Positions 1-64,000 of a DNA stretch of 64,000 nt are shown piece after piece. The notes below the pieces were generated by a model. The model was not told the DNA's origin. It did not search any database and saw only the letters and a program-made list of their open reading frames with translations. Source of the DNA: Clostridiales bacterium (lineage in GTDB: Bacteria > Bacillota > Clostridia > Christensenellales > Aristaeellaceae); assembly GCA_017569285.1 (NCBI GenBank), contig CP069419.1, positions 558,001-622,000 on the forward strand, written 5' to 3'. Both the position numbers and the translations under genes were made by a program. Numbering within the stretch: the stretch's first letter is position 1; each line of letters begins with the position of its first letter.

Positions 1-2024
1 TGCGCACCGGTGCCGTTCAGGATCACCGCGCTCATCTCCGGCGCGAAACGGCGGATCTCGCTCAGCCAGTTGTAGGTCAGCGACGTCGGGGCGACCACCA
101 GGCTGGTGCGGCCGGTTTCCCGGGTAGCCTGCAGCAGGGCGATTACCTGGACTGTTTTTCCCAGTCCCATATCGTCCGCCAGGATCCCACCCATGTGCAT
201 GCGGTCCAGGGCATACATCCACTCATACCCGCGCATCTGGTAATCCCGCAGCGTCAGCCCGGGCGCCAGGGCAGGCGCCTGGATTCCCTGTTCCCCGTTC
301 ATCAGGGTCTCCGACATACGGCGGACGCTCTCGTCCGTTTCAATCGGGATTCCGCTGTTCTCCAGCATGCTGGCCAGGTAAGCCGCCCGATAGGCCCGCA
401 GGGTGATCACGTCCCGCTCGGGTTCGCTCCCGTCGCGCACCGCCGCCTCATAGATCCCGGCGGCGGCTTCCTCCCAGTCCCCGAGGCTGCTCAGGTCCAG
501 GAACTCCCCGCTCTTCAGCCGGAAATAGCGCCGCCTCCGGCTCAGCGCTTCGATGAGGTCCAGCAGTTCCTCCACCGGTTCGCCGTCCTTCAGCAGCATC
601 AGCTCCAGCTTTTCCCCGTTCATTCGGATACTGCCGCTCAGCACCGGCCTCCGGGGCATAATGCGCCGGAAATCCCGGCTGAGGAATACCTCGCTGACCT
701 CCTGCAGTTTTTTGACGCCCTCGCTGACAAAGCCAAACACTTCGTCGTTCCCGCTCAGGCGGATATTGTCCTTCCGGACGCGGAATCCCGCGTTCGCCAG
801 GATCTCCAGCACCAGGTGCTCTCCCTCGGCATCCCGCAGCAGCAGCTTTTCGCCCTTGTCCAGGGCGATTTTCTTCTCCACCGGGGCAAACGGGTTCAGC
901 ACCACGTCGCCGTAATGGAACTGGATGGAAGCCGTAACGCTCTTCCCGTCCCGGTCCAGGTAAACTTCCGTCCGCAGCGGCATCCGGATCAGCCGCTGCC
1001 GCAGGTCCCCGCTGATTTCCACGGCGCCACGCAGTTTGAGGTACGGCAGCACCTCCCCGATCACCCGGTCGGTTTCCTCCAGCGGATAATCGAACAGGCA
1101 CCTTCCTTCATACTGGTTTTTCCAGATCAGCAGGATCAGCTCCCGCTGGTTCTCCTCGGTCCGGATCAGGTTGCCGCCGGTCACCACCCAGGCGCAGTCT
1201 TCAGTTACCGGCAGCAGGTCTGCCGGCATCCGGGCCGCGGTCCGCAGCCCCCTCGGCCCGAGACTCATCTCAAACTGCAGGGCGATCGGTGCCCGCCGGA
1301 TCTGGCGGCAGCGGATCACCTTTCCGTTGCTGTCCATAATCCGCAGCGCCGTTTCCCCGATACGCTCCAGGATTTCCCGGGTAAACGGATCGGGCAGGTG
1401 CACCAGCCGGGCGCCCGAGCCGGTCCGCTCCCCTTCCCGGCCGGCAAACAGCTTCCGCAGCACGTCCAGCACTCGCATATCATCCCGGGAAAAGCGCATC
1501 CATTCCGGCTGCCAGGTAAATTCCTTGCCGAACGCCAGCGTTTCCCCGGCATCGACAGCATTCAGGAACGCCCGGATATCCCGCACGACGTAAAGCTTGT
1601 TTTCGCCGGCGCGGAGTCCGATCCGTACCTCCTGCCCCGGCTTCTGGGGCAGCACCAGCGTCACTTCCAGCCGGACGTTCGGCTCGGAAGGCATCTGGCG
1701 CAGGATCAGGTCGGTCAGCCCGGCCGCGTTCCGGGGCGCGTTCTTCTTCAGCATGGCTTCCGGAATCCCCGCCCGTTCGGCAGCCAGCCATGCCGCCACC
1801 GCGTGCCGGCAGCACCCCCGCTGGGTAAACAGTTCGCAGTCGCAGTGCAGTACGAGGCTCCGTCCCAGCGTCACGGTCCGGGGCGGTTTCCCGGCAACGG
1901 TATACCGCACCATGGCGCTGTCCTGATCGCTGACGCGGACGCTGCCTGCCTCCTCCAGTTCCTTTCCGGCGGCGAATTCCTCGGCGCCGGCCAGCCGTTC
2001 CATCTGCATCGGATTCAGTCTCAT
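1..2024 (-). CDS. SWIM zinc-finger SNF2-family helicase (5' part, cut by window edge)
   Basis: ATP-dependent DNA translocase of the bacterial SWIM/SNF2 type; its cellular role is not known from sequence. The reading frame stays open from the ATG at 2024 to the window edge (674 codons). An AGGAGA site lies about 8 bases upstream of the ATG. Residues 61-74 carry the SWIM zinc motif (C61-D-C63, C72-R-H74). A long SNF2-associated middle region follows, and near the edge the helicase starts with GGILADDMGLGKT (Walker A) and then VVAPTSL (motif Ia). The C-terminal helicase half lies outside the window. The gene is divergent from the amino-acid transporter. The family call is firm; the substrate is unknown. 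Confidence 0.9.
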   Translation of the reverse strand, partial: MRLNPMQMERLAGAEEFAAGKELEEAGSVRVSDQDSAMVRYTVAGKPPRTVTLGRSLVLHCDCELFTQRGCCRHAVAAWLAAERAGIPEAMLKKNAPRNAAGLTDLILRQMPSEPNVRLEVTLVLPQKPGQEVRIGLRAGENKLYVVRDIRAFLNAVDAGETLAFGKEFTWQPEWMRFSRDDMRVLDVLRKLFAGREGERTGSGARLVHLPDPFTREILERIGETALRIMDSNGKVIRCRQIRRAPIALQFEMSLGPRGLRTAARMPADLLPVTEDCAWVVTGGNLIRTEENQRELILLIWKNQYEGRCLFDYPLEETDRVIGEVLPYLKLRGAVEISGDLRQRLIRMPLRTEVYLDRDGKSVTASIQFHYGDVVLNPFAPVEKKIALDKGEKLLLRDAEGEHLVLEILANAGFRVRKDNIRLSGNDEVFGFVSEGVKKLQEVSEVFLSRDFRRIMPRRPVLSGSIRMNGEKLELMLLKDGEPVEELLDLIEALSRRRRYFRLKSGEFLDLSSLGDWEEAAAGIYEAAVRDGSEPERDVITLRAYRAAYLASMLENSGIPIETDESVRRMSETLMNGEQGIQAPALAPGLTLRDYQMRGYEWMYALDRMHMGGILADDMGLGKTVQVIALLQATRETGRTSLVVAPTSLTYNWLSEIRRFAPEMSAVILNGTGA

Positions 2025-2190
2025 CGCGGGTTCTCCTGTTCTCATCGTGCAAACTGCTAACCTATATAAATTCTCCCCTTTTCCGCTTTTTTCCTTTTAC
2101 ATTTTCAGAAAACGCACGGCTTTTTTCCGTTCTTTCCGCCCCGGAATCTCCCGGAAATATCCAGCGTATGCATATTCTTCCGGATTTAGT

Positions 2191-2299
2191 TGCATATTTA
2201 TGCATCTGTATTGAATTGTCCGCCTGCTTTTTCGCAATTATACAGTAATGAATGCTATGTACAGACGAAAAACATTCAAAACATGAATAAAAATGCATT
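2191..2299. promoter_or_regulatory. Two candidate ArgR/AhrC (arginine) boxes
   Basis: This lies in the 363-base gap between the SNF2 gene and the transporter. Bases 2282-2299 read CATGAATAAAAATGCATT, nearly identical to the Bacillus ARG box consensus CATGAATAAAAATKCAAK. A second site, TGCATATTTATGCA (2191-2204), has palindromic arms. The first site ends 6 bases before the -35 element at 2306. Two spaced boxes are usual for hexameric ArgR. The rest of the gap (2025-2190) is AT-rich and I see no gene in it. Binding is inferred. Confidence 0.6.
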
Positions 2300-2305
2300 T
2301 TGCCG

Positions 2306-2334
2306 TTGACAGGGGAAAAACCCGGTGATATACT
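2306..2334 (+). promoter_or_regulatory. Promoter of the amino-acid ABC transporter operon
   Basis: TTGACA at 2306-2311, a 17-base spacer and TATACT at 2329-2334, with TGA just before the -10 (extended -10). The start codon is at 2388. Confidence 0.85.
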
Positions 2335-2387
2335 TGCACTGTTTTCAATCCCAGGAATTGTGAATCACGAAAGAGAGGCTGAAATCA

Positions 2388-3149
2388 ATGAAAAAGAATC
2401 TGCTCGGAATCATCGCCCTGCTGCTGGCTATGCTGATGATCGGTACTGCCGCGGCTGAAACTGTGACCGTCGCATTCAACCCGGAATATCCCCCCTTCGA
2501 GTCTGTGGATGGTGAAAACTACGTCGGCTACGATGTGGACATGATCAATGCGATCGCTGAAAAAGCCGGTTTTGATGTCGAATTCGAAGCCATGGACTTC
2601 GACGCTGTCATCGCCGCGGTCATGACCAACAAAGACACCATTGGCGTTTCCGGCATCAGCATTACCGATGAGCGCAAGCTCAACGTCAATTTCTCCCAGG
2701 GCTATATCAACGCCGGCCTGATCGTTGTCATCAAAAAGGACAGCGGCTATGCTACCACGGAAGACCTGAAGGGCAAGGTCATCGGCGTCCAGCAGGGCAC
2801 CACGAGCGATTTTGCCGCGGAAGAGATCACCGGTATGGAAAACGTCGCCCAGTACAAGACTTTCCTCAATGCCATCATGGACCTCCAGGGCAACAAGATC
2901 GACGCGGTCATCGTGGACAAGCCGGTCGGCATGGCCATTCTGGCTTCCCTGAATGACGCCACCCTGGAAATCGTGGATATGGGCCTGCAGGCTGACTGGT
3001 ACGGCATCGAAGTCAACAAGGACAATGCTGAGCTCCTGGAGAAGATCGACAAGGCCATCGATGAACTGAAGGCCGAAGGCTTCTTCGAAGCGCTGGAAGA
3101 AAAGCACCTGACCAAGACCGAGTTCGACGCGGAGGAAGCGGCCGAATAA
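2388..3149 (+). CDS. Polar amino-acid ABC transporter substrate-binding protein (SBP family 3)
   Basis: Captures an amino acid outside the membrane and passes it to the permease encoded next. The 253-residue protein has a signal peptide (MKKNLLGIIALLLAMLMIG) with a likely cut after TAAA, then the family 3 fold starting VTVAFNPEYPPFE and GYDVDMINAIAEKAG, with the ligand-binding VSGISITDERK region. There is no cysteine at the cut site, so the usual lipoprotein anchor is absent. The tail is acidic (EFDAEEAAE). It is the first gene of a three-gene operon. The nearby arginine-box-like sites suggest arginine or a related amino acid as substrate, by inference only. Confidence 0.9.
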   Translation: MKKNLLGIIALLLAMLMIGTAAAETVTVAFNPEYPPFESVDGENYVGYDVDMINAIAEKAGFDVEFEAMDFDAVIAAVMTNKDTIGVSGISITDERKLNVNFSQGYINAGLIVVIKKDSGYATTEDLKGKVIGVQQGTTSDFAAEEITGMENVAQYKTFLNAIMDLQGNKIDAVIVDKPVGMAILASLNDATLEIVDMGLQADWYGIEVNKDNAELLEKIDKAIDELKAEGFFEALEEKHLTKTEFDAEEAAE

Positions 3150-3167
3150 GCGTTCTGCCGGGTGGTA

Positions 3168-3200
3168 CAAAGCCGTAGAGAAAATTTCTCTACGGCTTTG
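3168..3200 (+). terminator. Intercistronic hairpin after the binding-protein gene
   Basis: A 16-base perfect inverted repeat (3168-3183 and 3185-3200) with almost no spacer and no T-run after it. It probably stabilises the upstream mRNA or attenuates read-through, giving more binding protein than permease. It is not a strong stand-alone terminator. Confidence 0.7.
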
Positions 3201-3226
3201 ATCGATATAACAGTAAGGAGAATCCC

Positions 3227-4027
3227 ATGACCATTTTTGAACAATGGTGGCAGCCGATTGAAGCCCTCGTCAAATCCGGGCAGCCGCTGAATTTCTTCCA
3301 GTCCCTTTACAAGGAAATCTATATGAACGCCATCTTCGGCGACCGCTGGCTCCAGTACCTGAACGGCCTGCTGGTCACCCTGGAGGTCAGCCTCCTGGCG
3401 ATCATTTTCGGTACTTTATTGGGTACGATCCTCGCCGTCCTCCGGCTTCCCGAAGTAACGGAATACCGTTACCGCGGCACGGATCCCTTCAAAAAGCTGG
3501 GCAACTGGATCCTTCGCTTCCTGTGCGGCTTTGCGAAGTTCTATATTGACCTGATCCGCGGAACGCCGCTGCTGCTCCAGGTGCTGATTATCAACTTCGG
3601 AATCTTCGGCTCCATCCGCATCGAAAAGGTGATCGTTGGCGTCATCGCCTGCGGCATCAACAGCGCCGCGTATGTGGCTGAGATTGTCCGCGGCGGCATC
3701 ATGTCCGTGGACAAGGGGCAAACCGAAGCAGGCCGTTCCCTGGGCTTCTCCGGAACCAAGACCATGTTCTGGATTATCCTCCCCCAGGCGGCCAAATCCG
3801 CCCTCCCCAGCCTGTGCAACGAGTTCATCGCCCTGATCAAGGAAACGTCCATCCTGTCCTATATCGCGCTGACGGAGCTCACCAAGGCCGGTGACTATAT
3901 CCGGTCCAGGACGTATTCCGCCTTTACCCCGTATATTATCTCCGGTCTCCTTTACCTGCTCGTTACGATTGTACTGACCAAACTGATCGGGAAACTGGAA
4001 AGGAGGCTGCGTCAAAGTGACCACTGA
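3227..4027 (+). CDS. Amino-acid ABC transporter permease (HisM/GlnP family)
   Basis: Membrane channel subunit of the polar amino-acid importer. The 266-residue protein has several hydrophobic segments ([21 protein letters not shown] and others) and the cytoplasmic EAA loop around [22 protein letters not shown], which docks on the ATPase. The ATG at 3227 follows AAGGAG at 3215-3220. The hairpin at 3168-3200 separates it from the binding-protein gene, and it overlaps the ATPase gene by 11 bases, so it is clearly in the same operon. The length is slightly above the usual 220-230 residues because of an extra N-terminal stretch and a loop after the second segment. Confidence 0.93.
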
Positions 4028-4766
4028 GAATTCTGTTATCATCTCCGTCCGCAACCTGGCCAAGCATTTCAACGGCGGGGAGCTGCAGGCGCTCCGCGGT
4101 GTGGATGTGGATATCCATAAAGGCGAAGTGGTGGTAATCATCGGGCCTTCCGGCAGCGGCAAAAGCACTTTCCTGCGCTGCCTCAACCTGCTGGAACTGC
4201 CCACCGCCGGCGTCATTACCTTCGAGGGTACGGATATCACCGATCCCAAGGTCAATATCAATATCCACCGCCAGAAGATGGGCATGGTCTTCCAGCATTT
4301 CAACCTGTTCCCCCACATGACAGTCCTGGGAAACATGACACTGGCCCCGATCAAACTGCTGAAGAAATCCAAGGCTGAAGCTGAAAAAACCGCCATGTCC
4401 CTGCTGGAACGCGTCAACCTCGCCGACCGGGCAAACGCCTATCCCAGCCAGCTGTCCGGCGGCCAGAAGCAGCGCGTCGCGATTGTCCGTGCCCTTTGCA
4501 TGGAGCCCCAGGTGATGCTCTTTGATGAGCCCACTTCCGCCCTGGATCCGGAGATGGTCGGCGAAGTGCTCGACGTAATGAAGGAACTGGCGCAGAGCGG
4601 GATGACCATGGTTTGTGTTACACATGAAATGGGATTTGCCCGTGAAGTAGCTGACCGCGTTCTCTTTTTTGACGAAGGGAAGCTCGTGGAGGAAGGGACC
4701 CCGGCCGAAATCTTTACTGCTGCCAAAGAGCAGCGTACCCGGGATTTCCTGAAGAAGGTCCTGTAA
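4017..4766 (+). CDS. Amino-acid ABC transporter ATP-binding protein (GlnQ/ArtP type)
   Basis: Hydrolyses ATP to drive the importer from the cytoplasmic side. The 249 residues include Walker [10 protein letters not shown], the Q-loop [16 protein letters not shown], the signature [15 protein letters not shown], Walker [14 protein letters not shown] and the H-loop CVTHEMGFA, all intact. Translation starts at GTG 4017, with AGGAGG at 4001-4006 inside the end of the permease gene. The length is normal for the family. No clear terminator follows before 4800. Confidence 0.95.
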
Positions 4767-4831
4767 TCTTCCGTTTCGGACCACTCTTCTATAAAACGAA
4801 TAGAAAAAAGTATATTCCGGATGAAGGAATT

Positions 4832-4854
4832 ACATATTGAGACGTAGAATATGT
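4832..4854. promoter_or_regulatory. Candidate operator palindrome before the GGDEF gene
   Basis: ACATATT (4832-4838) and its reverse complement AATATGT (4848-4854) are separated by 9 bases, in the AT-rich gap before the cyclase gene. This may be a regulator site; no clear promoter could be placed. Confidence 0.3.
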
Positions 4855-4925
4855 CTGTAAAGTAACTTTCAGTGCGTTATTCTCGTCTCATATTTCTTTG
4901 TTTCCGAAAAGGGAGTGGACATTCT

Positions 4926-6860
4926 GTGATTGCCGGAAAGCGGAAGACGATCGGCGTCTTCCTCTGCAAAGCCTATTCTGTCTTCGACAATGCGGTTTAC
5001 GGGGTGCTGGAAGAGCTGTCCCGCAAGCTGGACTATGACGTGGTGGTTTTCTCCACGGTTGGTTACTTCGCCAGCCAGAATGAATACGACGCACAGGAGC
5101 GCCGCATGTTCTCCTTTGCGCCGATTGAGAAGCTGGACGGAATCCTGATGGCCCCGGACACCTATGAAATCGAAGGGTTCCGGGATGCCCTGCTGAACGA
5201 AATCCGCCGCCGGGCCGCCTGCCCGGTGGTGGCTGTCCGCCATTTCAGCGATGAGTTTGACTGCACCTACACGGATGAGGATATCACCATCCGTCCCCTC
5301 ATCCGCCACCTGCTGGATGACCACGATCTGACGCAGATTGCGTTCCTCGCCGGGTATCCCGGCCATCCGGACAGCGAATTCCGCCTGGCAGCCTTCCGCC
5401 GGGAAATGGCCGACCATGGAATTGAAATTGATGATCAGCGGGACGTCTTCTATGGGAACATGTGGTATACCTGCAGTGAAGACGCTTACAGGCATTTCTT
5501 TGTGGATAATGAAGCCCCGCAGGCCGTGGTCTGCGCCAACGACTTCATGGCCGTCGGCCTGGAGCGGGAACTGGCCGGGCACGGCATCAAAGTGCCGGAC
5601 GACGTGATCGTCACCGGCTATGACAACATACCGGATATTACGCTGGACTGTTCCACGCTGACCACGGTGGAGCAGGATTTCGAAGCCATGGTTCGCATGG
5701 GGTTTGAGGAGCTGGACCGCCAGATCCGTACCGGGGATTCCCCGGACCGGCATCATGATGTTCGCCGGATTCCGGTGCCCGGAAAGCTGATCTTTGGCGA
5801 AAGCTGCGGCTGCAGCGAGCGTCCGCAGGACCAGTACCGGGAGCTGAGCATCCTGCGTTCCGCCGAGGCGGACCGCCTGGGCGGCCGGGAAGTCAACATG
5901 ACCTATTTCACCATTGAAACCAGCGCGGCGGATACCATCGAAGAGCTCCATGCCGCCCTGGACAAAAAGAAGGCAGACACCCCCATGATCCGGGATTTCT
6001 ACCTCTGCCTGTTTGAGGAAAGCCGGAAAGCGGACGGGGAACGGATCTTTGCCGAGCAGATGACCGATACGGCCTGCCTGGTGCATTCCATGCGGGACAA
6101 GCAGGATAACGGAATGCCGATGATTTCCTTCAGCCGCCGGGACCTGCTTCCCCAGATGGCGGAGCGCGCAGATGAACCGCAGGTATTTTACCTGACGCTG
6201 CTGCACCAGCGGGAATTCAATTACGGCTATGCGGTATTCCATTATGACAGCGGCGAGCTCCCGACCGCCTTTTTCCAGCACTGGAGCGTAACGCTCTCCG
6301 GTGCGCTGCGGAACATCCACAACCGGGATGAACTGCGCCGCCTCTACGAAGAAAGGCGCCTCAGCAGCATCACGGACGTGCTCACGCGCCTGGATAACCG
6401 CCGCGGGATCATGGAAAAGGTAGAACCGCAGTGGAATACCCTCTGCTTGGAGCATGCAACCGTCGGCTTCATCTCCTTTGACCTGGACAACCTCAAGGGC
6501 GTCAACGACACCTACGGCCACCAGGCCGGGGATTTCGCCATCCGGCTGATCGCCGAGGCCATCCGTGGTTCCCTGCCGAAAAACGGCATCGGTGCACGGA
6601 TGGGCGGTGATGAATTCCTCGTCTTCCTCCCCCGCACCAGTGAAATGGATACGAAGCGGTTTGTCCTTTCCTTTGAGCAGAAGCTCAGGGAACTCAACCT
6701 CCGGGAAGACCGTTCCTTTGAGGTCAGTGCCAGCTGCGGTGCCTATGTGACGTCACTGGAAAACGGCATGACATTTGAAGACTGCCTCCACCACAGCGAC
6801 AAGATGATGTATCAGGTGAAGGAAAAGCACCGGGCAGCCAGGAAACTTCAATGCCGGTAA
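4926..6860 (+). CDS. Diguanylate cyclase with LacI-type ligand-binding sensor domain
   Basis: Predicted to make cyclic di-GMP in response to a small molecule. The N-terminal ~290 residues look like the sugar-binding part of LacI-family regulators (KRKTIGVFLC start, GYDNIP, LTTVEQDFEAMVRMGFEEL and GKLIFGESCGC) but with no DNA-binding helix-turn-helix and no signal or membrane segment. A linker region follows, then a GGDEF domain (SSITDVLTRLDNRRG, FDLDNLKGVNDTYGH, and intact MGGDEF near residue 560). The RxxD inhibitory site five residues before GGDEF is missing. I place the start at GTG 4926, behind GGGAGTGG; an upstream GTG at 4872 lacks a good site. The length is 644 residues. Confidence 0.85.
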   Translation: MIAGKRKTIGVFLCKAYSVFDNAVYGVLEELSRKLDYDVVVFSTVGYFASQNEYDAQERRMFSFAPIEKLDGILMAPDTYEIEGFRDALLNEIRRRAACPVVAVRHFSDEFDCTYTDEDITIRPLIRHLLDDHDLTQIAFLAGYPGHPDSEFRLAAFRREMADHGIEIDDQRDVFYGNMWYTCSEDAYRHFFVDNEAPQAVVCANDFMAVGLERELAGHGIKVPDDVIVTGYDNIPDITLDCSTLTTVEQDFEAMVRMGFEELDRQIRTGDSPDRHHDVRRIPVPGKLIFGESCGCSERPQDQYRELSILRSAEADRLGGREVNMTYFTIETSAADTIEELHAALDKKKADTPMIRDFYLCLFEESRKADGERIFAEQMTDTACLVHSMRDKQDNGMPMISFSRRDLLPQMAERADEPQVFYLTLLHQREFNYGYAVFHYDSGELPTAFFQHWSVTLSGALRNIHNRDELRRLYEERRLSSITDVLTRLDNRRGIMEKVEPQWNTLCLEHATVGFISFDLDNLKGVNDTYGHQAGDFAIRLIAEAIRGSLPKNGIGARMGGDEFLVFLPRTSEMDTKRFVLSFEQKLRELNLREDRSFEVSASCGAYVTSLENGMTFEDCLHHSDKMMYQVKEKHRAARKLQCR

Positions 6861-6880
6861 AGAAGTGAAAAGCATAGGAA

Positions 6881-6912
6881 AACGGGAAGCAGTTAACTGC
6901 TTCCCGTTCTTT
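6881..6912. terminator. Bidirectional terminator between GGDEF gene and rplA operon
   Basis: A perfect 28-base palindrome (6881-6908). On the plus strand CTTTTT follows; on the minus strand TTTTCC follows. It closes the cyclase gene and the convergent ribosomal operon. Confidence 0.85.
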
Positions 6913-6923
6913 TTCGGTTCTGA

Positions 6924-7613
6924 TCAGAACTTCAGCGGATTGACACGCACGGAGGGACCCATGGTGCTGGAGAGATAAACACTCTTCATATAGGTTCCCT
7001 TCGCGGCAGCAGGCTTCGCCTTGTTGATCGCTTCCATCAGGACGTTCAGGTTCTCCTGCAGCTTTTCCTTGCCGAAGGAAACCTTGCCGATCGGGCAGTG
7101 GATAATCGCGGTCTTGTCGAGGCGGTACTCCACCTTACCGGCTTTGATATCCTTCACGGCCCGGGTGATGTCCATGGTCACGGTGCCGGACTTCGGGTTG
7201 GGCATCAGGCCCTTCGGGCCCAGCACACGACCGATGCGGCCGACCATACCCATCATATCAGGGGTGGCCACGCAGACGTCGAATTCGAACCAGTTCTCCT
7301 GCTGGATCTTCTGGATCATTTCTTCAGCGCCTACATAATCGGCACCGGCTTCTTCCGCTTCCTTGGCCTTGTCGCCCTTGGCGATGACCAGCACGCGGAT
7401 GGTGCGGCCGGTTCCATGGGGCAGGACCACGGCGCCGCGGACCTGCTGGTCAGCATGGCGGGGGTCGACGCCCAGACGGACGGAGATTTCCACGGTCTCG
7501 TCGAACTTGGCCTTGCCGGTCTGTACAACCAGGTCAACGGCCTCTTCGGGATCGTACTGCTTCAGGTGGTCGATCAGCTTCAGGCTGTCGCTGTATTTCT
7601 TACCATGTTTCAT
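6924..7613 (-). CDS. rplA: 50S ribosomal protein L1
   Basis: Binds 23S rRNA at the L1 stalk, helps release deacylated tRNA and usually represses its own operon. The 229-residue protein has the family landmarks [27 protein letters not shown] and [22 protein letters not shown] choose the ATG at 7613 (MKHGKKYSD) because GGGAGG at 7624-7629 is 10 bases away; the ATG at 7622 is too close and the ATG at 7631 precedes that site. It is the last gene of the translation operon and is followed by the terminator at 6881-6912. In most Firmicutes rplJ-rplL would follow; here they do not. Confidence 0.97.
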
Positions 7614-7687
7614 TTGTTTCATTCCTCCCATGTGGTATTAGCGGCACATTGTCCTCCCACATTGATCAGGGGCTGCGCCCCGATTTG

Positions 7688-8113
7688 TTACTCTTCGACG
7701 GTCACGCCCATGCTGCGGGCGGTTCCGGCCACCATGCTCATGGCGGCTTCGATGCTGCCGGCGTTCAGGTCGGGCATCTTAATGGTAGCAATCTTACGGC
7801 ACTGCTCCTTGGTCAGCTGGCCAACTTTTTCCTTGTTGGGACGGCCGCTGGCCTTCTGCAGGTTCAGTTCCTTCTTGATCAGCACGGGCGCCGGAGGCGT
7901 CTTGGTGATGAAGGTGAACGTACGGTCGGTGTAAACCGTGATCACCACGGGGATGATCATGCCGGCTTCCTTGGCCGTGCGGTCATTGAATTCCTTGCAG
8001 AATCCGGGAATGTTCACGCCGTGCTGGCCCAGCGCGGGACCGATCGGCGGAGCGGGTGTTGCCTTACCGGCAGGAACCTGCAGCTTGATATAAGCCTGTA
8101 CTTTCTTTGCCAT
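7688..8113 (-). CDS. rplK: 50S ribosomal protein L11
   Basis: Part of the GTPase-associated centre of the large subunit, contacting elongation factors and RelA-type enzymes. The 141 residues are full length, with the conserved [25 protein letters not shown] start and [13 protein letters not shown] in the RNA-binding C-terminal half. GGAGGT lies 9 bases before the ATG. A 129-base leader separates it from nusG and contains the likely L1-binding motif (8138-8175). It is followed by rplA. Confidence 0.97.
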
Positions 8114-8137
8114 TTGAGTGGCACCTCCATAAATAAA

Positions 8138-8175
8138 TGTGGTAGAGCGGAAGCCTCTGGCTTCCTCCCACGATC
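8138..8175 (-). promoter_or_regulatory. Probable L1-binding leader (rplK-rplA autoregulation)
   Basis: On the minus strand the RNA reads GUGGGAGG, then a small hairpin (GGAAGCC-AGA-GGCUUCC), then CUCUACCAC. The outer GUGG/CCAC stem with the GUGGGAGG and UACCAC flanks copies the L1 site in 23S rRNA helices 76-77. It sits just before rplK, where L1 repression of rplK-rplA is known in other bacteria. A second, larger GC hairpin lies next to it at about 8180-8216. Confidence 0.65.
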
Positions 8176-8242
8176 ATGCAGGGGAGAGCCCCTTCCGGCG
8201 GCTCTTCCCCGTTGCATCGATTCGTTGCACAGGAGCGGGGAA

Positions 8243-8779
8243 TCAGTTGTCTTTCTCGACCTGGTCGATATCCACTTCCACGGGCATTTCCCGGCCAAGG
8301 AACATCTGCACCTTGACGGTCAGCTTGCCGCGGACCGTGTCCACGTCTTCCACCACGCCGCTGAAATTTTCCAGAGGACCGGACAGAATCCGGACGTTTT
8401 CGCCGATCGCGAATCCGAAGTCGACGCTGGACTGCTCGGTATTGAGCATCATGTCCACTTCTTCCTGGGTCAGCGGAACAGGTTTGGAATCAGGACCCAC
8501 AAAGCCCGTCACGCCGCGGGTATTCCGCACGACGTACCAGCTTTCGCTGGTCTCGATCATGTGCACCAGCACATAACCGGGATAAACCTTCCGGGTGCTT
8601 TTGACGCGCTTTCCGTTCCGGATCTCCATGACTTCTTCCATGGGAACGCGGACGTCCAGGATCAGGTCCTGCATTCCGTTGTTTTCAACGGACTTTTCCA
8701 GCGTGTCCTTCACCTTGTTCTCATAGCCGGAATAGGTGTGGATGACATACCAGCAGGCCTCTTTCTTGTTTTCAGCCAT
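8243..8779 (-). CDS. nusG: Transcription termination/antitermination factor NusG
   Basis: Rides on RNA polymerase and affects pausing, termination and coupling to the ribosome. The 178 residues show the NGN domain (CWYVIHTYSGYENKV, RKVYPGYVLVHM, VRNTRGVTGFVG) and the C-terminal KOW domain (GENVRILSGPLENFSGVVEDVD). The length is normal. Translation starts at ATG 8779 behind GGAGAG. It lies 18 bases after secE, the usual pairing, and before rplK-rplA. Confidence 0.97.
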   Translation of the reverse strand: MAENKKEACWYVIHTYSGYENKVKDTLEKSVENNGMQDLILDVRVPMEEVMEIRNGKRVKSTRKVYPGYVLVHMIETSESWYVVRNTRGVTGFVGPDSKPVPLTQEEVDMMLNTEQSSVDFGFAIGENVRILSGPLENFSGVVEDVDTVRGKLTVKVQMFLGREMPVEVDIDQVEKDN

Positions 8780-8797
8780 GACTGTCTCTCCTATGAA

Positions 8798-9109
8798 TTA
8801 CATGAGCAGATTGATAAGGGTGGTAGCGCCGGCGTCCAGCAGGCCGATGACGATGCCCATGAACAGCATGAACAGGAGAACGATCACGGAATAGTTGATC
8901 AGCTTCTTCTTGCTGGGCCAGGTGACCTTCTTCAGTTCATAGAACATGTTCTTGAAGGGCTTGCTGATCCGCTGGGGCAGTGCTTTGAACCAGTTCAGGA
9001 TCTTGCTCAGTTTTCCTTCGCCGGCTTTTTTCACAGCCTTTTCAGCCTGTGCTTCGGCCTTCTTCACAGTTGTTTCCGCCTGTGCAGCCGCCTTCTTTAC
9101 TTCAGACAT
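8798..9109 (-). CDS. secE: Preprotein translocase subunit SecE
   Basis: Small membrane clamp of the SecYEG protein export channel. The C-terminal half is typical: FKNMFYELKKVTWPSKKKLINYSVIVLLFMLFMGIV with one membrane helix. The N-terminal ~45 residues are an alanine/lysine/glutamate-rich, probably helical extension absent from minimal ~60-residue Firmicute SecE. I choose the ATG at 9109 (MSEVKKAAA), 11 bases after GAGG; the GTG at 9118 is too close to the site. It sits in rpmG-secE-nusG order. Confidence 0.93.
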   Translation of the reverse strand: MSEVKKAAAQAETTVKKAEAQAEKAVKKAGEGKLSKILNWFKALPQRISKPFKNMFYELKKVTWPSKKKLINYSVIVLLFMLFMGIVIGLLDAGATTLINLLM

Positions 9110-9145
9110 CTTGTTCACATCCTCACAGCATCTGTTGATGTTGGA

Positions 9146-9307
9146 TCACTTGGTCTCGCGATGAGTCGTGTGCTTCTTGCAGAAGGGGCAGTACTTCATG
9201 AGCTCAATGCGATCCGGGGTGTTCTTCTTGTTCTTCATGTTGTTGTAGTTGCGCTGCTTGCACTCGGTGCAGGCAAGGCAAACCTTGTTACGAGCGGCGT
9301 TTGCCAT
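9146..9307 (-). CDS. rpmG: 50S ribosomal protein L33, zinc-binding form
   Basis: Small large-subunit protein near the E site, 53 residues. The sequence begins [20 protein letters not shown] and ends [16 protein letters not shown]. The two CxxC pairs (CTEC and CPFC) make it the zinc-containing version rather than the cysteine-free paralogue many Firmicutes switch to when zinc is scarce. GGAGG lies about 8 bases before the ATG at 9307. It stands between tuf and secE, a common position. Confidence 0.95.
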
Positions 9308-9331
9308 TTGGAATCCCTCCTGATAGATTGA

Positions 9332-10546
9332 TTACTCGATGACCTTCGCCACAACGCCGGATCCCACAGTACGGCCGCCTTCACGGATAGCGAAGCGCAG
9401 TCCCTGTTCCATAGCGATGGGGGTGATCAGGGTGATTTCCATGTCGATGTTGTCGCCGGGCATCACCATTTCAACGCCTTCGGGCAGCTTGATGTTGCCG
9501 GTAACGTCCGTCGTCCGGAAATAGAACTGCGGACGATAGCCGTTGAAGAACGGGGTGTGACGGCCGCCTTCTTCCTTGGTCAGCACGTACACCTGGCCGA
9601 TGCAGTGGGTGTGCGGATGGATGCTGCCGGGCTTCGCCAGAACCTGGCCGCGCTCGACTTCGTTCCGCTGAATACCACGCAGCAGCGCGCCGATGTTGTC
9701 GCCGGCTTCCGCCTGGTCCAGCAGCTTGTGGAACATTTCAACACCGGTAACAACCGTGCTGCGGGGCTTTTCCATCAGACCGACGATTTCAACCGCGTCA
9801 GATACCTTCACGGTACCGCGCTCAACACGGCCGGTAGCCACGGTGCCGCGGCCGGAAATGCTGAACACGTCTTCAACAGGCATCAGGAAGGGCTGGTCCG
9901 TCGCACGGGCGGGTTCCGGGATGTAGTTGTCAACAGCATCCATCAGTTCCCAGATGCACTTGCACTCGGGAGCGTTGTCCACGTCGGTGCCGCCGTTCTG
10001 GATGTACTCCAGGGCCTTCAGGGCGCTGCCCTTGATGATCGGGATGTCATCGCCCGGGAAGTCATAGCTGCTCAGCAGTTCGCGGATTTCCATCTCGACC
10101 AGCTCCAGCAGCTCTTCGTCGTCCATCATGTCCGTCTTGTTCATGAACACAACGATGTAGGGCACGCCAACCTGACGGGCCAGCAGGATGTGCTCACGGG
10201 TCTGGGGCATCGGGCCGTCGGGAGCGGAAACAACCAGGATCGCGCCGTCCATCTGCGCGGCACCGGTGATCATGTTCTTAACATAGTCAGCGTGGCCGGG
10301 GCAGTCCACGTGAGCATAGTGACGCTTCTTGGTCTCGTACTCAACGTGAGCGGTGTTGATGGTGATTCCACGTGCTTTTTCTTCGGGCGCCTTGTCGATT
10401 TCGTCGTAACGCATCGCCTGCGCTTCGCCCTTCAGGCTCAGCGTCATGGTGATCGCAGCGGTCAGGGTCGTCTTGCCGTGGTCAACGTGTCCGATCGTCC
10501 CGATGTTTACATGGGGCTTTGTCCGTTCATAATGTCCTTTCGCCAT
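9332..10546 (-). CDS. tuf: Elongation factor Tu
   Basis: GTPase that brings aminoacyl-tRNA to the ribosome. The 404 residues are complete: [15 protein letters not shown] (G1), [14 protein letters not shown] (G2), [28 protein letters not shown] (G3), MNKTD (G4), then domain 2 with [21 protein letters not shown] and domain 3 ending [24 protein letters not shown] precedes the ATG. It lies 26 bases after fusA and 24 bases before rpmG, which joins the classic str operon to the secE-nusG-rplKA group. Confidence 0.98.
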
Positions 10547-10572
10547 TGGGGTTTCCCTCCTTAAAATCCTTG

Positions 10573-12684
10573 TCAGGCATTAACTTTCTTGCCGATGATC
10601 TTTTCAGCGACGCTCTTCGGTACTTCCTCGTAGTGGTCAAACTGCATGGTGAACATGCCGCGGCCCTGGGTACGGGAACGAAGATCTGTCGTGTAGCCGA
10701 ACATTTCGCTCAGCGGAACAAAGGCGTGAATAATCTGGTCTTGTGCACGCATTTCGGTGCCTTCCACCCGGCCGCGGCGGCTGGACACATTGCCCATCAC
10801 GTCGCCCAGGTACTGGTCCGGAACGATGATCTCGACCTTCATCATGGGCTCCATCAGGCACGGATCCGCCTTACGCACAGCTTCCTTGAAAGCCATGCTG
10901 GCCGCGATCTTATACGCCATTTCGGAGGAGTCCACGTCGTGGTAGGAACCGTCGGTAACCGCCGCCTTGAAGTTGACCACTTCGTAGCCGGCAATCGCGC
11001 CGCTCTTGGCCGCTTCCTGGATTCCCTGGTCGATGGGGCTGATGAATTCCTTCGGAATCACGCCGCCGACGATCCGGCTCTCGAACTCGTATCCCTTGCC
11101 GGGCTCCTGGGGTTCGATCTCAATCCAGCAGTGACCGTACTGGCCGTGGCCGCCGGTCTGGCGCACGTAGCGTCCTTCGGCTTTCGCGGGTTTCCGGATG
11201 GTTTCCTTGTAGGTAACCTGGGGCTTGCCCACGGTTGCCTCAACCTTGAATTCGCGCAGCAGGCGGTCCACAATGATTTCAAGATGCAGCTCACCCATGC
11301 CGGCGATGATCGTCTGTCCGGTCTCCTGGTTGGTGTAGGTCTTGAAGGTCGGATCCTCTTCAGCCAGCCGCTGAAGCGCGTACGTCATCTTCTCCTGACC
11401 GGCTTTGGTCTTGGGCTCGATGGCAACTTCGATCACGGGATCCGGGAAGACCATGCTTTCCAGGATGATCTGGTGGTTTTCATCGCACAGGGTATCGCCC
11501 GTGGTCGTGTCCTTCAGGCCGACCGCGCCGGCGATTTCACCGGTATAGATGGTATCCACCTCTTCCCGGTGATTGGCGTGCATCAGCATAATGCGGCTCA
11601 TGCGTTCCCGCTTCTGCTTGGTGGAATTCATCACGTAATTGCCGGCAGCGAGTGTGCCGGAATATACGCGGAAGAATGCGAGTTTCCCGACAAAGGGGTC
11701 AACCATGATTTTGAACGCAAGCGCGGAGAAGGGTTCGTCATCGGAGGGATGCCGTTCCATCTTCTTCTCGGGATCGTCCGGGTCCACGCCGTCGATGGCG
11801 GGAATGTCCAGCGGGCTGGGCATGTAGTCGATCACCGCGTCCAGCAGCGGCTGAACGCCCTTGTTGCGGTAGCTGGTACCGCACAGCACGGGGTTCATCG
11901 TGCAGGCGATGGTGCACTTGCGGATGGCCGTCCGGATCTCTTCTTCGGTCAGTTCGCCGCCCTCCAGGTATTTCTCCATCAGGGCGTCGTCTGTTTCCGC
12001 GACCTTTTCGATCAGGTTCGCACGGTACTCTTCGGCCAGTTCCTGCATATCCGCGGGAATGTCCTCGTCCCGGACGTCCTGTCCCAGGTCGTCATAGTAG
12101 ACCTCTGCGCGCATCCGGACCAGGTCGATGATCCCGCGGAAGGTGTTCTCCTTGCCGATGGGAAGCTGGATCGGTACCGCATTCGCGCCGAGACGGTCCT
12201 GCATCATGCTCACAACGCGGTAGAAATCAGCGCCGGTGATGTCCATCTTGTTGACGTACGCCATGCGGGGAACATGATAGGTCTCCGCCTGCTTCCACAC
12301 GGTCTCGCTCTGGGGTTCCACACCGCCCTTGGCGCAGAAGACGCTTACAGCGCCGTCCAGCACGCGCAGGCTGCGTTCCACCTCGACGGTAAAGTCCACA
12401 TGACCGGGGGTGTCAATGATGTTGATCCGATACTGTTTCTTGGCGTTGGTCGGGTCATGGGGATCATGCCAGAAGCAGGTGGTGGCAGCCGAAGTGATCG
12501 TGATGCCGCGTTCCTGTTCCTGGACCATCCAGTCCATGGTGGCCGTTCCTTCGTGGGTTTCACCGATGCGGTAATTCTTGCCCGTATAGAACAGGATCCG
12601 CTCGGTGGTAGTGGTTTTTCCGGCATCGATATGAGCCATGATACCGATGTTCCGGACTCTTTCAAGTGGGTGGCTTCTGGGCAT
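10573..12684 (-). CDS. fusA: Elongation factor G
   Basis: GTPase that drives ribosomal translocation and, with RRF, ribosome recycling. The 703 residues cover the whole protein: [15 protein letters not shown] (G1), [21 protein letters not shown] (G2), [23 protein letters not shown] (G3), [10 protein letters not shown] (G4), and the C-terminal domains ending [21 protein letters not shown]. The start at ATG 12684 has AGGAG about 12 bases upstream. It lies in str operon order between rpsG and tuf. I see no sign of a fusidic-acid-type duplicate here. Confidence 0.98.
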
Positions 12685-12741
12685 ACTTGGCTTTTGCTCC
12701 TTTCGTCCTGCGGCCGGTTCATGCCGCGGAACACAGATTGA

Positions 12742-13212
12742 TTACCAGCGATAGTGAGCGAATGCCTTGTTGGCCTCGGCCATACGGTGCATTTCCTCTT
12801 TACGCTTGACGGCAGCGCCGGTGTTGTTCGCGGCGTCCATCAGCTCTCCGGCAAGACGCTCAGCCATGGTCTTCTCACCGCGCTTCCGGGCGAAATCCAC
12901 GATCCAGCGCAGGGCCAGGGTCTGGCGGCGTTCCGGACGGATCTCGATCGGGACCTGGTAAGTGGCACCGCCCACGCGGCGGGCCTTGACTTCCAGCTGG
13001 GGCGCGACGTTGTTCAGGGCTTCCTGGAAAACGTCGGTCGCCGGCTTGCCGGTCTTTTCGGCAACGGTCTCAAAAGCCTGGTAGCAGACGTTCTGCGCAA
13101 CTCCGCGCTTCCCGTCCAGCATAATCTGATTGATCAATTTGGTAACAACTGTCGTCCCGTGTACGGGATCCGGCAGTACTTCACGTTTCGGTACAAAACC
13201 GCGACGGGGCAT
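12742..13212 (-). CDS. rpsG: 30S ribosomal protein S7
   Basis: Primary 16S rRNA-binding protein that organises the head of the small subunit and, in Escherichia coli, represses the str operon. The 156 residues begin [16 protein letters not shown] and contain [21 protein letters not shown]-like text (here [22 protein letters not shown]), with the C-terminal arm ending AFAHYRW. GAGGAGGG precedes the ATG. The 208-base gap before it (13213-13420) is unusually long for this operon and may hold its control site. Confidence 0.97.
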
Positions 13213-13420
13213 AGGTTTCCCTCCTCAATTCTTTTCCTGATGTAAGTGCTTTGGCTTCCTCTTCCTCCGACCCTGTGTCAGCATCACGGGGTCCCGGCCG
13301 CGAATAGGCCGGATGCGGCTGCCGCTCCTGTTCTCCCGTCCGGAATTCCTGTTCCGAAGAACTCCGGCAGGATCACCTGCGGCTCAGCCCGCCTTTCGGA
13401 CTGCGTCGGCAGCTGGTGAC
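13213..13420 (-). promoter_or_regulatory. Structured rpsL-rpsG intercistronic leader
   Basis: A gene-free gap inside the operon with several hairpin-forming runs on the minus strand: CCGGCC/GGCCGG around 13291-13312, CCGGAGTTC/GAATTCCGG-like pairing around 13337-13364, and ACCC/GGGT arms around 13269-13292. In other bacteria S7 represses translation by binding exactly this gap. The sequence does not prove an S7 site. Confidence 0.4.
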
Positions 13421-13795
13421 TTACTTCTTCGGGCGCTTCGCGCCATACAGGGAACGCGCCTGCATCCGCTTGGCCACACCGGCGGTATCCAGAGCACCGC
13501 GGATGATGTGATAACGAACGCCGGGCAGGTCCCGAACACGGCCGCCGCGGATCAGCACAACGCTATGCTCCTGCAGGTTGTGGCCGATACCGGGGATGTA
13601 GCAGGTACCTTCGATGGAGTTCGTCAGGCGGATTCTCGCGATTTTCCGCAGGGCGGAGTTCGGCTTTTTCGGCGTCTGTGTCTTGACGCTCAGGCACACA
13701 CCGCGCTTCTGGGGGCAACCCTGCAGAATCGGAGCGGTGGGCTTTTTGGCAGCCCGTTCACGTCCCTTACGGACAAGCTGATTAATTGTGGGCAT
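13421..13795 (-). CDS. rpsL: 30S ribosomal protein S12
   Basis: Decoding-centre protein that monitors codon-anticodon pairing. The 124 residues are standard: [13 protein letters not shown] start, [54 protein letters not shown], ending [10 protein letters not shown]. The lysines of the PKKPNS and GRVRDLPG regions tied to streptomycin resistance look wild type. AGGAGG lies just before the ATG. It follows the L7Ae-like gene after a 101-base gap that contains a small CTTCAT/ATGAAG hairpin (around 13869-13889). Confidence 0.97.
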
Positions 13796-13896
13796 TACAG
13801 CACCTCCTGAATGATATCCTCAAGATCCCGCAACCCTCAGGATCTGGAAGGCATAGTGGGCGGATTCCTTCATCTTATAATATGAAGCGGGGCATC

Positions 13897-14139
13897 TCAC
13901 CGGAGCAGGCCGGCCGCGGCCGTGGGTACGTCCACACCGCAGACCATTCCGAGCTCTTTCATCGACGCCACCCGTACGCAGGGAACCCCGGCGCTTTCCG
14001 CGCCCCGGACCACCTGCTGGTAGATGAACGTGTCCGCATCGCTGCCGACATACACCCGGGAGACGGTTCCGGCCTTCAGCGCACGGAGCACCTGCTTCAT
14101 TCCGACAACCTTGCGGCCGCCCGCTTTCAGCATTTCCAT
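13897..14139 (-). CDS. L7Ae-family kink-turn RNA-binding protein (YbxF-like)
   Basis: Small RNA-binding protein of the L7Ae/L30e/S12e family, known in Bacillus as a ribosome-associated kink-turn binder. The 80 residues fit YbxF length: KAGGRKVVGMKQVLRALKAGTVSRVYVGSDAD, then VPCVRVASMKELGMVCGVDVPTAAAGLL. I choose the ATG at 14139 behind AAGGAGGT; an upstream in-frame ATG at 14181 lacks a site. It is the first gene of the long translation operon. In other Firmicutes this gene follows rpoC; here rpoBC is divergent. Confidence 0.9.
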   Translation of the reverse strand: MEMLKAGGRKVVGMKQVLRALKAGTVSRVYVGSDADTFIYQQVVRGAESAGVPCVRVASMKELGMVCGVDVPTAAAGLLR

Positions 14140-14220
14140 CCGTCGAAGACCTCCTTCCCGTTCCGGAAAAGGGCGCCTCAAAAAGAGCGCACTTCACCCG
14201 GGGCATGATGCAACTCGACT

Positions 14221-14249
14221 ATCATATCATTGAATCGCATCGTTGTCAA
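14221..14249 (-). promoter_or_regulatory. Main promoter of the translation operon
   Basis: On the minus strand: TTGACA (14249-14244), a 17-base spacer, and TATGAT (14226-14221) preceded by TGA (extended -10). The leader to the L7Ae-like ATG is about 75 bases. A near-consensus promoter suits the ten-gene operon. Confidence 0.85.
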
Positions 14250-14272
14250 CGCCTTTGTCGCTTTCCACAGGC

Positions 14273-14310
14273 AAAAAAATATGCCGGACAGTTCCCGCCG
14301 CCCGGCATAT
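14273..14310 (-). terminator. Terminator of the metallo-beta-lactamase-fold gene
   Basis: Stem ATATGCCGG/CCGGCATAT (14302-14310 and 14279-14287) followed on the minus strand by a T-run (14278-14273). It sits directly upstream of the operon promoter at 14249, so it insulates it from read-through. Confidence 0.85.
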
Positions 14311-14322
14311 GCGTCTGTATTT

Positions 14323-15309
14323 TTACCGGATCTTCCCGACCCGGTCCTGCGGGACCTGTTCCACAATCCAGTGCTCCCCGTCGGTGACCAGGTGGAGATA
14401 TACCCCGGTCTGGTTCGTATAGATATACGGGATGCCTTTTGCAGCCAGGTAGCGGACCCCGCCCCAGTCCGGAACCGTCTTGTTGGTGATGATGGCCGCC
14501 TCCGGACTTACCGCCCGCAGGAAATCATCCTCCAGGGGGGTCTTTCCGTGATGGGGATACTTCAGCAGGTCCGCCTTCAGGGCGGATGCCGGTACCCGGC
14601 TGAGGAGGTTTGCCTGTCCGCTCCGCTCCATATCCGCGGTGAACAGGATCGTCCGTTCCCCGTACCGGACCAGGGTCTGTGCACTCTGGTTGTTCATATC
14701 CAGGGACGGATCCGTGTTGCACCAGAACTTCAGGGTCACCGATCCGTCGCCCATCGCGAATTCACTGCCGTCCCGGAATTCCGCCACGCGGATTCCGTTT
14801 TCCTCCGCGTAGGTCAGCGCGCGGATCATATGCTCTGTGGAGGCGCCGCCGAAGCAGATCCGCAGTTCCTCCACCTTCGCGGTTTCATCGGTAATCCGGA
14901 GTCCGTTCAGATGGTCATGATGCGGGTGGGTATTGAAAAGTTTCCGGATCCGGTCGATTCCGAGCCAGCTGATCAGTTCAGCCCCCCGGGCGCCGTTTTT
15001 TTCATCCCCGCAGTCAATCAGCCAGGTCTCCCCCTGGAAGATGAGGATGGCTTCATCCGCGTTCATGATATTCGGAAACCAGATGTGGAGAAGATCCGCA
15101 TCCATCGGGAAATGAAAACCGGCGTCCGCCCCCGGATCCGCCACACAGTTGATCACTGCGGGCATTACGGGGGTGGGCTCCGGTTCCGGCCGGGCGATCC
15201 GGACCGGCGCGGGCGCTTCCGGTCCGGGAGATGCGGGGATTCCTTCCCCGAACGCCGTTCCTCCCAGAAACAGTCCCACGGCAGTCAGCAGTCCCAGCAG
15301 TCTTCTCAA
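14323..15309 (-). CDS. Secreted metallo-beta-lactamase-fold hydrolase (ComEC C-terminal type)
   Basis: Predicted zinc hydrolase outside the membrane; the substrate is unknown. The 328 residues begin with a signal peptide (MRRLLGLLTAVGLFLGGTAFG), then a proline-rich stretch, then the hydrolase fold: LIDCGDE, the metal motif THPHHDHLNG, LFTADMERSGQ and LLKYPHHG. This arrangement resembles the C-terminal domain of the DNA-uptake protein ComEC and stand-alone secreted relatives. No ComEC membrane part is present. It is a monocistronic gene lying between the divergent rpoB and translation operons, with its own terminator at 14273-14310. Confidence 0.85.
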   Translation of the reverse strand: MRRLLGLLTAVGLFLGGTAFGEGIPASPGPEAPAPVRIARPEPEPTPVMPAVINCVADPGADAGFHFPMDADLLHIWFPNIMNADEAILIFQGETWLIDCGDEKNGARGAELISWLGIDRIRKLFNTHPHHDHLNGLRITDETAKVEELRICFGGASTEHMIRALTYAEENGIRVAEFRDGSEFAMGDGSVTLKFWCNTDPSLDMNNQSAQTLVRYGERTILFTADMERSGQANLLSRVPASALKADLLKYPHHGKTPLEDDFLRAVSPEAAIITNKTVPDWGGVRYLAAKGIPYIYTNQTGVYLHLVTDGEHWIVEQVPQDRVGKIR

Positions 15310-15415
15310 AACGGTTCTCTCCAGTTCGCAGCCGGCATCCTCTTTCCGGATCCGGCTGAAAGAATCTTTTCCTTATTAATATTAAAAAAAGAGCATATTA
15401 TCCGACATTTTTCCG

Positions 15416-15444
15416 TTGACAATTCCCTCTTGCCATGATAAACT
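15416..15444 (+). promoter_or_regulatory. rpoBC promoter
   Basis: TTGACA (15416-15421), a 17-base spacer, TAAACT (15439-15444) with TGA before it (extended -10). The leader to rpoB is about 140 bases. An opposite-strand TTGTCA-N16-TAATAT over the same bases may serve the divergent hydrolase gene. Confidence 0.8.
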
Positions 15445-15490
15445 TTACAATTGCATCAGTATCGTCTTGGTGGTTTTTGGAGGGTTTCGG

Positions 15491-15520
15491 ATGGGGTTAT
15501 TTTACACAGGTTCTGTGTGA
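15491..15520 (+). CDS. Possible leader peptide ahead of rpoB
   Basis: A nine-codon reading frame (MGLFYTGSV) starts at ATG 15491, 7 bases after GGAGGG, and ends in the arm of a small CACAG/CTGTG hairpin in the rpoB leader. It may be chance; a role in rpoB control is only a guess. Confidence 0.25.
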   Translation: MGLFYTGSV

Positions 15521-15588
15521 ATTGCAAGTCCGATTTTCAAGTCCCGAAGGCGGTCCTGTGCGGACAGAATAAGGGGTGATTTCATAAC

Positions 15589-18500
15589 ATGGTACACGAG
15601 GTCCACATGGGGAAGCTCCGTCAGCGTATGAGCTTCTCGCGCATTGATGAAGTTCTCGAAATGCCCAACCTGATCGAAGTGCAGAAGAACTCCTATCAAC
15701 GCTTTCTCGATACCGATCTCCGCGAAGTTCTGAACGACGTATCCCCCATTACCGACTATAATGGGAATCTCGTCCTGGAATTCGTGGACTACTCTCTCGA
15801 CGAACCGAAAAACTCTGTCGCCCGCTGCCGGGAACGGGACATGACTTACGCCGCCCCGCTCAAGGTCTTTGTTCGCCTGAAGAACAAGGAAACCGGCGAG
15901 ATCAAGGAATCTGACGTCTTCATGGGTGACTTCCCCCTGATGACCGAGCACGGAACCTTCATCATCAATGGTGCGGAGCGCGTCATTGTCAGCCAGCTGG
16001 TCCGTTCCCCGGGCGTCTATTTCGACGTAGCCCTGGACAAGGCCGGCAAGCCGCTGTATTCCTCCCAGATTATCCCGAACCGCGGTGCCTGGCTGGAATA
16101 TGAGACAGACTCCAACGACGTTCTCTGGGTCCGGATCGACCGCGCCCGGAAACTCCCGATCACCGTGATCCTCCGTGCGCTGGGCTATGGCACTGACGCC
16201 GAAATCATCGACCTGATGGGCGAGGATGAGCGGCTGATGTCCACCCTCCAGAAGGGTGACAACGCGAAGTCCCGCGAAGAGGGCCTGATCGAGATCTACA
16301 AGCGCCAGAAGCCGGGCGAGCCCGCCAGCATTGAAAGCGCCACCAATCTGTTCAATTCCCTGTTCTTTGACCCCAAGCGCTACGACCTGATGCGCGTGGG
16401 CCGCTATAAGTATAATAAGAAGCTTTCCATCGCCACCCGGATCCACAACCACGTGGCGGCTGAGGATATCATCAATCCCCAGACCGGCGAGGTCATGATC
16501 AAAAAAGGCGATACCATCCCGCTGAGTGTTGCGCGTGAAATCCAGAACGCCGGTGTCAACTCTGTGCTGCTGGACTGCGACGGCAATATCCGCAAGGTGG
16601 TCGGCAACAACTTTGTGGACGCTTCCGTTTACCTGCCCTTCGACCCGAAGGAAGCGGGCATCCTGGAAATGGTCCACTACCCCACCCTGATGGAAATCAA
16701 GAATTCCGTCAGCGAGGATCAGCTGTTTGAAGCGGTGAAGGAGAATGTCGCGGCTCTGGTGCCGAAGCACATCATCCCGGATGACATCGTTTCTTCCATC
16801 AACTATATGCTGGGCCTGCCCTTCGGCATCGGCACCACCGATGATATCGACCACCTGGGCAACCGCCGCCTGCGCAGCGTCGGCGAGCTCCTGCAGAACC
16901 AGATCCGGATCGGCCTGAGCCGCCTGGAGCGCGTGGTTCGCGAGCGGATGTCCATCCAGGACAGCGGCGACATCAAGCCCGGCGACCTGATCAACATCCG
17001 TCCGGTCAGCGCCGCCATCAAGGAATTCTTCGGTTCCTCCCAGCTGTCCCAGTTCATGGACCAGCCGAACCCCCTGGCCGAGCTGACCCACAAGCGCCGC
17101 CTGAGCGCCCTGGGCCCCGGCGGCCTGAACCGTGACCGTGCTTCCTTCGAAGTCCGCGACGTGCACTACAGCCATTACGCGCGGATCTGCCCGATCGAGA
17201 CGCCTGAAGGTCCGAACATCGGTCTGATCGGTTCCCTGGCCACCTATGCCCGGATCAATGAATACGGCTTCATCGAAGCGCCCTACCGCCGTGTGGACAA
17301 GGAAAACGGCCGTGTGCTGGATGAAATCGACTACATGACCGCCGATGAGGAAGACCTGTTCAAGGTCGCCACGGCCAACGAACCCCTGAATGAAGACGGC
17401 ACCTTTGTCCACGACCGGATCACGGTCCGTGACAAGGCCGAAATCGTCGAGGTTCCCGTTTCCCAGGTGGACTTCATCGACGTCAGCCCCCGCCAGGTCG
17501 TGTCCGTGGCCACCGCCATGGTTCCCTTCCTGGAAAACGACGACGCGACCCGCGCCCTGATGGGCTCCAACATGCAGCGCCAGGCGGTGCCGCTGCTGGT
17601 GCCTGAAGCGCCCCTCGTCGCCACCGGTATGGAATACCGTGCCGCCCACGACTCCGGCGTGGTCCTCCTCGCGAAGGAAGACGGCGTCGTGGAAACCGTG
17701 GATGCCGACCATATCGTGATCCGCGACAACTTCGGCGAGCGCCATACCTACCTGCTCACCAAGTTTGCCCGTTCCAACCAGTCCACCTGCATCAACCAGC
17801 GCCCGGTGGTTTCCGCCGGCCAGAAGATTGAAAAGGGTGACCTCCTGGCGGACGGTCCTTCCACCGAGAAGGGTGAAATCGGCCTGGGCCGCAATGCCCT
17901 CATCGGTTTCATGACCTGGGAAGGCTACAACTACGAGGACGCGGTCCTGCTTTCCGAAAAGCTGGTCAAGGAGGATATCTACACCTCCATCCATATTGAA
18001 GAGTTCGAGTCCGAAGCCCGCGAAACCAAGCTGGGGCCGGAAGAAATCACCCGGGACATCCCGAACATTTCCGACGACGCCATTAAGGACCTGGATGAAG
18101 GCGGTATCGTCCGCATCGGTGCGGAAGTTCATGCCGGCGACATCCTGGTCGGTAAGGTAACCCCCAAGGGCGAAACCGAGCTGACCGCTGAAGAGCGCCT
18201 GCTGCGCGCCATCTTCGGCGAGAAAGCCCGCGAAGTCCGGGATACCTCCCTGCGCGTGCCCCACGGTGAGGGCGGCATCGTCGTCGATGTCAAAGTCTTC
18301 ACCCGGGAAAACAAGGACGAGCTCTCCCCCGGCGTCAACGAAATGGTGCGCATCTACATCGCCCAGAAGCGGAAGATCTCCGTCGGCGACAAGATGGCAG
18401 GCCGCCATGGCAACAAGGGCGTTGTTTCCCGGATTCTCCGCGAAGAGGATATGCCCTTCCTGCCGGACGGCACTCCCCTGCAGATCGTGCTGAACCCGCT

Positions 18501-19473
18501 GGGCGTTCCCTCCCGTATGAACCTCGGACAGGTGCTGGAAGTGCACCTGGGCCTGGCCTGCCGCGCACTGGGCTGGCACATTGCCACCCCCGTCTTCGAC
18601 GGCGCAACCTACGAGGAAATCCTGGAGCATCTCGAAAAGGCGGAAGCCAAGATGGCCGCTCCCGAAGACCTGAACGATCCGCATGTGACGGAGTATCACT
18701 TCCACAACGGCAAGCCTCTCCGCCTGGACCTGGATGAGGAAGGCAAAGCGCTCTTCCGCCAGGGCAAGATCCGCGTGCGGGACGGCCGGACCGGCGACTA
18801 TTTCGAAAACCCCGTCACCGTCGGTATCATGTACTTCCTGAAGCTGCATCACCTGGTGGACGACAAGATGCACGCCCGTTCCACCGGTCCCTACAGCCTC
18901 GTGACCCAGCAGCCCCTGGGCGGTAAAGCCCAGTTCGGCGGACAGCGCTTCGGTGAAATGGAAGTCTGGGCGCTGGAAGCCTACGGCGCCGCGAACACCC
19001 TGCAGGAGATCCTGACCGTCAAGTCCGACGATACCGTCGGCCGTGTCAAGACCTACGAAGCGATCATCAAGGGCCAGAACATTCCGACCCCCGGTGTTCC
19101 CGAGAGCTTCAAGGTCCTGCTGAAGGAAATGCAGGCCCTGAGCCTGGATGTCCGCGTGCTGGATGCCCAGAAGAACGAGATCGAAATCCCCGAGCTGGAT
19201 CCGGAAGACCTGCCCCAGCCCGAACCTTCCTTCCGTCCCGCCGCCGCGGCTCCTTCTGCGGAAGAGCTGCCTGAAGGCGCCGGTGAAGCGGAATCCGAAG
19301 AGGATATCGACCAGGCCGCCGATGAAGCCTTCAGCATGTCCGAAGATGATCTGGATCTGGGCGGCAGCGATGCTGATTCCGCTTTCGATCTGGAAGACGC
19401 TGACATGGAAGATCTGGAAGACTTCAGCGTGGAAGATCTTTCCGACCTGAACCTTGACGACGATGACATCTGA
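15589..19473 (+). CDS. rpoB: DNA-directed RNA polymerase subunit beta
   Basis: Forms half of the polymerase active cleft and binds rifampicin. The 1294 residues contain all core blocks; the rifampicin region reads [20 protein letters not shown] then [14 protein letters not shown], with D, H and S resistance positions wild type, so sensitivity is predicted. [11 protein letters not shown] and ATPVFDGA are present. After the conserved end (about residue 1200) comes a ~90-residue acidic tail rich in D/E and ending [17 protein letters not shown] lies 8 bases before the ATG. The gene is followed 28 bases later by rpoC. Unusually, rplJ-rplL are not upstream. Confidence 0.98.
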
Positions 19474-19501
19474 TCTGTAATAAAGAAGGGAGATGCCCCT
19501 T

Positions 19502-23071
<3,570 letters not shown>

Positions 23072-23080
23072 TGAAGCCAA

Positions 23081-23120
23081 GGAGGCAGGATAACCTGCCT
23101 CCTTTCCTTCTGCCTTTTTT
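23081..23120 (+). terminator. rpoBC terminator
   Basis: GGAGGCAGG (23081-23089), loop ATAA, CCTGCCTCC (23094-23102), followed by T-rich sequence including TTTTTT at 23115-23120. Confidence 0.8.
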
Positions 23121-23131
23121 CGTTGCATGTG

Positions 23132-23160
23132 AAAAGCCCGAACCGGATCGGTTCGGGCTT
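23132..23160 (-). terminator. serCA terminator
   Basis: A 12-base stem (23134-23145 with 23149-23160) just after the serA stop, followed by only a short T-run on the minus strand. It may also act on rpoC read-through. Confidence 0.65.
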
Positions 23161-23183
23161 CATTTCATTGTGGTTTCGACTGG

Positions 23184-24356
23184 TTATCTGGTGAACGTCC
23201 GGATCCGGATGATTCCGGGCAGTTCCGCCAGGGTGCCCAGCGCATGGGCGGAAGGCAGCTCGGCCATTTCCATCACGGTAACCGCCATGTCCTTCCGGCT
23301 CTTGTTGATCATATTCTCGATGTTGATTCCTTCCTTCGCCGCAGCCGCGGTGATGTTGGAAATCATATTCGGGATATTCTCATGCAGGACCAGGACGCGG
23401 ACTGCTTCCGGCTCGCCCAGGATCACTTCGGGGTAGTTCACGCTGTTGTGGATGGTACCGTTCTCCAGGTAATCCCGGATTTCGGCCGCCGCCATGCTGG
23501 CGCAGTTTTCTTCGCTTTCCGGCGTGCTCGCACCCAGGTGCGGGATGCAGACCACATTGGCGACACCGATGATATCATCGTTCGGGAAGTCGGTCACATA
23601 CCGGCCGATCTTGCCGTTTTCCAGCGCGGCCAGCATATCGGCGGTCTTCACCAGTTCACCGCGGGCAAAGTTCAGGATGCAGGCGCCGTCCTTCATCTTC
23701 GCAAATTTCTCCGCGTTGATGGATCCGCGGGTTTCATCATTCAGCGGTACATGGAAGGTAATGAAATCCGCCTGCGCAAGAACTTCGTCTTCGGAAGCGG
23801 CACGGTGAACCGAGGTGCTCAGGCTCCAGGCCCGCTCCACGGAGATGAAGGGGTCATAGCCGATGACGTTCATTCCAAGGCCGCGGCTGGCCGCGTTTGC
23901 CACGATGGAACCGATGGCTCCCAGGCCGATGACACCCAGCGTCTTGCCGCGGAGTTCCGCGCCGACGAACTGGCTCTTGCCCTTTTCCACCAGCTTGCCG
24001 ACTTCAGCGCCCTGGCCCTTCAGGGTTTTCACCCAGTCGATTCCCTCGGCGATTTTCCGGCCGCACATCATCATGCCGGTAATCACCAGTTCCGCCACGG
24101 CGTTCGCGTTTGCGCCGGGTGTGTTGAAAACCACAATACCTTCCTTCGCGCACTTTTCCAGCGGAATGTTGTTCACACCCGCGCCTGCGCGGCCGATGGC
24201 CAGCAGTTCCTTGTTGAACTCCATGTCATGCATGGCAGCGCTGCGGACGAGGATCGCGTCCGGCACCGGCTCATCCTTGCTGACCGTGTACTTGTCCGCG
24301 CTCAGCTGGGTATGGATAATATCCGAAATCGCGTTCAGCGTCTGAATCTTATACAT
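23184..24356 (-). CDS. serA: D-3-phosphoglycerate dehydrogenase
   Basis: First step of serine synthesis: oxidises 3-phosphoglycerate to 3-phosphohydroxypyruvate with NAD. The 390 residues hold the 2-hydroxyacid dehydrogenase fold: RAGAGVNNIPLEKCAKEGI, the NAD motif GVIGLGAIG near residue 140, FHVPLNDETRGSIN, NFARGELV and the catalytic H in CIPHLGAST. A C-terminal ACT domain (VRVLVLHENIPNMISNITAAAAKEGINIENM) suggests serine feedback or oligomer control. The start codon overlaps the serC stop by one base, so the two genes are translationally coupled. Confidence 0.94.
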   Translation of the reverse strand: MYKIQTLNAISDIIHTQLSADKYTVSKDEPVPDAILVRSAAMHDMEFNKELLAIGRAGAGVNNIPLEKCAKEGIVVFNTPGANANAVAELVITGMMMCGRKIAEGIDWVKTLKGQGAEVGKLVEKGKSQFVGAELRGKTLGVIGLGAIGSIVANAASRGLGMNVIGYDPFISVERAWSLSTSVHRAASEDEVLAQADFITFHVPLNDETRGSINAEKFAKMKDGACILNFARGELVKTADMLAALENGKIGRYVTDFPNDDIIGVANVVCIPHLGASTPESEENCASMAAAEIRDYLENGTIHNSVNYPEVILGEPEAVRVLVLHENIPNMISNITAAAAKEGINIENMINKSRKDMAVTVMEMAELPSAHALGTLAELPGIIRIRTFTR

Positions 24357-25432
24357 CAGAGGTTCTCCTTCTCAAACTTCTTCATGAATTCAACCAGCTT
24401 CTGCACGCCTTCAATGGGCATTGCGTTGTAGATGCTGGCACGCATGCCGCCGACACTGCGGTGGCCCTTCAGGTTGACCAGGCCTTCCGCCGCGGCCGCC
24501 TTGACGAAAGCGGCATCCTTGTCGGCGTCTCCGGTCACGAAGGTGACGTTCATCCGGCTGCGGTATTTCGGCTGCGCGGTCGCCTTGAACAGCTTGCTGT
24601 TGTCCAGGAAGTCATACAGCATGGCGGCCTTTTCGATGTTGACCTTTTCGATTGCCTTCACGCCGCCGATGCTCTTCAGCCACTCGAAGGTCAGTCCGGC
24701 CAGGTAGATGCCCCAGGTGTTCGGTGTGTTGTACATGCTGCCGGCCTTGGCCTGCACTTCCCAGTTCAGCAGCTTCGGGCAGATATCCATCGCCTTGCCG
24801 ATCAGGTCCTTGCGGATGATCATCAGGCACAGGCCGCTCGGTCCGATGTTCTTCTGCGCGCCGGCATAGATCACGCCGTATTTGCTCACGTCCATTTCCT
24901 CGGAAAGGATCATGCTGCTCGCGTCGCAGACGATCGGCGCCTTGCACTTCGGCAGTTCCACAAAGCGGGTACCGTAAATCGTGTTGTTCTGGGTAATATG
25001 CAGGTAATCCGCATCGTCGTTGTACTGGATGGCGTTCACATCCGGAACGTAGGTGTATACGTCTTCCCGGCTGGAAGCCACCACGTTCACTTCGCCGTAG
25101 CGCTTCGCTTCTTCCGCTGCCAGGTGCGCGAAGTTGCCGCTGTCGATATAGTCGGCCTTTTTGTTCACCATCAGGTTCAGCGGAACCGCGGAGAACTGCT
25201 GGGTCGCGCCGCCCTGCAGGAACAGGACTTCATAATCGTCCCCGATGTTCATCAGTTCACGGATATCCGCAACGGTCTTATCATAAATATCGGTATACAT
25301 CTTGCTGCGATGGCTCATCTCCATCACGGACATTCCCGTTTCGCCGTAGCAAACAAGATCCTTCTGCGCCTTTTCAAGCACAGGCAGCGCCAGCTGGGAA
25401 GGTCCCGGGGAGAAGTTGTATACGCGTTCCAT
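24356..25432 (-). CDS. serC: Phosphoserine aminotransferase
   Basis: PLP enzyme that converts 3-phosphohydroxypyruvate to phosphoserine using glutamate. The 358 residues begin MERVYNFSPGPSQLALPVLE and include GMSVMEMSHRS, FLQGGATQQFSAVPLN and the PLP lysine in YAGAQKNIGPSGL. The C-terminal end GGMRASIYNAMP is typical. AAGGAGGT precedes the ATG. It is the first gene of serCA; serB is not in the window. Confidence 0.96.
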   Translation of the reverse strand: MERVYNFSPGPSQLALPVLEKAQKDLVCYGETGMSVMEMSHRSKMYTDIYDKTVADIRELMNIGDDYEVLFLQGGATQQFSAVPLNLMVNKKADYIDSGNFAHLAAEEAKRYGEVNVVASSREDVYTYVPDVNAIQYNDDADYLHITQNNTIYGTRFVELPKCKAPIVCDASSMILSEEMDVSKYGVIYAGAQKNIGPSGLCLMIIRKDLIGKAMDICPKLLNWEVQAKAGSMYNTPNTWGIYLAGLTFEWLKSIGGVKAIEKVNIEKAAMLYDFLDNSKLFKATAQPKYRSRMNVTFVTGDADKDAAFVKAAAAEGLVNLKGHRSVGGMRASIYNAMPIEGVQKLVEFMKKFEKENL

Positions 25433-25455
25433 ATCAGTGTACCTCCTTGTACTGA

Positions 25456-25531
25456 ACCGGGACGCTTTTGTCCCGGTGGGTTATTTTTTAACCGCTTGCC
25501 CTATTATGCCGGATTTGCCGGAAAATATCAA
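25456..25531 (-). promoter_or_regulatory. serCA promoter and leader hairpin
   Basis: On the minus strand: TTGATA (25531-25526), 17 bases, CATAAT (25508-25503). The leader has a perfect 8-base hairpin ACCGGGAC/GTCCCGGT (25456-25463 with 25470-25477) before the ribosome binding site. I recognise no riboswitch. Confidence 0.65.
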
Positions 25532-25555
25532 GCAAAATACAATATAAGAACATAG

Positions 25556-25580
25556 AAAAAAGCGGGGTGTTAATCCCGCT
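25556..25580 (-). terminator. Terminator overlapping the trmO stop codon
   Basis: Stem AGCGGG/CCCGCT (25580-25575 with 25566-25561) followed by TTTTTT on the minus strand. The trmO stop codon TAA lies in the loop. Confidence 0.8.
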
Positions 25581-26238
25581 CAATTCCGATTACCGTCAGC
25601 ACTCCGTCCCGCACCCGGAACCGGACCTGTTTCCCCGCAAACCCGAAGCCGTACACCCGTTCCGGATCATCCTGGTAGGCCGGCCGGGGATCCTCCTTCA
25701 GCACGGAGCGGAGGGCAGTTTCCTCTTCCGCCGCCAGTTTTTCCCGGACTCCCGGGGCAAAGGTGACATCCACCGTCCTTTTTTCAGTCCGGTCGGTAAA
25801 TCCGCCCGTTGCCTCCAGCCTACAGTCCGCATATGGCAGGTAGGGCTTGATGTCATAAATCGGGGTGCCGTTCACCAGGTCGGCTCCGGCAACCTTCAGA
25901 ACGGTCCCCTCCCGGGTCTTTTCCGTTCCGGCCAGCCGGACACAGCTCAAGCCGATCGCGTTCGGCCGGAATGGAGAACGGGTGGCAAAGACACCAACCC
26001 GTTCATTTCCGCCCAGCCGCGGCGGGCGGACCGTCGGGGACCAGGTTTCCCGCTCGGTCCGGTCAAACGCCCAGATCAGCCACAGGTGGGAAAACTCCTC
26101 AATCCCGCGGAGCGCCTCCTCCACCCGGTATTCCGGTTCGAATACGATTGTGGAGATCATTTCATCGGCAAGCCCGCTTTGCCGCGGAACGCCGAATTTC
26201 CCGTCAAAAGCGTTGTGAATTCGCGCGATAATCTTCAT
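25570..26238 (-). CDS. trmO: tRNA (t6A37) N6-methyltransferase TrmO-like protein
   Basis: TrmO (TsaA/YaeB family) methylates threonylcarbamoyladenosine at position 37 of threonine tRNA using S-adenosylmethionine. The 222 residues show the family signatures FGVPRQSGLADE, FSHLWLIWAF, VFATRSPFRPNAIGLSCVRL and LVNGTPIYDIKPYLPYAD. The C-terminal TrmO domain includes ERVYGFGFAGKQVRFRV. It starts 6 bases after the GH94 stop with no strong site, so it is probably read as part of that operon. Its link with sugar use looks coincidental. Confidence 0.85.
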   Translation of the reverse strand: MKIIARIHNAFDGKFGVPRQSGLADEMISTIVFEPEYRVEEALRGIEEFSHLWLIWAFDRTERETWSPTVRPPRLGGNERVGVFATRSPFRPNAIGLSCVRLAGTEKTREGTVLKVAGADLVNGTPIYDIKPYLPYADCRLEATGGFTDRTEKRTVDVTFAPGVREKLAAEEETALRSVLKEDPRPAYQDDPERVYGFGFAGKQVRFRVRDGVLTVIGIERD

Positions 26239-26244
26239 TTCCGT

Positions 26245-28632
26245 TTACATAACCACCGTGATGTAATTGTCTTCCTTCAGTTCGCCTTCCGGAATCACGC
26301 CGGGTTTGCGTTCCGTGCCGTTCACAATCACCTTTTCGGGCTTTCCTTCCTTATGGGCCAGGTTGTCCACGGTGATATGCAGTTTCTTTCCGCGGAATAC
26401 CTTTTCCATGGTAAAGCCGTCCCATTCATCCGGAATGGCCGGGGAAATCTCAATTCCCTTCGGGGTGGGGCGCAGGCCAAGGATGCCTTCCACGCAGCCG
26501 ACCATTACCGTACTGGCGGTACCCGTCAGCCAGTGCACGTGGCTCCGGCCGGCAAAGGGACTTTCATGTCCCTCGATGAACTGGCCGTGCACATACGGCT
26601 CAATCACGCGGCGGTCCGCATCATCATTGAACGAAGCGGGACTGCTCTCCCGGAAGTAATCGAACGCTCGGTTTCCATGGCCGCACAGCGCCTCCGCCAG
26701 GATTGCCCATCCCTGGGGCTGGCAGAAGATGCCGCCGTTTTCCTTGGTGCCGGGGTTGAACAGGCGCATCCGGGCGCCCTCAAAGTATTCGTAGCGGTAG
26801 CTCGGCTGCATCAGTTCCAGGCCGTACGGCGTGTTCAGCTTTGCGTTGGCGGTTTCCAGGATGGTCTCCGCCTGTTCCGGTGTGGCGGCGCGGCTGATGA
26901 CCGCCCAGCTCTGGGGATTCAGCCACATGGCGGCTTCCTTGTCCTTCTTGCTGCCGATGATATCTCCGGTATCGCGGAAGCCGCGGATAAACCGGTCGCC
27001 CTCGAAGCACTTTTCATTCAGGATCTTCAGCAGGTTCTCCGCGGTTTCGTCCAGGTACTTGACGTATTCCGGCTCGTTCTCGCAGAATTCCTTCATGATC
27101 TCCAGTGCATAGTACAGCTGGAAGGCGACGAAAGTGCTTTCGCCCTGGTCTCCCAGGACCAGGCAGTCATTCCAGTCCGCGTGCAGGCCGGCGGGCATGC
27201 CGTGCGGTCCGAGATGCGTCATGCTGAAGTTGATGGCCCGCTTCAGGTGTTCGCGCACCGTGCCGGTATCCTTGTCGGCAAACGGAATCTCCTCATCCAG
27301 GTAAGCCGTATTGCCGGTTTCCGCCACATACTTGTATACCGTCGGGAAAAGCCACAGCGCATCATCCGCGCGGTAGCTCGGATGGCCGGTTTCCTTCACG
27401 TAGCTTTCCTGCTCCGGGGTATCTTCATGTCCCGCGTTGTGGGAATACTTGACCAGTGGAAGCCCGGCGCCGTGATGAACCTGCGCGCTCAGCATGAACG
27501 TCAGCTGTTTCCGGGCCAGTTCCGGATCCAGGTGCATGATGCCCTGGATATCCTGTACGGTATCCCGGTAGCCGTATCCGTTCCGCTCGCCGCAGTAAAT
27601 CAGGCTCGCCGCCCGGCTCCACACAAACGTCGTAAAGCACTGGAATGCGTTCCAAGTATTCACCATCGCGTTGAATGCCGGATCCGGCGTGCTGATCTTC
27701 AGGTTCTCCAGCTCTCCGTGCCAGTAGCGGATCAGCTCTTCCAGCTCGCTGTTCACGGTCTCTTCCGTCTTCGCGTACCGGTCCATGATCTTCCGGGCTT
27801 CGAACACGTCCTTCTGACCGAGCAGGAACGCCGCGGTTCCCTTTCCGCCTGCCGCCAGGCTGAAGCTTACCTGCAGGGCGCCGCAGGGATTGCCGTTATA
27901 GTTGACGCTGTTGTCGCATTTTCCGTCCAGGACCGCCTGGGGCGCATCAAACCGGTTCCGTCCCAGGAACTGCTCCCGCCGTCCGGTATAGGAAACCACC
28001 GGTGCGCCGGCCACACCGAAAAACCGTTCCCGTCCGGTGGTGCCGTCCGGCCTCGGATAGTTGAACTCGTTGATCTGCTCCAGGATGAAATCATCATGGA
28101 ACTCAGTCCGGGTAATAAACTGCGTATACTGCATGTTGACCAGGTCCTGGGTGTAGAAGCTTTCCGTGGTCAGCTCCGCATAGCCGAATACGCTGATCTT
28201 CCGTGGTTTGTCCGTCAGGTTTTCCAGCGTGATCCGCCATACCTCATGGGTAGCTCCCATCGGCACATAGTACAGCGCCTTGCTGCGGATCCCGTTGTAT
28301 TCGCTCACAAATTCCGTATAGCTGGTGCCGTGGTGGCATTCCGTCCGGTACTGGTCCAGCGGCTTTTTTACCGGTTTCCAGCTGGCGCTCCAGAAATCAC
28401 CGGTTTCCTCATCCCGCAGGTAAATATACCGGCCCGGTTCATCAAACTGGTTGAAGGTATACCGCAGGATCCGGCCGGCCGCGCCGCTCTTCACAAAGCT
28501 GTATCCGCCGGCATTCACCGTGATGATGGCGCCGTAATCCGGCGATCCGAGATAATTGGCCCAGGGAGCCGGTGTGTCGGGATTGGTAATCACATATTCC
28601 CGGGCTTTCTCATCAAAAAATCCGTACTGCAT
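26245..28632 (-). CDS. GH94 glycoside phosphorylase (cellobiose-phosphorylase-like)
   Basis: Predicted cytoplasmic enzyme that splits a beta-glucoside (cellobiose or a cellodextrin) with phosphate, giving glucose 1-phosphate and saving ATP. The 795 residues match family length. MQYGFFDEKAREYVITNPDT and PAPWANYLG open the protein; the catalytic acid lies in HADWNDCLVLGDQGES; GLRPTPKGIEISPAIPDEW closes the barrel. There is no signal peptide. I choose the ATG at 28632, 8 bases after AGGAGG; longer in-frame starts upstream lack sites. The promoter carries a LacI-type operator. Exact substrate specificity (cellobiose, cellodextrin, laminaribiose) cannot be read reliably. Confidence 0.88.
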   Translation of the reverse strand: MQYGFFDEKAREYVITNPDTPAPWANYLGSPDYGAIITVNAGGYSFVKSGAAGRILRYTFNQFDEPGRYIYLRDEETGDFWSASWKPVKKPLDQYRTECHHGTSYTEFVSEYNGIRSKALYYVPMGATHEVWRITLENLTDKPRKISVFGYAELTTESFYTQDLVNMQYTQFITRTEFHDDFILEQINEFNYPRPDGTTGRERFFGVAGAPVVSYTGRREQFLGRNRFDAPQAVLDGKCDNSVNYNGNPCGALQVSFSLAAGGKGTAAFLLGQKDVFEARKIMDRYAKTEETVNSELEELIRYWHGELENLKISTPDPAFNAMVNTWNAFQCFTTFVWSRAASLIYCGERNGYGYRDTVQDIQGIMHLDPELARKQLTFMLSAQVHHGAGLPLVKYSHNAGHEDTPEQESYVKETGHPSYRADDALWLFPTVYKYVAETGNTAYLDEEIPFADKDTGTVREHLKRAINFSMTHLGPHGMPAGLHADWNDCLVLGDQGESTFVAFQLYYALEIMKEFCENEPEYVKYLDETAENLLKILNEKCFEGDRFIRGFRDTGDIIGSKKDKEAAMWLNPQSWAVISRAATPEQAETILETANAKLNTPYGLELMQPSYRYEYFEGARMRLFNPGTKENGGIFCQPQGWAILAEALCGHGNRAFDYFRESSPASFNDDADRRVIEPYVHGQFIEGHESPFAGRSHVHWLTGTASTVMVGCVEGILGLRPTPKGIEISPAIPDEWDGFTMEKVFRGKKLHITVDNLAHKEGKPEKVIVNGTERKPGVIPEGELKEDNYITVVM

Positions 28633-28699
28633 CCGCTGATCCTCCTCAGTCATTTTTCCTTTGGTTCCCTTGCGTTTCATGATCTGTGCCCTGTCTTTC

Positions 28700-28728
28700 A
28701 TCTTATCATAGCAAACGTTTTCACGCAA
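28700..28728 (-). promoter_or_regulatory. GH94 promoter with LacI/CcpA-type operator in the spacer
   Basis: On the minus strand: TTGCGT (28728-28723), 17-base spacer, TAAGAT (28705-28700) preceded by TGA. The spacer holds GAAAACGTTTGC, with central AAACGTTT palindrome, a LacI-family (CcpA or local repressor) operator pattern. A bound repressor here would block RNA polymerase. Confidence 0.65.
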
Positions 28729-28774
28729 GGATGAAAAAGACGGATTGGCTATGGTTTTTCAAGGCCGGATACGC

Positions 28775-28780
28775 TATAAT
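28775..28780 (+). promoter_or_regulatory. -10 element for the GH5-MATE operon
   Basis: TATAAT at 28775-28780 with no good -35 at 17 bases. The shared operator at 28711-28722 lies about 53 bases upstream and could influence this promoter. Confidence 0.5.
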
Positions 28781-28815
28781 ATCGGTAAATCTGACGATAA
28801 AATGGAGGTTGTTCT

Positions 28816-29766
28816 ATGAAGTTCAGCGACTTCGGCTTCCGCCGCGGCGTCAATCTGGGCGGCTGGTTCTCCCAGTGTGATTATTCTGAATACCGCCTGG
28901 AGCATTTCATCACTGAAAAAGACCTGGATACCATCGCCACCTGGGGGCTGGATCATGTCCGGATCCCGGTGGATTATAACGTAATGGAAAATGAAGACGG
29001 CACCTGGAATGACCGGGGATTCATGCGGATTGGCCGTGCTCTCGGCTGGTGCAAAGACCGCGGCCTGAAGGTTGTGCTGGATCTTCATAAAACGGCCGGC
29101 TTCTCCTTTGATCTTGGGGAAGCGGAAGTCGGCTTCTTCGGAAGCGAAAAGCTCCAGGACCGCTTCTACACCCTCTGGGAGGAAATGGCCCGCCGTTATT
29201 ACGATCCGGAGAACGTGGCGTTCGAGCTGCTCAACGAAGTGACTGACCCCGGCTTCATCGATGCCTGGAACCGGATCTCCCTGGAATGCATCCACCGCAT
29301 CCGCGTAATCGCGCCCGATGCGCTGATCCTGGTGGGCAGCTACTGGAACAACAGCGCCGATGCGGTAAAGGACCTGGCCGCCCCGGCGGACAGCCGGGTG
29401 ATCTACAACTTCCACTGCTATTCCCCGCTGTCCTTCACGCACCAGGGCGCGCCCTGGGTTCCGGAACTGGATCAGGCCGCGCGGCCGTCTTTCGACGAAT
29501 CCGGCATTCCGGACGATTTCTTCGACAAGGCGTTTGCCTCCGCCATCCGGGCTGCAGAGGAAAACAACACCTGCCTGTACTGCGGGGAATACGGCGTCAT
29601 TGACCGGGCCACCCCGGAGGATACCGTCCAATGGTACCGGACCATTCACGCCACCTTTGAGAGATACGGGATCTCCCGCTGTGCGTGGAGCTACAAACAG
29701 ATGGATTTCGGCCTGTCCGACAGCCGGCTGGACGGTGTGCGTGACCAGCTCATTTCCCTGCTGTAA
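28816..29766 (+). CDS. Intracellular GH5-family glycoside hydrolase
   Basis: Retaining beta-glycosidase of the cellulase (GH5) clan; probably trims short beta-glucans or related oligosaccharides in the cytoplasm. The 316 residues have RRGVNLGGWFSQ, WGLDHVRIPVDYNVM, VVLDLHKTAGFSF, the acid/base in AFELLNEVTDP (about residue 140), YNFHCYSPLSFTHQGA and the nucleophile in LYCGEYGVIDRA (about residue 258). There is no signal peptide, unlike most cellulases. GGAGG precedes the ATG. It is divergent from the GH94 phosphorylase, suggesting joint use of imported oligosaccharides, and 14 bases ahead of the MATE gene. Confidence 0.88.
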   Translation: MKFSDFGFRRGVNLGGWFSQCDYSEYRLEHFITEKDLDTIATWGLDHVRIPVDYNVMENEDGTWNDRGFMRIGRALGWCKDRGLKVVLDLHKTAGFSFDLGEAEVGFFGSEKLQDRFYTLWEEMARRYYDPENVAFELLNEVTDPGFIDAWNRISLECIHRIRVIAPDALILVGSYWNNSADAVKDLAAPADSRVIYNFHCYSPLSFTHQGAPWVPELDQAARPSFDESGIPDDFFDKAFASAIRAAEENNTCLYCGEYGVIDRATPEDTVQWYRTIHATFERYGISRCAWSYKQMDFGLSDSRLDGVRDQLISLL

Positions 29767-29780
29767 TTCCGGTGGAAAGC

Positions 29781-31154
29781 ATGACAAATACCGCATCAAA
29801 TCCGTCCGGTTCCCCGGACCGCGCGCTGATGTTCCGGCGCGCGTTTTCCACGGCATGGCCCGCGATGATGGAAAGCTTTTTTGTCACGCTGGCCGGCATG
29901 ATCGACACCATGATGGTGGGCGATCTGGGCAGCTATGCCATATCTGCGGTGGGCCTGACCGCCCAGCCGAAGTTCATCGGCCTGACGCTGTTCTTCGGGA
30001 TCAATGTGGCCGTTTCCGCACTGGTTGCCCGGCGAAAGGGCGAAGAACGCCGGGAGGATGCCCATGAAATCGTATGGACGTCCATCCTGCTGACCCTGAT
30101 CCTCTGCGCGGTCATTACGCTGGTTTTCGTGCTGTTTGCGCCGCAGATGATGCAGCTGGCCGGCAGCAACGCGGATACGCACGAAGCAGCGGTGGAGTAT
30201 TTCCGCATCATCATGGGCGGAATCTTCTTCAACGTCATCACCATGGTCATCAACGCCGCACAGCGCGGCAGCGGAAACACGCGGCTGTCCATGACCACCA
30301 ACCTGACCAGCAGTATTGTCAACGTCATCTTCAATTACCTGCTGATCGGCGGTCACCTGGGCTTTCCCGCATGGGGAATCCGCGGCGCCGCGATCGCAAC
30401 GGTCCTGGGTTCGGTTGTATCTGCTGTCATGGCGCTCCTGTCCCTGTTCCGCCGGAACAGCTATATCCGTTTTTCCGCCATGCGCCGCCTGGGCCTCCGG
30501 ATGAAAAAGGAATGTGTCCGCTCGATCTGGCGCCTTGCCGGTACCACGTCGCTGGAGAACATTGCCATGCGGGTCGGCTTCCTGGCCACGGCCCTCGTCG
30601 CGGCCCGCCTGGGCACAGATGAATTTGCCGCCCACAATGTCGGTATGAATGTGCTGGGCCTCGGCTTCTCCTTTGCGGACGGTATGCAGGTAGCCGCAAT
30701 CGCGCTTGCCGGGGAAGCGCTGGGCGCCGGAAAAAAAGAAGCCGCCAAAACCTATGGCAGCATCTGCCAGCGGATTGGCTTTGCCATCTCTGTCCTGCTG
30801 GCCCTGCTGCTCTTCTTTGGCGGCCGGTGGTTCAATTCCCTGTTCTTCCGGGAAGAGCATATTATTGAAATGGGGGTCACCATATCCCGCTGGATCATGG
30901 TGGTGGTACTGCTGCAGATTTCGCAGATTATCTACACCGGCTGCCTGCGGGCTGCCGGGGATGTCCGGTATACGCTTCGCGCCGCGCTCATCAGCGTGAC
31001 GGGAATCCGCACCGTGGTGACGGCGGTCCTGGTCCTGGTGTTCCATATGGGGCTCACCGGCGTCTGGCTGGGCATCCTGTCGGACCAGCTGTCCCGCTTT
31101 ATCCTCATGTCCACCCGTTTCCGGCAGGGAAAATGGGTGAACCTGAAGATCTGA
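29781..31154 (+). CDS. MATE family efflux transporter
   Basis: Twelve-helix membrane exporter driven by sodium or protons, usually for drugs, dyes or metabolites. The 457 residues show two homologous halves: AWPAMMESFFVTLAGMIDTMMVG in the first and the LAGTTSLENIAMRVGFLATALV stretch in the second, with MNVLGLGFSFADGMQVAAIAL and GEALGAGKK. I choose the ATG at 29781; GTG 29772 in frame is less likely. It is probably co-transcribed with the GH5 gene, but the functional link is unclear. Substrate unknown. Confidence 0.9.
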   Translation: MTNTASNPSGSPDRALMFRRAFSTAWPAMMESFFVTLAGMIDTMMVGDLGSYAISAVGLTAQPKFIGLTLFFGINVAVSALVARRKGEERREDAHEIVWTSILLTLILCAVITLVFVLFAPQMMQLAGSNADTHEAAVEYFRIIMGGIFFNVITMVINAAQRGSGNTRLSMTTNLTSSIVNVIFNYLLIGGHLGFPAWGIRGAAIATVLGSVVSAVMALLSLFRRNSYIRFSAMRRLGLRMKKECVRSIWRLAGTTSLENIAMRVGFLATALVAARLGTDEFAAHNVGMNVLGLGFSFADGMQVAAIALAGEALGAGKKEAAKTYGSICQRIGFAISVLLALLLFFGGRWFNSLFFREEHIIEMGVTISRWIMVVVLLQISQIIYTGCLRAAGDVRYTLRAALISVTGIRTVVTAVLVLVFHMGLTGVWLGILSDQLSRFILMSTRFRQGKWVNLKI

Positions 31155-31162
31155 GCCCGCCT

Positions 31163-31834
31163 TTACAGGCCCATTTTTGCCATGATTCCGTCCGCGGTGA
31201 CACCCGGATGGGTCACATACAGCCGGACAATCTGCTCCGCAAGTTCAACATCGATTCCGGTTCTCACCGCAATCTCCGAAGGGCCTCTTCCCTTCCGGAA
31301 TTCCCGGATCACGGTTTCAATCCGGGCCTTCATGTCCGTTCCGACCGCTTCTGCGGCCGGTTTTTTGTTCTCGGAAAGCTCAATCCGCCGGACATTCCAT
31401 CCGGAGTCCTCCACATCCAGCATGGCCATGGTCACCGGAGAAAGAAAGCGCCGCGGGCCGCAGCTGCCCGGATTCAGCAGCAGCGACCGGCATCCGTCCT
31501 TTTCGATCCGGTCGGCAGCATACTGGTGGGTATGTCCGTACAGCATCACGTCATACCGGCCCAGGTCTCCGGGAAGATCCCGGCTCCGGTGCGCCATGGC
31601 GAACCGAAGCCCGAACAGTTCGAACTTCAGCGTGGTCTTCAGCCGTTCCGCCCAACCGAAATCGTTATTCCCCCGGACCGCCCAGATCGGCGCGATCCGG
31701 GCCAGTGTGTCCAGGATCTCCTCCCGGCAGATATCCCCGCAGTGGAATATCGCGTCACATCCCTGCAGGGCGGAGACCACCTCCGGCCGGAGCAGGTCAT
31801 GGGTATCCGAAATAATGCCGATCTGTTTCTTCAT
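31163..31834 (-). CDS. Metallophosphoesterase of the YfcE/MJ0936 family
   Basis: Predicted cytoplasmic phosphodiesterase with two metals. The 223 residues carry the metal motifs in order: ISDTHD (residues 8-13), FHCGDI, VRGNNDF, MAHRS in place of the usual GH motif, and LYGHTHQY. A C-terminal ~60-residue extension (after RRIELSENKKP) ending in a helical region is not part of the core fold and looks like a small helix-turn-helix-like bundle. It lies 38 bases after the mscS gene on the same strand. Substrate unknown. Confidence 0.85.
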   Translation of the reverse strand: MKKQIGIISDTHDLLRPEVVSALQGCDAIFHCGDICREEILDTLARIAPIWAVRGNNDFGWAERLKTTLKFELFGLRFAMAHRSRDLPGDLGRYDVMLYGHTHQYAADRIEKDGCRSLLLNPGSCGPRRFLSPVTMAMLDVEDSGWNVRRIELSENKKPAAEAVGTDMKARIETVIREFRKGRGPSEIAVRTGIDVELAEQIVRLYVTHPGVTADGIMAKMGL

Positions 31835-31871
31835 TGCCGGTCATTCCATCCTGTCATATTGCGGATTCCGT

Positions 31872-32798
31872 TTACTTGCTTTCACTCTCCGGGATCACAT
31901 AATGCGGCATCATAATCCCTTCTCGGTCAAACCGCGCCTTGATTCGCGAACGAATGTCGCGTTCCACGCGCCAGTGCTCACCGATCGGACAGATCACCGC
32001 CACCTGCGCCATCACGGCATGCTTGTCAAAGGCAACGATGCTCATCACGTCCGGCACGTCCTTCAGCCCTTCGATTTCCACCGCGGCCTTTTTCATTTCA
32101 TCCCGCAGCATTTCCACAATCCGTTCCTGGTTTTCCTCATACGGGCACGGTACCTGGACAATTGCCCGCCGGAAACCCCGGCTCATATTGGTCACCGTCC
32201 GGATATCCCCGTTGGGAATGGTATACAGGTTGCCGTTGAAATTCCGCATCACCGTTGTCCGGATGGAGATGGATTCCACCGTACCCGTCAGGTCGTTGAT
32301 GGACACCAGGTCCCCGACTGCCAGGTTCCCTTCTCCCCAGATGAAAAGGCCGGAAATAATGTCCTTTACCAGGGTCTGGGCACCGAAGCCGATCGCGATA
32401 CCGACCACCCCGGCCGCGGCCAGGATGGATCCCAGGTCCACACCGAAAATAGCCAGCACAATCGCCGCAATCAGGAAGTACATCACATATCCGAACACGC
32501 TGCTCAGGATGGAGCGGACCGTGTCCGTCCGCTGGACAATCCCCTTCTTCCTGCTTCTGCGCCAGATCACCCGGGTAATAATAAACCGGCCGAGGCGCAC
32601 AAGCAGAATCCCGAGCAGGATCACCGCCACCGCCATCGCCAGGTGAAATAGCAGGACCGGGAGCTGTTCCCGGAATGAAGACGCCATGTCCTTCGCCACG
32701 CTTACCGCATCCTTGACCTCAGAGACCACCTGGTTGCTCCCGCTGGGTACCGGTGTGGTTCGGGTCGCCGCGATGATTCTCATCTGACTGAAATCCAT
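31872..32798 (-). CDS. mscS: Small-conductance mechanosensitive channel
   Basis: Tension-gated membrane channel that relieves osmotic downshock. The 308 residues have N-terminal helices (VLLFHLAMAVAVILLGILLV, VFGYVMYFLIAAIVLAIFGV), the glycine-rich pore helix SILAAAGVVGIAIGFGAQTLVKD, the beta domain (GDLVSINDLTGTVESISIRTTVMR, then YTIPNGDI) and a C-terminal alpha/beta domain. The length is typical. A promoter with TATAAT lies at 32857-32852. It is followed by the phosphoesterase gene. Confidence 0.93.
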   Translation of the reverse strand: MDFSQMRIIAATRTTPVPSGSNQVVSEVKDAVSVAKDMASSFREQLPVLLFHLAMAVAVILLGILLVRLGRFIITRVIWRRSRKKGIVQRTDTVRSILSSVFGYVMYFLIAAIVLAIFGVDLGSILAAAGVVGIAIGFGAQTLVKDIISGLFIWGEGNLAVGDLVSINDLTGTVESISIRTTVMRNFNGNLYTIPNGDIRTVTNMSRGFRRAIVQVPCPYEENQERIVEMLRDEMKKAAVEIEGLKDVPDVMSIVAFDKHAVMAQVAVICPIGEHWRVERDIRSRIKARFDREGIMMPHYVIPESESK

Positions 32799-33137
32799 AA
32801 ATTCCTCCTGTGCAGGGGCTTGTCCGGTTGCCCGGCAGTCCCTGATTTAATATTATACAACAAAACTTTCCCGCCGTCATTTTTCCTGTTTTTCACTTCA
32901 CAGCTTTCCGTTTTTTCAGAATCCGCCTGGTATTTATTTATTCGTAAAAAAATATGTCCGCAGAAGGACCTCAGCAACAGATGTAGAAAAAGAATTAAGA
33001 GGTATTATGGAATTCACTTCACTTCATTTTAGCCAAAATCAGTTTTCCGGCTGCCTGCGCAGGAAGAAAACCGCCGGATACGGCGTTGTATGGTTGACAA
33101 GCTCCGACTTGAATTGGAATTAACGGGGGGAACAGTG
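32799..33137. other. AT-rich divergent intergenic region
   Basis: 339 bases without a gene. On the minus strand TATAAT (32857-32852), with ATGACG (32880-32875) 17 bases upstream, probably drives mscS. On the plus strand TTGACA at 33095-33100 has no good -10 but lies just before the secreted-protein gene. I see no RNA gene here. Confidence 0.5.
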
Positions 33138-34694
33138 ATGATCAGCATCAGAAAATGGTCCTTGATCCTGGCAGCAGTGCTTCTGGCGGTCTGTATGTTT
33201 TCCGTTTCCGCCTTCGCGGATACCGAACTGACCAGCGGCAACGCAGGAGAATCCTTCTCCTTCTACGTGGAATCCTACGGGAATGCTTCCCTGGTATTCT
33301 CCCAGGTAGAGGGCAGCTGCAATTACCTGAATTACGCGCAGTCCGCCGCAGGCACCATGGGCGTGGCCGACGCATGGGGAATGTATCACATTGTCATTAC
33401 AGCCCCCGGCGGAAGCCAGTACACCCAGAACTGGGAATCCCAGAATAATGGAAGTACTTTCACGCTCCAGCTGTACGGTGCCGGAACCTACCAGATCCAG
33501 ATGGTTCCCTACAGTTCCAGTGAGATCAGTACCGCATGGGGAATCAACCGTTTCGTCCGGTGGAATACCTACCCGGTCTGGTGGGTGGACAATACCGTCA
33601 ACTGCACTGTACGCACCGCCTCCTCCGCCATGATTACGGTTCAGCAGGTGGACGCCAACACCGGCGCAGTGCTGGCCACCCGGAATGAATCCGTGGTCTT
33701 CGGCAACAACACCGTCAATGCCCCCGACACTCCGTACGGATACCGCCTGGCATCCAGCGGATCCGTCAATGTATATGTGGATAATTACGGCCAGCCCAGC
33801 ACCTACACGGTCACCTTCTACTATGCGAAGGAAGCCCAGCAGGTCCAGTCCCCCGGCGCCGTTTCGGTCAACTGCTACGACGAAAGCGGAAAGCTCCTCC
33901 GCTCCTATACGGAGACGGTGGTCAGCAGCCGGCCGGTCATTCCCAGGTATATTGAAGGCTACTATACAACCAGCAACAGCGTATTTGTGACTTACTCTTT
34001 CGGTTCCTGCTCGCCGTACTCCCTGAATTTCTTCTATAAGGCATACCCGAGTGGCGGGCAGCCGGCACCGGTTCCGGGTCCCACAGCTCCGCCTTCTCCC
34101 ACCCAGAATCCGAATCCCAACCCGAACCCCAATCCGAATCCAAACCCCAACCCCAGTGATGATTCCGCCTACCGGTATACCAACACGCGGGCATCCACCG
34201 ACCGGATTGCAGAACCTACGCAGTGGGGTACGCAGTTCAACCCGGTCACATCCAGTTCCAGGACTTACAACGACAAGCGTTACCGGAACCTCAGCGCCCT
34301 TTGTGATGACAATTACCGTACTTCCTTCAACTGGCTTTACTACCAGTCGGAATCTTCCGATTCCGTACCGGAAATGACCGCCTATTTCAACGGCGAAACC
34401 ATCCGCTCCATCGGAATCCGGAACGGTTACCAGGCCAGCTCCTATGAATACGACCTGTATGCAAAAGCCCGGAATATGACGCTGGATATTTACGATTCCG
34501 CCGGAACACGGCATACCGTGGAAATCAGCATTCCGGAAGGATATTCGACGGATTATACCTTCATCTCCCTGGGCGGGACATTCCAGAATGTCGTCCGGAT
34601 TGATTTCTGGGTCAGCAGTATCCGGGCAAACAGTTCGGCGGATATTGACCACAAATATGTGGTCCAGGTCTCGGACATTCAGTTCTACAAATAA
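33138..34694 (+). CDS. Secreted multi-domain protein with a discoidin/NADase-type glycan-binding-like C-terminus
   Basis: Extracellular, probably carbohydrate- or surface-binding. Layout of the 518 residues: signal peptide (MISIRKWSLILAAVLLAVCM through SAFA), an N-terminal beta domain, two MucBP-like beta units (SAMITVQQVDANTGAVL... and GAVSVNCYDESGKLLRSY...), a linker of repeated Asn-Pro (NPNPNPNP), and a C-terminal domain with LSALCDDNYRTSFNW, IRSIGIRNGYQ and a closing VVQVSDIQFYK. The last domain resembles the glycan-binding domain of streptococcal NAD glycohydrolase. I choose the ATG at 33138, behind GGGGGG. No sorting signal is seen. A strong terminator follows. Confidence 0.7.
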   Translation: MISIRKWSLILAAVLLAVCMFSVSAFADTELTSGNAGESFSFYVESYGNASLVFSQVEGSCNYLNYAQSAAGTMGVADAWGMYHIVITAPGGSQYTQNWESQNNGSTFTLQLYGAGTYQIQMVPYSSSEISTAWGINRFVRWNTYPVWWVDNTVNCTVRTASSAMITVQQVDANTGAVLATRNESVVFGNNTVNAPDTPYGYRLASSGSVNVYVDNYGQPSTYTVTFYYAKEAQQVQSPGAVSVNCYDESGKLLRSYTETVVSSRPVIPRYIEGYYTTSNSVFVTYSFGSCSPYSLNFFYKAYPSGGQPAPVPGPTAPPSPTQNPNPNPNPNPNPNPNPSDDSAYRYTNTRASTDRIAEPTQWGTQFNPVTSSSRTYNDKRYRNLSALCDDNYRTSFNWLYYQSESSDSVPEMTAYFNGETIRSIGIRNGYQASSYEYDLYAKARNMTLDIYDSAGTRHTVEISIPEGYSTDYTFISLGGTFQNVVRIDFWVSSIRANSSADIDHKYVVQVSDIQFYK

Positions 34695-34710
34695 CAGCCT
34701 GCACCTGCAG

Positions 34711-34742
34711 GGCGCTTTCTCCCGGGAGAAAGCGCCTTTTTT
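34711..34742 (+). terminator. Terminator of the secreted-protein gene
   Basis: GGCGCTTTCTCCC/GGGAGAAAGCGCC (34711-34723 with 34724-34736) followed by TTTTTT. Confidence 0.9.
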
Positions 34743-34768
34743 CATGCAGGCCTTTCCCGGCCTTTCTG

Positions 34769-34797
34769 TGTTTTTTCCCGGCTTTTTATGATATAAT
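34769..34797 (+). promoter_or_regulatory. Promoter of the methyltransferase-NUDIX operon
   Basis: TATAAT at 34792-34797 with TGA before it (extended -10); the -35 (TGTTTT at 34769) is weak. Confidence 0.6.
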
Positions 34798-34828
34798 TTT
34801 TCTATTCATCATCAGGAGGAGGCTGCAT

Positions 34829-35581
34829 ATGAACGAAACCGGAAAGCAGCACAAAGCGGCATGGGAATACGATGCCTACAATTTCTGGGTGGAGCATTCC
34901 GGAACCCCGAAGGAACGGGCGGCAGAGGACAAGGCCGATCCCGTCCGGATGCTGCGGAAATATGCGGCATACTTTGACCGGTATGAAGGGATCCGGATTG
35001 CCAACATCTGCGGTTCCTGCGGCAAGAAAGCAGTTCCTCTGGCCCTCCTGGGTGCGGACGTCACGGTCTTTGATATCTCCGAGGAAAACCGCCGGTATGC
35101 CATGGAAACTGCTGAAGCTGCCGGTGTCCATATGGACTATGTGGTCGGGGACGTTATGGAGACCGATCTGGAAAAGTACGGTGGTTATTTCGACGTCGTA
35201 TTTATGGAAGGCGGAATCCTTCATTATTTCCATGACCTGGATGCGTTCATGCGCATGATGTACGCGCTGCTGAAGCCCGGCGGAAAGATGATCTGCAGCG
35301 ACTTCCATCCGTTCATCAAAATCTCCGATATCCAGCATTTTGAAATGCCGACAATGAGTTACTTCTCAACGGAAATCTTCGAGGCTGAGATGGCCCACGC
35401 CCGCTTCTATGAAGAGCCGATGCGCAGCCGGATCCCCAAATGCCGCTACCGCCGGTACAATATCAGCGAAATCATCAATTCCATCATCGGCGCCGGCTTC
35501 TGCCTGAAGCGTTTTGATGAGCATCCTGCCTGGGATAATGACAAGCTTCCCGGGGAGTTTACCGCGATCGCACTGAAATAA
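34829..35581 (+). CDS. Class I SAM-dependent methyltransferase
   Basis: Predicted small-molecule methyltransferase; substrate unknown. The 250 residues show the SAM-binding Rossmann fold: IRIANICGSCGKKAVPLALLGADVTVFDISEENRRYAMETA (motif I and the acidic ribose contact), YVVGDVMETDL, FDVVFMEGGILHYFHDLDAF and LLKPGGKMICSDFHPF. The motif I loop is unusual (ICGSCGKK instead of LGCGTG). AGGAGGAGG precedes the ATG. It lies 18 bases before the NUDIX gene, with a shared promoter and terminator. Confidence 0.85.
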   Translation: MNETGKQHKAAWEYDAYNFWVEHSGTPKERAAEDKADPVRMLRKYAAYFDRYEGIRIANICGSCGKKAVPLALLGADVTVFDISEENRRYAMETAEAAGVHMDYVVGDVMETDLEKYGGYFDVVFMEGGILHYFHDLDAFMRMMYALLKPGGKMICSDFHPFIKISDIQHFEMPTMSYFSTEIFEAEMAHARFYEEPMRSRIPKCRYRRYNISEIINSIIGAGFCLKRFDEHPAWDNDKLPGEFTAIALK

Positions 35582-35599
35582 GTATTGGAGGATTGTCGG

Positions 35600-36127
35600 A
35601 TGCGCCTGCTTTTTGATATGGACCTGCACGATTACGACAGCTGTACCCGTTCTTTCGTCCGGAATTCCGCGCGGAGCATTATCATCCGGAACGGGAAGAT
35701 TGCCATGATCCACAGCCTGAAATACGATTACTACAAATTCCCCGGCGGGGGAATCGAAGCAGGAGAAGACCCGGTGGAAGCCATGATCCGGGAAACCCGC
35801 GAGGAGGGCGGCCTGGTCGTTATCCCCGGTTCTGTCCGGGAATACGGATATGTCCACCGGATCCAGAAAAGTGACAGCAATCCCGATGAAGCGTTTATCC
35901 AGGATAATTACTATTTTCTCTGCGATGCGGAGGAGCAGGCTGTTTCCCAGGAACTCGACGGGTATGAATCAAAGGAAAACTATACTCTGGAATTTGTGGA
36001 TCCCGGCACAGCAATCCGGAAAAACCGCGGTGTGGCAAACAGCCCGTATAACCGGATGATGTTTGAGCGGGAAGCCCGGGTCCTGGAAATGCTGATGGAG
36101 GAAGGGTATCTGCCTGGCGAAGAATAA
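35600..36127 (+). CDS. NUDIX hydrolase
   Basis: Predicted nucleoside-diphosphate-linked hydrolase. The NUDIX box is complete (GGGIEAGEDPVEAMIRETRE followed by EGG). The 175 residues have an N-terminal strand region RLLFDMDLHDYDSCTRSFVRNSARSIIIRNGKIAMIHSL and a C-terminal region that varies among subfamilies, so the substrate is open. I choose the ATG at 35600 behind GGAGGAT; the TTG at 35585 overlaps that site. It is the second gene of the methyltransferase operon. Confidence 0.9.
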   Translation: MRLLFDMDLHDYDSCTRSFVRNSARSIIIRNGKIAMIHSLKYDYYKFPGGGIEAGEDPVEAMIRETREEGGLVVIPGSVREYGYVHRIQKSDSNPDEAFIQDNYYFLCDAEEQAVSQELDGYESKENYTLEFVDPGTAIRKNRGVANSPYNRMMFEREARVLEMLMEEGYLPGEE

Positions 36128-36143
36128 ACAATCAGGATATGCA

Positions 36144-36176
36144 AAAGCAGGAAAGGTTGATTTGCTTTCCTGCTTT
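36144..36176 (+). terminator. Terminator of the methyltransferase-NUDIX operon
   Basis: AAAGCAGGAAAG/CTTTCCTGCTTT (36144-36155 with 36165-36176) followed by CTCTTTCTCC. Confidence 0.7.
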
Positions 36177-36196
36177 CTCTTTCTCCATTATCGTCC

Positions 36197-36504
36197 GGAC
36201 TCGAACCTATGGTCACAATTCGATATGGTCGCCTGCCTTCGCTGTACGCTCGGCCGTCTCCCTATCTCATTGGACCTCCGATTCGCCCCGCAACCTCAAT
36301 CGGCGCGACTCCACACTGTGGAGATCGCTTGTTTCGGTTGACCTCACCTCTGACGATTTTCCGCCACTGGCGGTCGTCAGAGGTTCGCCCAACGGCAGCG
36401 CTCATCTCCGGTCTCCCCACGATCGTGGGGAGACCATAGGTACGAGCCTTGCGGTATCCCACCAACAGCAAGAGGGCCTTCCTTGCGGAAGGCCCTCTTG
36501 CTGT
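36197..36504. repeat. tRNA-derived repeats and palindromes downstream of tRNA-Val
   Basis: No credible gene. GGACTCGAACCTATG (36197-36211) is an exact copy of the T-arm of the tRNA at 36519-36533, in the same direction. On the plus strand, 36417-36464 is a degenerate copy of the tRNA 3' half (CCACG, then ATCGTGGGG, CATAGGTACGAG, TATCCCACCA) that lacks part of the anticodon loop. The two CCA ends face each other across a 25-base perfect stem (36458-36482 with 36487-36511, loop TTGC). More palindromes lie at 36410-36435 and 36346-36384 (nested hairpin) and 36309-36323. Confidence 0.75.
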
Positions 36505-36581
36505 TGGTGGGATTAGTAGGACTCGAACCTATGACCCCCACGATGTCAACGTGGTGCTCTAACCAACTGAGCTATAATCCC
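36505..36581 (-). tRNA. tRNA-Val (anticodon GAC)
   Basis: A complete cloverleaf on the minus strand: acceptor GGGATTA/TAATCCC, D arm GCTC/GAGC, anticodon stem CCACG/CGTGG with loop TTGACAT, T loop TTCGAGT, discriminator A and encoded CCA. The outer pair of the T stem is an A-C mismatch. The gene reads valine codon GTC. Its 3' end forms part of a long hairpin with the inverted copy downstream. Confidence 0.95.
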
Positions 36582-36599
36582 AAGCGGTCAACATCGGGG

Positions 36600-36628
36600 A
36601 TTATAGCATATCAGTCGGAAAAATGCAA
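36600..36628 (-). promoter_or_regulatory. Promoter of tRNA-Val
   Basis: On the minus strand: TTGCAT (36628-36623), 17 bases, TATAAT (36605-36600). The likely start is about 10 bases before the tRNA. Confidence 0.8.
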
Positions 36629-36648
36629 CCGTTAATTACGAGAGTTTA

Positions 36649-37602
36649 TCAGAGATCGACCGAACCGGTCCCGTTCTCGTTTTTTACCCAGTATGCCTTG
36701 CCTTCATCGGTACGGACATAAATGGATTCCACTTCCCCGACTTCACCGGTAACCTTCTCCAGGATATCGGCAGCAGTCAGGGTCTTGCCGCCCGGCATCT
36801 GGATAAACAGGCTGGAATAGACAGCTTTCGTATCGTCAATCCGCTTTTTCGGTGTCCGGCCGCGCCGGGAAGTTCCGGGCTTCAGTGAAACTCCATAAAG
36901 CTCGTGGGCTTTCCGGATAATTTCACTGCTCGGGTGAATCCGTCCAGCCTCATACGCAGCGATCGTTCCGGGTTTTACACCCAGCACATTCGCGGCGGCC
37001 GCCTGGGTCAGGCCCATTGCAGCGCGCAGTTCCCGGATCGTGGTGACGCTGTTGATATCAGCCGGCTCCAGGGATGCCGCGCTGCCGGCCAGGTTCCGGC
37101 TTCTTGTGCCGGGTTTCTTGCGCCGTTTCTCCATTGGAGCGATGGTCACATTGTACAGTTTCCGGATCTGGGCGGCAATCACCGGCCCGGGATTGGCCTT
37201 TCCGCTTTCATAGGCCGCAACCGTAGGCTGCCGGATCCCGATGGCCCTCGCCAGATCGTTCTGGGACAGGTTCTTCATCCGGCGCATTTCACGCACGGTA
37301 ATCGCAGGCTCCATTCGTCCGCTGTACTGGTCAATTCCACCGAGGTTGATCGCATTCTCATACCCTTTGGCCTTCAGCATTTCCTCCGCCTGATGGGACC
37401 AGGCACCGGTATAGCAGTACAGGAGGATTTTGGTATTGAATGTGGCAAGCCTGCGAATCTCATCCCGGATGTTTTCCAGGGTCATATGCAGTGCTCCGGG
37501 AATATGCCCCGCATCAAAGTCCGCCTCATCCCGCAGGTCAATCAGGAGACCTCCGTCATGGCTCTCGAATTCTGCGATTTCCTGTTCCATGAAGTTGTTC
37601 AT
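36649..37602 (-). CDS. Rhodanese - XRE HTH - XRE HTH - C-terminal small domain fusion
   Basis: Predicted cytoplasmic regulator sensing sulfane sulfur or a related thiol signal; function unproven. The 317 residues contain: rhodanese domain at about 15-98 with the active-loop cysteine C63 (CYTGAWS); a first XRE helix-turn-helix at about 102-152 (MRRMKNLSQNDLARAIGIRQ); a second at about 188-240 (LRAAMGLTQAAAANVLGVKP); a basic linker; and a ~60-residue C-terminal domain (VYSSLFIQMPGGKTLTAADI...) resembling DUF6465. The two HTH units look like a duplication. GAGGGG lies just before the ATG. Alternative: DNA-binding domains could serve protein contacts instead. Confidence 0.8.
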   Translation of the reverse strand: MNNFMEQEIAEFESHDGGLLIDLRDEADFDAGHIPGALHMTLENIRDEIRRLATFNTKILLYCYTGAWSHQAEEMLKAKGYENAINLGGIDQYSGRMEPAITVREMRRMKNLSQNDLARAIGIRQPTVAAYESGKANPGPVIAAQIRKLYNVTIAPMEKRRKKPGTRSRNLAGSAASLEPADINSVTTIRELRAAMGLTQAAAANVLGVKPGTIAAYEAGRIHPSSEIIRKAHELYGVSLKPGTSRRGRTPKKRIDDTKAVYSSLFIQMPGGKTLTAADILEKVTGEVGEVESIYVRTDEGKAYWVKNENGTGSVDL

Positions 37603-37742
37603 TTACCCCTCGCCTTTCTGTCTGATGGTACACATTAACAACCGTAATTCCGGTCCGTAATATTACGCCGGAACAAATCCGTGTTGAATTGTGACAGTTA
37701 ATTTGTCTGTTATTATTATACAACAAAAAATCATATAATCAA
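37603..37742 (-). promoter_or_regulatory. Promoter and leader of the rhodanese-HTH gene
   Basis: On the minus strand: TTGATT (37742-37737), 16 bases, TATAAT (37720-37715). In the leader, CGTAATATTACG (37656-37667) is a perfect 12-base palindrome flanked by TTCCGG and CCGGAA, a possible operator for the encoded HTH protein. Nothing else gene-like is visible here. Confidence 0.55.
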
Positions 37743-37898
37743 GTATCCGGATAGAAATTTATTGATATTTTTTTATCAGTATGGGTATCACAGCCCTGAA
37801 TATCCTTTTCCAGCCTTTTTTTCGGGAACACAACCCAGCAACATTCCATTCTTTGGATTGGATGATTCTAAACTTTTTGTTAAATATTGATAAATCTA

Positions 37899-37972
37899 TT
37901 GCATCGGCATATGTTTTATGTATAATGTCCCGTGGTTTAGTAATTTTTTATCGTTTGTTTAGTAATTCTAAA
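37899..37972 (+). promoter_or_regulatory. Promoter and candidate operators of the pot operon
   Basis: TTGCAT (37899-37904), 16 bases, TATAAT (37921-37926). Just downstream GTTTAGTAATT occurs twice (37935-37945 and 37957-37967), 22 bases or two helical turns apart; the second lies in a TTTAG-TAATT-CTAAA palindrome. They would block initiation if bound by the regulator encoded next. The stretch from 37743 to 37898 is AT-rich and empty. Confidence 0.6.
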
Positions 37973-37996
37973 TGACGAGAGGAGCGGACGCCCGGA

Positions 37997-38530
37997 ATGA
38001 AAATCGGAAAAAGGATCCGGCAGCTGCGAATCCGCAACGGTCTCACGCAGGCGGAGCTCGCCAGCCGGTGTGAACTGACAAAGGGCTTTGTTTCCCAGCT
38101 GGAAAACGACCTGGCTACACCTTCCCTGCCCGCGCTGAACGACATTGTCGAAGCGCTCGGTACCAATATGTCGGCCTTCTTCTCAGAAGAGAAAGAACCC
38201 CGGCTGGTTTTCGGGAAGGATGATTTCTTTGAGGACGCGCGGGAGGATTACACAGTATCCTGGGTTGTGCCGGACGCCCAGAAAAACACCATGGAACCGA
38301 TTATCCTGACACTCAATCCGCACGGTTCCTCCCAGGTGATGATGCCCCACGAGGGGGAGGAATTCGGCCTGGTCCTCAGCGGAAGCGTCTGCCTGGTCAA
38401 CGGCGGCAAAAAACACCGGGTGAAAAAGGGAGAAACCTTCTACATCCGGGGAGATCAGGAACATTACCTGCAGAACGAAACAGCTTCGGCTGCCCGGGTC
38501 CTCTGGATCACGACCCCGCCGCTGTTTTAA
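37997..38530 (+). CDS. XRE-cupin regulator (PuuR-like) of the polyamine transporter
   Basis: Predicted repressor with an N-terminal helix-turn-helix (IRQLRIRNGLTQAELASRCELTKGFVSQLENDLATPSLPAL, residues about 8-50) and a C-terminal cupin (HEGEEFGLVLSGSVCLVNGGKKHRVKKGETFYIRGDQEHYLQNE, about 112-165) that likely binds a polyamine. The 177-residue length is typical of PuuR-type proteins. It lies 18 bases before potA, a common arrangement, so it probably controls the operon and itself. Palindrome-like sites lie over the promoter (37935-37972). Confidence 0.88.
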   Translation: MKIGKRIRQLRIRNGLTQAELASRCELTKGFVSQLENDLATPSLPALNDIVEALGTNMSAFFSEEKEPRLVFGKDDFFEDAREDYTVSWVVPDAQKNTMEPIILTLNPHGSSQVMMPHEGEEFGLVLSGSVCLVNGGKKHRVKKGETFYIRGDQEHYLQNETASAARVLWITTPPLF

Positions 38531-38548
38531 TGAAGGGAGAAGCAAAGG

Positions 38549-40129
38549 ATGCGCAAATTAATCGAGTTCCGGAACATCGTCAAAAGCTTTGACGGCCAGG
38601 TCATCCTGAAAGGGGTCAACCTCAATATCTACGAAAACGAATTCGTCACGCTCCTCGGCCCCTCCGGCTGCGGCAAAACCACGCTTCTCCGGATCCTGGG
38701 CGGCTTCCTGGAGCAGGATGAAGGCACCGTGATCTTTGACGGCAAATGCATCGACAAGGTGCCGCCGTACAAGCGGGAGATCAACACCGTTTTCCAGAAG
38801 TACGCCCTGTTCCCCCATATGAATGTGTACGACAATATCGCTTTCGGCCTGCGGATCAAGAAAACCGGTGAAGATATCATCGCCCAGAAGGTCAATCGTA
38901 TGCTCTCCCTGGTCAACCTGGAAGGCTTTGAAAAGCGCAATGTCACCAAGCTCTCCGGCGGCCAGCAGCAGCGGGTGGCCATCGCCCGCGCGCTGGTCAA
39001 CGAACCGAACGTGCTGCTGCTGGATGAACCGCTCGGCGCCCTGGACCTGAAACTGCGCAAGGAAATGCAGCGCGAACTGAAGCGGATCCAGCAGGAGGTC
39101 GGCATTACCTTCATCTATGTCACCCATGACCAGGAAGAAGCCCTGACGATGAGCGACAAGATCGTGGTGATGAACGCCGGCGAAATCGAGCAGATCGGCA
39201 CGCCGCTGGAAATCTACAATGAGCCGGAAAATGCCTACGTCGCCCGGTTCATCGGCGAGAGCAATATCGTGGATGGCATCATGCGGGAGGATTACCGCGT
39301 CCGCTTCGACGAGCGGGAATTCGAGTGCCGGGATTTCGGCTTCAAACAGAACGAGCCGGTGGACGTGCTGATCCGTCCGGAGGACATCTCCATCGTGGAT
39401 CCCGCAAACGCCGTGATGCGCGGTGAAGTGAAAAGCGTTGTGTTCAAGGGTGTGCACTATGAACTCATGGTGGAAACCCGGACCGGTACCAGCAAGACCG
39501 TCCGGATGCACGTGGTCACCCAGCATGACCTGTACAACGAAGAAAACCAGGAAAAAATCAGCGCGAACGACTTCTATGTGGACTCCGAAGACCTGATCAA
39601 CAACGAAATGACGGACCAGGACTTCGTCTCCATTGCAAACGCCCAGGCCTGGGATGAAGAAAACCGGGACATTTCCCTGACCCGGATCAGTCACAACATC
39701 GAGAACAAGCCAGGAATCTACAGCATCACCTTCGGAACGGACAAGCGGACCGAAGTGACCGTCAAGGTCTATGTGGTGCATCCCGAATACGTGGAGGATG
39801 CCCGGCACAACATCGGTATCAGCGCGCTGGACTTCTTCATCACGCCTGATGAAATCATGGAATCCATGGCCATCTCCACCGACCTGAAAACCTGGGCCAG
39901 TGCCGAAGCCTGGAACCTGCAGGATGACTCCCCCGTTGAGATCACGGATGTCAAATTCGACTTCGATCCGGCCGAAATCCAGGAAGGCGTCTATGATATT
40001 ACCTTCTCTACCCGCGGCCGGGTTTACAAGGTGGAGACCACGTCCGCCCATGAGGAGGGCGATCGGGTCGGCCTGAACATCGGACCGGATGATATCCATG
40101 TCATGCATAAGGCGGTGGGTGAATCATGA
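38549..40129 (+). CDS. potA: Spermidine/putrescine ABC transporter ATPase PotA with Ig-like insert
   Basis: ATPase of the polyamine importer. Walker [10 protein letters not shown] (37-45), signature [15 protein letters not shown] (135-149), Walker [14 protein letters not shown] (154-166) and H-loop VTHDQEEAL are intact. The TOBE part starts at [18 protein letters not shown] (about 293-310) and resumes at [16 protein letters not shown] (504-519). Between them about 175 residues are inserted, made of two related ~75-residue beta units: ISANDFYV... to ...GIYSITFGT, and ISALDFFI... to ...GVYDITFST. Usual PotA is about 350 residues; this is 526. The gene overlaps potB by four bases. The insert's function is unknown. 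Confidence 0.92.
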
Positions 40130-40908
40130 AATCATTCTTCCGGATGACTTACCCCTACTGCCTGTGGATCGGCATTTTCGTTGTCGCGCCGATGATCATG
40201 ATCCTGCTTTACGCGCTGACAAAAACGACCGACAACAGCGTCCTGACCTTCCAGTTCACGCTGGAGAATTTTGCCCGGTTCTTCAATGAGCCGTCCTTCC
40301 TGCGGGTGCTGCTGACGTCCCTGCGGATTGCGCTGGTGACAACCGTCCTTTGCCTGCTGGTGGGCTATCCGGCAGCGCTGTTTATCGCCAACCGGCCGGA
40401 ACGGACCCAGACCTTCCTGATCCTGTTGCTGACCCTGCCCATGTGGATCAACATGCTGCTGAAGACCTATGCCTGGCGCGGTATCCTGGAAGATATGGGA
40501 TTCGCCAGTGAAGTAAAGGTGCTCATCGGCATGGTGTACGATTTCCTGCCCTATATGATCATCCAGATCCACACGGCCATCAGCAAAATGAACCGGGACC
40601 TGCTGACCGCCAGCTATGACCTGGGAGCCAACCGGTGGCAGACCTTCCTGAAAGTCACGCTCCCCCTGAGCGTTCCCGGAATCATCTCCGGAATCACCCT
40701 GGTGTTCCTGCCGGCGGTTTCCAGTTTTGTGATTCCCAACATGCTGGGCGGCGGAGACTACTACCTCATCGGCAACCTGATCGAGAACTGCTTCGTTCAC
40801 ACCGGTCAGTGGAACTTCGGCAGCGCGATTTCCCTGATCATGGCCCTGATTATCATCACGTCCATGCGGCTGACCAAGAAGCTGGACCGTGAAGCGCAGG
40901 AGGCGTGA
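40126..40908 (+). CDS. potB: Spermidine/putrescine ABC transporter permease PotB
   Basis: First membrane subunit of the polyamine importer. The 260 residues carry six predicted helices and the EAA loop around [48 protein letters not shown] is typical of PotB. The start overlaps the potA stop (ATGA). It precedes potC. Confidence 0.95.
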
Positions 40909-40912
40909 GAAA

Positions 40913-41713
40913 ATGGAAAAGAAACGTTTTTCGCGCTTCCTCTCCGGCGGTTACCTGGCCTTGGTCCTCGTATTCGTCTATCTGCCGATCATCTATATGG
41001 TCATCTTCTCGTTCAACGACAGCAAATCCATGCTGAATTTCACCGGTTTCTCCCTGCGCTGGTATGAGAGTATTTCCAAGGACCGGTTCATGCTGGAAAG
41101 CATTTCCAACACCTTTATCGTTGCAATCATCTCAACGGCCGTTTCCACGGTGCTCGGCACCGTAACAGCCATCGGCCTGTCCAAGTCCCGGAGGCTGGTC
41201 CGCGAGGTGGTGCTGGAGATCAACAACCTGCCGATCATGAATCCGGATATCGTCACAGCCATCGGCCTGATGCTGCTGTTTACCTCCATCAAGATCACGA
41301 CCGGGATGCCCACCCTGATCCTGGCGCACGTTTCCTTCTGTACTCCCTTCGTGATCCTTTCCATTATGCCGAAGCTGCGCCAGCTGGACGACAACGTTGC
41401 GGAAGCCGCCATGGACCTGGGCGCGACCCCGTTCCAGGCGCTGGTAAAGATCATCCTTCCGCAGATTTACCCGGCCATTCTGTCCGGTGCGCTGATCGCC
41501 TTCAGCATGTCCCTGGATGACTTCGTCGTTTCGTACTTCACCAAGGGAGAAGGTCTGAATACCATCTCCACGTATGTGTATACGATGAAGCGATACAACT
41601 ACACGGTCAACGCGCTCTCCACCATTATTGTGGCGGTTGTCGCGGTGGTGCTGATCCTGGTGAACCTGATCCCCCGTCTTACGGAGAAAAAAGCCAACAA
41701 GGAGGAAGAATGA
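40913..41713 (+). CDS. potC: Spermidine/putrescine ABC transporter permease PotC
   Basis: Second membrane subunit. The 266 residues show six helices, YLPIIYMVIFSFNDSKSM near the start, the EAA loop DLGATPFQALVKIILPQIYPAILSG and SLDDFVVSYFTKGEGL. I choose the ATG at 40913, about 9 bases after CAGGAGG and just beyond the potB stop; earlier in-frame ATG at 40889 overlaps potB and lacks a site. It overlaps potD by four bases. Confidence 0.95.
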   Translation: MEKKRFSRFLSGGYLALVLVFVYLPIIYMVIFSFNDSKSMLNFTGFSLRWYESISKDRFMLESISNTFIVAIISTAVSTVLGTVTAIGLSKSRRLVREVVLEINNLPIMNPDIVTAIGLMLLFTSIKITTGMPTLILAHVSFCTPFVILSIMPKLRQLDDNVAEAAMDLGATPFQALVKIILPQIYPAILSGALIAFSMSLDDFVVSYFTKGEGLNTISTYVYTMKRYNYTVNALSTIIVAVVAVVLILVNLIPRLTEKKANKEEE

Positions 41714-42858
41714 ACATGAAGAAGTCCCTGAAAGTCCTTTCCCTGGTCCTGGCGGCTATCCTGTGCCTGCTGCTGACCGGCTGCCAGCAGCAGGAAGCCC
41801 AGCCGGCCGCCACCGCCACAGAAGCCCCCAAGGCAGAAGCCGAAACCAAGGTTGAAGCCGAAACGGCGTCCTTTGCCGGCCAGACGCTGAACGTCTACAA
41901 CTGGGGCGAATACATCGACATGAACGTCATTTACAACTTTGAAAAAGAGTACGGCGTCAAGGTAAACTATGACCGGTATTCCTCCAACGAGGAGATGTAT
42001 ACCAAACTGGCCACCGGCGCCTCCTATGATATCCTGATCCCCAGTGATTACATGATCGAGCGGCTGATCCGGGAAAAGCAGCTGCAGCAGATTGACAAGT
42101 CCGTTGTCACCAACCTGAACCTCCTCTATGAAGGCGTGACCAAGCTGGATTTCGATCCGGACAACACCTGGTCCGTGCCCTACCTCTGGCAGAACGTGGG
42201 TATCGTGTACGACACCACGAAGATTGCCCGGGAAAAGATGGAAGAAAAGGGCTTCTCCATCTTCCTGGATCCGGAATATGACGGACATGCCTATATGTAC
42301 GATTCCGAGCGCGATGCCTTCATGGTCGCCTTCAAGGCGCTGGGATATTCCGCCAACACGGAAAACGAGGAAGAAATCACCGCCGCCTTCAACTGGCTGC
42401 GTGAGATGGACAAAGCCATTCATCCCTCTTACGTCACGGACGAAGTCATCGACTCCATGGCCACCGGCAAAAAGTGGCTGGCGCTCGTGTACAGCGGCGA
42501 TGCCGCGTTCGTCCTCTCCGAGAATGAAAACATGGGCTTCTGCGCGCCGAAGGAAGGCACCAATATCTGCGTGGACGCGATGGTCATTCCTGCCAACGCC
42601 AAGAATCCCGCGCTGGCGAATGTGTTCATCAATTACATCCTGGCGTATGAAAACAGCCTCATGATTTCCGAGGAAGTCGGCTATGCCTCTTCCAACGCCC
42701 AGGTCCTGGCAGAGCTGTCCGGTGAAGGCGGCAGCTATGCGGGCAATGAAGCCTACCTGCCCCGCACCGGTTATGAGAAGGATGAGTTCTTCCATGACAA
42801 TGAAACCCTGAAGAAGAAGCTCGCCGAGCTCTGGATCAAGGTAAAGCTCCACGAGTAA
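41710..42858 (+). CDS. potD: Spermidine/putrescine-binding lipoprotein PotD
   Basis: Extracellular binding subunit of the polyamine importer. The 382 residues start with a lipoprotein signal (SLVLAAILCLLLTGCQQQ, lipobox LTGC), then an Ala/Glu-rich linker, then the family fold: LNVYNWGEYIDMNVIYNFEKEYGVKVNYDRYSSNEEMYTKL, YDILIPSDYMIERLI, TWSVPYLWQNVGIVYDTTKI. AAGGAGG lies upstream; either ATG 41710 or 41716 may be used. It is the last gene of the operon, followed by a terminator. Confidence 0.95.
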   Translation: MNMKKSLKVLSLVLAAILCLLLTGCQQQEAQPAATATEAPKAEAETKVEAETASFAGQTLNVYNWGEYIDMNVIYNFEKEYGVKVNYDRYSSNEEMYTKLATGASYDILIPSDYMIERLIREKQLQQIDKSVVTNLNLLYEGVTKLDFDPDNTWSVPYLWQNVGIVYDTTKIAREKMEEKGFSIFLDPEYDGHAYMYDSERDAFMVAFKALGYSANTENEEEITAAFNWLREMDKAIHPSYVTDEVIDSMATGKKWLALVYSGDAAFVLSENENMGFCAPKEGTNICVDAMVIPANAKNPALANVFINYILAYENSLMISEEVGYASSNAQVLAELSGEGGSYAGNEAYLPRTGYEKDEFFHDNETLKKKLAELWIKVKLHE

Positions 42859-42876
42859 TTCCCCGTTTCGTCTCCC

Positions 42877-42907
42877 ACAGCCGGACAACCGTCCGGCTGT
42901 TTTCTTT
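42877..42907 (+). terminator. pot operon terminator
   Basis: ACAGCCGGAC/GTCCGGCTGT (42877-42886 with 42891-42900) followed by TTTCTTT. Confidence 0.85.
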
Positions 42908-42909
42908 GC

Positions 42910-42938
42910 TTGTAAAACCGTTTTCCGGCAGGTATAAT
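42910..42938 (+). promoter_or_regulatory. Promoter of the Sel1 gene
   Basis: TTGTAA (42910-42915), 17 bases, TATAAT (42933-42938). The leader is about 80 bases. Confidence 0.8.
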
Positions 42939-43024
42939 AAATAAACCATGATCCGGATCAGAATCCAGGATGGGGAATCCCCCGGACAGGACCGCTTCCG
43001 GAAGATATCTTTGGATGGTGAAGT

Positions 43025-44032
43025 ATGAAGAGACTGCTTGCAATGCTCGGGGTAGCCTGCCTGCTGATATTCCCTGCCGGCCTTGCAGAGGAAAACGGCA
43101 GCGCGGATCATTGGATCTGCCTTGAATGCGGCAGCAAAACCGGCGGCGATTTCTGCGGGGTCTGCGGAAAACCGGCCGGTGCCTGGATCTGCAGTGCCTG
43201 CAAGGCGGAGAACCTGGGCAGCAGCTGCCATTCCTGCGGGATGACCCGGGAAGCCTCCCTGGATACGCAGGCCGCATCCGGCGATCTGCTGGCCGCCTGG
43301 CCGGCCGTCCGTTACCTGGCCGGGCAGAGCCGGCCGGATGCGCTGGTTGCACTGGCGCATTATTACGAACTGGGGCTGCTGATGCCGAAAGATTCCGCGA
43401 TGGCGCTTTCCTGCCTGCACCTTGCTGCCGGCATGGACTATGCGCCTGCCTGGGTACAGCTGGGCCGCATGTATGACGAGGGAGAGCTGGTCACACGGGA
43501 CTATTACCAGTCCATGGAATGCTACCAAAAAGCCGCCGATCTCGGTTCCGTGGAAGCCCTCTGGTACCTGGGTACCTTCTATGAAGACGGTTCCACAGTC
43601 CGCCGGAACTATGAAAAAGCGCTGGAGTATTACCGGCAGGCCGCTGAAAAAGGCGACGCGGACAGCCTGATGTCCATCGCATACTGCTACGCCAATGGCC
43701 GGGGAGTCGAACGCGATCCGGACCTGGCCCTGGAGTACTATGAAAAAGCCGCAGAAGCGGGCAGTGCACTCGCCTGCGACTATCTCGGCTATCTGTATCT
43801 GTCCGGGGAAAACGCCGTAAAAGACGTGGAAAAAGGCCTTTCCTGGTACCGGAAGGCCGCGGAGCTCGGGAACAGCCGCAGCATGGCTGCGCTTGGCTAT
43901 ATGTATCAATACGGGATCGATGTGGATCCGGACCCTGCTGAAGCCGCCCATTGGTATGAGCAGGCGGCGTTGGCCGGAAGGGAGGATGCGCTGGAAGCGC
44001 TCTCCTCCCTGGAATCCGGAAAAACGGAATAA
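43025..44032 (+). CDS. Secreted protein with two zinc ribbons and Sel1-like repeats
   Basis: Role unknown; Sel1 repeats usually bind other proteins. The 335 residues begin with a signal peptide (MKRLLAMLGVACLLIFPAGLA). Two identical-spacing zinc ribbons follow: C32-x2-C35-x8-C44-x2-C47 and C56-x2-C59-x8-C68-x2-C71. Then come about six Sel1/TPR-type repeats (patterns such as A-x-LGxMYxxG and A-x2-YYxKAAExG, e.g. ALEYYRQAAEKGDADSLMSI). Zinc ribbons on a protein that appears secreted are unusual. GGATGGTG is a weak site before the ATG. It has its own promoter and terminator. Confidence 0.8.
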   Translation: MKRLLAMLGVACLLIFPAGLAEENGSADHWICLECGSKTGGDFCGVCGKPAGAWICSACKAENLGSSCHSCGMTREASLDTQAASGDLLAAWPAVRYLAGQSRPDALVALAHYYELGLLMPKDSAMALSCLHLAAGMDYAPAWVQLGRMYDEGELVTRDYYQSMECYQKAADLGSVEALWYLGTFYEDGSTVRRNYEKALEYYRQAAEKGDADSLMSIAYCYANGRGVERDPDLALEYYEKAAEAGSALACDYLGYLYLSGENAVKDVEKGLSWYRKAAELGNSRSMAALGYMYQYGIDVDPDPAEAAHWYEQAALAGREDALEALSSLESGKTE

Positions 44033-44053
44033 TCCGTCTTCGCTGAAACATGA

Positions 44054-44081
44054 AAACGCCCCTGCCGATGCAGGGGCGTTT
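44054..44081. terminator. Shared hairpin between Sel1 gene and L,D-transpeptidase gene
   Basis: AAACGCCCCTGC/GCAGGGGCGTTT (44054-44065 with 44070-44081), loop CGAT, with short T-runs outward on each strand. It lies between two convergent genes. Confidence 0.65.
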
Positions 44082-44094
44082 GTTCATGGGCTTT

Positions 44095-45882
44095 TTATGG
44101 TTCATATGGGGTCGGTGTCGGCCGGGGCGTGGGTGTCGGTTCCTCAAACAGGGCGTCGATCACCTTCTGGTCCGCCGTACCGCTCACCGGCATTCCGTGG
44201 TCACGCTGGAATGCTTTCAGGGCAGCCACCGTCCGGTCCAGCATTTTGCCGGTACACTTCGTATCATAGTAGCCCAGCTCTTTCAGCCGGTGCTGCAGCC
44301 AGAAGACGTATTCGTTGTTGCTCTTCTGCTTCAGGACAAGCCCGTTCAGCTCCGGCCGGATATCACTGCGGTATACCGGTTCCGGTGTCGGTTCCGGCGT
44401 TTTGACGGGCACCATCTCTTCCTTGCTCAGCGGCGCCAGCTTCAGCGAATCCTTCAGCTCCGGATCGGATTTCGTTTCGTTCTGCGTGGTGATATGGACT
44501 ACCGTTCCTTCCCCGCAGTTGTCATAGATCCACTTGGCATCTGCCACCGTCAGCCGGATGCATCCGTGGCTGGCCCGGCTTCCCAGGGCGCGGTAGCTGG
44601 AGGTTTTCATGTCCTTGGTGCTTACGGAGTGATAAATGACGGAATGGAACGCAATGGACGAATTGATGCGTGTCCAGTACCGGGCATATCCGCCCCATTT
44701 CGGGAAATAGCACCAGGTGGCTTTCCGGCCGTTCAGCACCCAGTCACCCGGATCGCTGTCCGTTCCCACCTTGCCGGTGGAGCAGAGCATCTGGCGGACC
44801 GGCACGGTATACTCGCCGTATTCATCCCGCGCATACACCGATACAATCTGGTTCCGCACGTCCACATAGATATAGAACGGAATCGGCGTCGGGGTCGGCG
44901 TCGGTTTCGGCGTCTGGTCCGGCAGCACCACATGGGAATTGTTGAAAATCACATTCCATGTTTCCTCATCCACCACGCCGTTGCTCTTCAGTCCGTTCTG
45001 GGCCTGGATGGCTTTAACCGCGCGATGGGTGTATTTCTGGAAATTGCCGCTGACCTTACTGGCATCCAGGTACCCCAGGTCATGCAGGCGCTGCTGCATC
45101 TGCTTCACCAGCGGGCCGCTGGTTCCGTTCTTCAGCTGTTTCGTGAACGGCACCGCTTCATCCGGAAGCGGCACACTGTTCTCATCCTCATCCACAAGGT
45201 AATTGTTCAGGTCCGGAATCGGGGTTGGGGTTGGGGTCGCGTCATCATAATACCCGACCGCCCGGCCGGAGAACAGCACTTCCTGCGTATCGGGATCCGC
45301 AATCCCGGTAACCTGCAGGTGGTTGTTCCGCTGGAAATGTTCCACCGCCTTCTGCGTGGATTCCAGGTAATTGCCCTTGATCTTCTCCTTGTAGTATCCG
45401 AGGGCGGTCAGCTGGGTCTGGAGTTCCTTCACGTCATCTCCCGACGCGCCGTACTTCAGCGGACGGTACATGGCGGTATACAGCACCATCTGGGTCTGGA
45501 TATCCGCGACACCCGTCGCTTCCAGGCCAAAGTCGTCCTGGAACCGTGTCACGGCATCCCGTGTGGCATCACCGTAAGCGCCGCTGATATTCCCCCGGTA
45601 GTATTTCATATCGCTCAGCCGGGTTTGCAGGAAAACGACGTCATCTCCCTGATCCCCGTACTGCATCACACGGACCGGCTCCGATTCCGGTTCCCCTTCC
45701 GGCTGGATTTCCATATCCACCGGGATGATCACGGAATCGTCTTCATTTTCATCCTCTTCATCAGCGGCCGCTTCATCCACAGGGACGACCACAGAATCAT
45801 CCTCGTCGTCCTCCGCAAATACCGTCATGCAGATCCCGGCCAGGATCGCAGCTACCAGGATCATGCATATCAAACGCTTCAT
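44095..45882 (-). CDS. L,D-transpeptidase with four peptidoglycan-binding domains
   Basis: Predicted to crosslink peptidoglycan or attach proteins to it, outside the membrane. The 595 residues have a signal peptide, an acidic linker, three peptidoglycan-binding-1 modules (about 75-135, 140-200, 255-310; e.g. GDQGDDVVFLQTRLSDMKYY), the YkuD catalytic domain with IAFHSVIYHS and SHGCIRL (catalytic Cys about 440), Pro/Thr linkers, and a fourth module near the C-terminus. I choose the ATG at 45882, 10 bases after GGAGG. It ends a long same-strand run and follows the Cna-B-like protein by 24 bases. Confidence 0.9.
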   Translation of the reverse strand: MKRLICMILVAAILAGICMTVFAEDDEDDSVVVPVDEAAADEEDENEDDSVIIPVDMEIQPEGEPESEPVRVMQYGDQGDDVVFLQTRLSDMKYYRGNISGAYGDATRDAVTRFQDDFGLEATGVADIQTQMVLYTAMYRPLKYGASGDDVKELQTQLTALGYYKEKIKGNYLESTQKAVEHFQRNNHLQVTGIADPDTQEVLFSGRAVGYYDDATPTPTPIPDLNNYLVDEDENSVPLPDEAVPFTKQLKNGTSGPLVKQMQQRLHDLGYLDASKVSGNFQKYTHRAVKAIQAQNGLKSNGVVDEETWNVIFNNSHVVLPDQTPKPTPTPTPIPFYIYVDVRNQIVSVYARDEYGEYTVPVRQMLCSTGKVGTDSDPGDWVLNGRKATWCYFPKWGGYARYWTRINSSIAFHSVIYHSVSTKDMKTSSYRALGSRASHGCIRLTVADAKWIYDNCGEGTVVHITTQNETKSDPELKDSLKLAPLSKEEMVPVKTPEPTPEPVYRSDIRPELNGLVLKQKSNNEYVFWLQHRLKELGYYDTKCTGKMLDRTVAALKAFQRDHGMPVSGTADQKVIDALFEEPTPTPRPTPTPYEP

Positions 45883-45906
45883 TCCGTTCATTCCTCCGGG
45901 AAATCT

Positions 45907-48900
45907 TTATTTCTGCCAGTTCTGGGTTTTGCCCTGGCCGTATCCGGCCGGCAGCACCCCGTTGCGGCGGGTCACGAATCCCAGGTCCACATTGTAGTTG
46001 GCCCGGTCGCTCTCCACGGTAATCTCCCCGGTATAGCACACATCGCCGTCCGTTTCTTCCAGGGCGGACGCGATGATCCGGAGATCACTGCGCTTCCGGG
46101 TGGGCTTTACTTCCGCCGGAGCGGTCACGCGCAGTGTGTAAACCGCCGGATACAGGTCTGAAATCCGGTAGAATCCGTACTGATCCGTCACAGTTTCCGC
46201 CACGGCTGCACCGTCGCGCAGCGCTTCCACGCGGACGTTCGCGATGCCAAGCTCATCTCCGGCCTGCAGTCCGTCGCCGTTCAGGTCCAGCCAGCAGAAG
46301 TCTCCCAGGCTGCCCGGCAGCACACAGCCGATATCCAGGTCCGTCCGGTTCTGGTTCATCTTCAGGTCGATCTCGTCCGAGGAACCGTTCCGGTTGAGCG
46401 TGGTGGTCATTGCAGAACGGAGATCCCCCGCCAGGCGGTAGTCATCCGGTTCAATGATCACACAGCCTTCCGGCATCTCCGCTTCAACGCGGTATACGCC
46501 GGGCATCAGGTGTTCGAAACGGTAATCGCCGTTGTTTGTACTGGTTGCGGAAGCAACCGCCGTACCGTTTTCGTCTTTCAGGGTCATCACCGCACCGGAA
46601 AGCGCCTCAATGTTTCCGCCCCGGTCAATCCATACCCTGCCGCCGATCCGGGTATACCGGATGATGCCCAGCAGCAGGTTGTCCCGTGTTTCATTCTCCT
46701 GCAGGCGGATCCCGGTCAGTACCATCTGACCGGCTTCTGCCGTAAACTGGTTGTCGCCGGGTTTCGGTGCCAGCGTGTTGTCATCCAACGGGAAGGAAAC
46801 CGAGAATTCCCCTGGAATCATCCCGGCTGCCGCGAAGGATCCGTTTTCGTCCGTTACCGGTGTGTCAAACACCTTTCCGGTGAAATTGTCCGTTACGGTC
46901 AGCGTCATTCCGGCAGGCGTCTGCTCGCCTTCATCGAACAGGCCGTTGTTGTTTTCATCCAGCCACATCCGGCCGCGGATCGCTGCCGGGATCGCTGCGC
47001 CGGTCATCTGTGCGGTCCAGGTAGCACCCATCGGCACCTCCAGCGTAGCTTCCTGCACCGCCTTGCCGGCCGTCAGCGGCAGGTCCAGGTGATCGGTCCG
47101 GCTCATCACAAAGCCTTCCGGGCAGGCGGCTTTGAGCGTATAGGTATCCGGCCGCAGCCCTTCCAGGATGAACGAGCCGTCCGCAGCCGTCGCCACAATG
47201 GACTCATCCAGTTCCGCACGTCCCGGAACCAGGGAAATCGTCATGCCGGCCAGCGGTTCTTCCCCGTCATCCCGGATTCCGTTTCCGTTATGGTCCTGAT
47301 AGGCGGTACCTTCAATCCGGCCCAGCGTCAGCGCGCCGCATAGCGCGGCCTTCTTATATCCGCCGGTTGCGAAATCAAACGATTCCGTCCTGCCGGCTCC
47401 GTCTGCGGTTTCCTGAATGGTTCCCGCCATACTCCGGGCAAATACCGCGCCGTCCGGCAGGATATATTCCACGTAATACCGTCCGGGCATCACCGCGTCA
47501 AAGATGAAGTGCCCGTCTTCGCCGATTTCCGCCCGGAATGCCTCGCCTTCAGTCTCCTCAACCAGGCGCACGGTCACACCGGTCAGCCCGCGTTCCCCGC
47601 TGTCCTGAGCCCCGTTGTCGTTCCGGTCGGCATATACGTCGCCTTCCACGGTACCGGGTTTGATCATACCGATATCCATCCCGGTGATCTCCGCACCCAG
47701 TTCCACGGTGAAGGGCATGGAATAGCCTTCCCCGCCTGTACGGTTCAGGATGACGTTGCCCTCCCCGAGTTTGGTAAAGGCGTATCCCGCCACCGCGTTC
47801 ACGCTCAGGCTGTATTCTCCCGGCGGTACGTCCGTCAGCTCATATACGCCGCGGGCTCCGGTCTTGTCATACACGACCGTATTGCCCTGCGCGTCCACCA
47901 GCTTCACGACAAAGGCACTGGATACCTTTTCCTTGCTGTCGCACGTGCCGGAGAAGTCGTTGTCATAGTATACGGTACCCTTGATGGTTGCAGGATAAAT
48001 CGCGCCGATGGCGATTTCCCGTGTTTCCGCATAGCTGAGCTTGAAATCGCCCCAGAAGTTCTCCCGGCGTCCGTCCCGGCCTTTGAAATGGTTGCCCTGA
48101 GGTTCATCCCGGGTAACGGTATAGGTGCTGCCGTCATTCGGAAGAAGGGCGCGGAGCCGGTATGTATTGGGGCGCATACCGGGCATTTCAAACCGGCCGT
48201 CTGCCCCGGATGTGACGCTTGCAACTTCGCTTCCGTCCCATTCCTTGATCGCCGTGATTTTCACGCCCTGCAGCGGCTGTTCACCCTCATCATAGAATCC
48301 GTTGTAGTTCGCATCCAGGTAGCAGATGCCTTTGACGATGCTGGCCCGGGTAAAGCCGATATTCTGGCTTTCCCGGCTGGTCTTGTCATTCAGGTCCACG
48401 GCTTTACTTGCCTTGAAAACGCCGTCCCTGGAGATAACGGTACGGTATTTGCCGGAATTGGCCTGCCGGGTAAAGGTCAGCCCGTCCGGCGTATACACCG
48501 TCAGGGTATACAGGGCGGGACGCACCCGGTCAATGATCCAGGTGCCGTCCGCTTTGGAAATCGTCTCATAATGCAGGCCGTTTTTCTGCCCGTCCAGCGT
48601 AATCCGCACGTTGGGCATCATCGGCTCGCCGCTTTCATACACACCGTCCACATTGGTTTCCACCCAGCAGAAGCCGGCCACATGGTATGCGGTTTCCACT
48701 CCGATTCCCTGCTCGGTTTCCATCCCCGCGGAAACAGTGAACTCGCCGCTTGCCTGGCTGCCTTCCGTGGAAAACTGGTATGCATTCAGGTCGGTCTGCC
48801 CTTCCCCGCCGTAAGCAGCAAACGTCTTGCCTTCAGTCAGGTAGGTTTCCGTACGGTAAGTGCCGGCCGGCACATTTTCAAAAACCACCACGCCGTCCGC

Positions 48901-49638
48901 GCCGGTCACGCCGCCGGCAACAGCGCTTTCCCCGCTCAGCAGGTAAACGTGGATGCCGGAAATGCCGTCTTCATTCGGCGCTTTGTTCCCGTTCCCGTTC
49001 CGGTCCTGGAAAACCATCACCCGAACGCTGCCCGTATTGTTTCCGGGCTGCAGCGGGGAAAACACAGGTTCCGGAGTCGCAGCCGGCTGGGGCAGCGGTT
49101 CCGGGATTACATAGGGTTCCACCACCGCCGTATAGGGTATATCCGGCTCTTCCCCGTCCGGTTCTTCACCGGCTTCCCCGGATTTATCCGGATCTTCCCC
49201 ATCCGGTTCCGAAGCCTGCTCAGCTGCAGGTTCCGGGGTGGCCGCCGGTGCCGGAACCGGCGTTTCGGCTGTTTCCGGAGCATCTGCCAGCCGGTGAAGG
49301 ACCACCGGAACCGTTACACTGCGGCCGTTCTCAACGGTAATGTCCTGATAGGCGTCCCCCAGGTCCCATCCCGGCTCAAAGAAACCGGTCACGGGTTCAA
49401 TATGGATCCGTGCGCCTTCCGGCAGGGTGATGGATTCGCCTGCCTGGATCTCTCCGATTTCCTCTCCGTTCTGCCATATACGGAACCGGCCGTCCAGTTT
49501 CACATATTCACCGGCTGTATCCGTCTCACCGCTCACATAAATGTTCAGCGTCACCGCTTCCGCCAGGGCTGTCTCCGCCGTCCCGGCCAGCAGCAGGATG
49601 CAAAGCAGGATGGAAAGAAATCGAGTCGCATTCTTCAT
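45907..49638 (-). CDS. Giant secreted protein with about nine Cna-B/SdrD-B-like repeats
   Basis: Extracellular stalk or adhesin-like protein; function unknown. The 1243 residues have a signal peptide (FLSILLCILLLAGTAETALA), a beta domain, a Pro/Glu linker (about 130-220), then about nine beta repeats, most with a calcium-site-like loop such as QDRNGNGNKAP, LDANYNGFYDEGE, YDNDFSGTCDSKE, ADRNDNGAQDSGE, QDHNGNGIRDDGE, LDENNNGLFDEGE and LDLNGDGLQAGDE. No LPxTG or C-terminal helix is present; it ends KTQNWQK. I choose the ATG at 49638. It lies between a lipoprotein gene and an L,D-transpeptidase, possibly a surface module. Confidence 0.85.
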   Translation of the reverse strand: MKNATRFLSILLCILLLAGTAETALAEAVTLNIYVSGETDTAGEYVKLDGRFRIWQNGEEIGEIQAGESITLPEGARIHIEPVTGFFEPGWDLGDAYQDITVENGRSVTVPVVLHRLADAPETAETPVPAPAATPEPAAEQASEPDGEDPDKSGEAGEEPDGEEPDIPYTAVVEPYVIPEPLPQPAATPEPVFSPLQPGNNTGSVRVMVFQDRNGNGNKAPNEDGISGIHVYLLSGESAVAGGVTGADGVVVFENVPAGTYRTETYLTEGKTFAAYGGEGQTDLNAYQFSTEGSQASGEFTVSAGMETEQGIGVETAYHVAGFCWVETNVDGVYESGEPMMPNVRITLDGQKNGLHYETISKADGTWIIDRVRPALYTLTVYTPDGLTFTRQANSGKYRTVISRDGVFKASKAVDLNDKTSRESQNIGFTRASIVKGICYLDANYNGFYDEGEQPLQGVKITAIKEWDGSEVASVTSGADGRFEMPGMRPNTYRLRALLPNDGSTYTVTRDEPQGNHFKGRDGRRENFWGDFKLSYAETREIAIGAIYPATIKGTVYYDNDFSGTCDSKEKVSSAFVVKLVDAQGNTVVYDKTGARGVYELTDVPPGEYSLSVNAVAGYAFTKLGEGNVILNRTGGEGYSMPFTVELGAEITGMDIGMIKPGTVEGDVYADRNDNGAQDSGERGLTGVTVRLVEETEGEAFRAEIGEDGHFIFDAVMPGRYYVEYILPDGAVFARSMAGTIQETADGAGRTESFDFATGGYKKAALCGALTLGRIEGTAYQDHNGNGIRDDGEEPLAGMTISLVPGRAELDESIVATAADGSFILEGLRPDTYTLKAACPEGFVMSRTDHLDLPLTAGKAVQEATLEVPMGATWTAQMTGAAIPAAIRGRMWLDENNNGLFDEGEQTPAGMTLTVTDNFTGKVFDTPVTDENGSFAAAGMIPGEFSVSFPLDDNTLAPKPGDNQFTAEAGQMVLTGIRLQENETRDNLLLGIIRYTRIGGRVWIDRGGNIEALSGAVMTLKDENGTAVASATSTNNGDYRFEHLMPGVYRVEAEMPEGCVIIEPDDYRLAGDLRSAMTTTLNRNGSSDEIDLKMNQNRTDLDIGCVLPGSLGDFCWLDLNGDGLQAGDELGIANVRVEALRDGAAVAETVTDQYGFYRISDLYPAVYTLRVTAPAEVKPTRKRSDLRIIASALEETDGDVCYTGEITVESDRANYNVDLGFVTRRNGVLPAGYGQGKTQNWQK

Positions 49639-49727
49639 GTTCCGTTTAGCCTCCGAAAAACAGATACTGCGCGCTTTTCCATGTTCCGGAAGAGCGCGCC
49701 GCATCATCATTGCAGAATATGGATTCC

Positions 49728-50552
49728 TCAGTTGGTCTTCTTCATTGTGCTGCGTACTTTGTTGTATACGCCCTCGGCAAAGTTGTCCGCCATACTCCGC
49801 GGATAGCTTACATGCAGGATATAGAGGACCTTATCCACGGTATTGACGATCACGCGTCCCGCAACTCCCCTGCCGTCGCTCAGCGTTCCCTTGTAGGCCA
49901 TATATACGCCGTTTCCGTCAATGAAGGTACGGGTCGCGGTGCTGGAAGGATCAAAGCTGCTGAAGTCGCCTTCACCGCGGATGGTATCCAGCGCAGCTTT
50001 GACTTCCTTGGTCAGCTCATTCTTGTTGTAGTTTTTGTTCACCGGAACCACACGGACCATGACCTTCGGCTGGACATCCAGTTGATCAGCTTCATCCGTC
50101 AGGATATAGGTATCTGCCGCGGAGTTGTCCACCGTCCAGCCCACCGGAGCTTCGAAGGAAAGGTGCAGCGCTTCCGCTTCGTATTTGCTGTAGGTAAATT
50201 TCATCGTCGGAACCGGGGTCGGCGTGGGCTTGTCAATCGGATCGATGACTACCGGCGTGGCGCCCGCGTAGCTGTTGTTCACAGTCGGTACCGGGGTAGC
50301 CGGGTTGGCAATTGCGATGTATTCTTCATCGCCGCCTTCTTCGGACGCCGGATTGTAGGACCCGTCATCATAGTTCGGGAAAACATTCTGGGAGTTTCCC
50401 GTGTCCGGCTGTGCCGCAGGCGCCTCCTGGGCTGCAGGCTGCTGCGTTTCAGGCCTGTCCTGGGTGGGATAGATCACTTTTTCCTGCTGGCAGGCAGCAA
50501 GCAGGCACGCACAGAGCACCAGTACCAGGCACAGAATCCGTTTTTTCCACAT
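49728..50552 (-). CDS. Lipoprotein of unknown function (PsbP-like domain)
   Basis: The 274 residues start with a lipoprotein signal (CLVLVLCACLLAACQQE, lipobox LAAC). A long Pro/Gln/Asn-rich linker (30-110) precedes one globular domain (LHLSFEAPVGWTVDNSAADTYILTDEAD to SYPRSMADNFAEGVYNKVRS) that resembles PsbP/Mog1-type folds; this is a weak call. It lies 22 bases after yhaM and 89 bases before the repeat protein, all on the same strand. Confidence 0.6.
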   Translation of the reverse strand: MWKKRILCLVLVLCACLLAACQQEKVIYPTQDRPETQQPAAQEAPAAQPDTGNSQNVFPNYDDGSYNPASEEGGDEEYIAIANPATPVPTVNNSYAGATPVVIDPIDKPTPTPVPTMKFTYSKYEAEALHLSFEAPVGWTVDNSAADTYILTDEADQLDVQPKVMVRVVPVNKNYNKNELTKEVKAALDTIRGEGDFSSFDPSSTATRTFIDGNGVYMAYKGTLSDGRGVAGRVIVNTVDKVLYILHVSYPRSMADNFAEGVYNKVRSTMKKTN

Positions 50553-50574
50553 GGTTCATCCCTCCGTCTGTTGT

Positions 50575-51534
50575 TTATTCAGCGTCTTCCGTATACATCG
50601 GGTGATATACGCGGCGGTCCAGGCTGTAGATCTTTTCGCTGAAAGCACCTTCAGGTGTCTTGTCCGCCGCGGTTTTCATGGTATTCATCCGGGCATCCAT
50701 CATATCCAGCCAGTGCAGGGCTTCCGCCTCGGGGAACATCGGCGCCCGTGGGCTTCCGAATTCCGCCTCGCCGTGGTGGCTCAGGAGCATGTGCTCCAGC
50801 AGCACCACCGCCTCCCCGTGGATGTCCAGCCGGTCTGCCACCCGGTTCAGGTTGGTGATTCCCCGCACCAGGTGTCCCAGCAGCTGCCCGTCCCGGGTAT
50901 AATCCGCCACATTCCCGGCCGGATCACTTTTCAGCTCATCGATCTTAGCCAGGTCGTGGATGATCACCCCGGCCAGCAGCAGGTCCCGGTTCAGCCAAGG
51001 ATATACTTCCAGTGCAGCCTTCGCCATGCGAAGCATATCGGTTGTATGGTGGAGCAGGCCGCTCCGTTCCGCGTGGTGCATCCGCTGGGCCGCCGGGAAC
51101 CACGCCAGGTCGCCGCCGGCATTTTCCAGCATTCCGTTCGTCAGCTTCCGCAGGGTTTCGTTGGTAAAGCTGTCCACTGTTCCGCGGATTTCCTGCAGCA
51201 TATCGGCGGAGCTCCGCGGCGCGCTCGGAACGAGGCTGTTCATATCCAGGGGATCTGCTTCCGTTGCCTCGCGCCATTTTTCCACCCGCAGCTGCAGCCG
51301 GCCGTTGTATTCCTGCACCGTGCCGCGGACCTTGACCGGTTTTCCGGTCTCCGGCACCGGGGTGCCGGGGTCCCAGTTCCAGATCTTGCAGTTGATTTCG
51401 CCCGTCCGGTCGGTCAGGTTCATGTCCACATAATCATTGCCCTTGCTGTCCTTCCGCTTTTCCGCGGATCGGATCAGCAGGAAGCCTTCAAACCGCATAT
51501 CACGCTGCAGCTGGCTTACCGAGTAGTTTTCCAT
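50575..51534 (-). CDS. yhaM: 3'-5' exoribonuclease YhaM family (OB-fold plus HD domain)
   Basis: Predicted nuclease that trims RNA or DNA 3' ends. The 319 residues contain an N-terminal OB fold (LLIRSAEKRKDSKGNDYVDMNLTDRTGEINCKIWNWD) and an HD domain with HHAERSGLLHHTTDMLRMA, GVIIHDLAKIDEL and the later histidine MLLSHHGEAEFGSP; the catalytic metal residues look intact. It follows dnaB by 22 bases and has its own GGAGG site. Family length is normal. Confidence 0.9.
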   Translation of the reverse strand: MENYSVSQLQRDMRFEGFLLIRSAEKRKDSKGNDYVDMNLTDRTGEINCKIWNWDPGTPVPETGKPVKVRGTVQEYNGRLQLRVEKWREATEADPLDMNSLVPSAPRSSADMLQEIRGTVDSFTNETLRKLTNGMLENAGGDLAWFPAAQRMHHAERSGLLHHTTDMLRMAKAALEVYPWLNRDLLLAGVIIHDLAKIDELKSDPAGNVADYTRDGQLLGHLVRGITNLNRVADRLDIHGEAVVLLEHMLLSHHGEAEFGSPRAPMFPEAEALHWLDMMDARMNTMKTAADKTPEGAFSEKIYSLDRRVYHPMYTEDAE

Positions 51535-51556
51535 TCACGATCCTCCTGCTGCCATC

Positions 51557-52924
51557 TCACCACGGGGCATCCCCGGAGGGGCCGTTGTCCCGTGCCAGAT
51601 TGGCAAATGTGGTGTATTCGCTCAGCCATGCAAGCTTCACCGTTCCCAGGGGACCGCTGCGCTGCTTGGAGATGATCACTTCACCGATGTTCTTGTCTTC
51701 GGTGTCTTTGTTGTAGTATTCCTCCCGGTGGAGGAACATGACGACGTCCGCATCCTGTTCGATGGATCCGGAATCCCGCAGGTCGCTCAGCACCGGCCGC
51801 TTGTCGACCCGGTCCTTGTTCGCACGGCTCAGCTGTGCGCAGGCGATGATCGGGATCTTCATATCCAGGGCGATGGCCTTCAGCTGGCGGCTGATCTCAC
51901 TGACCTCCAGCTGGCGGCTTTCCACCCGGCCGTCCGCCTTCATCAGTCCCAGGTAGTCCACCACAACCAGGTCCAGTCCTTTGTCCATCTTCAGCCGCCG
52001 GCATCGGGAACGCAGCTGGCTGGGCGTAATTCCGGCGGTATCGTCAATATACATCGGTGCGTCGGCCATAGACTGCACGGAATTAGCCAGGCTGCTCCAG
52101 TCCTTGTCCGTCAGTGTGCCTTTCCGCACCCGCTGCATATCCACCTGTGCGTCGGAGCAGAGCATTCTCATGGCAATCTGCTCCCGCGGCATTTCCAGGG
52201 TGAACACAGCCACGGATTTGCCGCGCTTCAGGCTCGCATAGGACGCGATATTCATTGCGAATGATGTTTTCCCCATGGACGGGCGGGCGCCGACCACTAC
52301 CAGCTCGCCGGGATGCAGGCCGGTCAGCAGGTTATCCAGGTCGATGAATCCGGTCGGCACACCGCCGATGGCGCCATGCAGCCTGGACAGTTCATCAATC
52401 TGGTCATATGTCTTCACCAGCACTTCCCGCAGCGGGACCAGCGTCTCGCCATCGGTCTGGTTCATTACGATATCAAAAATCGCTTTTTCTGCGGATGACA
52501 GGATGTTCTCCAGCGGCGACTGCTGGGTAAAACACTCGCCGGATATCTTCTGGCAGGCCTGGATCAGCTTCCGCATCGTACTCTTTTCCTGCACGATGTC
52601 GATATACGCCTTGACGTTGGCGGAAGTCGGCACGCTGTTCAGAATCTTCATCAGGTAGGCGTTTCCGCCCACGCCTTCCAGGGATCCCCTGCGGGCCAGT
52701 TCCGTATGCAGTGTCACCAGGTCGATCGGACGCCGCTGCAGGTAAAGGTCCATCATCACGGAAAAGATTTCCTTATGCTCCGGCTGGTAGAAATCCTCCG
52801 GCCGCAGTTGTTCCGTCGCGCGGAGCACAGCGGCGCTGTCCTGCAGCATTGCGCCCAGAACACTGACCTCCGCCTCCACGCTGTTGGGCGGAACGGTTCC
52901 CCTGAACTCCTCCGGATTTGCCAT
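51557..52924 (-). CDS. dnaB: Replicative DNA helicase
   Basis: Unwinds DNA at the replication fork as a hexamer (called DnaC in Bacillus). The 455 residues have the N-terminal primase-binding domain (PPNSVEAEVSVLGAMLQDSAAVL) and the RecA-like C-terminal core with GARPSMGKTSFAMNIA (Walker A, about residue 218), LEMPREQIAMRML, VVVDYLGLMKADGR (Walker B) and HREEYYNKDTEDKNIGEVIISKQRSGP. The length is standard. It lies 28 bases after rplI in the conserved yybS-rplI-dnaB block. Confidence 0.97.
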   Translation of the reverse strand: MANPEEFRGTVPPNSVEAEVSVLGAMLQDSAAVLRATEQLRPEDFYQPEHKEIFSVMMDLYLQRRPIDLVTLHTELARRGSLEGVGGNAYLMKILNSVPTSANVKAYIDIVQEKSTMRKLIQACQKISGECFTQQSPLENILSSAEKAIFDIVMNQTDGETLVPLREVLVKTYDQIDELSRLHGAIGGVPTGFIDLDNLLTGLHPGELVVVGARPSMGKTSFAMNIASYASLKRGKSVAVFTLEMPREQIAMRMLCSDAQVDMQRVRKGTLTDKDWSSLANSVQSMADAPMYIDDTAGITPSQLRSRCRRLKMDKGLDLVVVDYLGLMKADGRVESRQLEVSEISRQLKAIALDMKIPIIACAQLSRANKDRVDKRPVLSDLRDSGSIEQDADVVMFLHREEYYNKDTEDKNIGEVIISKQRSGPLGTVKLAWLSEYTTFANLARDNGPSGDAPW

Positions 52925-52951
52925 CTGTCTTCTCCCGTCTTCCGGTTTTTG

Positions 52952-53404
52952 TTACTTCTGGATCGGTACGACGTTCAGTTTCATCGGGGTCGTCACACCG
53001 GAATACAGCCATACGGTGATTTCCCGTACGCCGGTTTCCCGGATCGGGTCCCCGATATCCAGCTTCCGCTTGTCGGCTTTGATTCCGTGCTGCTTTTCAA
53101 GTGCTTCGGCAACCTCCGCGCTGGTGACGCTGCCGTACAGGCGGCCTTTGTCACCGCATTTGACTTCCAGCGTAATCACTTTGTTCTTCAGCAGCATGGC
53201 CTTTGCTTCCGCCTCAGCCCGCATTTCCGCTTCGCGGGCTTCCTGCGCGGCCCGCTTCTTGGAAATCTCCTTCAGCATGCTTTCCGTGGCTTCCGCCGCA
53301 AGCTTCTGGGGAAACAGAAAGTTCCGTGCGTATCCGTCGCTCACGGTGATAATATCATCCCGCTTTCCGACGTTCCGAATATCCTTCAGCAGTACGACCT
53401 TCAT
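52952..53404 (-). CDS. rplI: 50S ribosomal protein L9
   Basis: Binds 23S rRNA near the L1 stalk base. The 150 residues begin MKVVLLKDIRNVGKRDDIITVSDGYARNFLFPQKLA, followed by a long helix and the C-terminal domain with LYGSVTSAEVAEALEKQHGIKADKRKLDIGDPIRETG. It overlaps the yybS stop by four bases, indicating coupling. The gdpP gene that usually sits between yybS and rplI in Bacillus is missing here. Confidence 0.97.
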   Translation of the reverse strand: MKVVLLKDIRNVGKRDDIITVSDGYARNFLFPQKLAAEATESMLKEISKKRAAQEAREAEMRAEAEAKAMLLKNKVITLEVKCGDKGRLYGSVTSAEVAEALEKQHGIKADKRKLDIGDPIRETGVREITVWLYSGVTTPMKLNVVPIQK

Positions 53405-54432
53405 TCCTGTTCAGCCTCCTTGTTCGGACGCAGGTGACGCGCGTCCTTTCGTTGATCAATCACACCCATGATAATCGGGACCACCGGCGCCAGCAGGGAG
53501 AGCGCCACCGCCCATACACCGCGCATGACATTCCGGATTCCCATGCGCTTTCCCATCCACAGCAGGAAGCACGCTCCCTGCAGCATAAACGCCACCCGGA
53601 ATACGCCCATGCACAGCATGCCCAGGTATCCCGTCACTCCGTCATCCGACACCAGTGCAATCACCCAGCCAATCAGCAGGGCGAATACCGCCGTTCCCAT
53701 CCGCCGCGGCATGTACCATTTCTCCATGGGGGGAAGCAGGCCTTCCTCCCCCTGGCGCCTGCGCCGCCAGTCCGGCAGCACCGTGCACAGGACCGTAGTG
53801 AGAACAGTATGGTAAATCATCGCGCTGCACAGGGCAGACGGCAGCAGTTCTTCCAGGCTCACCCGCAGGCTGAGCAGCATCTGCCGGCGGGATTCTTCCT
53901 CCAGGAAAAGATACCCGTATCCGGGAAGCCGCCGGGCTGACAGCAGTTCAATATCATCCAGCCGGGCCAGTCCCATGCTGTAGGCGTTGATCAGGATGTT
54001 GTTCCGTTCCGGGCTGGCGTCAATATAATCACATGCGCCTTTGGCCAGGCCGGCGATGATCTTTCCGTCCGTCACTGCGGAGAGGGCCAGCAGTCCGGCA
54101 AGCCATGTGACCAGGCAGACCGCCGCCCACAGGACCGGCCGGACCAGGGGCTTCCGCACCGGGATTGCCGCCGCAAGCAGGCTTCCGCCGCACCAGAAGA
54201 TGATCACCGGCAGCATCTCCGCCGGAAGGGTAAACCCGCATGCCAGCCCGGCTGCCGCGCAGACAGCCGCAGCACCCGGCCATCCGGCGGAATACTGCAG
54301 CAGGGCTGCCGCAACCGGCAGCAGCATTGTCAGTTCGATCAGCAACGGGACACTCGCTTTGGCCGCAATTGCAAACAGCAATACCAGCGCTGCCGGCACT
54401 GCCACCGCGGCTGCGGTTTTATTCTGCGTCAT
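53401..54432 (-). CDS. yybS: DUF2232 membrane protein (YybS family)
   Basis: Polytopic membrane protein with no known biochemical role. The 343 residues contain about eight hydrophobic segments (e.g. AAVAVPAALVLLFAIAAKASVPLLI, LAAAIPVRKPLVRPVLWAAVCLVTWLAGLLAL) and the family middle region EEESRRQMLLSLRVSLEELLPSA. It is the first gene of the block, behind a TATAAT promoter. GGAGGTGA lies before the ATG. Confidence 0.85.
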   Translation of the reverse strand: MTQNKTAAAVAVPAALVLLFAIAAKASVPLLIELTMLLPVAAALLQYSAGWPGAAAVCAAAGLACGFTLPAEMLPVIIFWCGGSLLAAAIPVRKPLVRPVLWAAVCLVTWLAGLLALSAVTDGKIIAGLAKGACDYIDASPERNNILINAYSMGLARLDDIELLSARRLPGYGYLFLEEESRRQMLLSLRVSLEELLPSALCSAMIYHTVLTTVLCTVLPDWRRRRQGEEGLLPPMEKWYMPRRMGTAVFALLIGWVIALVSDDGVTGYLGMLCMGVFRVAFMLQGACFLLWMGKRMGIRNVMRGVWAVALSLLAPVVPIIMGVIDQRKDARHLRPNKEAEQE

Positions 54433-54464
54433 CCCGTCACCTCCATCGTATATATTATCACTGT

Positions 54465-54493
54465 ATTATATCCTATATCCGTGTAAAAAACAA
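54465..54493 (-). promoter_or_regulatory. Promoter of the yybS-rplI-dnaB run
   Basis: On the minus strand: TTGTTT (54493-54488), 17 bases, TATAAT (54470-54465). Downstream genes follow closely as far as yhaM and perhaps to 44095. Confidence 0.75.
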
Positions 54494-54539
54494 CCTCCGC
54501 GCTTACGGATATCAATATCGCCGTCCGGCCGGAGCCATG

Positions 54540-54567
54540 AAAAAACCGGCGGAATTTCTTCCGCCGG
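54540..54567 (-). terminator. Terminator of the secreted OB-like protein gene
   Basis: CCGGCGGAA/TTCCGCCGG (54559-54567 with 54546-54554), loop of 4, followed on the minus strand by TTTTTT (54545-54540). Confidence 0.9.
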
Positions 54568-54587
54568 AATGAATTGCTTTTTGGGGA

Positions 54588-55319
54588 TTACTGGGCGGCA
54601 GCCACCTTGATGATGTGGGGCTGTACGCCTTCGTACCAGTACAGGAAGCCTTCCGCGTCGATCACGTCACCGATCTTCAGGCCTTCAACCGCCTTGTACA
54701 CTTCGGTGTCCGGTCCGCACAGGTAGGATTCCACCACGAACGTGTAGGTCGCGTCATTCAGCGTCACGTCGAAGTACAGGTCGTCACCCTGCTGTCCGGC
54801 GCCGTTCCACTTGTACAGGAACGCCGCGTCATTGCCTTCCGCGTCCTTCTTTGCCGCAACCGTCAGGCCCTTGAACGCCACCAGCGCGTTCTGCTTGTTG
54901 ATCAGTTCTTCCGTGCCCAGCAGCGCGGTTACGTCTTCCGGCTCGGCCTTGAAGCCTTCGCCTTCCACGAATTCAAACGTCGCGTCGGTGATTTCCACTT
55001 CGCCGCTCCACGCGCTCTTGTAGCCCTTCACCTTGATCTTCGCGCCGGGAACCAGCTTCTCAGCATCTTCCTTGGAGCAGTTCATCTCGTAGATGAAGTA
55101 AGCGCCGTCTTCGCTCTGGCCATAAACCGTGATCTTGCCGACGCCGTCCTTTTCCCACCAGGCCTGCGTCGCCTGCACGGTCGTCTCGATCACCACTTCG
55201 GTGTCCAGCTCGGCCGCAGCATACGCCGCATAGTCCATCACAGCCGTTTCTTCCGCCACAGCGGAAACCACGGCCAGGGCCATCATCAGCACCAGGGCCA
55301 GTGCAATCAGTTTTCTCAT
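54588..55319 (-). CDS. Secreted protein with two OB-like domains
   Basis: Function unknown. The 243 residues have a signal peptide (MRKLIALALVLMMALAVVSAVA) and two related beta-rich halves: one around VVIETTVQATQAWWEKDGVGKITVYGQ... with GAKIKVKGYKSAWSGEVEI, the other around NALVAFKGLTVAAKKDAEGN... with LKIGDVIDAEGFLYWYEGVQPH. Each matches the nucleic-acid/oligosaccharide-binding OB layout. I choose the ATG at 55319, 10 bases after AAGGAGG. It is monocistronic with a strong terminator. Confidence 0.7.
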   Translation of the reverse strand: MRKLIALALVLMMALAVVSAVAEETAVMDYAAYAAAELDTEVVIETTVQATQAWWEKDGVGKITVYGQSEDGAYFIYEMNCSKEDAEKLVPGAKIKVKGYKSAWSGEVEITDATFEFVEGEGFKAEPEDVTALLGTEELINKQNALVAFKGLTVAAKKDAEGNDAAFLYKWNGAGQQGDDLYFDVTLNDATYTFVVESYLCGPDTEVYKAVEGLKIGDVIDAEGFLYWYEGVQPHIIKVAAAQ

Positions 55320-55389
55320 GTTTTTGTAACCTCCTTCTGTTCTGCCTTTCCGGCAGCTGACCATATTGTACATCTTTGGCAGGATAATA

Positions 55390-57042
55390 TCAATTTTTTC
55401 TCTTATTTTTCTTCTTTTCCCAAACGGTATACAGGCCGATCAGCACCCATACCGCCGGCAGGGCAATCAGCAGTGCTTTGCTGATATCCGGCAGTTCCTG
55501 CTCCGGAACCGGTTCCGCCTCCGCCGTTTCCGGCGTTTCTTCCGTTCCGGCGTCCTCACCGGCCGGAATGACCTCGATCTGGTCCAGGCGGTACAGGCTG
55601 TTGACCTCATTGTACAGCTGCGGAATGTTAAGTTCCTGCTTCCGCCGGGCGCTCTTGCAGGCGCTTTCGATCAGCTGCCCCGCGGCAGACCGCAGGCTGG
55701 TGCTGCCGTTGAAAACCGGAGTCACGAATGTATCCGCAGTGTGGTGCATCAGCAGCTCGCTGGCCAGGATTTTCACGGCATAATGCTCGTCATTATCCTC
55801 GCCCTTCCGGCTCAGGTAATCCTGGTATTCCGCACTTTGCTGGGCTTTCAGGGTCACCGGCAGGTATCCTTCCGTTTCGGAATAACCCAGCTGGACCGGA
55901 TTGGTCAGCAGGTACTGGACAAACAGCCAGCTGGCCAGCACTTCCTGGGGATCATCCTTGTTGAAAACGCAGATGCTGGGGCCCTGGCTGATCATTTTCA
56001 TGTTGTCCGGATCGAACTGCGGGATCGGCCGCACTTCGATATTGAACAGCTTCAGCTGGGATGCATGGATATCCTGCATCGGCGCCTCTCCGCCCATCCA
56101 GGTTGCGCCCGCGGTGGAATCCACGGCAAAAATGCACTGTCCGGCATTCAGGAAATTGCCGGGATAGCTGCTGATCGCGAACGTGGAGAAAGCGCGGCTT
56201 TTCGCGTGCAGGTAGATTTCCTCCAGCATGGCCTTTGTCGTATCGTTGAAGATCAGCACTTCCCCGTTGGCATTGGAATACGGCGCGCCCAGCTGCCGGA
56301 GCATGGAGATCATCATGTTGTCCGTGCTCTTGTAGATGAACGGGATCAGCACATTCTGGCCGTTAACCCGGAAGGTACCGTCCTCATCCTTTTCCATGGC
56401 CTTCTCGCTGACTTCCCACACGAAATCCCAGGTCAGCACATCCGGCACTTCATACCCCAGCTTCTCCACCAGGTCCCGGTTGATATACAGGGCTTCGGTG
56501 GAACGCATGTACGGCAGGGCGTAATAATGTCCGTCCAGGATGCATTCATCCAGGAATTCCGGAACCATCTCCGCCTCCGTCGGGGCGTCGAATTTCACTT
56601 CGCTCCCGCCCAGGCCGTAGCGGCTGTCCCGCATCCAGTCATCCAGCTGAAGAACCACATCGCTGCCGGTCTTGTAGGTGGCAATATGGTCCGGATAGGT
56701 AATGCATACATTCGGCGGTGTGTTTGTGGGGATGTTGGTAATCACGTCCGCGTAGATCCGGCTGTAGTCGGAATACAGGCGCAGGCTGATTTTCACATTC
56801 GGATACAGTTTTTCGAAGTCCGTGATTGCCTGGTTATAGACCGCGGTCTGGACCTTGTTGGTGTCATTCTTTGCCCAGAACACCAGCTCAATCGGTTTTG
56901 TCTCGTCAAACTGGGCCGGAACCGCGGTATCCCCCGTGCCGATGGACGCCTTTGTGGTCAGCGTTCCATGGCAGCCGGACAGCATGCACAGCGCCAGGAG
57001 CAGTACCATGCAGACCCCGGCTGCTTTATATTTCCTCAACAT
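55390..57042 (-). CDS. Sugar ABC transporter substrate-binding protein with C-terminal membrane helix
   Basis: Binds a sugar or oligosaccharide outside the cell for the permeases encoded upstream. The 550 residues have a lipoprotein signal (MVLLLALCMLSGCHG, lipobox LSGC), the family 1 fold (IELVFWAKNDTNKVQTAV, FEKLYPNVKISL, YYALPYMRSTEALYINRDLVEKLGYEVPDTW-like), and at the C-terminus an acidic linker then a hydrophobic helix (ALLIALPAVWVLIGLYTVW) with a basic tail (KKKNKRKN). The extra helix would give a second anchor. It is the last gene of the operon. Confidence 0.88.
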   Translation of the reverse strand: MLRKYKAAGVCMVLLLALCMLSGCHGTLTTKASIGTGDTAVPAQFDETKPIELVFWAKNDTNKVQTAVYNQAITDFEKLYPNVKISLRLYSDYSRIYADVITNIPTNTPPNVCITYPDHIATYKTGSDVVLQLDDWMRDSRYGLGGSEVKFDAPTEAEMVPEFLDECILDGHYYALPYMRSTEALYINRDLVEKLGYEVPDVLTWDFVWEVSEKAMEKDEDGTFRVNGQNVLIPFIYKSTDNMMISMLRQLGAPYSNANGEVLIFNDTTKAMLEEIYLHAKSRAFSTFAISSYPGNFLNAGQCIFAVDSTAGATWMGGEAPMQDIHASQLKLFNIEVRPIPQFDPDNMKMISQGPSICVFNKDDPQEVLASWLFVQYLLTNPVQLGYSETEGYLPVTLKAQQSAEYQDYLSRKGEDNDEHYAVKILASELLMHHTADTFVTPVFNGSTSLRSAAGQLIESACKSARRKQELNIPQLYNEVNSLYRLDQIEVIPAGEDAGTEETPETAEAEPVPEQELPDISKALLIALPAVWVLIGLYTVWEKKKNKRKN

Positions 57043-57093
57043 CGTCTTGATCCTCTCCCTCCGAAGCCTTGCCGGCTGCCGTTTCCTGCCGGA

Positions 57094-57945
57094 TCATCCC
57101 TTGGTGCCTCCCCGGGAAACACCGGCCATGATCTTATCCCGGAACACCAGGAACAGGACGATCAGCGGAGCGCTGACCACCACGACCGCCGCCATCATCG
57201 CCGGAATATCCTGCCGGCCGAATCCGCTTTCCCGGATGGCCTGGATTCCGTTGGATACCAGGAAATAGCTGGATTCCCGCGTGATCAGCCGCGGCCAGAC
57301 GTAGCTGTTCCAGCACTCGATCACCTTCAGAATTACAATCGTGACAATGGTTGGCTGGCTGATGGGCACCATTACCTTCAGCAGGTATTTCAGGTCGCTG
57401 GTTCCGTCCACTTTCGCCGCGTTGTACAGCTCATCGGGAATTGCCTCGAAGTTCTCCTTCAGCAGGTAAATGTAGAATACACTGGTTACGGACGGCAGGA
57501 TCAGGCCGAGGAAAGTTCGGATACCCCGGTTCCATTCCAGGTTCACCACGGTCACATAGTTCGTGATGATCACCAGCTCCGTGGGAATCATCATCAGGCT
57601 CAGGAACAGTGCAAACAGCAGGTGTTTCCCGCGGAATTCCAGCCGTGCGAACGCAAATGCGGCCGGCACGGTCACCAGCATCATCAGCCCCGTAGTTGCA
57701 ACGGTAAAGATCAGCGTATTTCCGAAATACCGGCCCAGGCTCACCTCGGTGAAAGCCTTCCCGTAATTCTCCAGCGTCGGGTCTTCCGCGATAATCTTCG
57801 GAACCGTCTCATTGTTGTATGTGCTGGTCTTCTTGACGCTCGTCAGCACCATCCAGTAAAAGGGAAACAGCACGACGACCGCCCATACTGCCAGCAGCAG
57901 CCATACCAGGACCTTTGAACCGGTCCCGCGTTTTCTCTCATTCAT
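57094..57945 (-). CDS. Carbohydrate ABC transporter permease (MalG type)
   Basis: Membrane subunit of the sugar importer. The 283 residues have six helices (VLVWLLLAVWAVVVLFPFYW; LMMLVTVPAAFAFARLEF) and the EAA loop DELYNAAKVDGTSDLKYLLKVMVPISQPTIV. It follows the other permease gene by 18 bases and precedes the binding protein by 51 bases. Confidence 0.93.
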   Translation of the reverse strand: MNERKRGTGSKVLVWLLLAVWAVVVLFPFYWMVLTSVKKTSTYNNETVPKIIAEDPTLENYGKAFTEVSLGRYFGNTLIFTVATTGLMMLVTVPAAFAFARLEFRGKHLLFALFLSLMMIPTELVIITNYVTVVNLEWNRGIRTFLGLILPSVTSVFYIYLLKENFEAIPDELYNAAKVDGTSDLKYLLKVMVPISQPTIVTIVILKVIECWNSYVWPRLITRESSYFLVSNGIQAIRESGFGRQDIPAMMAAVVVVSAPLIVLFLVFRDKIMAGVSRGGTKG

Positions 57946-57963
57946 CGGCTCATCGTCCTTCCC

Positions 57964-58848
57964 TTACATGTACTGAACCTTGTTCCGGCTGAACTTCAGG
58001 TTGATATACGTAATCGTGAATACGATGGCAAACAGGATCAGCGCCGCAGCCGCCGCGTTCCCGTAGCGTCCGCCCGTATCGCTGTACAGCATGTCATACA
58101 CGTATCCGACAATGGTATTCATTCCCGCTGCGTTCAGGTTGGTGCCGAAAAGGGCCACCTCATCGCTGTAAGCCTTGAACGCACCGATAAAGCCGGTAAT
58201 AATCAGGTAGAACACCGTGGGGCTGATCATCGGCAGGGTAATCTTCCGGAAGATCCGTGCGCTCGATGCCCCGTCCACCTTGGCGGCTTTGTAGTATTCC
58301 GAATTGACGCTGGCCAGTGCGCTGGTCAGGATCAGGATCTTGAACGGCATCACGATCCACACCGTATACAGGCACGTCACCATCATCTTCATCCAGTATT
58401 CCCCGTCGATGAAGTCAATGTCCGTCCGGAGGAGCAGGTTCACCAGGCCTTTGGTGTATTCCGTTTTGTCAAACAGGATCATAAACACCAGTCCGACCGC
58501 CAGCGTGTTCGTGACGTAGGGCAGGAAATAGATTGTCTGGAACGCTTTTTTGAGGGCTTTGATGGAGCTCAGTCCCAGGGCAATCAGCAAAGACAGCCCG
58601 GTACTCACCGGCACCGTGATCGCCACCAGGATAAATGTATTCTTCAGTGCCTGGATGAACAGGCGGTCGCTCAGTACATCCCGGAAGTTTCCCAGGCCGA
58701 TGCCCGTATACGTCCGGGCGATGGAAGCATAATTTTCCTCCACGGAATAGATGCATACGTCAATCAGCGGGTAGATCATGAACACACCCAGGAAGAGGAT
58801 TGCCGGCAGCAGGTACAGCCAGGCTTTCAGGTTGTTTTTCTTTTTCAT
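57964..58848 (-). CDS. Carbohydrate ABC transporter permease (MalF/UgpA type)
   Basis: Second membrane subunit of the sugar importer. The 294 residues show six helices and the EAA loop SEYYKAAKVDGASSARIFRKITLPMISPTVFYL, with YFLPYVTNTLAVGLVFMILFD. Its start overlaps the ATPase stop by four bases, so the two are coupled. Substrate not readable from sequence. Confidence 0.93.
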   Translation of the reverse strand: MKKKNNLKAWLYLLPAILFLGVFMIYPLIDVCIYSVEENYASIARTYTGIGLGNFRDVLSDRLFIQALKNTFILVAITVPVSTGLSLLIALGLSSIKALKKAFQTIYFLPYVTNTLAVGLVFMILFDKTEYTKGLVNLLLRTDIDFIDGEYWMKMMVTCLYTVWIVMPFKILILTSALASVNSEYYKAAKVDGASSARIFRKITLPMISPTVFYLIITGFIGAFKAYSDEVALFGTNLNAAGMNTIVGYVYDMLYSDTGGRYGNAAAAALILFAIVFTITYINLKFSRNKVQYM

Positions 58849-59930
58849 ACCCGTTCCTCACTCTCCCGGTCGAACAGGAAGACCTTGTGCGGCTTCAGGC
58901 GGAAGCGCACCGTTTCCTGGTCCGGCGCGAAGCGGTTTTCCGAACTGACGATGGAGCGGATGCACTTGCCGGTCATCTGATCATGGGTGGAAACGACGCT
59001 CACATCGCGGCCCATGACCTCCACCCGGTCCATCCGGCAGGTCAGCGGTCCCTGCTCGTCCGGAATGAAGCCTTCCGGCCGGATGCCGACCCACACCTTC
59101 CGGTCTTCGCGTCCCTCAGCGTCCAGCACATCTTCTTCTCCGATCCGGACCATTCCATTCCGGATTTCACCCTCAAATACGTTGATCTGCGGCGTTCCCA
59201 GGAACTGGGCAACAAACAGGTTCACCGGCTCGTCGTACACCTCCTGCGGCTTGCCGATTTGGTGGACCTTCCCGTCCTTCATCACGATGATCAGGTCGCT
59301 GATGCTCATGGCCTCTTCCTGGTCATGGGTAACGAAGATGGTGGTGACCCCGGTTTCCCGCTGGATGCGGCGCAGTTCCTCGCGGGTTTGCAGGCGCAGC
59401 CGGGCATCCAGGTTGCTCAGCGGTTCGTCCAGCAGCAGGACCCGCGGAATTTTCACCAAAGCCCGCGCGATGGCGACGCGCTGCTGCTGTCCGCCGGAAA
59501 GCTCTTTCGGTTTCCGTTCCATCAGTCCGTCAATCTGGACCAGCTTCGCGGTCTCCAGCGCTTTCCGGTGCATTTCCTCTTTCGTCATTTTCCGGTCGCC
59601 CTTCAGGTTCTGCAGCGGGAAAATGATGTTCTCCTCCACCGTCAGGTGGGGGTACAGCGCGTAATTCTGGAATACGAGCCCGACTCCCCTGGCTTCCGGC
59701 GGCAGTCCGGTCACATCCTCATCGCCAAACCAAACCTTGCCGGATGTCGGTTCCTCCAGGCCGCTGATCAGGTTCAGCGTGGTGCTCTTTCCGCATCCGC
59801 TGGGCCCGAGCAGGCCGATCAGCTGGCCGTCCGGGATCTCAAAATTGAAGTTATTGACCGCAATAACATCCTCGCCTTTTTTGTTCCTGGAAGGAAACCG
59901 TTTGGTCAGATTTTCCAGCACAACCTTCAT
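58845..59930 (-). CDS. Carbohydrate ABC transporter ATP-binding protein (UgpC/MsmX type)
   Basis: Energises the sugar importer. The 361 residues from MKVVLENLTKRFPS include Walker A GPSGCGKST, the signature [15 protein letters not shown], Walker [15 protein letters not shown]-loop [10 protein letters not shown] and a C-terminal OB/TOBE domain (VWVGIRPEGFIP). I choose the ATG at 59930, behind AGGGAGCGG; a longer in-frame start lacks a site. It is the first gene of the operon, unlike many Firmicutes where a shared MsmX is remote. The length is normal. Confidence 0.95.
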   Translation of the reverse strand: MKVVLENLTKRFPSRNKKGEDVIAVNNFNFEIPDGQLIGLLGPSGCGKSTTLNLISGLEEPTSGKVWFGDEDVTGLPPEARGVGLVFQNYALYPHLTVEENIIFPLQNLKGDRKMTKEEMHRKALETAKLVQIDGLMERKPKELSGGQQQRVAIARALVKIPRVLLLDEPLSNLDARLRLQTREELRRIQRETGVTTIFVTHDQEEAMSISDLIIVMKDGKVHQIGKPQEVYDEPVNLFVAQFLGTPQINVFEGEIRNGMVRIGEEDVLDAEGREDRKVWVGIRPEGFIPDEQGPLTCRMDRVEVMGRDVSVVSTHDQMTGKCIRSIVSSENRFAPDQETVRFRLKPHKVFLFDRESEERV

Positions 59931-59957
59931 GGCTACCGCTCCCTTTATTCCGTATCC

Positions 59958-59986
59958 TTGACATATTTTTTTGTGCCCCATATAAT
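59958..59986 (+). promoter_or_regulatory. Consensus promoter of the O-antigen-ligase-like gene
   Basis: TTGACA (59958-59963), 17 bases, TATAAT (59981-59986): a perfect consensus match. It lies on the plus strand in the gap divergent from the sugar ATPase gene. Confidence 0.85.
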
Positions 59987-60033
59987 ACGTAATACTACCA
60001 TGAAAACACTGTTGTTTCAAGGGGATTCACGCA

Positions 60034-61323
60034 ATGATGACCGTCGCCGCGTGCCTGTGGACAGGCCTCTTCCCGCTGCTCCAGTTCGGCACCTATTCCC
60101 ATATCACCGCTGACAAATGGATCATCATGCTCGCGCTGACCGCCTTCACCCTGATCGCGGCCGTCTGTGAGGTCCCCGGTCCGCTGCGGCCAGCCGGGTC
60201 TTTTTCCCGTGCCCGGAAAACCTTACTGGCGGTTTTTGCCCTTCTCACGCTATGGATGATGCTTTCCTGCCTGCTCAGCCCGCTGGGTTCGGACAGCTGG
60301 TGGATCGGTGCGTCCGCCCGCCGGGAAGGTCTTTTTACCCAGCTTTGCTACATGCTGCTGTTCCTGGTTTTTTCCTTTTCCCGCGTCCGGCAGGAGCCGG
60401 TCATTCTTTCCGCCGCGGCCGGTGTGCTGGTTTTCTGCGCGGTTGTGCTGCTTCAGCGGTCCGGTATCAATGTGTTCGGGCTCTATCCAGCCGGCCGGAG
60501 CTATGCCACCACGCCGGAATTCCAGGGAACGATCGGCAACGTGGATATGGACACCGGCTATCTGGTGCTCCTGTGCGGACTGTTCCTGCCCGCGCTGCAG
60601 CAGCCCCGCCGGCAGGAGGAAACCCCGCCCCCTGCCCGCCGGAACCTTTTCCGGATTTCGGTCCTTGCCGGCCTTGCCGCTGCTGTCTACCTGGTCATCT
60701 CAATGGATGTCCAGTTTGGCGCAATCACACTCGCTGTTCTGGCTGTTGCGGCTATCCTGCGCTTTATTCCCCGCAGGTGGCGTATTCCGTTCATCATCCT
60801 GCTGGTCATCCTGGCGCTCCTGTTTGTCTGGTTCTTCCCCGGAAGCTCCGGCGGTCTCTGGGAGCTGCATGAAATCATGCACGGCCGTCCGCAGCTGTCC
60901 TTTGGCAGCAACCGGGTGGCCGTGTGGGTTTACAGTGTCGGCCTGGCACAGGAAAACCTGCTGGCCGGAGGCGGTTCCGATACCTTTGAAATCCGCTTCA
61001 ATCAGTATATAAATGAAAACGGCCTGGCCATTCCCACCCATCAGGGAGATCTGGCCCTGCCGCACTATTTCGATAATCCGCACAATGAATACATTGCGCA
61101 CCTGGTCAATCACGGCCTTCCGGCCATGCTGCTGTTTGCCGCCCTGCTTCTGCTGCTGGTGTTCCTCCGCCCGCGTACCGCGGGGTTCCGTTCCGCTTCC
61201 CTGCTGACCCCGTGCGCTGCCGCCGTCCTGTGCTATGCGGTCCAGGCGTTCTTCGCCTTTTCCGTCTGCCTGGTGGCTCCGGTCTTCTGGGTGATCGCAG
61301 GAATATGTGCCGCAGAGAAATGA
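60034..61323 (+). CDS. O-antigen ligase-family membrane protein (Wzy_C)
   Basis: Predicted polysaccharide polymerase or ligase in the membrane. The 429 residues have about ten helices. An extracellular loop contains GSNRVAVWVYSVGLAQENLLAGGGSDTFEIRF and DNPHNEYIAHLVNHGLPAML, the conserved Wzy_C region with its histidine. AAGGGGAT precedes the ATG. It stands alone here with no glycosyltransferases, so the target polymer is unknown. Confidence 0.85.
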   Translation: MMTVAACLWTGLFPLLQFGTYSHITADKWIIMLALTAFTLIAAVCEVPGPLRPAGSFSRARKTLLAVFALLTLWMMLSCLLSPLGSDSWWIGASARREGLFTQLCYMLLFLVFSFSRVRQEPVILSAAAGVLVFCAVVLLQRSGINVFGLYPAGRSYATTPEFQGTIGNVDMDTGYLVLLCGLFLPALQQPRRQEETPPPARRNLFRISVLAGLAAAVYLVISMDVQFGAITLAVLAVAAILRFIPRRWRIPFIILLVILALLFVWFFPGSSGGLWELHEIMHGRPQLSFGSNRVAVWVYSVGLAQENLLAGGGSDTFEIRFNQYINENGLAIPTHQGDLALPHYFDNPHNEYIAHLVNHGLPAMLLFAALLLLLVFLRPRTAGFRSASLLTPCAAAVLCYAVQAFFAFSVCLVAPVFWVIAGICAAEK

Positions 61324-61332
61324 TCCGCCCGC

Positions 61333-61755
61333 TCAGTTGCTGAAAGGCTTTGCGTTCACGGAAAACAGCAGTTCCCGGGTTTCTTCCCCGACGATGCCGT
61401 CCGCTTCCAGTCCGTTTGTTTTCTGGAAGGCTGTGACGGCTTCTTTCGTTCCCGGGCCGAATTCCCCATCGATTTCCCCGCTGTAAAAGCCCAGTGCGGA
61501 CAGGCGGGTTTGCAGGTCTTTAACCTCCTGCCCTTTGGATCCGGTGCGCATCACCGGCGCCGCTGTCGGCAGCGATGGGTCCGGCGTCACAGCCATCACG
61601 CTGGCCGGTACGGGCGGAAGCGGAGTTGGAGTCAGGCTCATCTCCCGCTGCACTTCCTGTGCAACGGGAATCAGCTTGACCACCATGAACAGCAGTGCCG
61701 CAAGCAGCACTGCCATGCCCGCCAGACCTGCGATTGTTTTCGGATTCTTTTTCAT
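61333..61755 (-). CDS. Membrane-anchored peptidoglycan-binding protein
   Basis: A 140-residue protein with one N-terminal helix (AGLAGMAVLLAALLFMVVKLI), a Pro/Thr/Ala-rich linker and one peptidoglycan-binding-1 domain (GSKGQEVKDLQTRLSALGFYSGEIDGEFGPGTKEAVTAFQKTNGL). The enzyme part is missing, so it likely recognises the wall. It starts two bases after the degV stop and is probably co-transcribed. Confidence 0.8.
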   Translation of the reverse strand: MKKNPKTIAGLAGMAVLLAALLFMVVKLIPVAQEVQREMSLTPTPLPPVPASVMAVTPDPSLPTAAPVMRTGSKGQEVKDLQTRLSALGFYSGEIDGEFGPGTKEAVTAFQKTNGLEADGIVGEETRELLFSVNAKPFSN

Positions 61756-61757
61756 CG

Positions 61758-62606
61758 TTATTCCTTATTCTTCCGCATGAACAGGATGCCCAGCGTATCC
61801 GGCCCGCAGTGGCAGCAGATGGTGCATCCGGCGGTTGTTTCCAGCACTTCCCGGAACAGGCCGTAGCTCTTGATCTTCTCGATCGCGTAGCTGACCATGC
61901 CTTCCTCGCTGGGGGAATGGGTTACAAATACCCGCTTGAAATCGATGCTGCTGTCATCGGCCAGCCGGTCTTCGATATAGTGCTTCAGGTAATGCTCCAC
62001 CCGGCCGCGGTATTTTTCGCCGGGATGCATTTTGCCATCCGTCACAATAATGGAAGGCCGGATATGCAGCAGCTTCGCGCCCAGCGCTTCCATCCCGCTG
62101 CAGCGTCCGCCCCGGCGCAGGTAGTCCACCGTGCGTACGGTGAAGCTGGCATCCACCAGCTTGGTCCGTTCCCGCAGGATCCGGGCGATCTCCGCGCCGT
62201 CCATGCCCCGCTCAGCCATCTCGGCGCCTTCCAGCACCAGCAGTCCGCTGCCCGTCGAAAGGTTCCGGCTGTCCACAACAAACACGTTGTCCATATCCTT
62301 GGAGGCTTCGCACGCATCCGCGTAGCAGGTGGAGAACTCGCTGCTGATGCATACGTGCACCAGCTGGTCGGCCTTCTTCAGCTGCTCATTGAAGAATTCC
62401 TTGTATTCATAGGTGTTCACCGCGGCTGTCCGCACCGCTTTCCCGGCATCCGATGCCCGGAAAATGTCCCGGGGCGTCACGTCCACGCCATCGTGGAAAA
62501 CCTGCCCGTCAATAATCACGCTCAGCGGTACAATTCCGACCTGGTACTTCCGGAGAAGATCCGGGCTCAGGTCACAGGTGCTGTCCGCAGTCATCCGTAC
62601 TTTCAT
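61758..62606 (-). CDS. DegV-family fatty-acid-binding protein
   Basis: Predicted FakB-like protein that carries a fatty acid for phosphorylation or transport. The 282 residues begin MKVRMTADSTCDLSPDLLRKYQVGIVPLSVIIDG and include CISSEFSTCYADA, VVDSRNLSTGSGLLVL, the TVDYLRRGGRCSG loop and HCGPDTLGILF near the end. The length is normal. GAGG precedes the ATG. It is followed by the small peptidoglycan-binding gene and lies beyond the tandem repeat at 62635-62887. Confidence 0.9.
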   Translation of the reverse strand: MKVRMTADSTCDLSPDLLRKYQVGIVPLSVIIDGQVFHDGVDVTPRDIFRASDAGKAVRTAAVNTYEYKEFFNEQLKKADQLVHVCISSEFSTCYADACEASKDMDNVFVVDSRNLSTGSGLLVLEGAEMAERGMDGAEIARILRERTKLVDASFTVRTVDYLRRGGRCSGMEALGAKLLHIRPSIIVTDGKMHPGEKYRGRVEHYLKHYIEDRLADDSSIDFKRVFVTHSPSEEGMVSYAIEKIKSYGLFREVLETTAGCTICCHCGPDTLGILFMRKNKE

Positions 62607-62634
62607 CGTTTTTTCCTCGTCTATTTTTCTTTTG

Positions 62635-62887
62635 AGAAACCGAAAGGGTCCAAAGTCCCCCGATCTTTTTCCTTACGGAAACCGAAGGGGTCTAGGGGGG
62701 CGCTGCCGCGCGCGGTGCGCGAGGCGGAAATCCGTCCGCGGTGCGCGTGCGCTTCCTTGCGGAAAGCCCCCCTTTTTTCATCTTTTCTTACGGAAACCGA
62801 AGGGGTCTAAGAGGGCGCTGCCGTGCGCGGTGCGCGAGGCGGGAATTCCGCCCGCGGTGCGCGTGCGTTTCCTTGCGGAAAGCCCCC
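62635..62887. repeat. Tandem GC-rich repeat, two copies plus a partial
   Basis: Two ~115-base units (62673-62787 and 62788-62887), each starting TTACGGAAACCGAAGGGGTC and ending TTGCGGAAAGCCCCC, with nested hairpins (GCGCGGTGCGCG). A partial unit begins near 62635. T-runs follow unit one. Small frames across it are not genes. Similar units are probably dispersed in this genome. Confidence 0.8.
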
Positions 62888-62892
62888 TTAAT

Positions 62893-63846
62893 TCATCTCT
62901 CCTCGCGGAAATAACTCAGGCCCAGGCTGGCCGGCGGCTGGTTCTCCTTCTTGTTCCGGATGCTGGTGACAATCAGCACCAGGATTGTTACCACATACGG
63001 CAGCATCTTCAGCAGCGGAATGGTCGCCATGGTCACCTTGATCCAGCTGCTGTTGGTGATAAAGCTTCCCAGCGAGAACAGGATGCCGAACACAGTCGAT
63101 CCGATAATGGTCAGGTGCGGCCGCCACAGGGCAAAAATCACCAGCGCGATACTCAGCCATCCCCAGGCTTCCACGCTCAGGTAGGCTTCCTGGCTGGCCA
63201 TATAGTCGATGATGTAGTAGAATCCGCCGAGCCCGGCGATTCCGCTGCCGATGCAGGTCGCGGCATACTTATACCTTGTGACATTGATGCCGACAGCATC
63301 CGCCGTGGCGGGATTCTCGCCGACCGCCCGCAGGTGGAGGCCGGTCCGGGTCCGGAAAAGAACCCAGCTGGCCGTCAGGGAGATGATAATCGCCAGGAAA
63401 AACAGGACTCCCCACAGCTGGAGGCTGTCCTGGCGCCCGGCGAACGGCCATCTGAAATAGTCCCGGGTGCTGACCAGGTAAACCACCGTATTCAGCTTGG
63501 TCATAATGACCTTGGACAGGCCGACGCCGAAAGTAGTCAGGGTCAGGCCGGTCACATTCTGGTTGGCCCGCAGGGTCACCGTCAGGAAAGAATAAATCAG
63601 CCCGGCCAGGACCGAGAACGCGATCGCTCCCAGGATTCCCAGGATGACAATCAGCACCGGGGGAAGCCCGCTCTTGCCAATCATGTTCAGCACGAGGCAT
63701 CCGCCCGCGCCGCCCATGCACATGATGCCGGGGATTCCCAGGTTCAGGTGGCCGGCTTTTTCGGTCAGGATCTCACCGGTGGAACCATACATGAACACCG
63801 CGCCGAAGGCCAGTGAGTCAATCAGGAAATTCAGCCAGATATTCAT
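62893..63846 (-). CDS. ABC transporter permease, nucleoside/BmpA-type
   Basis: Membrane subunit of a nucleoside-type ABC importer (YufQ/BmpD family). The 317 residues have about nine helices: FGAVFMYGSTGEILTEKAGHLNLGIPGIM, NVTGLTLTTFGVGLSKV, and the family motif region TRTGLHLRAVGENPATADAVGINVTRYKY. The start overlaps the upstream permease stop (ATGA). The binding protein and ATPase are not in the window. Confidence 0.88.
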   Translation of the reverse strand: MNIWLNFLIDSLAFGAVFMYGSTGEILTEKAGHLNLGIPGIMCMGGAGGCLVLNMIGKSGLPPVLIVILGILGAIAFSVLAGLIYSFLTVTLRANQNVTGLTLTTFGVGLSKVIMTKLNTVVYLVSTRDYFRWPFAGRQDSLQLWGVLFFLAIIISLTASWVLFRTRTGLHLRAVGENPATADAVGINVTRYKYAATCIGSGIAGLGGFYYIIDYMASQEAYLSVEAWGWLSIALVIFALWRPHLTIIGSTVFGILFSLGSFITNSSWIKVTMATIPLLKMLPYVVTILVLIVTSIRNKKENQPPASLGLSYFREER

Positions 63847-64000
63847 TTCACGGTCCTCCTCTCCGCTTCCCTGCGTCCATGTCCGCGGAAATGGATCTCG
63901 TAGGAAATAAAGAACTCCGCACCGATAATAAAGAACAGCACAATGCCCACGATGACGTTCGGCAGCGCGTTGTTGACGCTGAAATCCTGGCTGATCTGTC
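63843..64000 (-). CDS. ABC transporter permease, upstream partner (C-terminal end only)
   Basis: Only the last 51 residues are visible: QISQDFSVNNALPNVIVGIV, a helix with LFFIIGAEFF, and a basic tail ending ERRTVK. Its stop overlaps the start of the next permease by four bases. This fits the paired permeases of nucleoside-type ABC importers. Confidence 0.75.
   Translation of the reverse strand, partial: QISQDFSVNNALPNVIVGIVLFFIIGAEFFISYEIHFRGHGRREAERRTVK

Follow-up and report, generated by a model that had tools for sequence, protein, structure and literature searches.

A single gene in the 64,000-nucleotide stretch of clostridial DNA analyzed here (the window), which comes from a gut bacterium, joins an ordinary sulfur-transfer domain to two DNA-binding domains, raising the question of whether the sulfur state of the one could control DNA binding by the others. 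The gene (window 36649-37602, minus strand) starts with ATG and encodes a protein of 317 residues. Reading from the N-terminus, we identified a rhodanese domain (residues 1-98; 37309-37602), a first XRE-type helix-turn-helix or HTH (residues 99-157; 37132-37308), a second XRE-type HTH (residues 185-242; 36877-37050), and a DUF6465-like domain (residues 257-317; 36652-36834), all encoded on the minus strand. The original prediction that one chain carries these four parts was borne out by the open reading frame and by Pfam, with the DUF6465 match falling below threshold, and the observation of the fusion is far beyond chance. AlphaFold2, run with a seven-row alignment, returned a confident rhodanese domain, two helical HTH units connected through disordered linkers, and, at the C-terminus, a small domain rich in beta structure (mean pLDDT 75, pTM 0.41); because the pTM is low, the relative placement of the domains in this model is undefined.

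To characterize the N-terminal domain, we compared it with known rhodaneses. Pfam assigned residues 15-94 to Rhodanese (PF00581) with 57.6 bits against a cut-off of 22.2, and the AlphaFold2 model of the domain matched the fold of GlpE (1gmx; Z 14.3, rmsd 1.7 over 94 residues) and that of PspE (Z 13.7). Aligned with GlpE, the active loop, CYTGAWS, needs no gap and is as long as the catalytic CYHGNSS loop. Its cysteine, Cys63 (codon at 37414-37416, minus strand), is kept in all seven fusions that we found and is the sole cysteine in four of them, namely the window's protein, its orthologue in a sister species (G015; 95% identical protein), and two more. The loop alignment and this invariance support the earlier proposal that Cys63 is catalytic, with the activity itself predicted from sequence. 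A loop position that is often R or K is Trp in the fusion protein, which we counted against a role in sulfur input, although GlpE has Ser there. PspE, a free-standing rhodanese with a single cysteine, was isolated carrying stable persulfide sulfur on that cysteine (PMC2593051), so a stable persulfide on Cys63 is chemically reasonable, and from the intact active loop we infer that the rhodanese can carry one. GlpE and PspE from Escherichia coli thus resemble the fusion in fold, active-loop length, and cysteine position, and PspE also in having one cysteine; they are, however, free-standing enzymes, whereas the rhodanese studied here is the N-terminal part of a predicted DNA-binding protein.

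The two HTHs were both recognized by Pfam. HTH_3 was found twice, with 96.3 bits in total against a cut-off of 23 and its best stretch at residues 189-240, and the best stretch of HTH_19 was at residues 103-153. The HTH_3 fold is shared, far over the Pfam cut-off, with XRE/HTH_3 regulators (HipB, PezA, MqsA-type), from which the fusion differs in having two HTHs per chain, an added rhodanese, and no adjacent toxin partner. Between the genome of the window (G000, 3.27 Mb) and G015, dN/dS was 0.055 for the whole protein, 0.011 for the first HTH, 0.006 for the second, 0.019 for the DUF6465-like domain, 0.08 for the rhodanese, and 0.33 for the first linker, between the HTHs, which is free to vary; the segment values are rough, as the segments are short. 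All domains are under purifying selection, and the HTHs are the most constrained parts. The rhodanese is acidic (pI 4.65), as is the DUF6465-like domain; basic segments (pI 9.8-12) make up the block that runs from the first HTH (pI 11) through the second linker. We infer that the fusion protein binds DNA through two HTHs in one chain. The HTH tree was too short to resolve the first and second HTHs as old paralogues, and among the fusions it gave only weak grouping of the first HTHs of G000 and G004 and of the second HTHs of G000 and G003.

The C-terminal domain is named DUF6465-like here because its match to DUF6465 (PF20069; residues 254-317), at 18.9 bits in the whole protein and 22.9 bits for the domain alone, stays under the Pfam gathering cut-off of 26. 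A 24-row alignment puts its identity to 23 further copies, from loci of the genus and family, at 31-54%; its predicted order is beta-beta-alpha-beta-beta-beta, and it was modeled with a pLDDT of 89. There was no clear match for this fold in the PDB (best Z 3.3), which is not proof of a new fold. Wherever N-terminal sequence was given, the aligned domains are preceded by a Lys/Ala-rich tail, an XRE HTH, or both, and the platform is therefore probably DNA-associated. PF20069 proteins share the C-terminal 60-residue domain with the fusion, as a sub-threshold match, but in the relatives, Lys/Ala-rich tails or a single HTH stand where the fusion has a rhodanese plus HTHs. It is likely, judging from these sequences, that a DNA-associated platform of XRE HTH and DUF6465 already existed when the rhodanese became joined to it. 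Separately, we observed many small proteins in the genus and family that have Lys/Ala-rich, histone-H1-like tails and a DUF6465-like end (L022, L026, L027, L029, L063, L105, L114, L119), some of them with an XRE HTH; these are possibly a nucleoid-associated family. No paper on DUF6465 was found in the literature searched.

Next, we determined how widely this architecture occurs. The fusion was present in 7 of 45 genomes of one genus and is missing from most of the species there; its distribution is patchy: of the 13 best-quality genomes of the genus, only that of the window has it. Two of the seven proteins are 95% identical, four others share 33-51% identity, and the remaining one, that of G009 (37%), has a single HTH; the DUF6465 domain is absent from two. 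Outside the genus, at the thresholds used, we found only single parts in samples of 396 genomes of the order, 391 of the class, and 398 of the phylum; scoring there was mostly confined to the five best candidates of each genome, and a distant XRE-rhodanese fusion with another sequence might have escaped notice. When 84,980 species were scanned by pattern, the same fusions were recovered, under titles naming uncultured or goat-gut Clostridia, along with stand-alone rhodaneses. We also considered mobile origins. The fusion had no match in phages or viral contigs, and among the plasmid matches listed, the rhodanese or the HTH part was matched separately, never both. Both fusions that contain a rhodanese and regulators linked to one are known, and ArsR-rhodanese fusions likewise place a rhodanese and a DNA-binding domain in one chain; their DNA-binding domain, however, is a winged-helix ArsR rather than XRE, and they lack DUF6465. 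The order of domains and the set of partners found here appear confined to one genus, and no paper describing a rhodanese-XRE-XRE-DUF6465 architecture was found in the literature searched. The architecture had been called unusual before these searches were made, and it is indeed not a common one.

We then examined the genomic neighborhood of the fusions. In G000, the neighbors are a tRNA-Val, a NUDIX gene, an XRE-cupin gene, and a polyamine-type ABC operon, and the last two also neighbor the fusion in G015. The XRE-cupin regulator gene (window 37997-38530, plus strand) is divergent, heads the polyamine-type ABC transporter operon, and is ordinary. Elsewhere, the fusion lies next to a YgjP-like peptidase gene (G004, with a 4 nt overlap), recD2 (G003), an M20 peptidase gene (G024), or CvpA-like, phosphodiester glycosidase, and lgt genes (G020). 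No sulfur-metabolism gene adjoins the fusion at any fusion locus examined, and since none recurs, gene context gives a sulfur regulon no support. The regulators CstR, SqrR, BigR, and FisR sense sulfane sulfur through two or three bridging cysteines (PMC9774590). The proposed likeness to CstR, SqrR/BigR, and FisR is that the sulfur state of a protein controls its DNA binding. Their folds, however, are those of CsoR, ArsR, and Fis, and the fusion has one cysteine, located in a catalytic rhodanese loop. Two features of the CstR, SqrR, and BigR type are accordingly missing from the fusion and its loci, namely at least two bridging sensing cysteines and a linked operon for sulfur oxidation or sulfur transfer.

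The leader of the gene was inspected for a possible target. A candidate promoter, TTGATT-16-TATAAT (37715-37742, minus strand), is identical in G015. Between it and the start codon lies a 26-nt inverted repeat, TTCCGG-CGTA-N4-TACG-GN-CCGGAA (37648-37673, minus strand), a candidate operator or hairpin that encloses the 12-bp palindrome CGTAATATTACG (37656-37667), which had been proposed as the target of the protein. As proposed, the palindrome is exact and sits in the gene's own leader, and this is its sole exact occurrence in the 3.27-Mb genome; but its center is changed in G015, where the counterpart CGTAGTTTTACG is not intact, and the repeat is absent from the leaders of the five other fusions. 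The palindrome is therefore weakly supported as an operator. From the -35 box to 37632 (111 bp), there are only three substitutions between the two species, each within the palindrome or adjacent to it, compared with 17-37% difference just upstream. Two of the three fall in the loop and one in the bulge of the inverted repeat, leaving the arms identical, a reading of conserved arms that is post hoc and compares two sequences. The repeat folds alike in both species, with modest z-scores for the hairpin alone (-2.4 and -1.2), and matched no Rfam family. Conserved arms with a changed center fit an operator made of half-sites and, just as well, a hairpin of the leader RNA; we regard the repeat as a possible operator of the fusion protein, a claim that these data leave unsupported. 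No second copy was found in G000 with up to three mismatches, and therefore no regulon is visible; G015 has one site with two mismatches.

Taken together, the most likely explanation, to which we give a probability of roughly 0.4, is that of an orphan DNA-binding protein, probably a transcriptional regulator, in which sulfur is loaded onto an input domain. Counting against it are the lack of adjacent sulfur genes, the two or more cysteines of the known sulfane-sulfur regulators, the absence of the leader repeat from the other five fusions and of a second copy in G000, and the absence of the gene from most species of the genus. Such a protein would have arisen when a stand-alone rhodanese of the GlpE/PspE type joined the XRE-HTH and DUF6465 platform of the genus. 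The two HTHs of a single chain would bind DNA, with the gene's own leader as a plausible target, and the rhodanese would act as the input by taking up sulfur on Cys63 as a persulfide. The loaded or unloaded state of Cys63, or the docking of a partner that loads or unloads it, might then alter DNA binding or oligomerization. The original prediction also held that a persulfide on Cys63 could change DNA binding, and this coupling is speculative. Since there is no cysteine other than Cys63, a switch within one chain must be one of persulfide versus thiol, and an intramolecular di- to tetrasulfide bridge of the SqrR/BigR type is excluded; a bridge between two chains via Cys63 is possible. The strictest form of sensing, in which the loaded persulfide on a single cysteine directly switches the tandem-HTH platform without any bridge, as a one-component sensor, seems unlikely to us. 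If true, however, it would represent a chemistry unlike that of the known dithiol sulfane-sulfur regulators. Should the rhodanese gate DNA binding, an ordinary sulfur-transfer domain would have been turned into a single-cysteine transcriptional sensor, and gut anaerobes would have a regulator that responds to sulfur yet belongs to none of the CstR, SqrR/BigR, and FisR families. If there is no gating, this is still a rare fusion under strong selection, for which the genus offers natural variants with one or two HTHs and with or without DUF6465.

Other explanations draw on the same evidence. The protein could be a working sulfurtransferase whose HTHs merely tether or position the rhodanese at DNA or at a partner, with no sensing. 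It has a GlpE-like fold with the catalytic cysteine, and its genome has no other simple rhodanese of the single-domain type, only a 446-aa protein whose N-terminus is signal-like, so that a general sulfurtransferase function may fall to it; however, HTHs that are more constrained than the rhodanese are ill-suited to a passive tether, and most members of the genus manage without the gene, making this explanation a doubtful one. We hold it similarly improbable that the protein is mainly nucleoid-associated or architectural, like its DUF6465 relatives, with the rhodanese serving as a module for protein interaction or dimerization. The basic linkers of the fusion are consistent with this idea, as is the finding that DUF6465-like domains in the genus follow Lys/Ala-rich tails or an HTH plus such linkers, but the catalytic cysteine is invariant (7/7 fusions), the HTHs are strongly conserved, and two fusions lack the DUF6465 domain altogether.

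It is quite unlikely, in our estimation, that the protein is a local autoregulator of unspecified signal that uses the leader inverted repeat as its operator and retains the sulfur domain as a vestigial or structural part. Such an autoregulator would be in keeping with the leader repeat, which is unique in the genome, has conserved arms, and lies just within the gene's own transcript. Yet this sequence could as easily be read as a hairpin in RNA, the center of its palindrome is not conserved, the leaders of the other fusions lack it, and the rhodanese, which this explanation would leave without a sulfur role, is itself under selection.

Finally, we observed a structured element of about 105 bp (window 36284-36392, minus strand) just beyond the tRNA-Val that neighbors the fusion gene. 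The element had 25 matches in G000 (further copies are loci L141-L154) and matches in 23 of the 24 other genomes of the genus searched; the 16 genomes from other genera of the order gave no match. Across 15 copies in G000, there were compensatory changes at 25 of 33 pairs, with 99.4% of cells pairing, and no shuffle or slide comparison comes near this covariation. No Rfam family was found for it. The element appears to be a structured RNA or a mobile repeat that has yet to be described, and it may merit more attention than the fusion. One copy (L142 2-409; G000:C1:1834051-1834458) lies inside a mutS2-like frame, identified by eye, that reads through it in frame with no stop, as if the element could enter genes and the added stretch of protein were tolerated. 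Directly behind the tRNA-Val(GAC), we found a perfect 27-bp inverted repeat with a GCAA loop (window 36453-36510) that includes the 3' end of the tRNA. About 300 bp past this repeat lies a tRNA T-arm-like fragment, CCATAGGTTCGAGTCC (window 36186-36215); such a fragment also follows the L141 copy, and TTCGAATCCC-like ends adjoin several other copies of the element.
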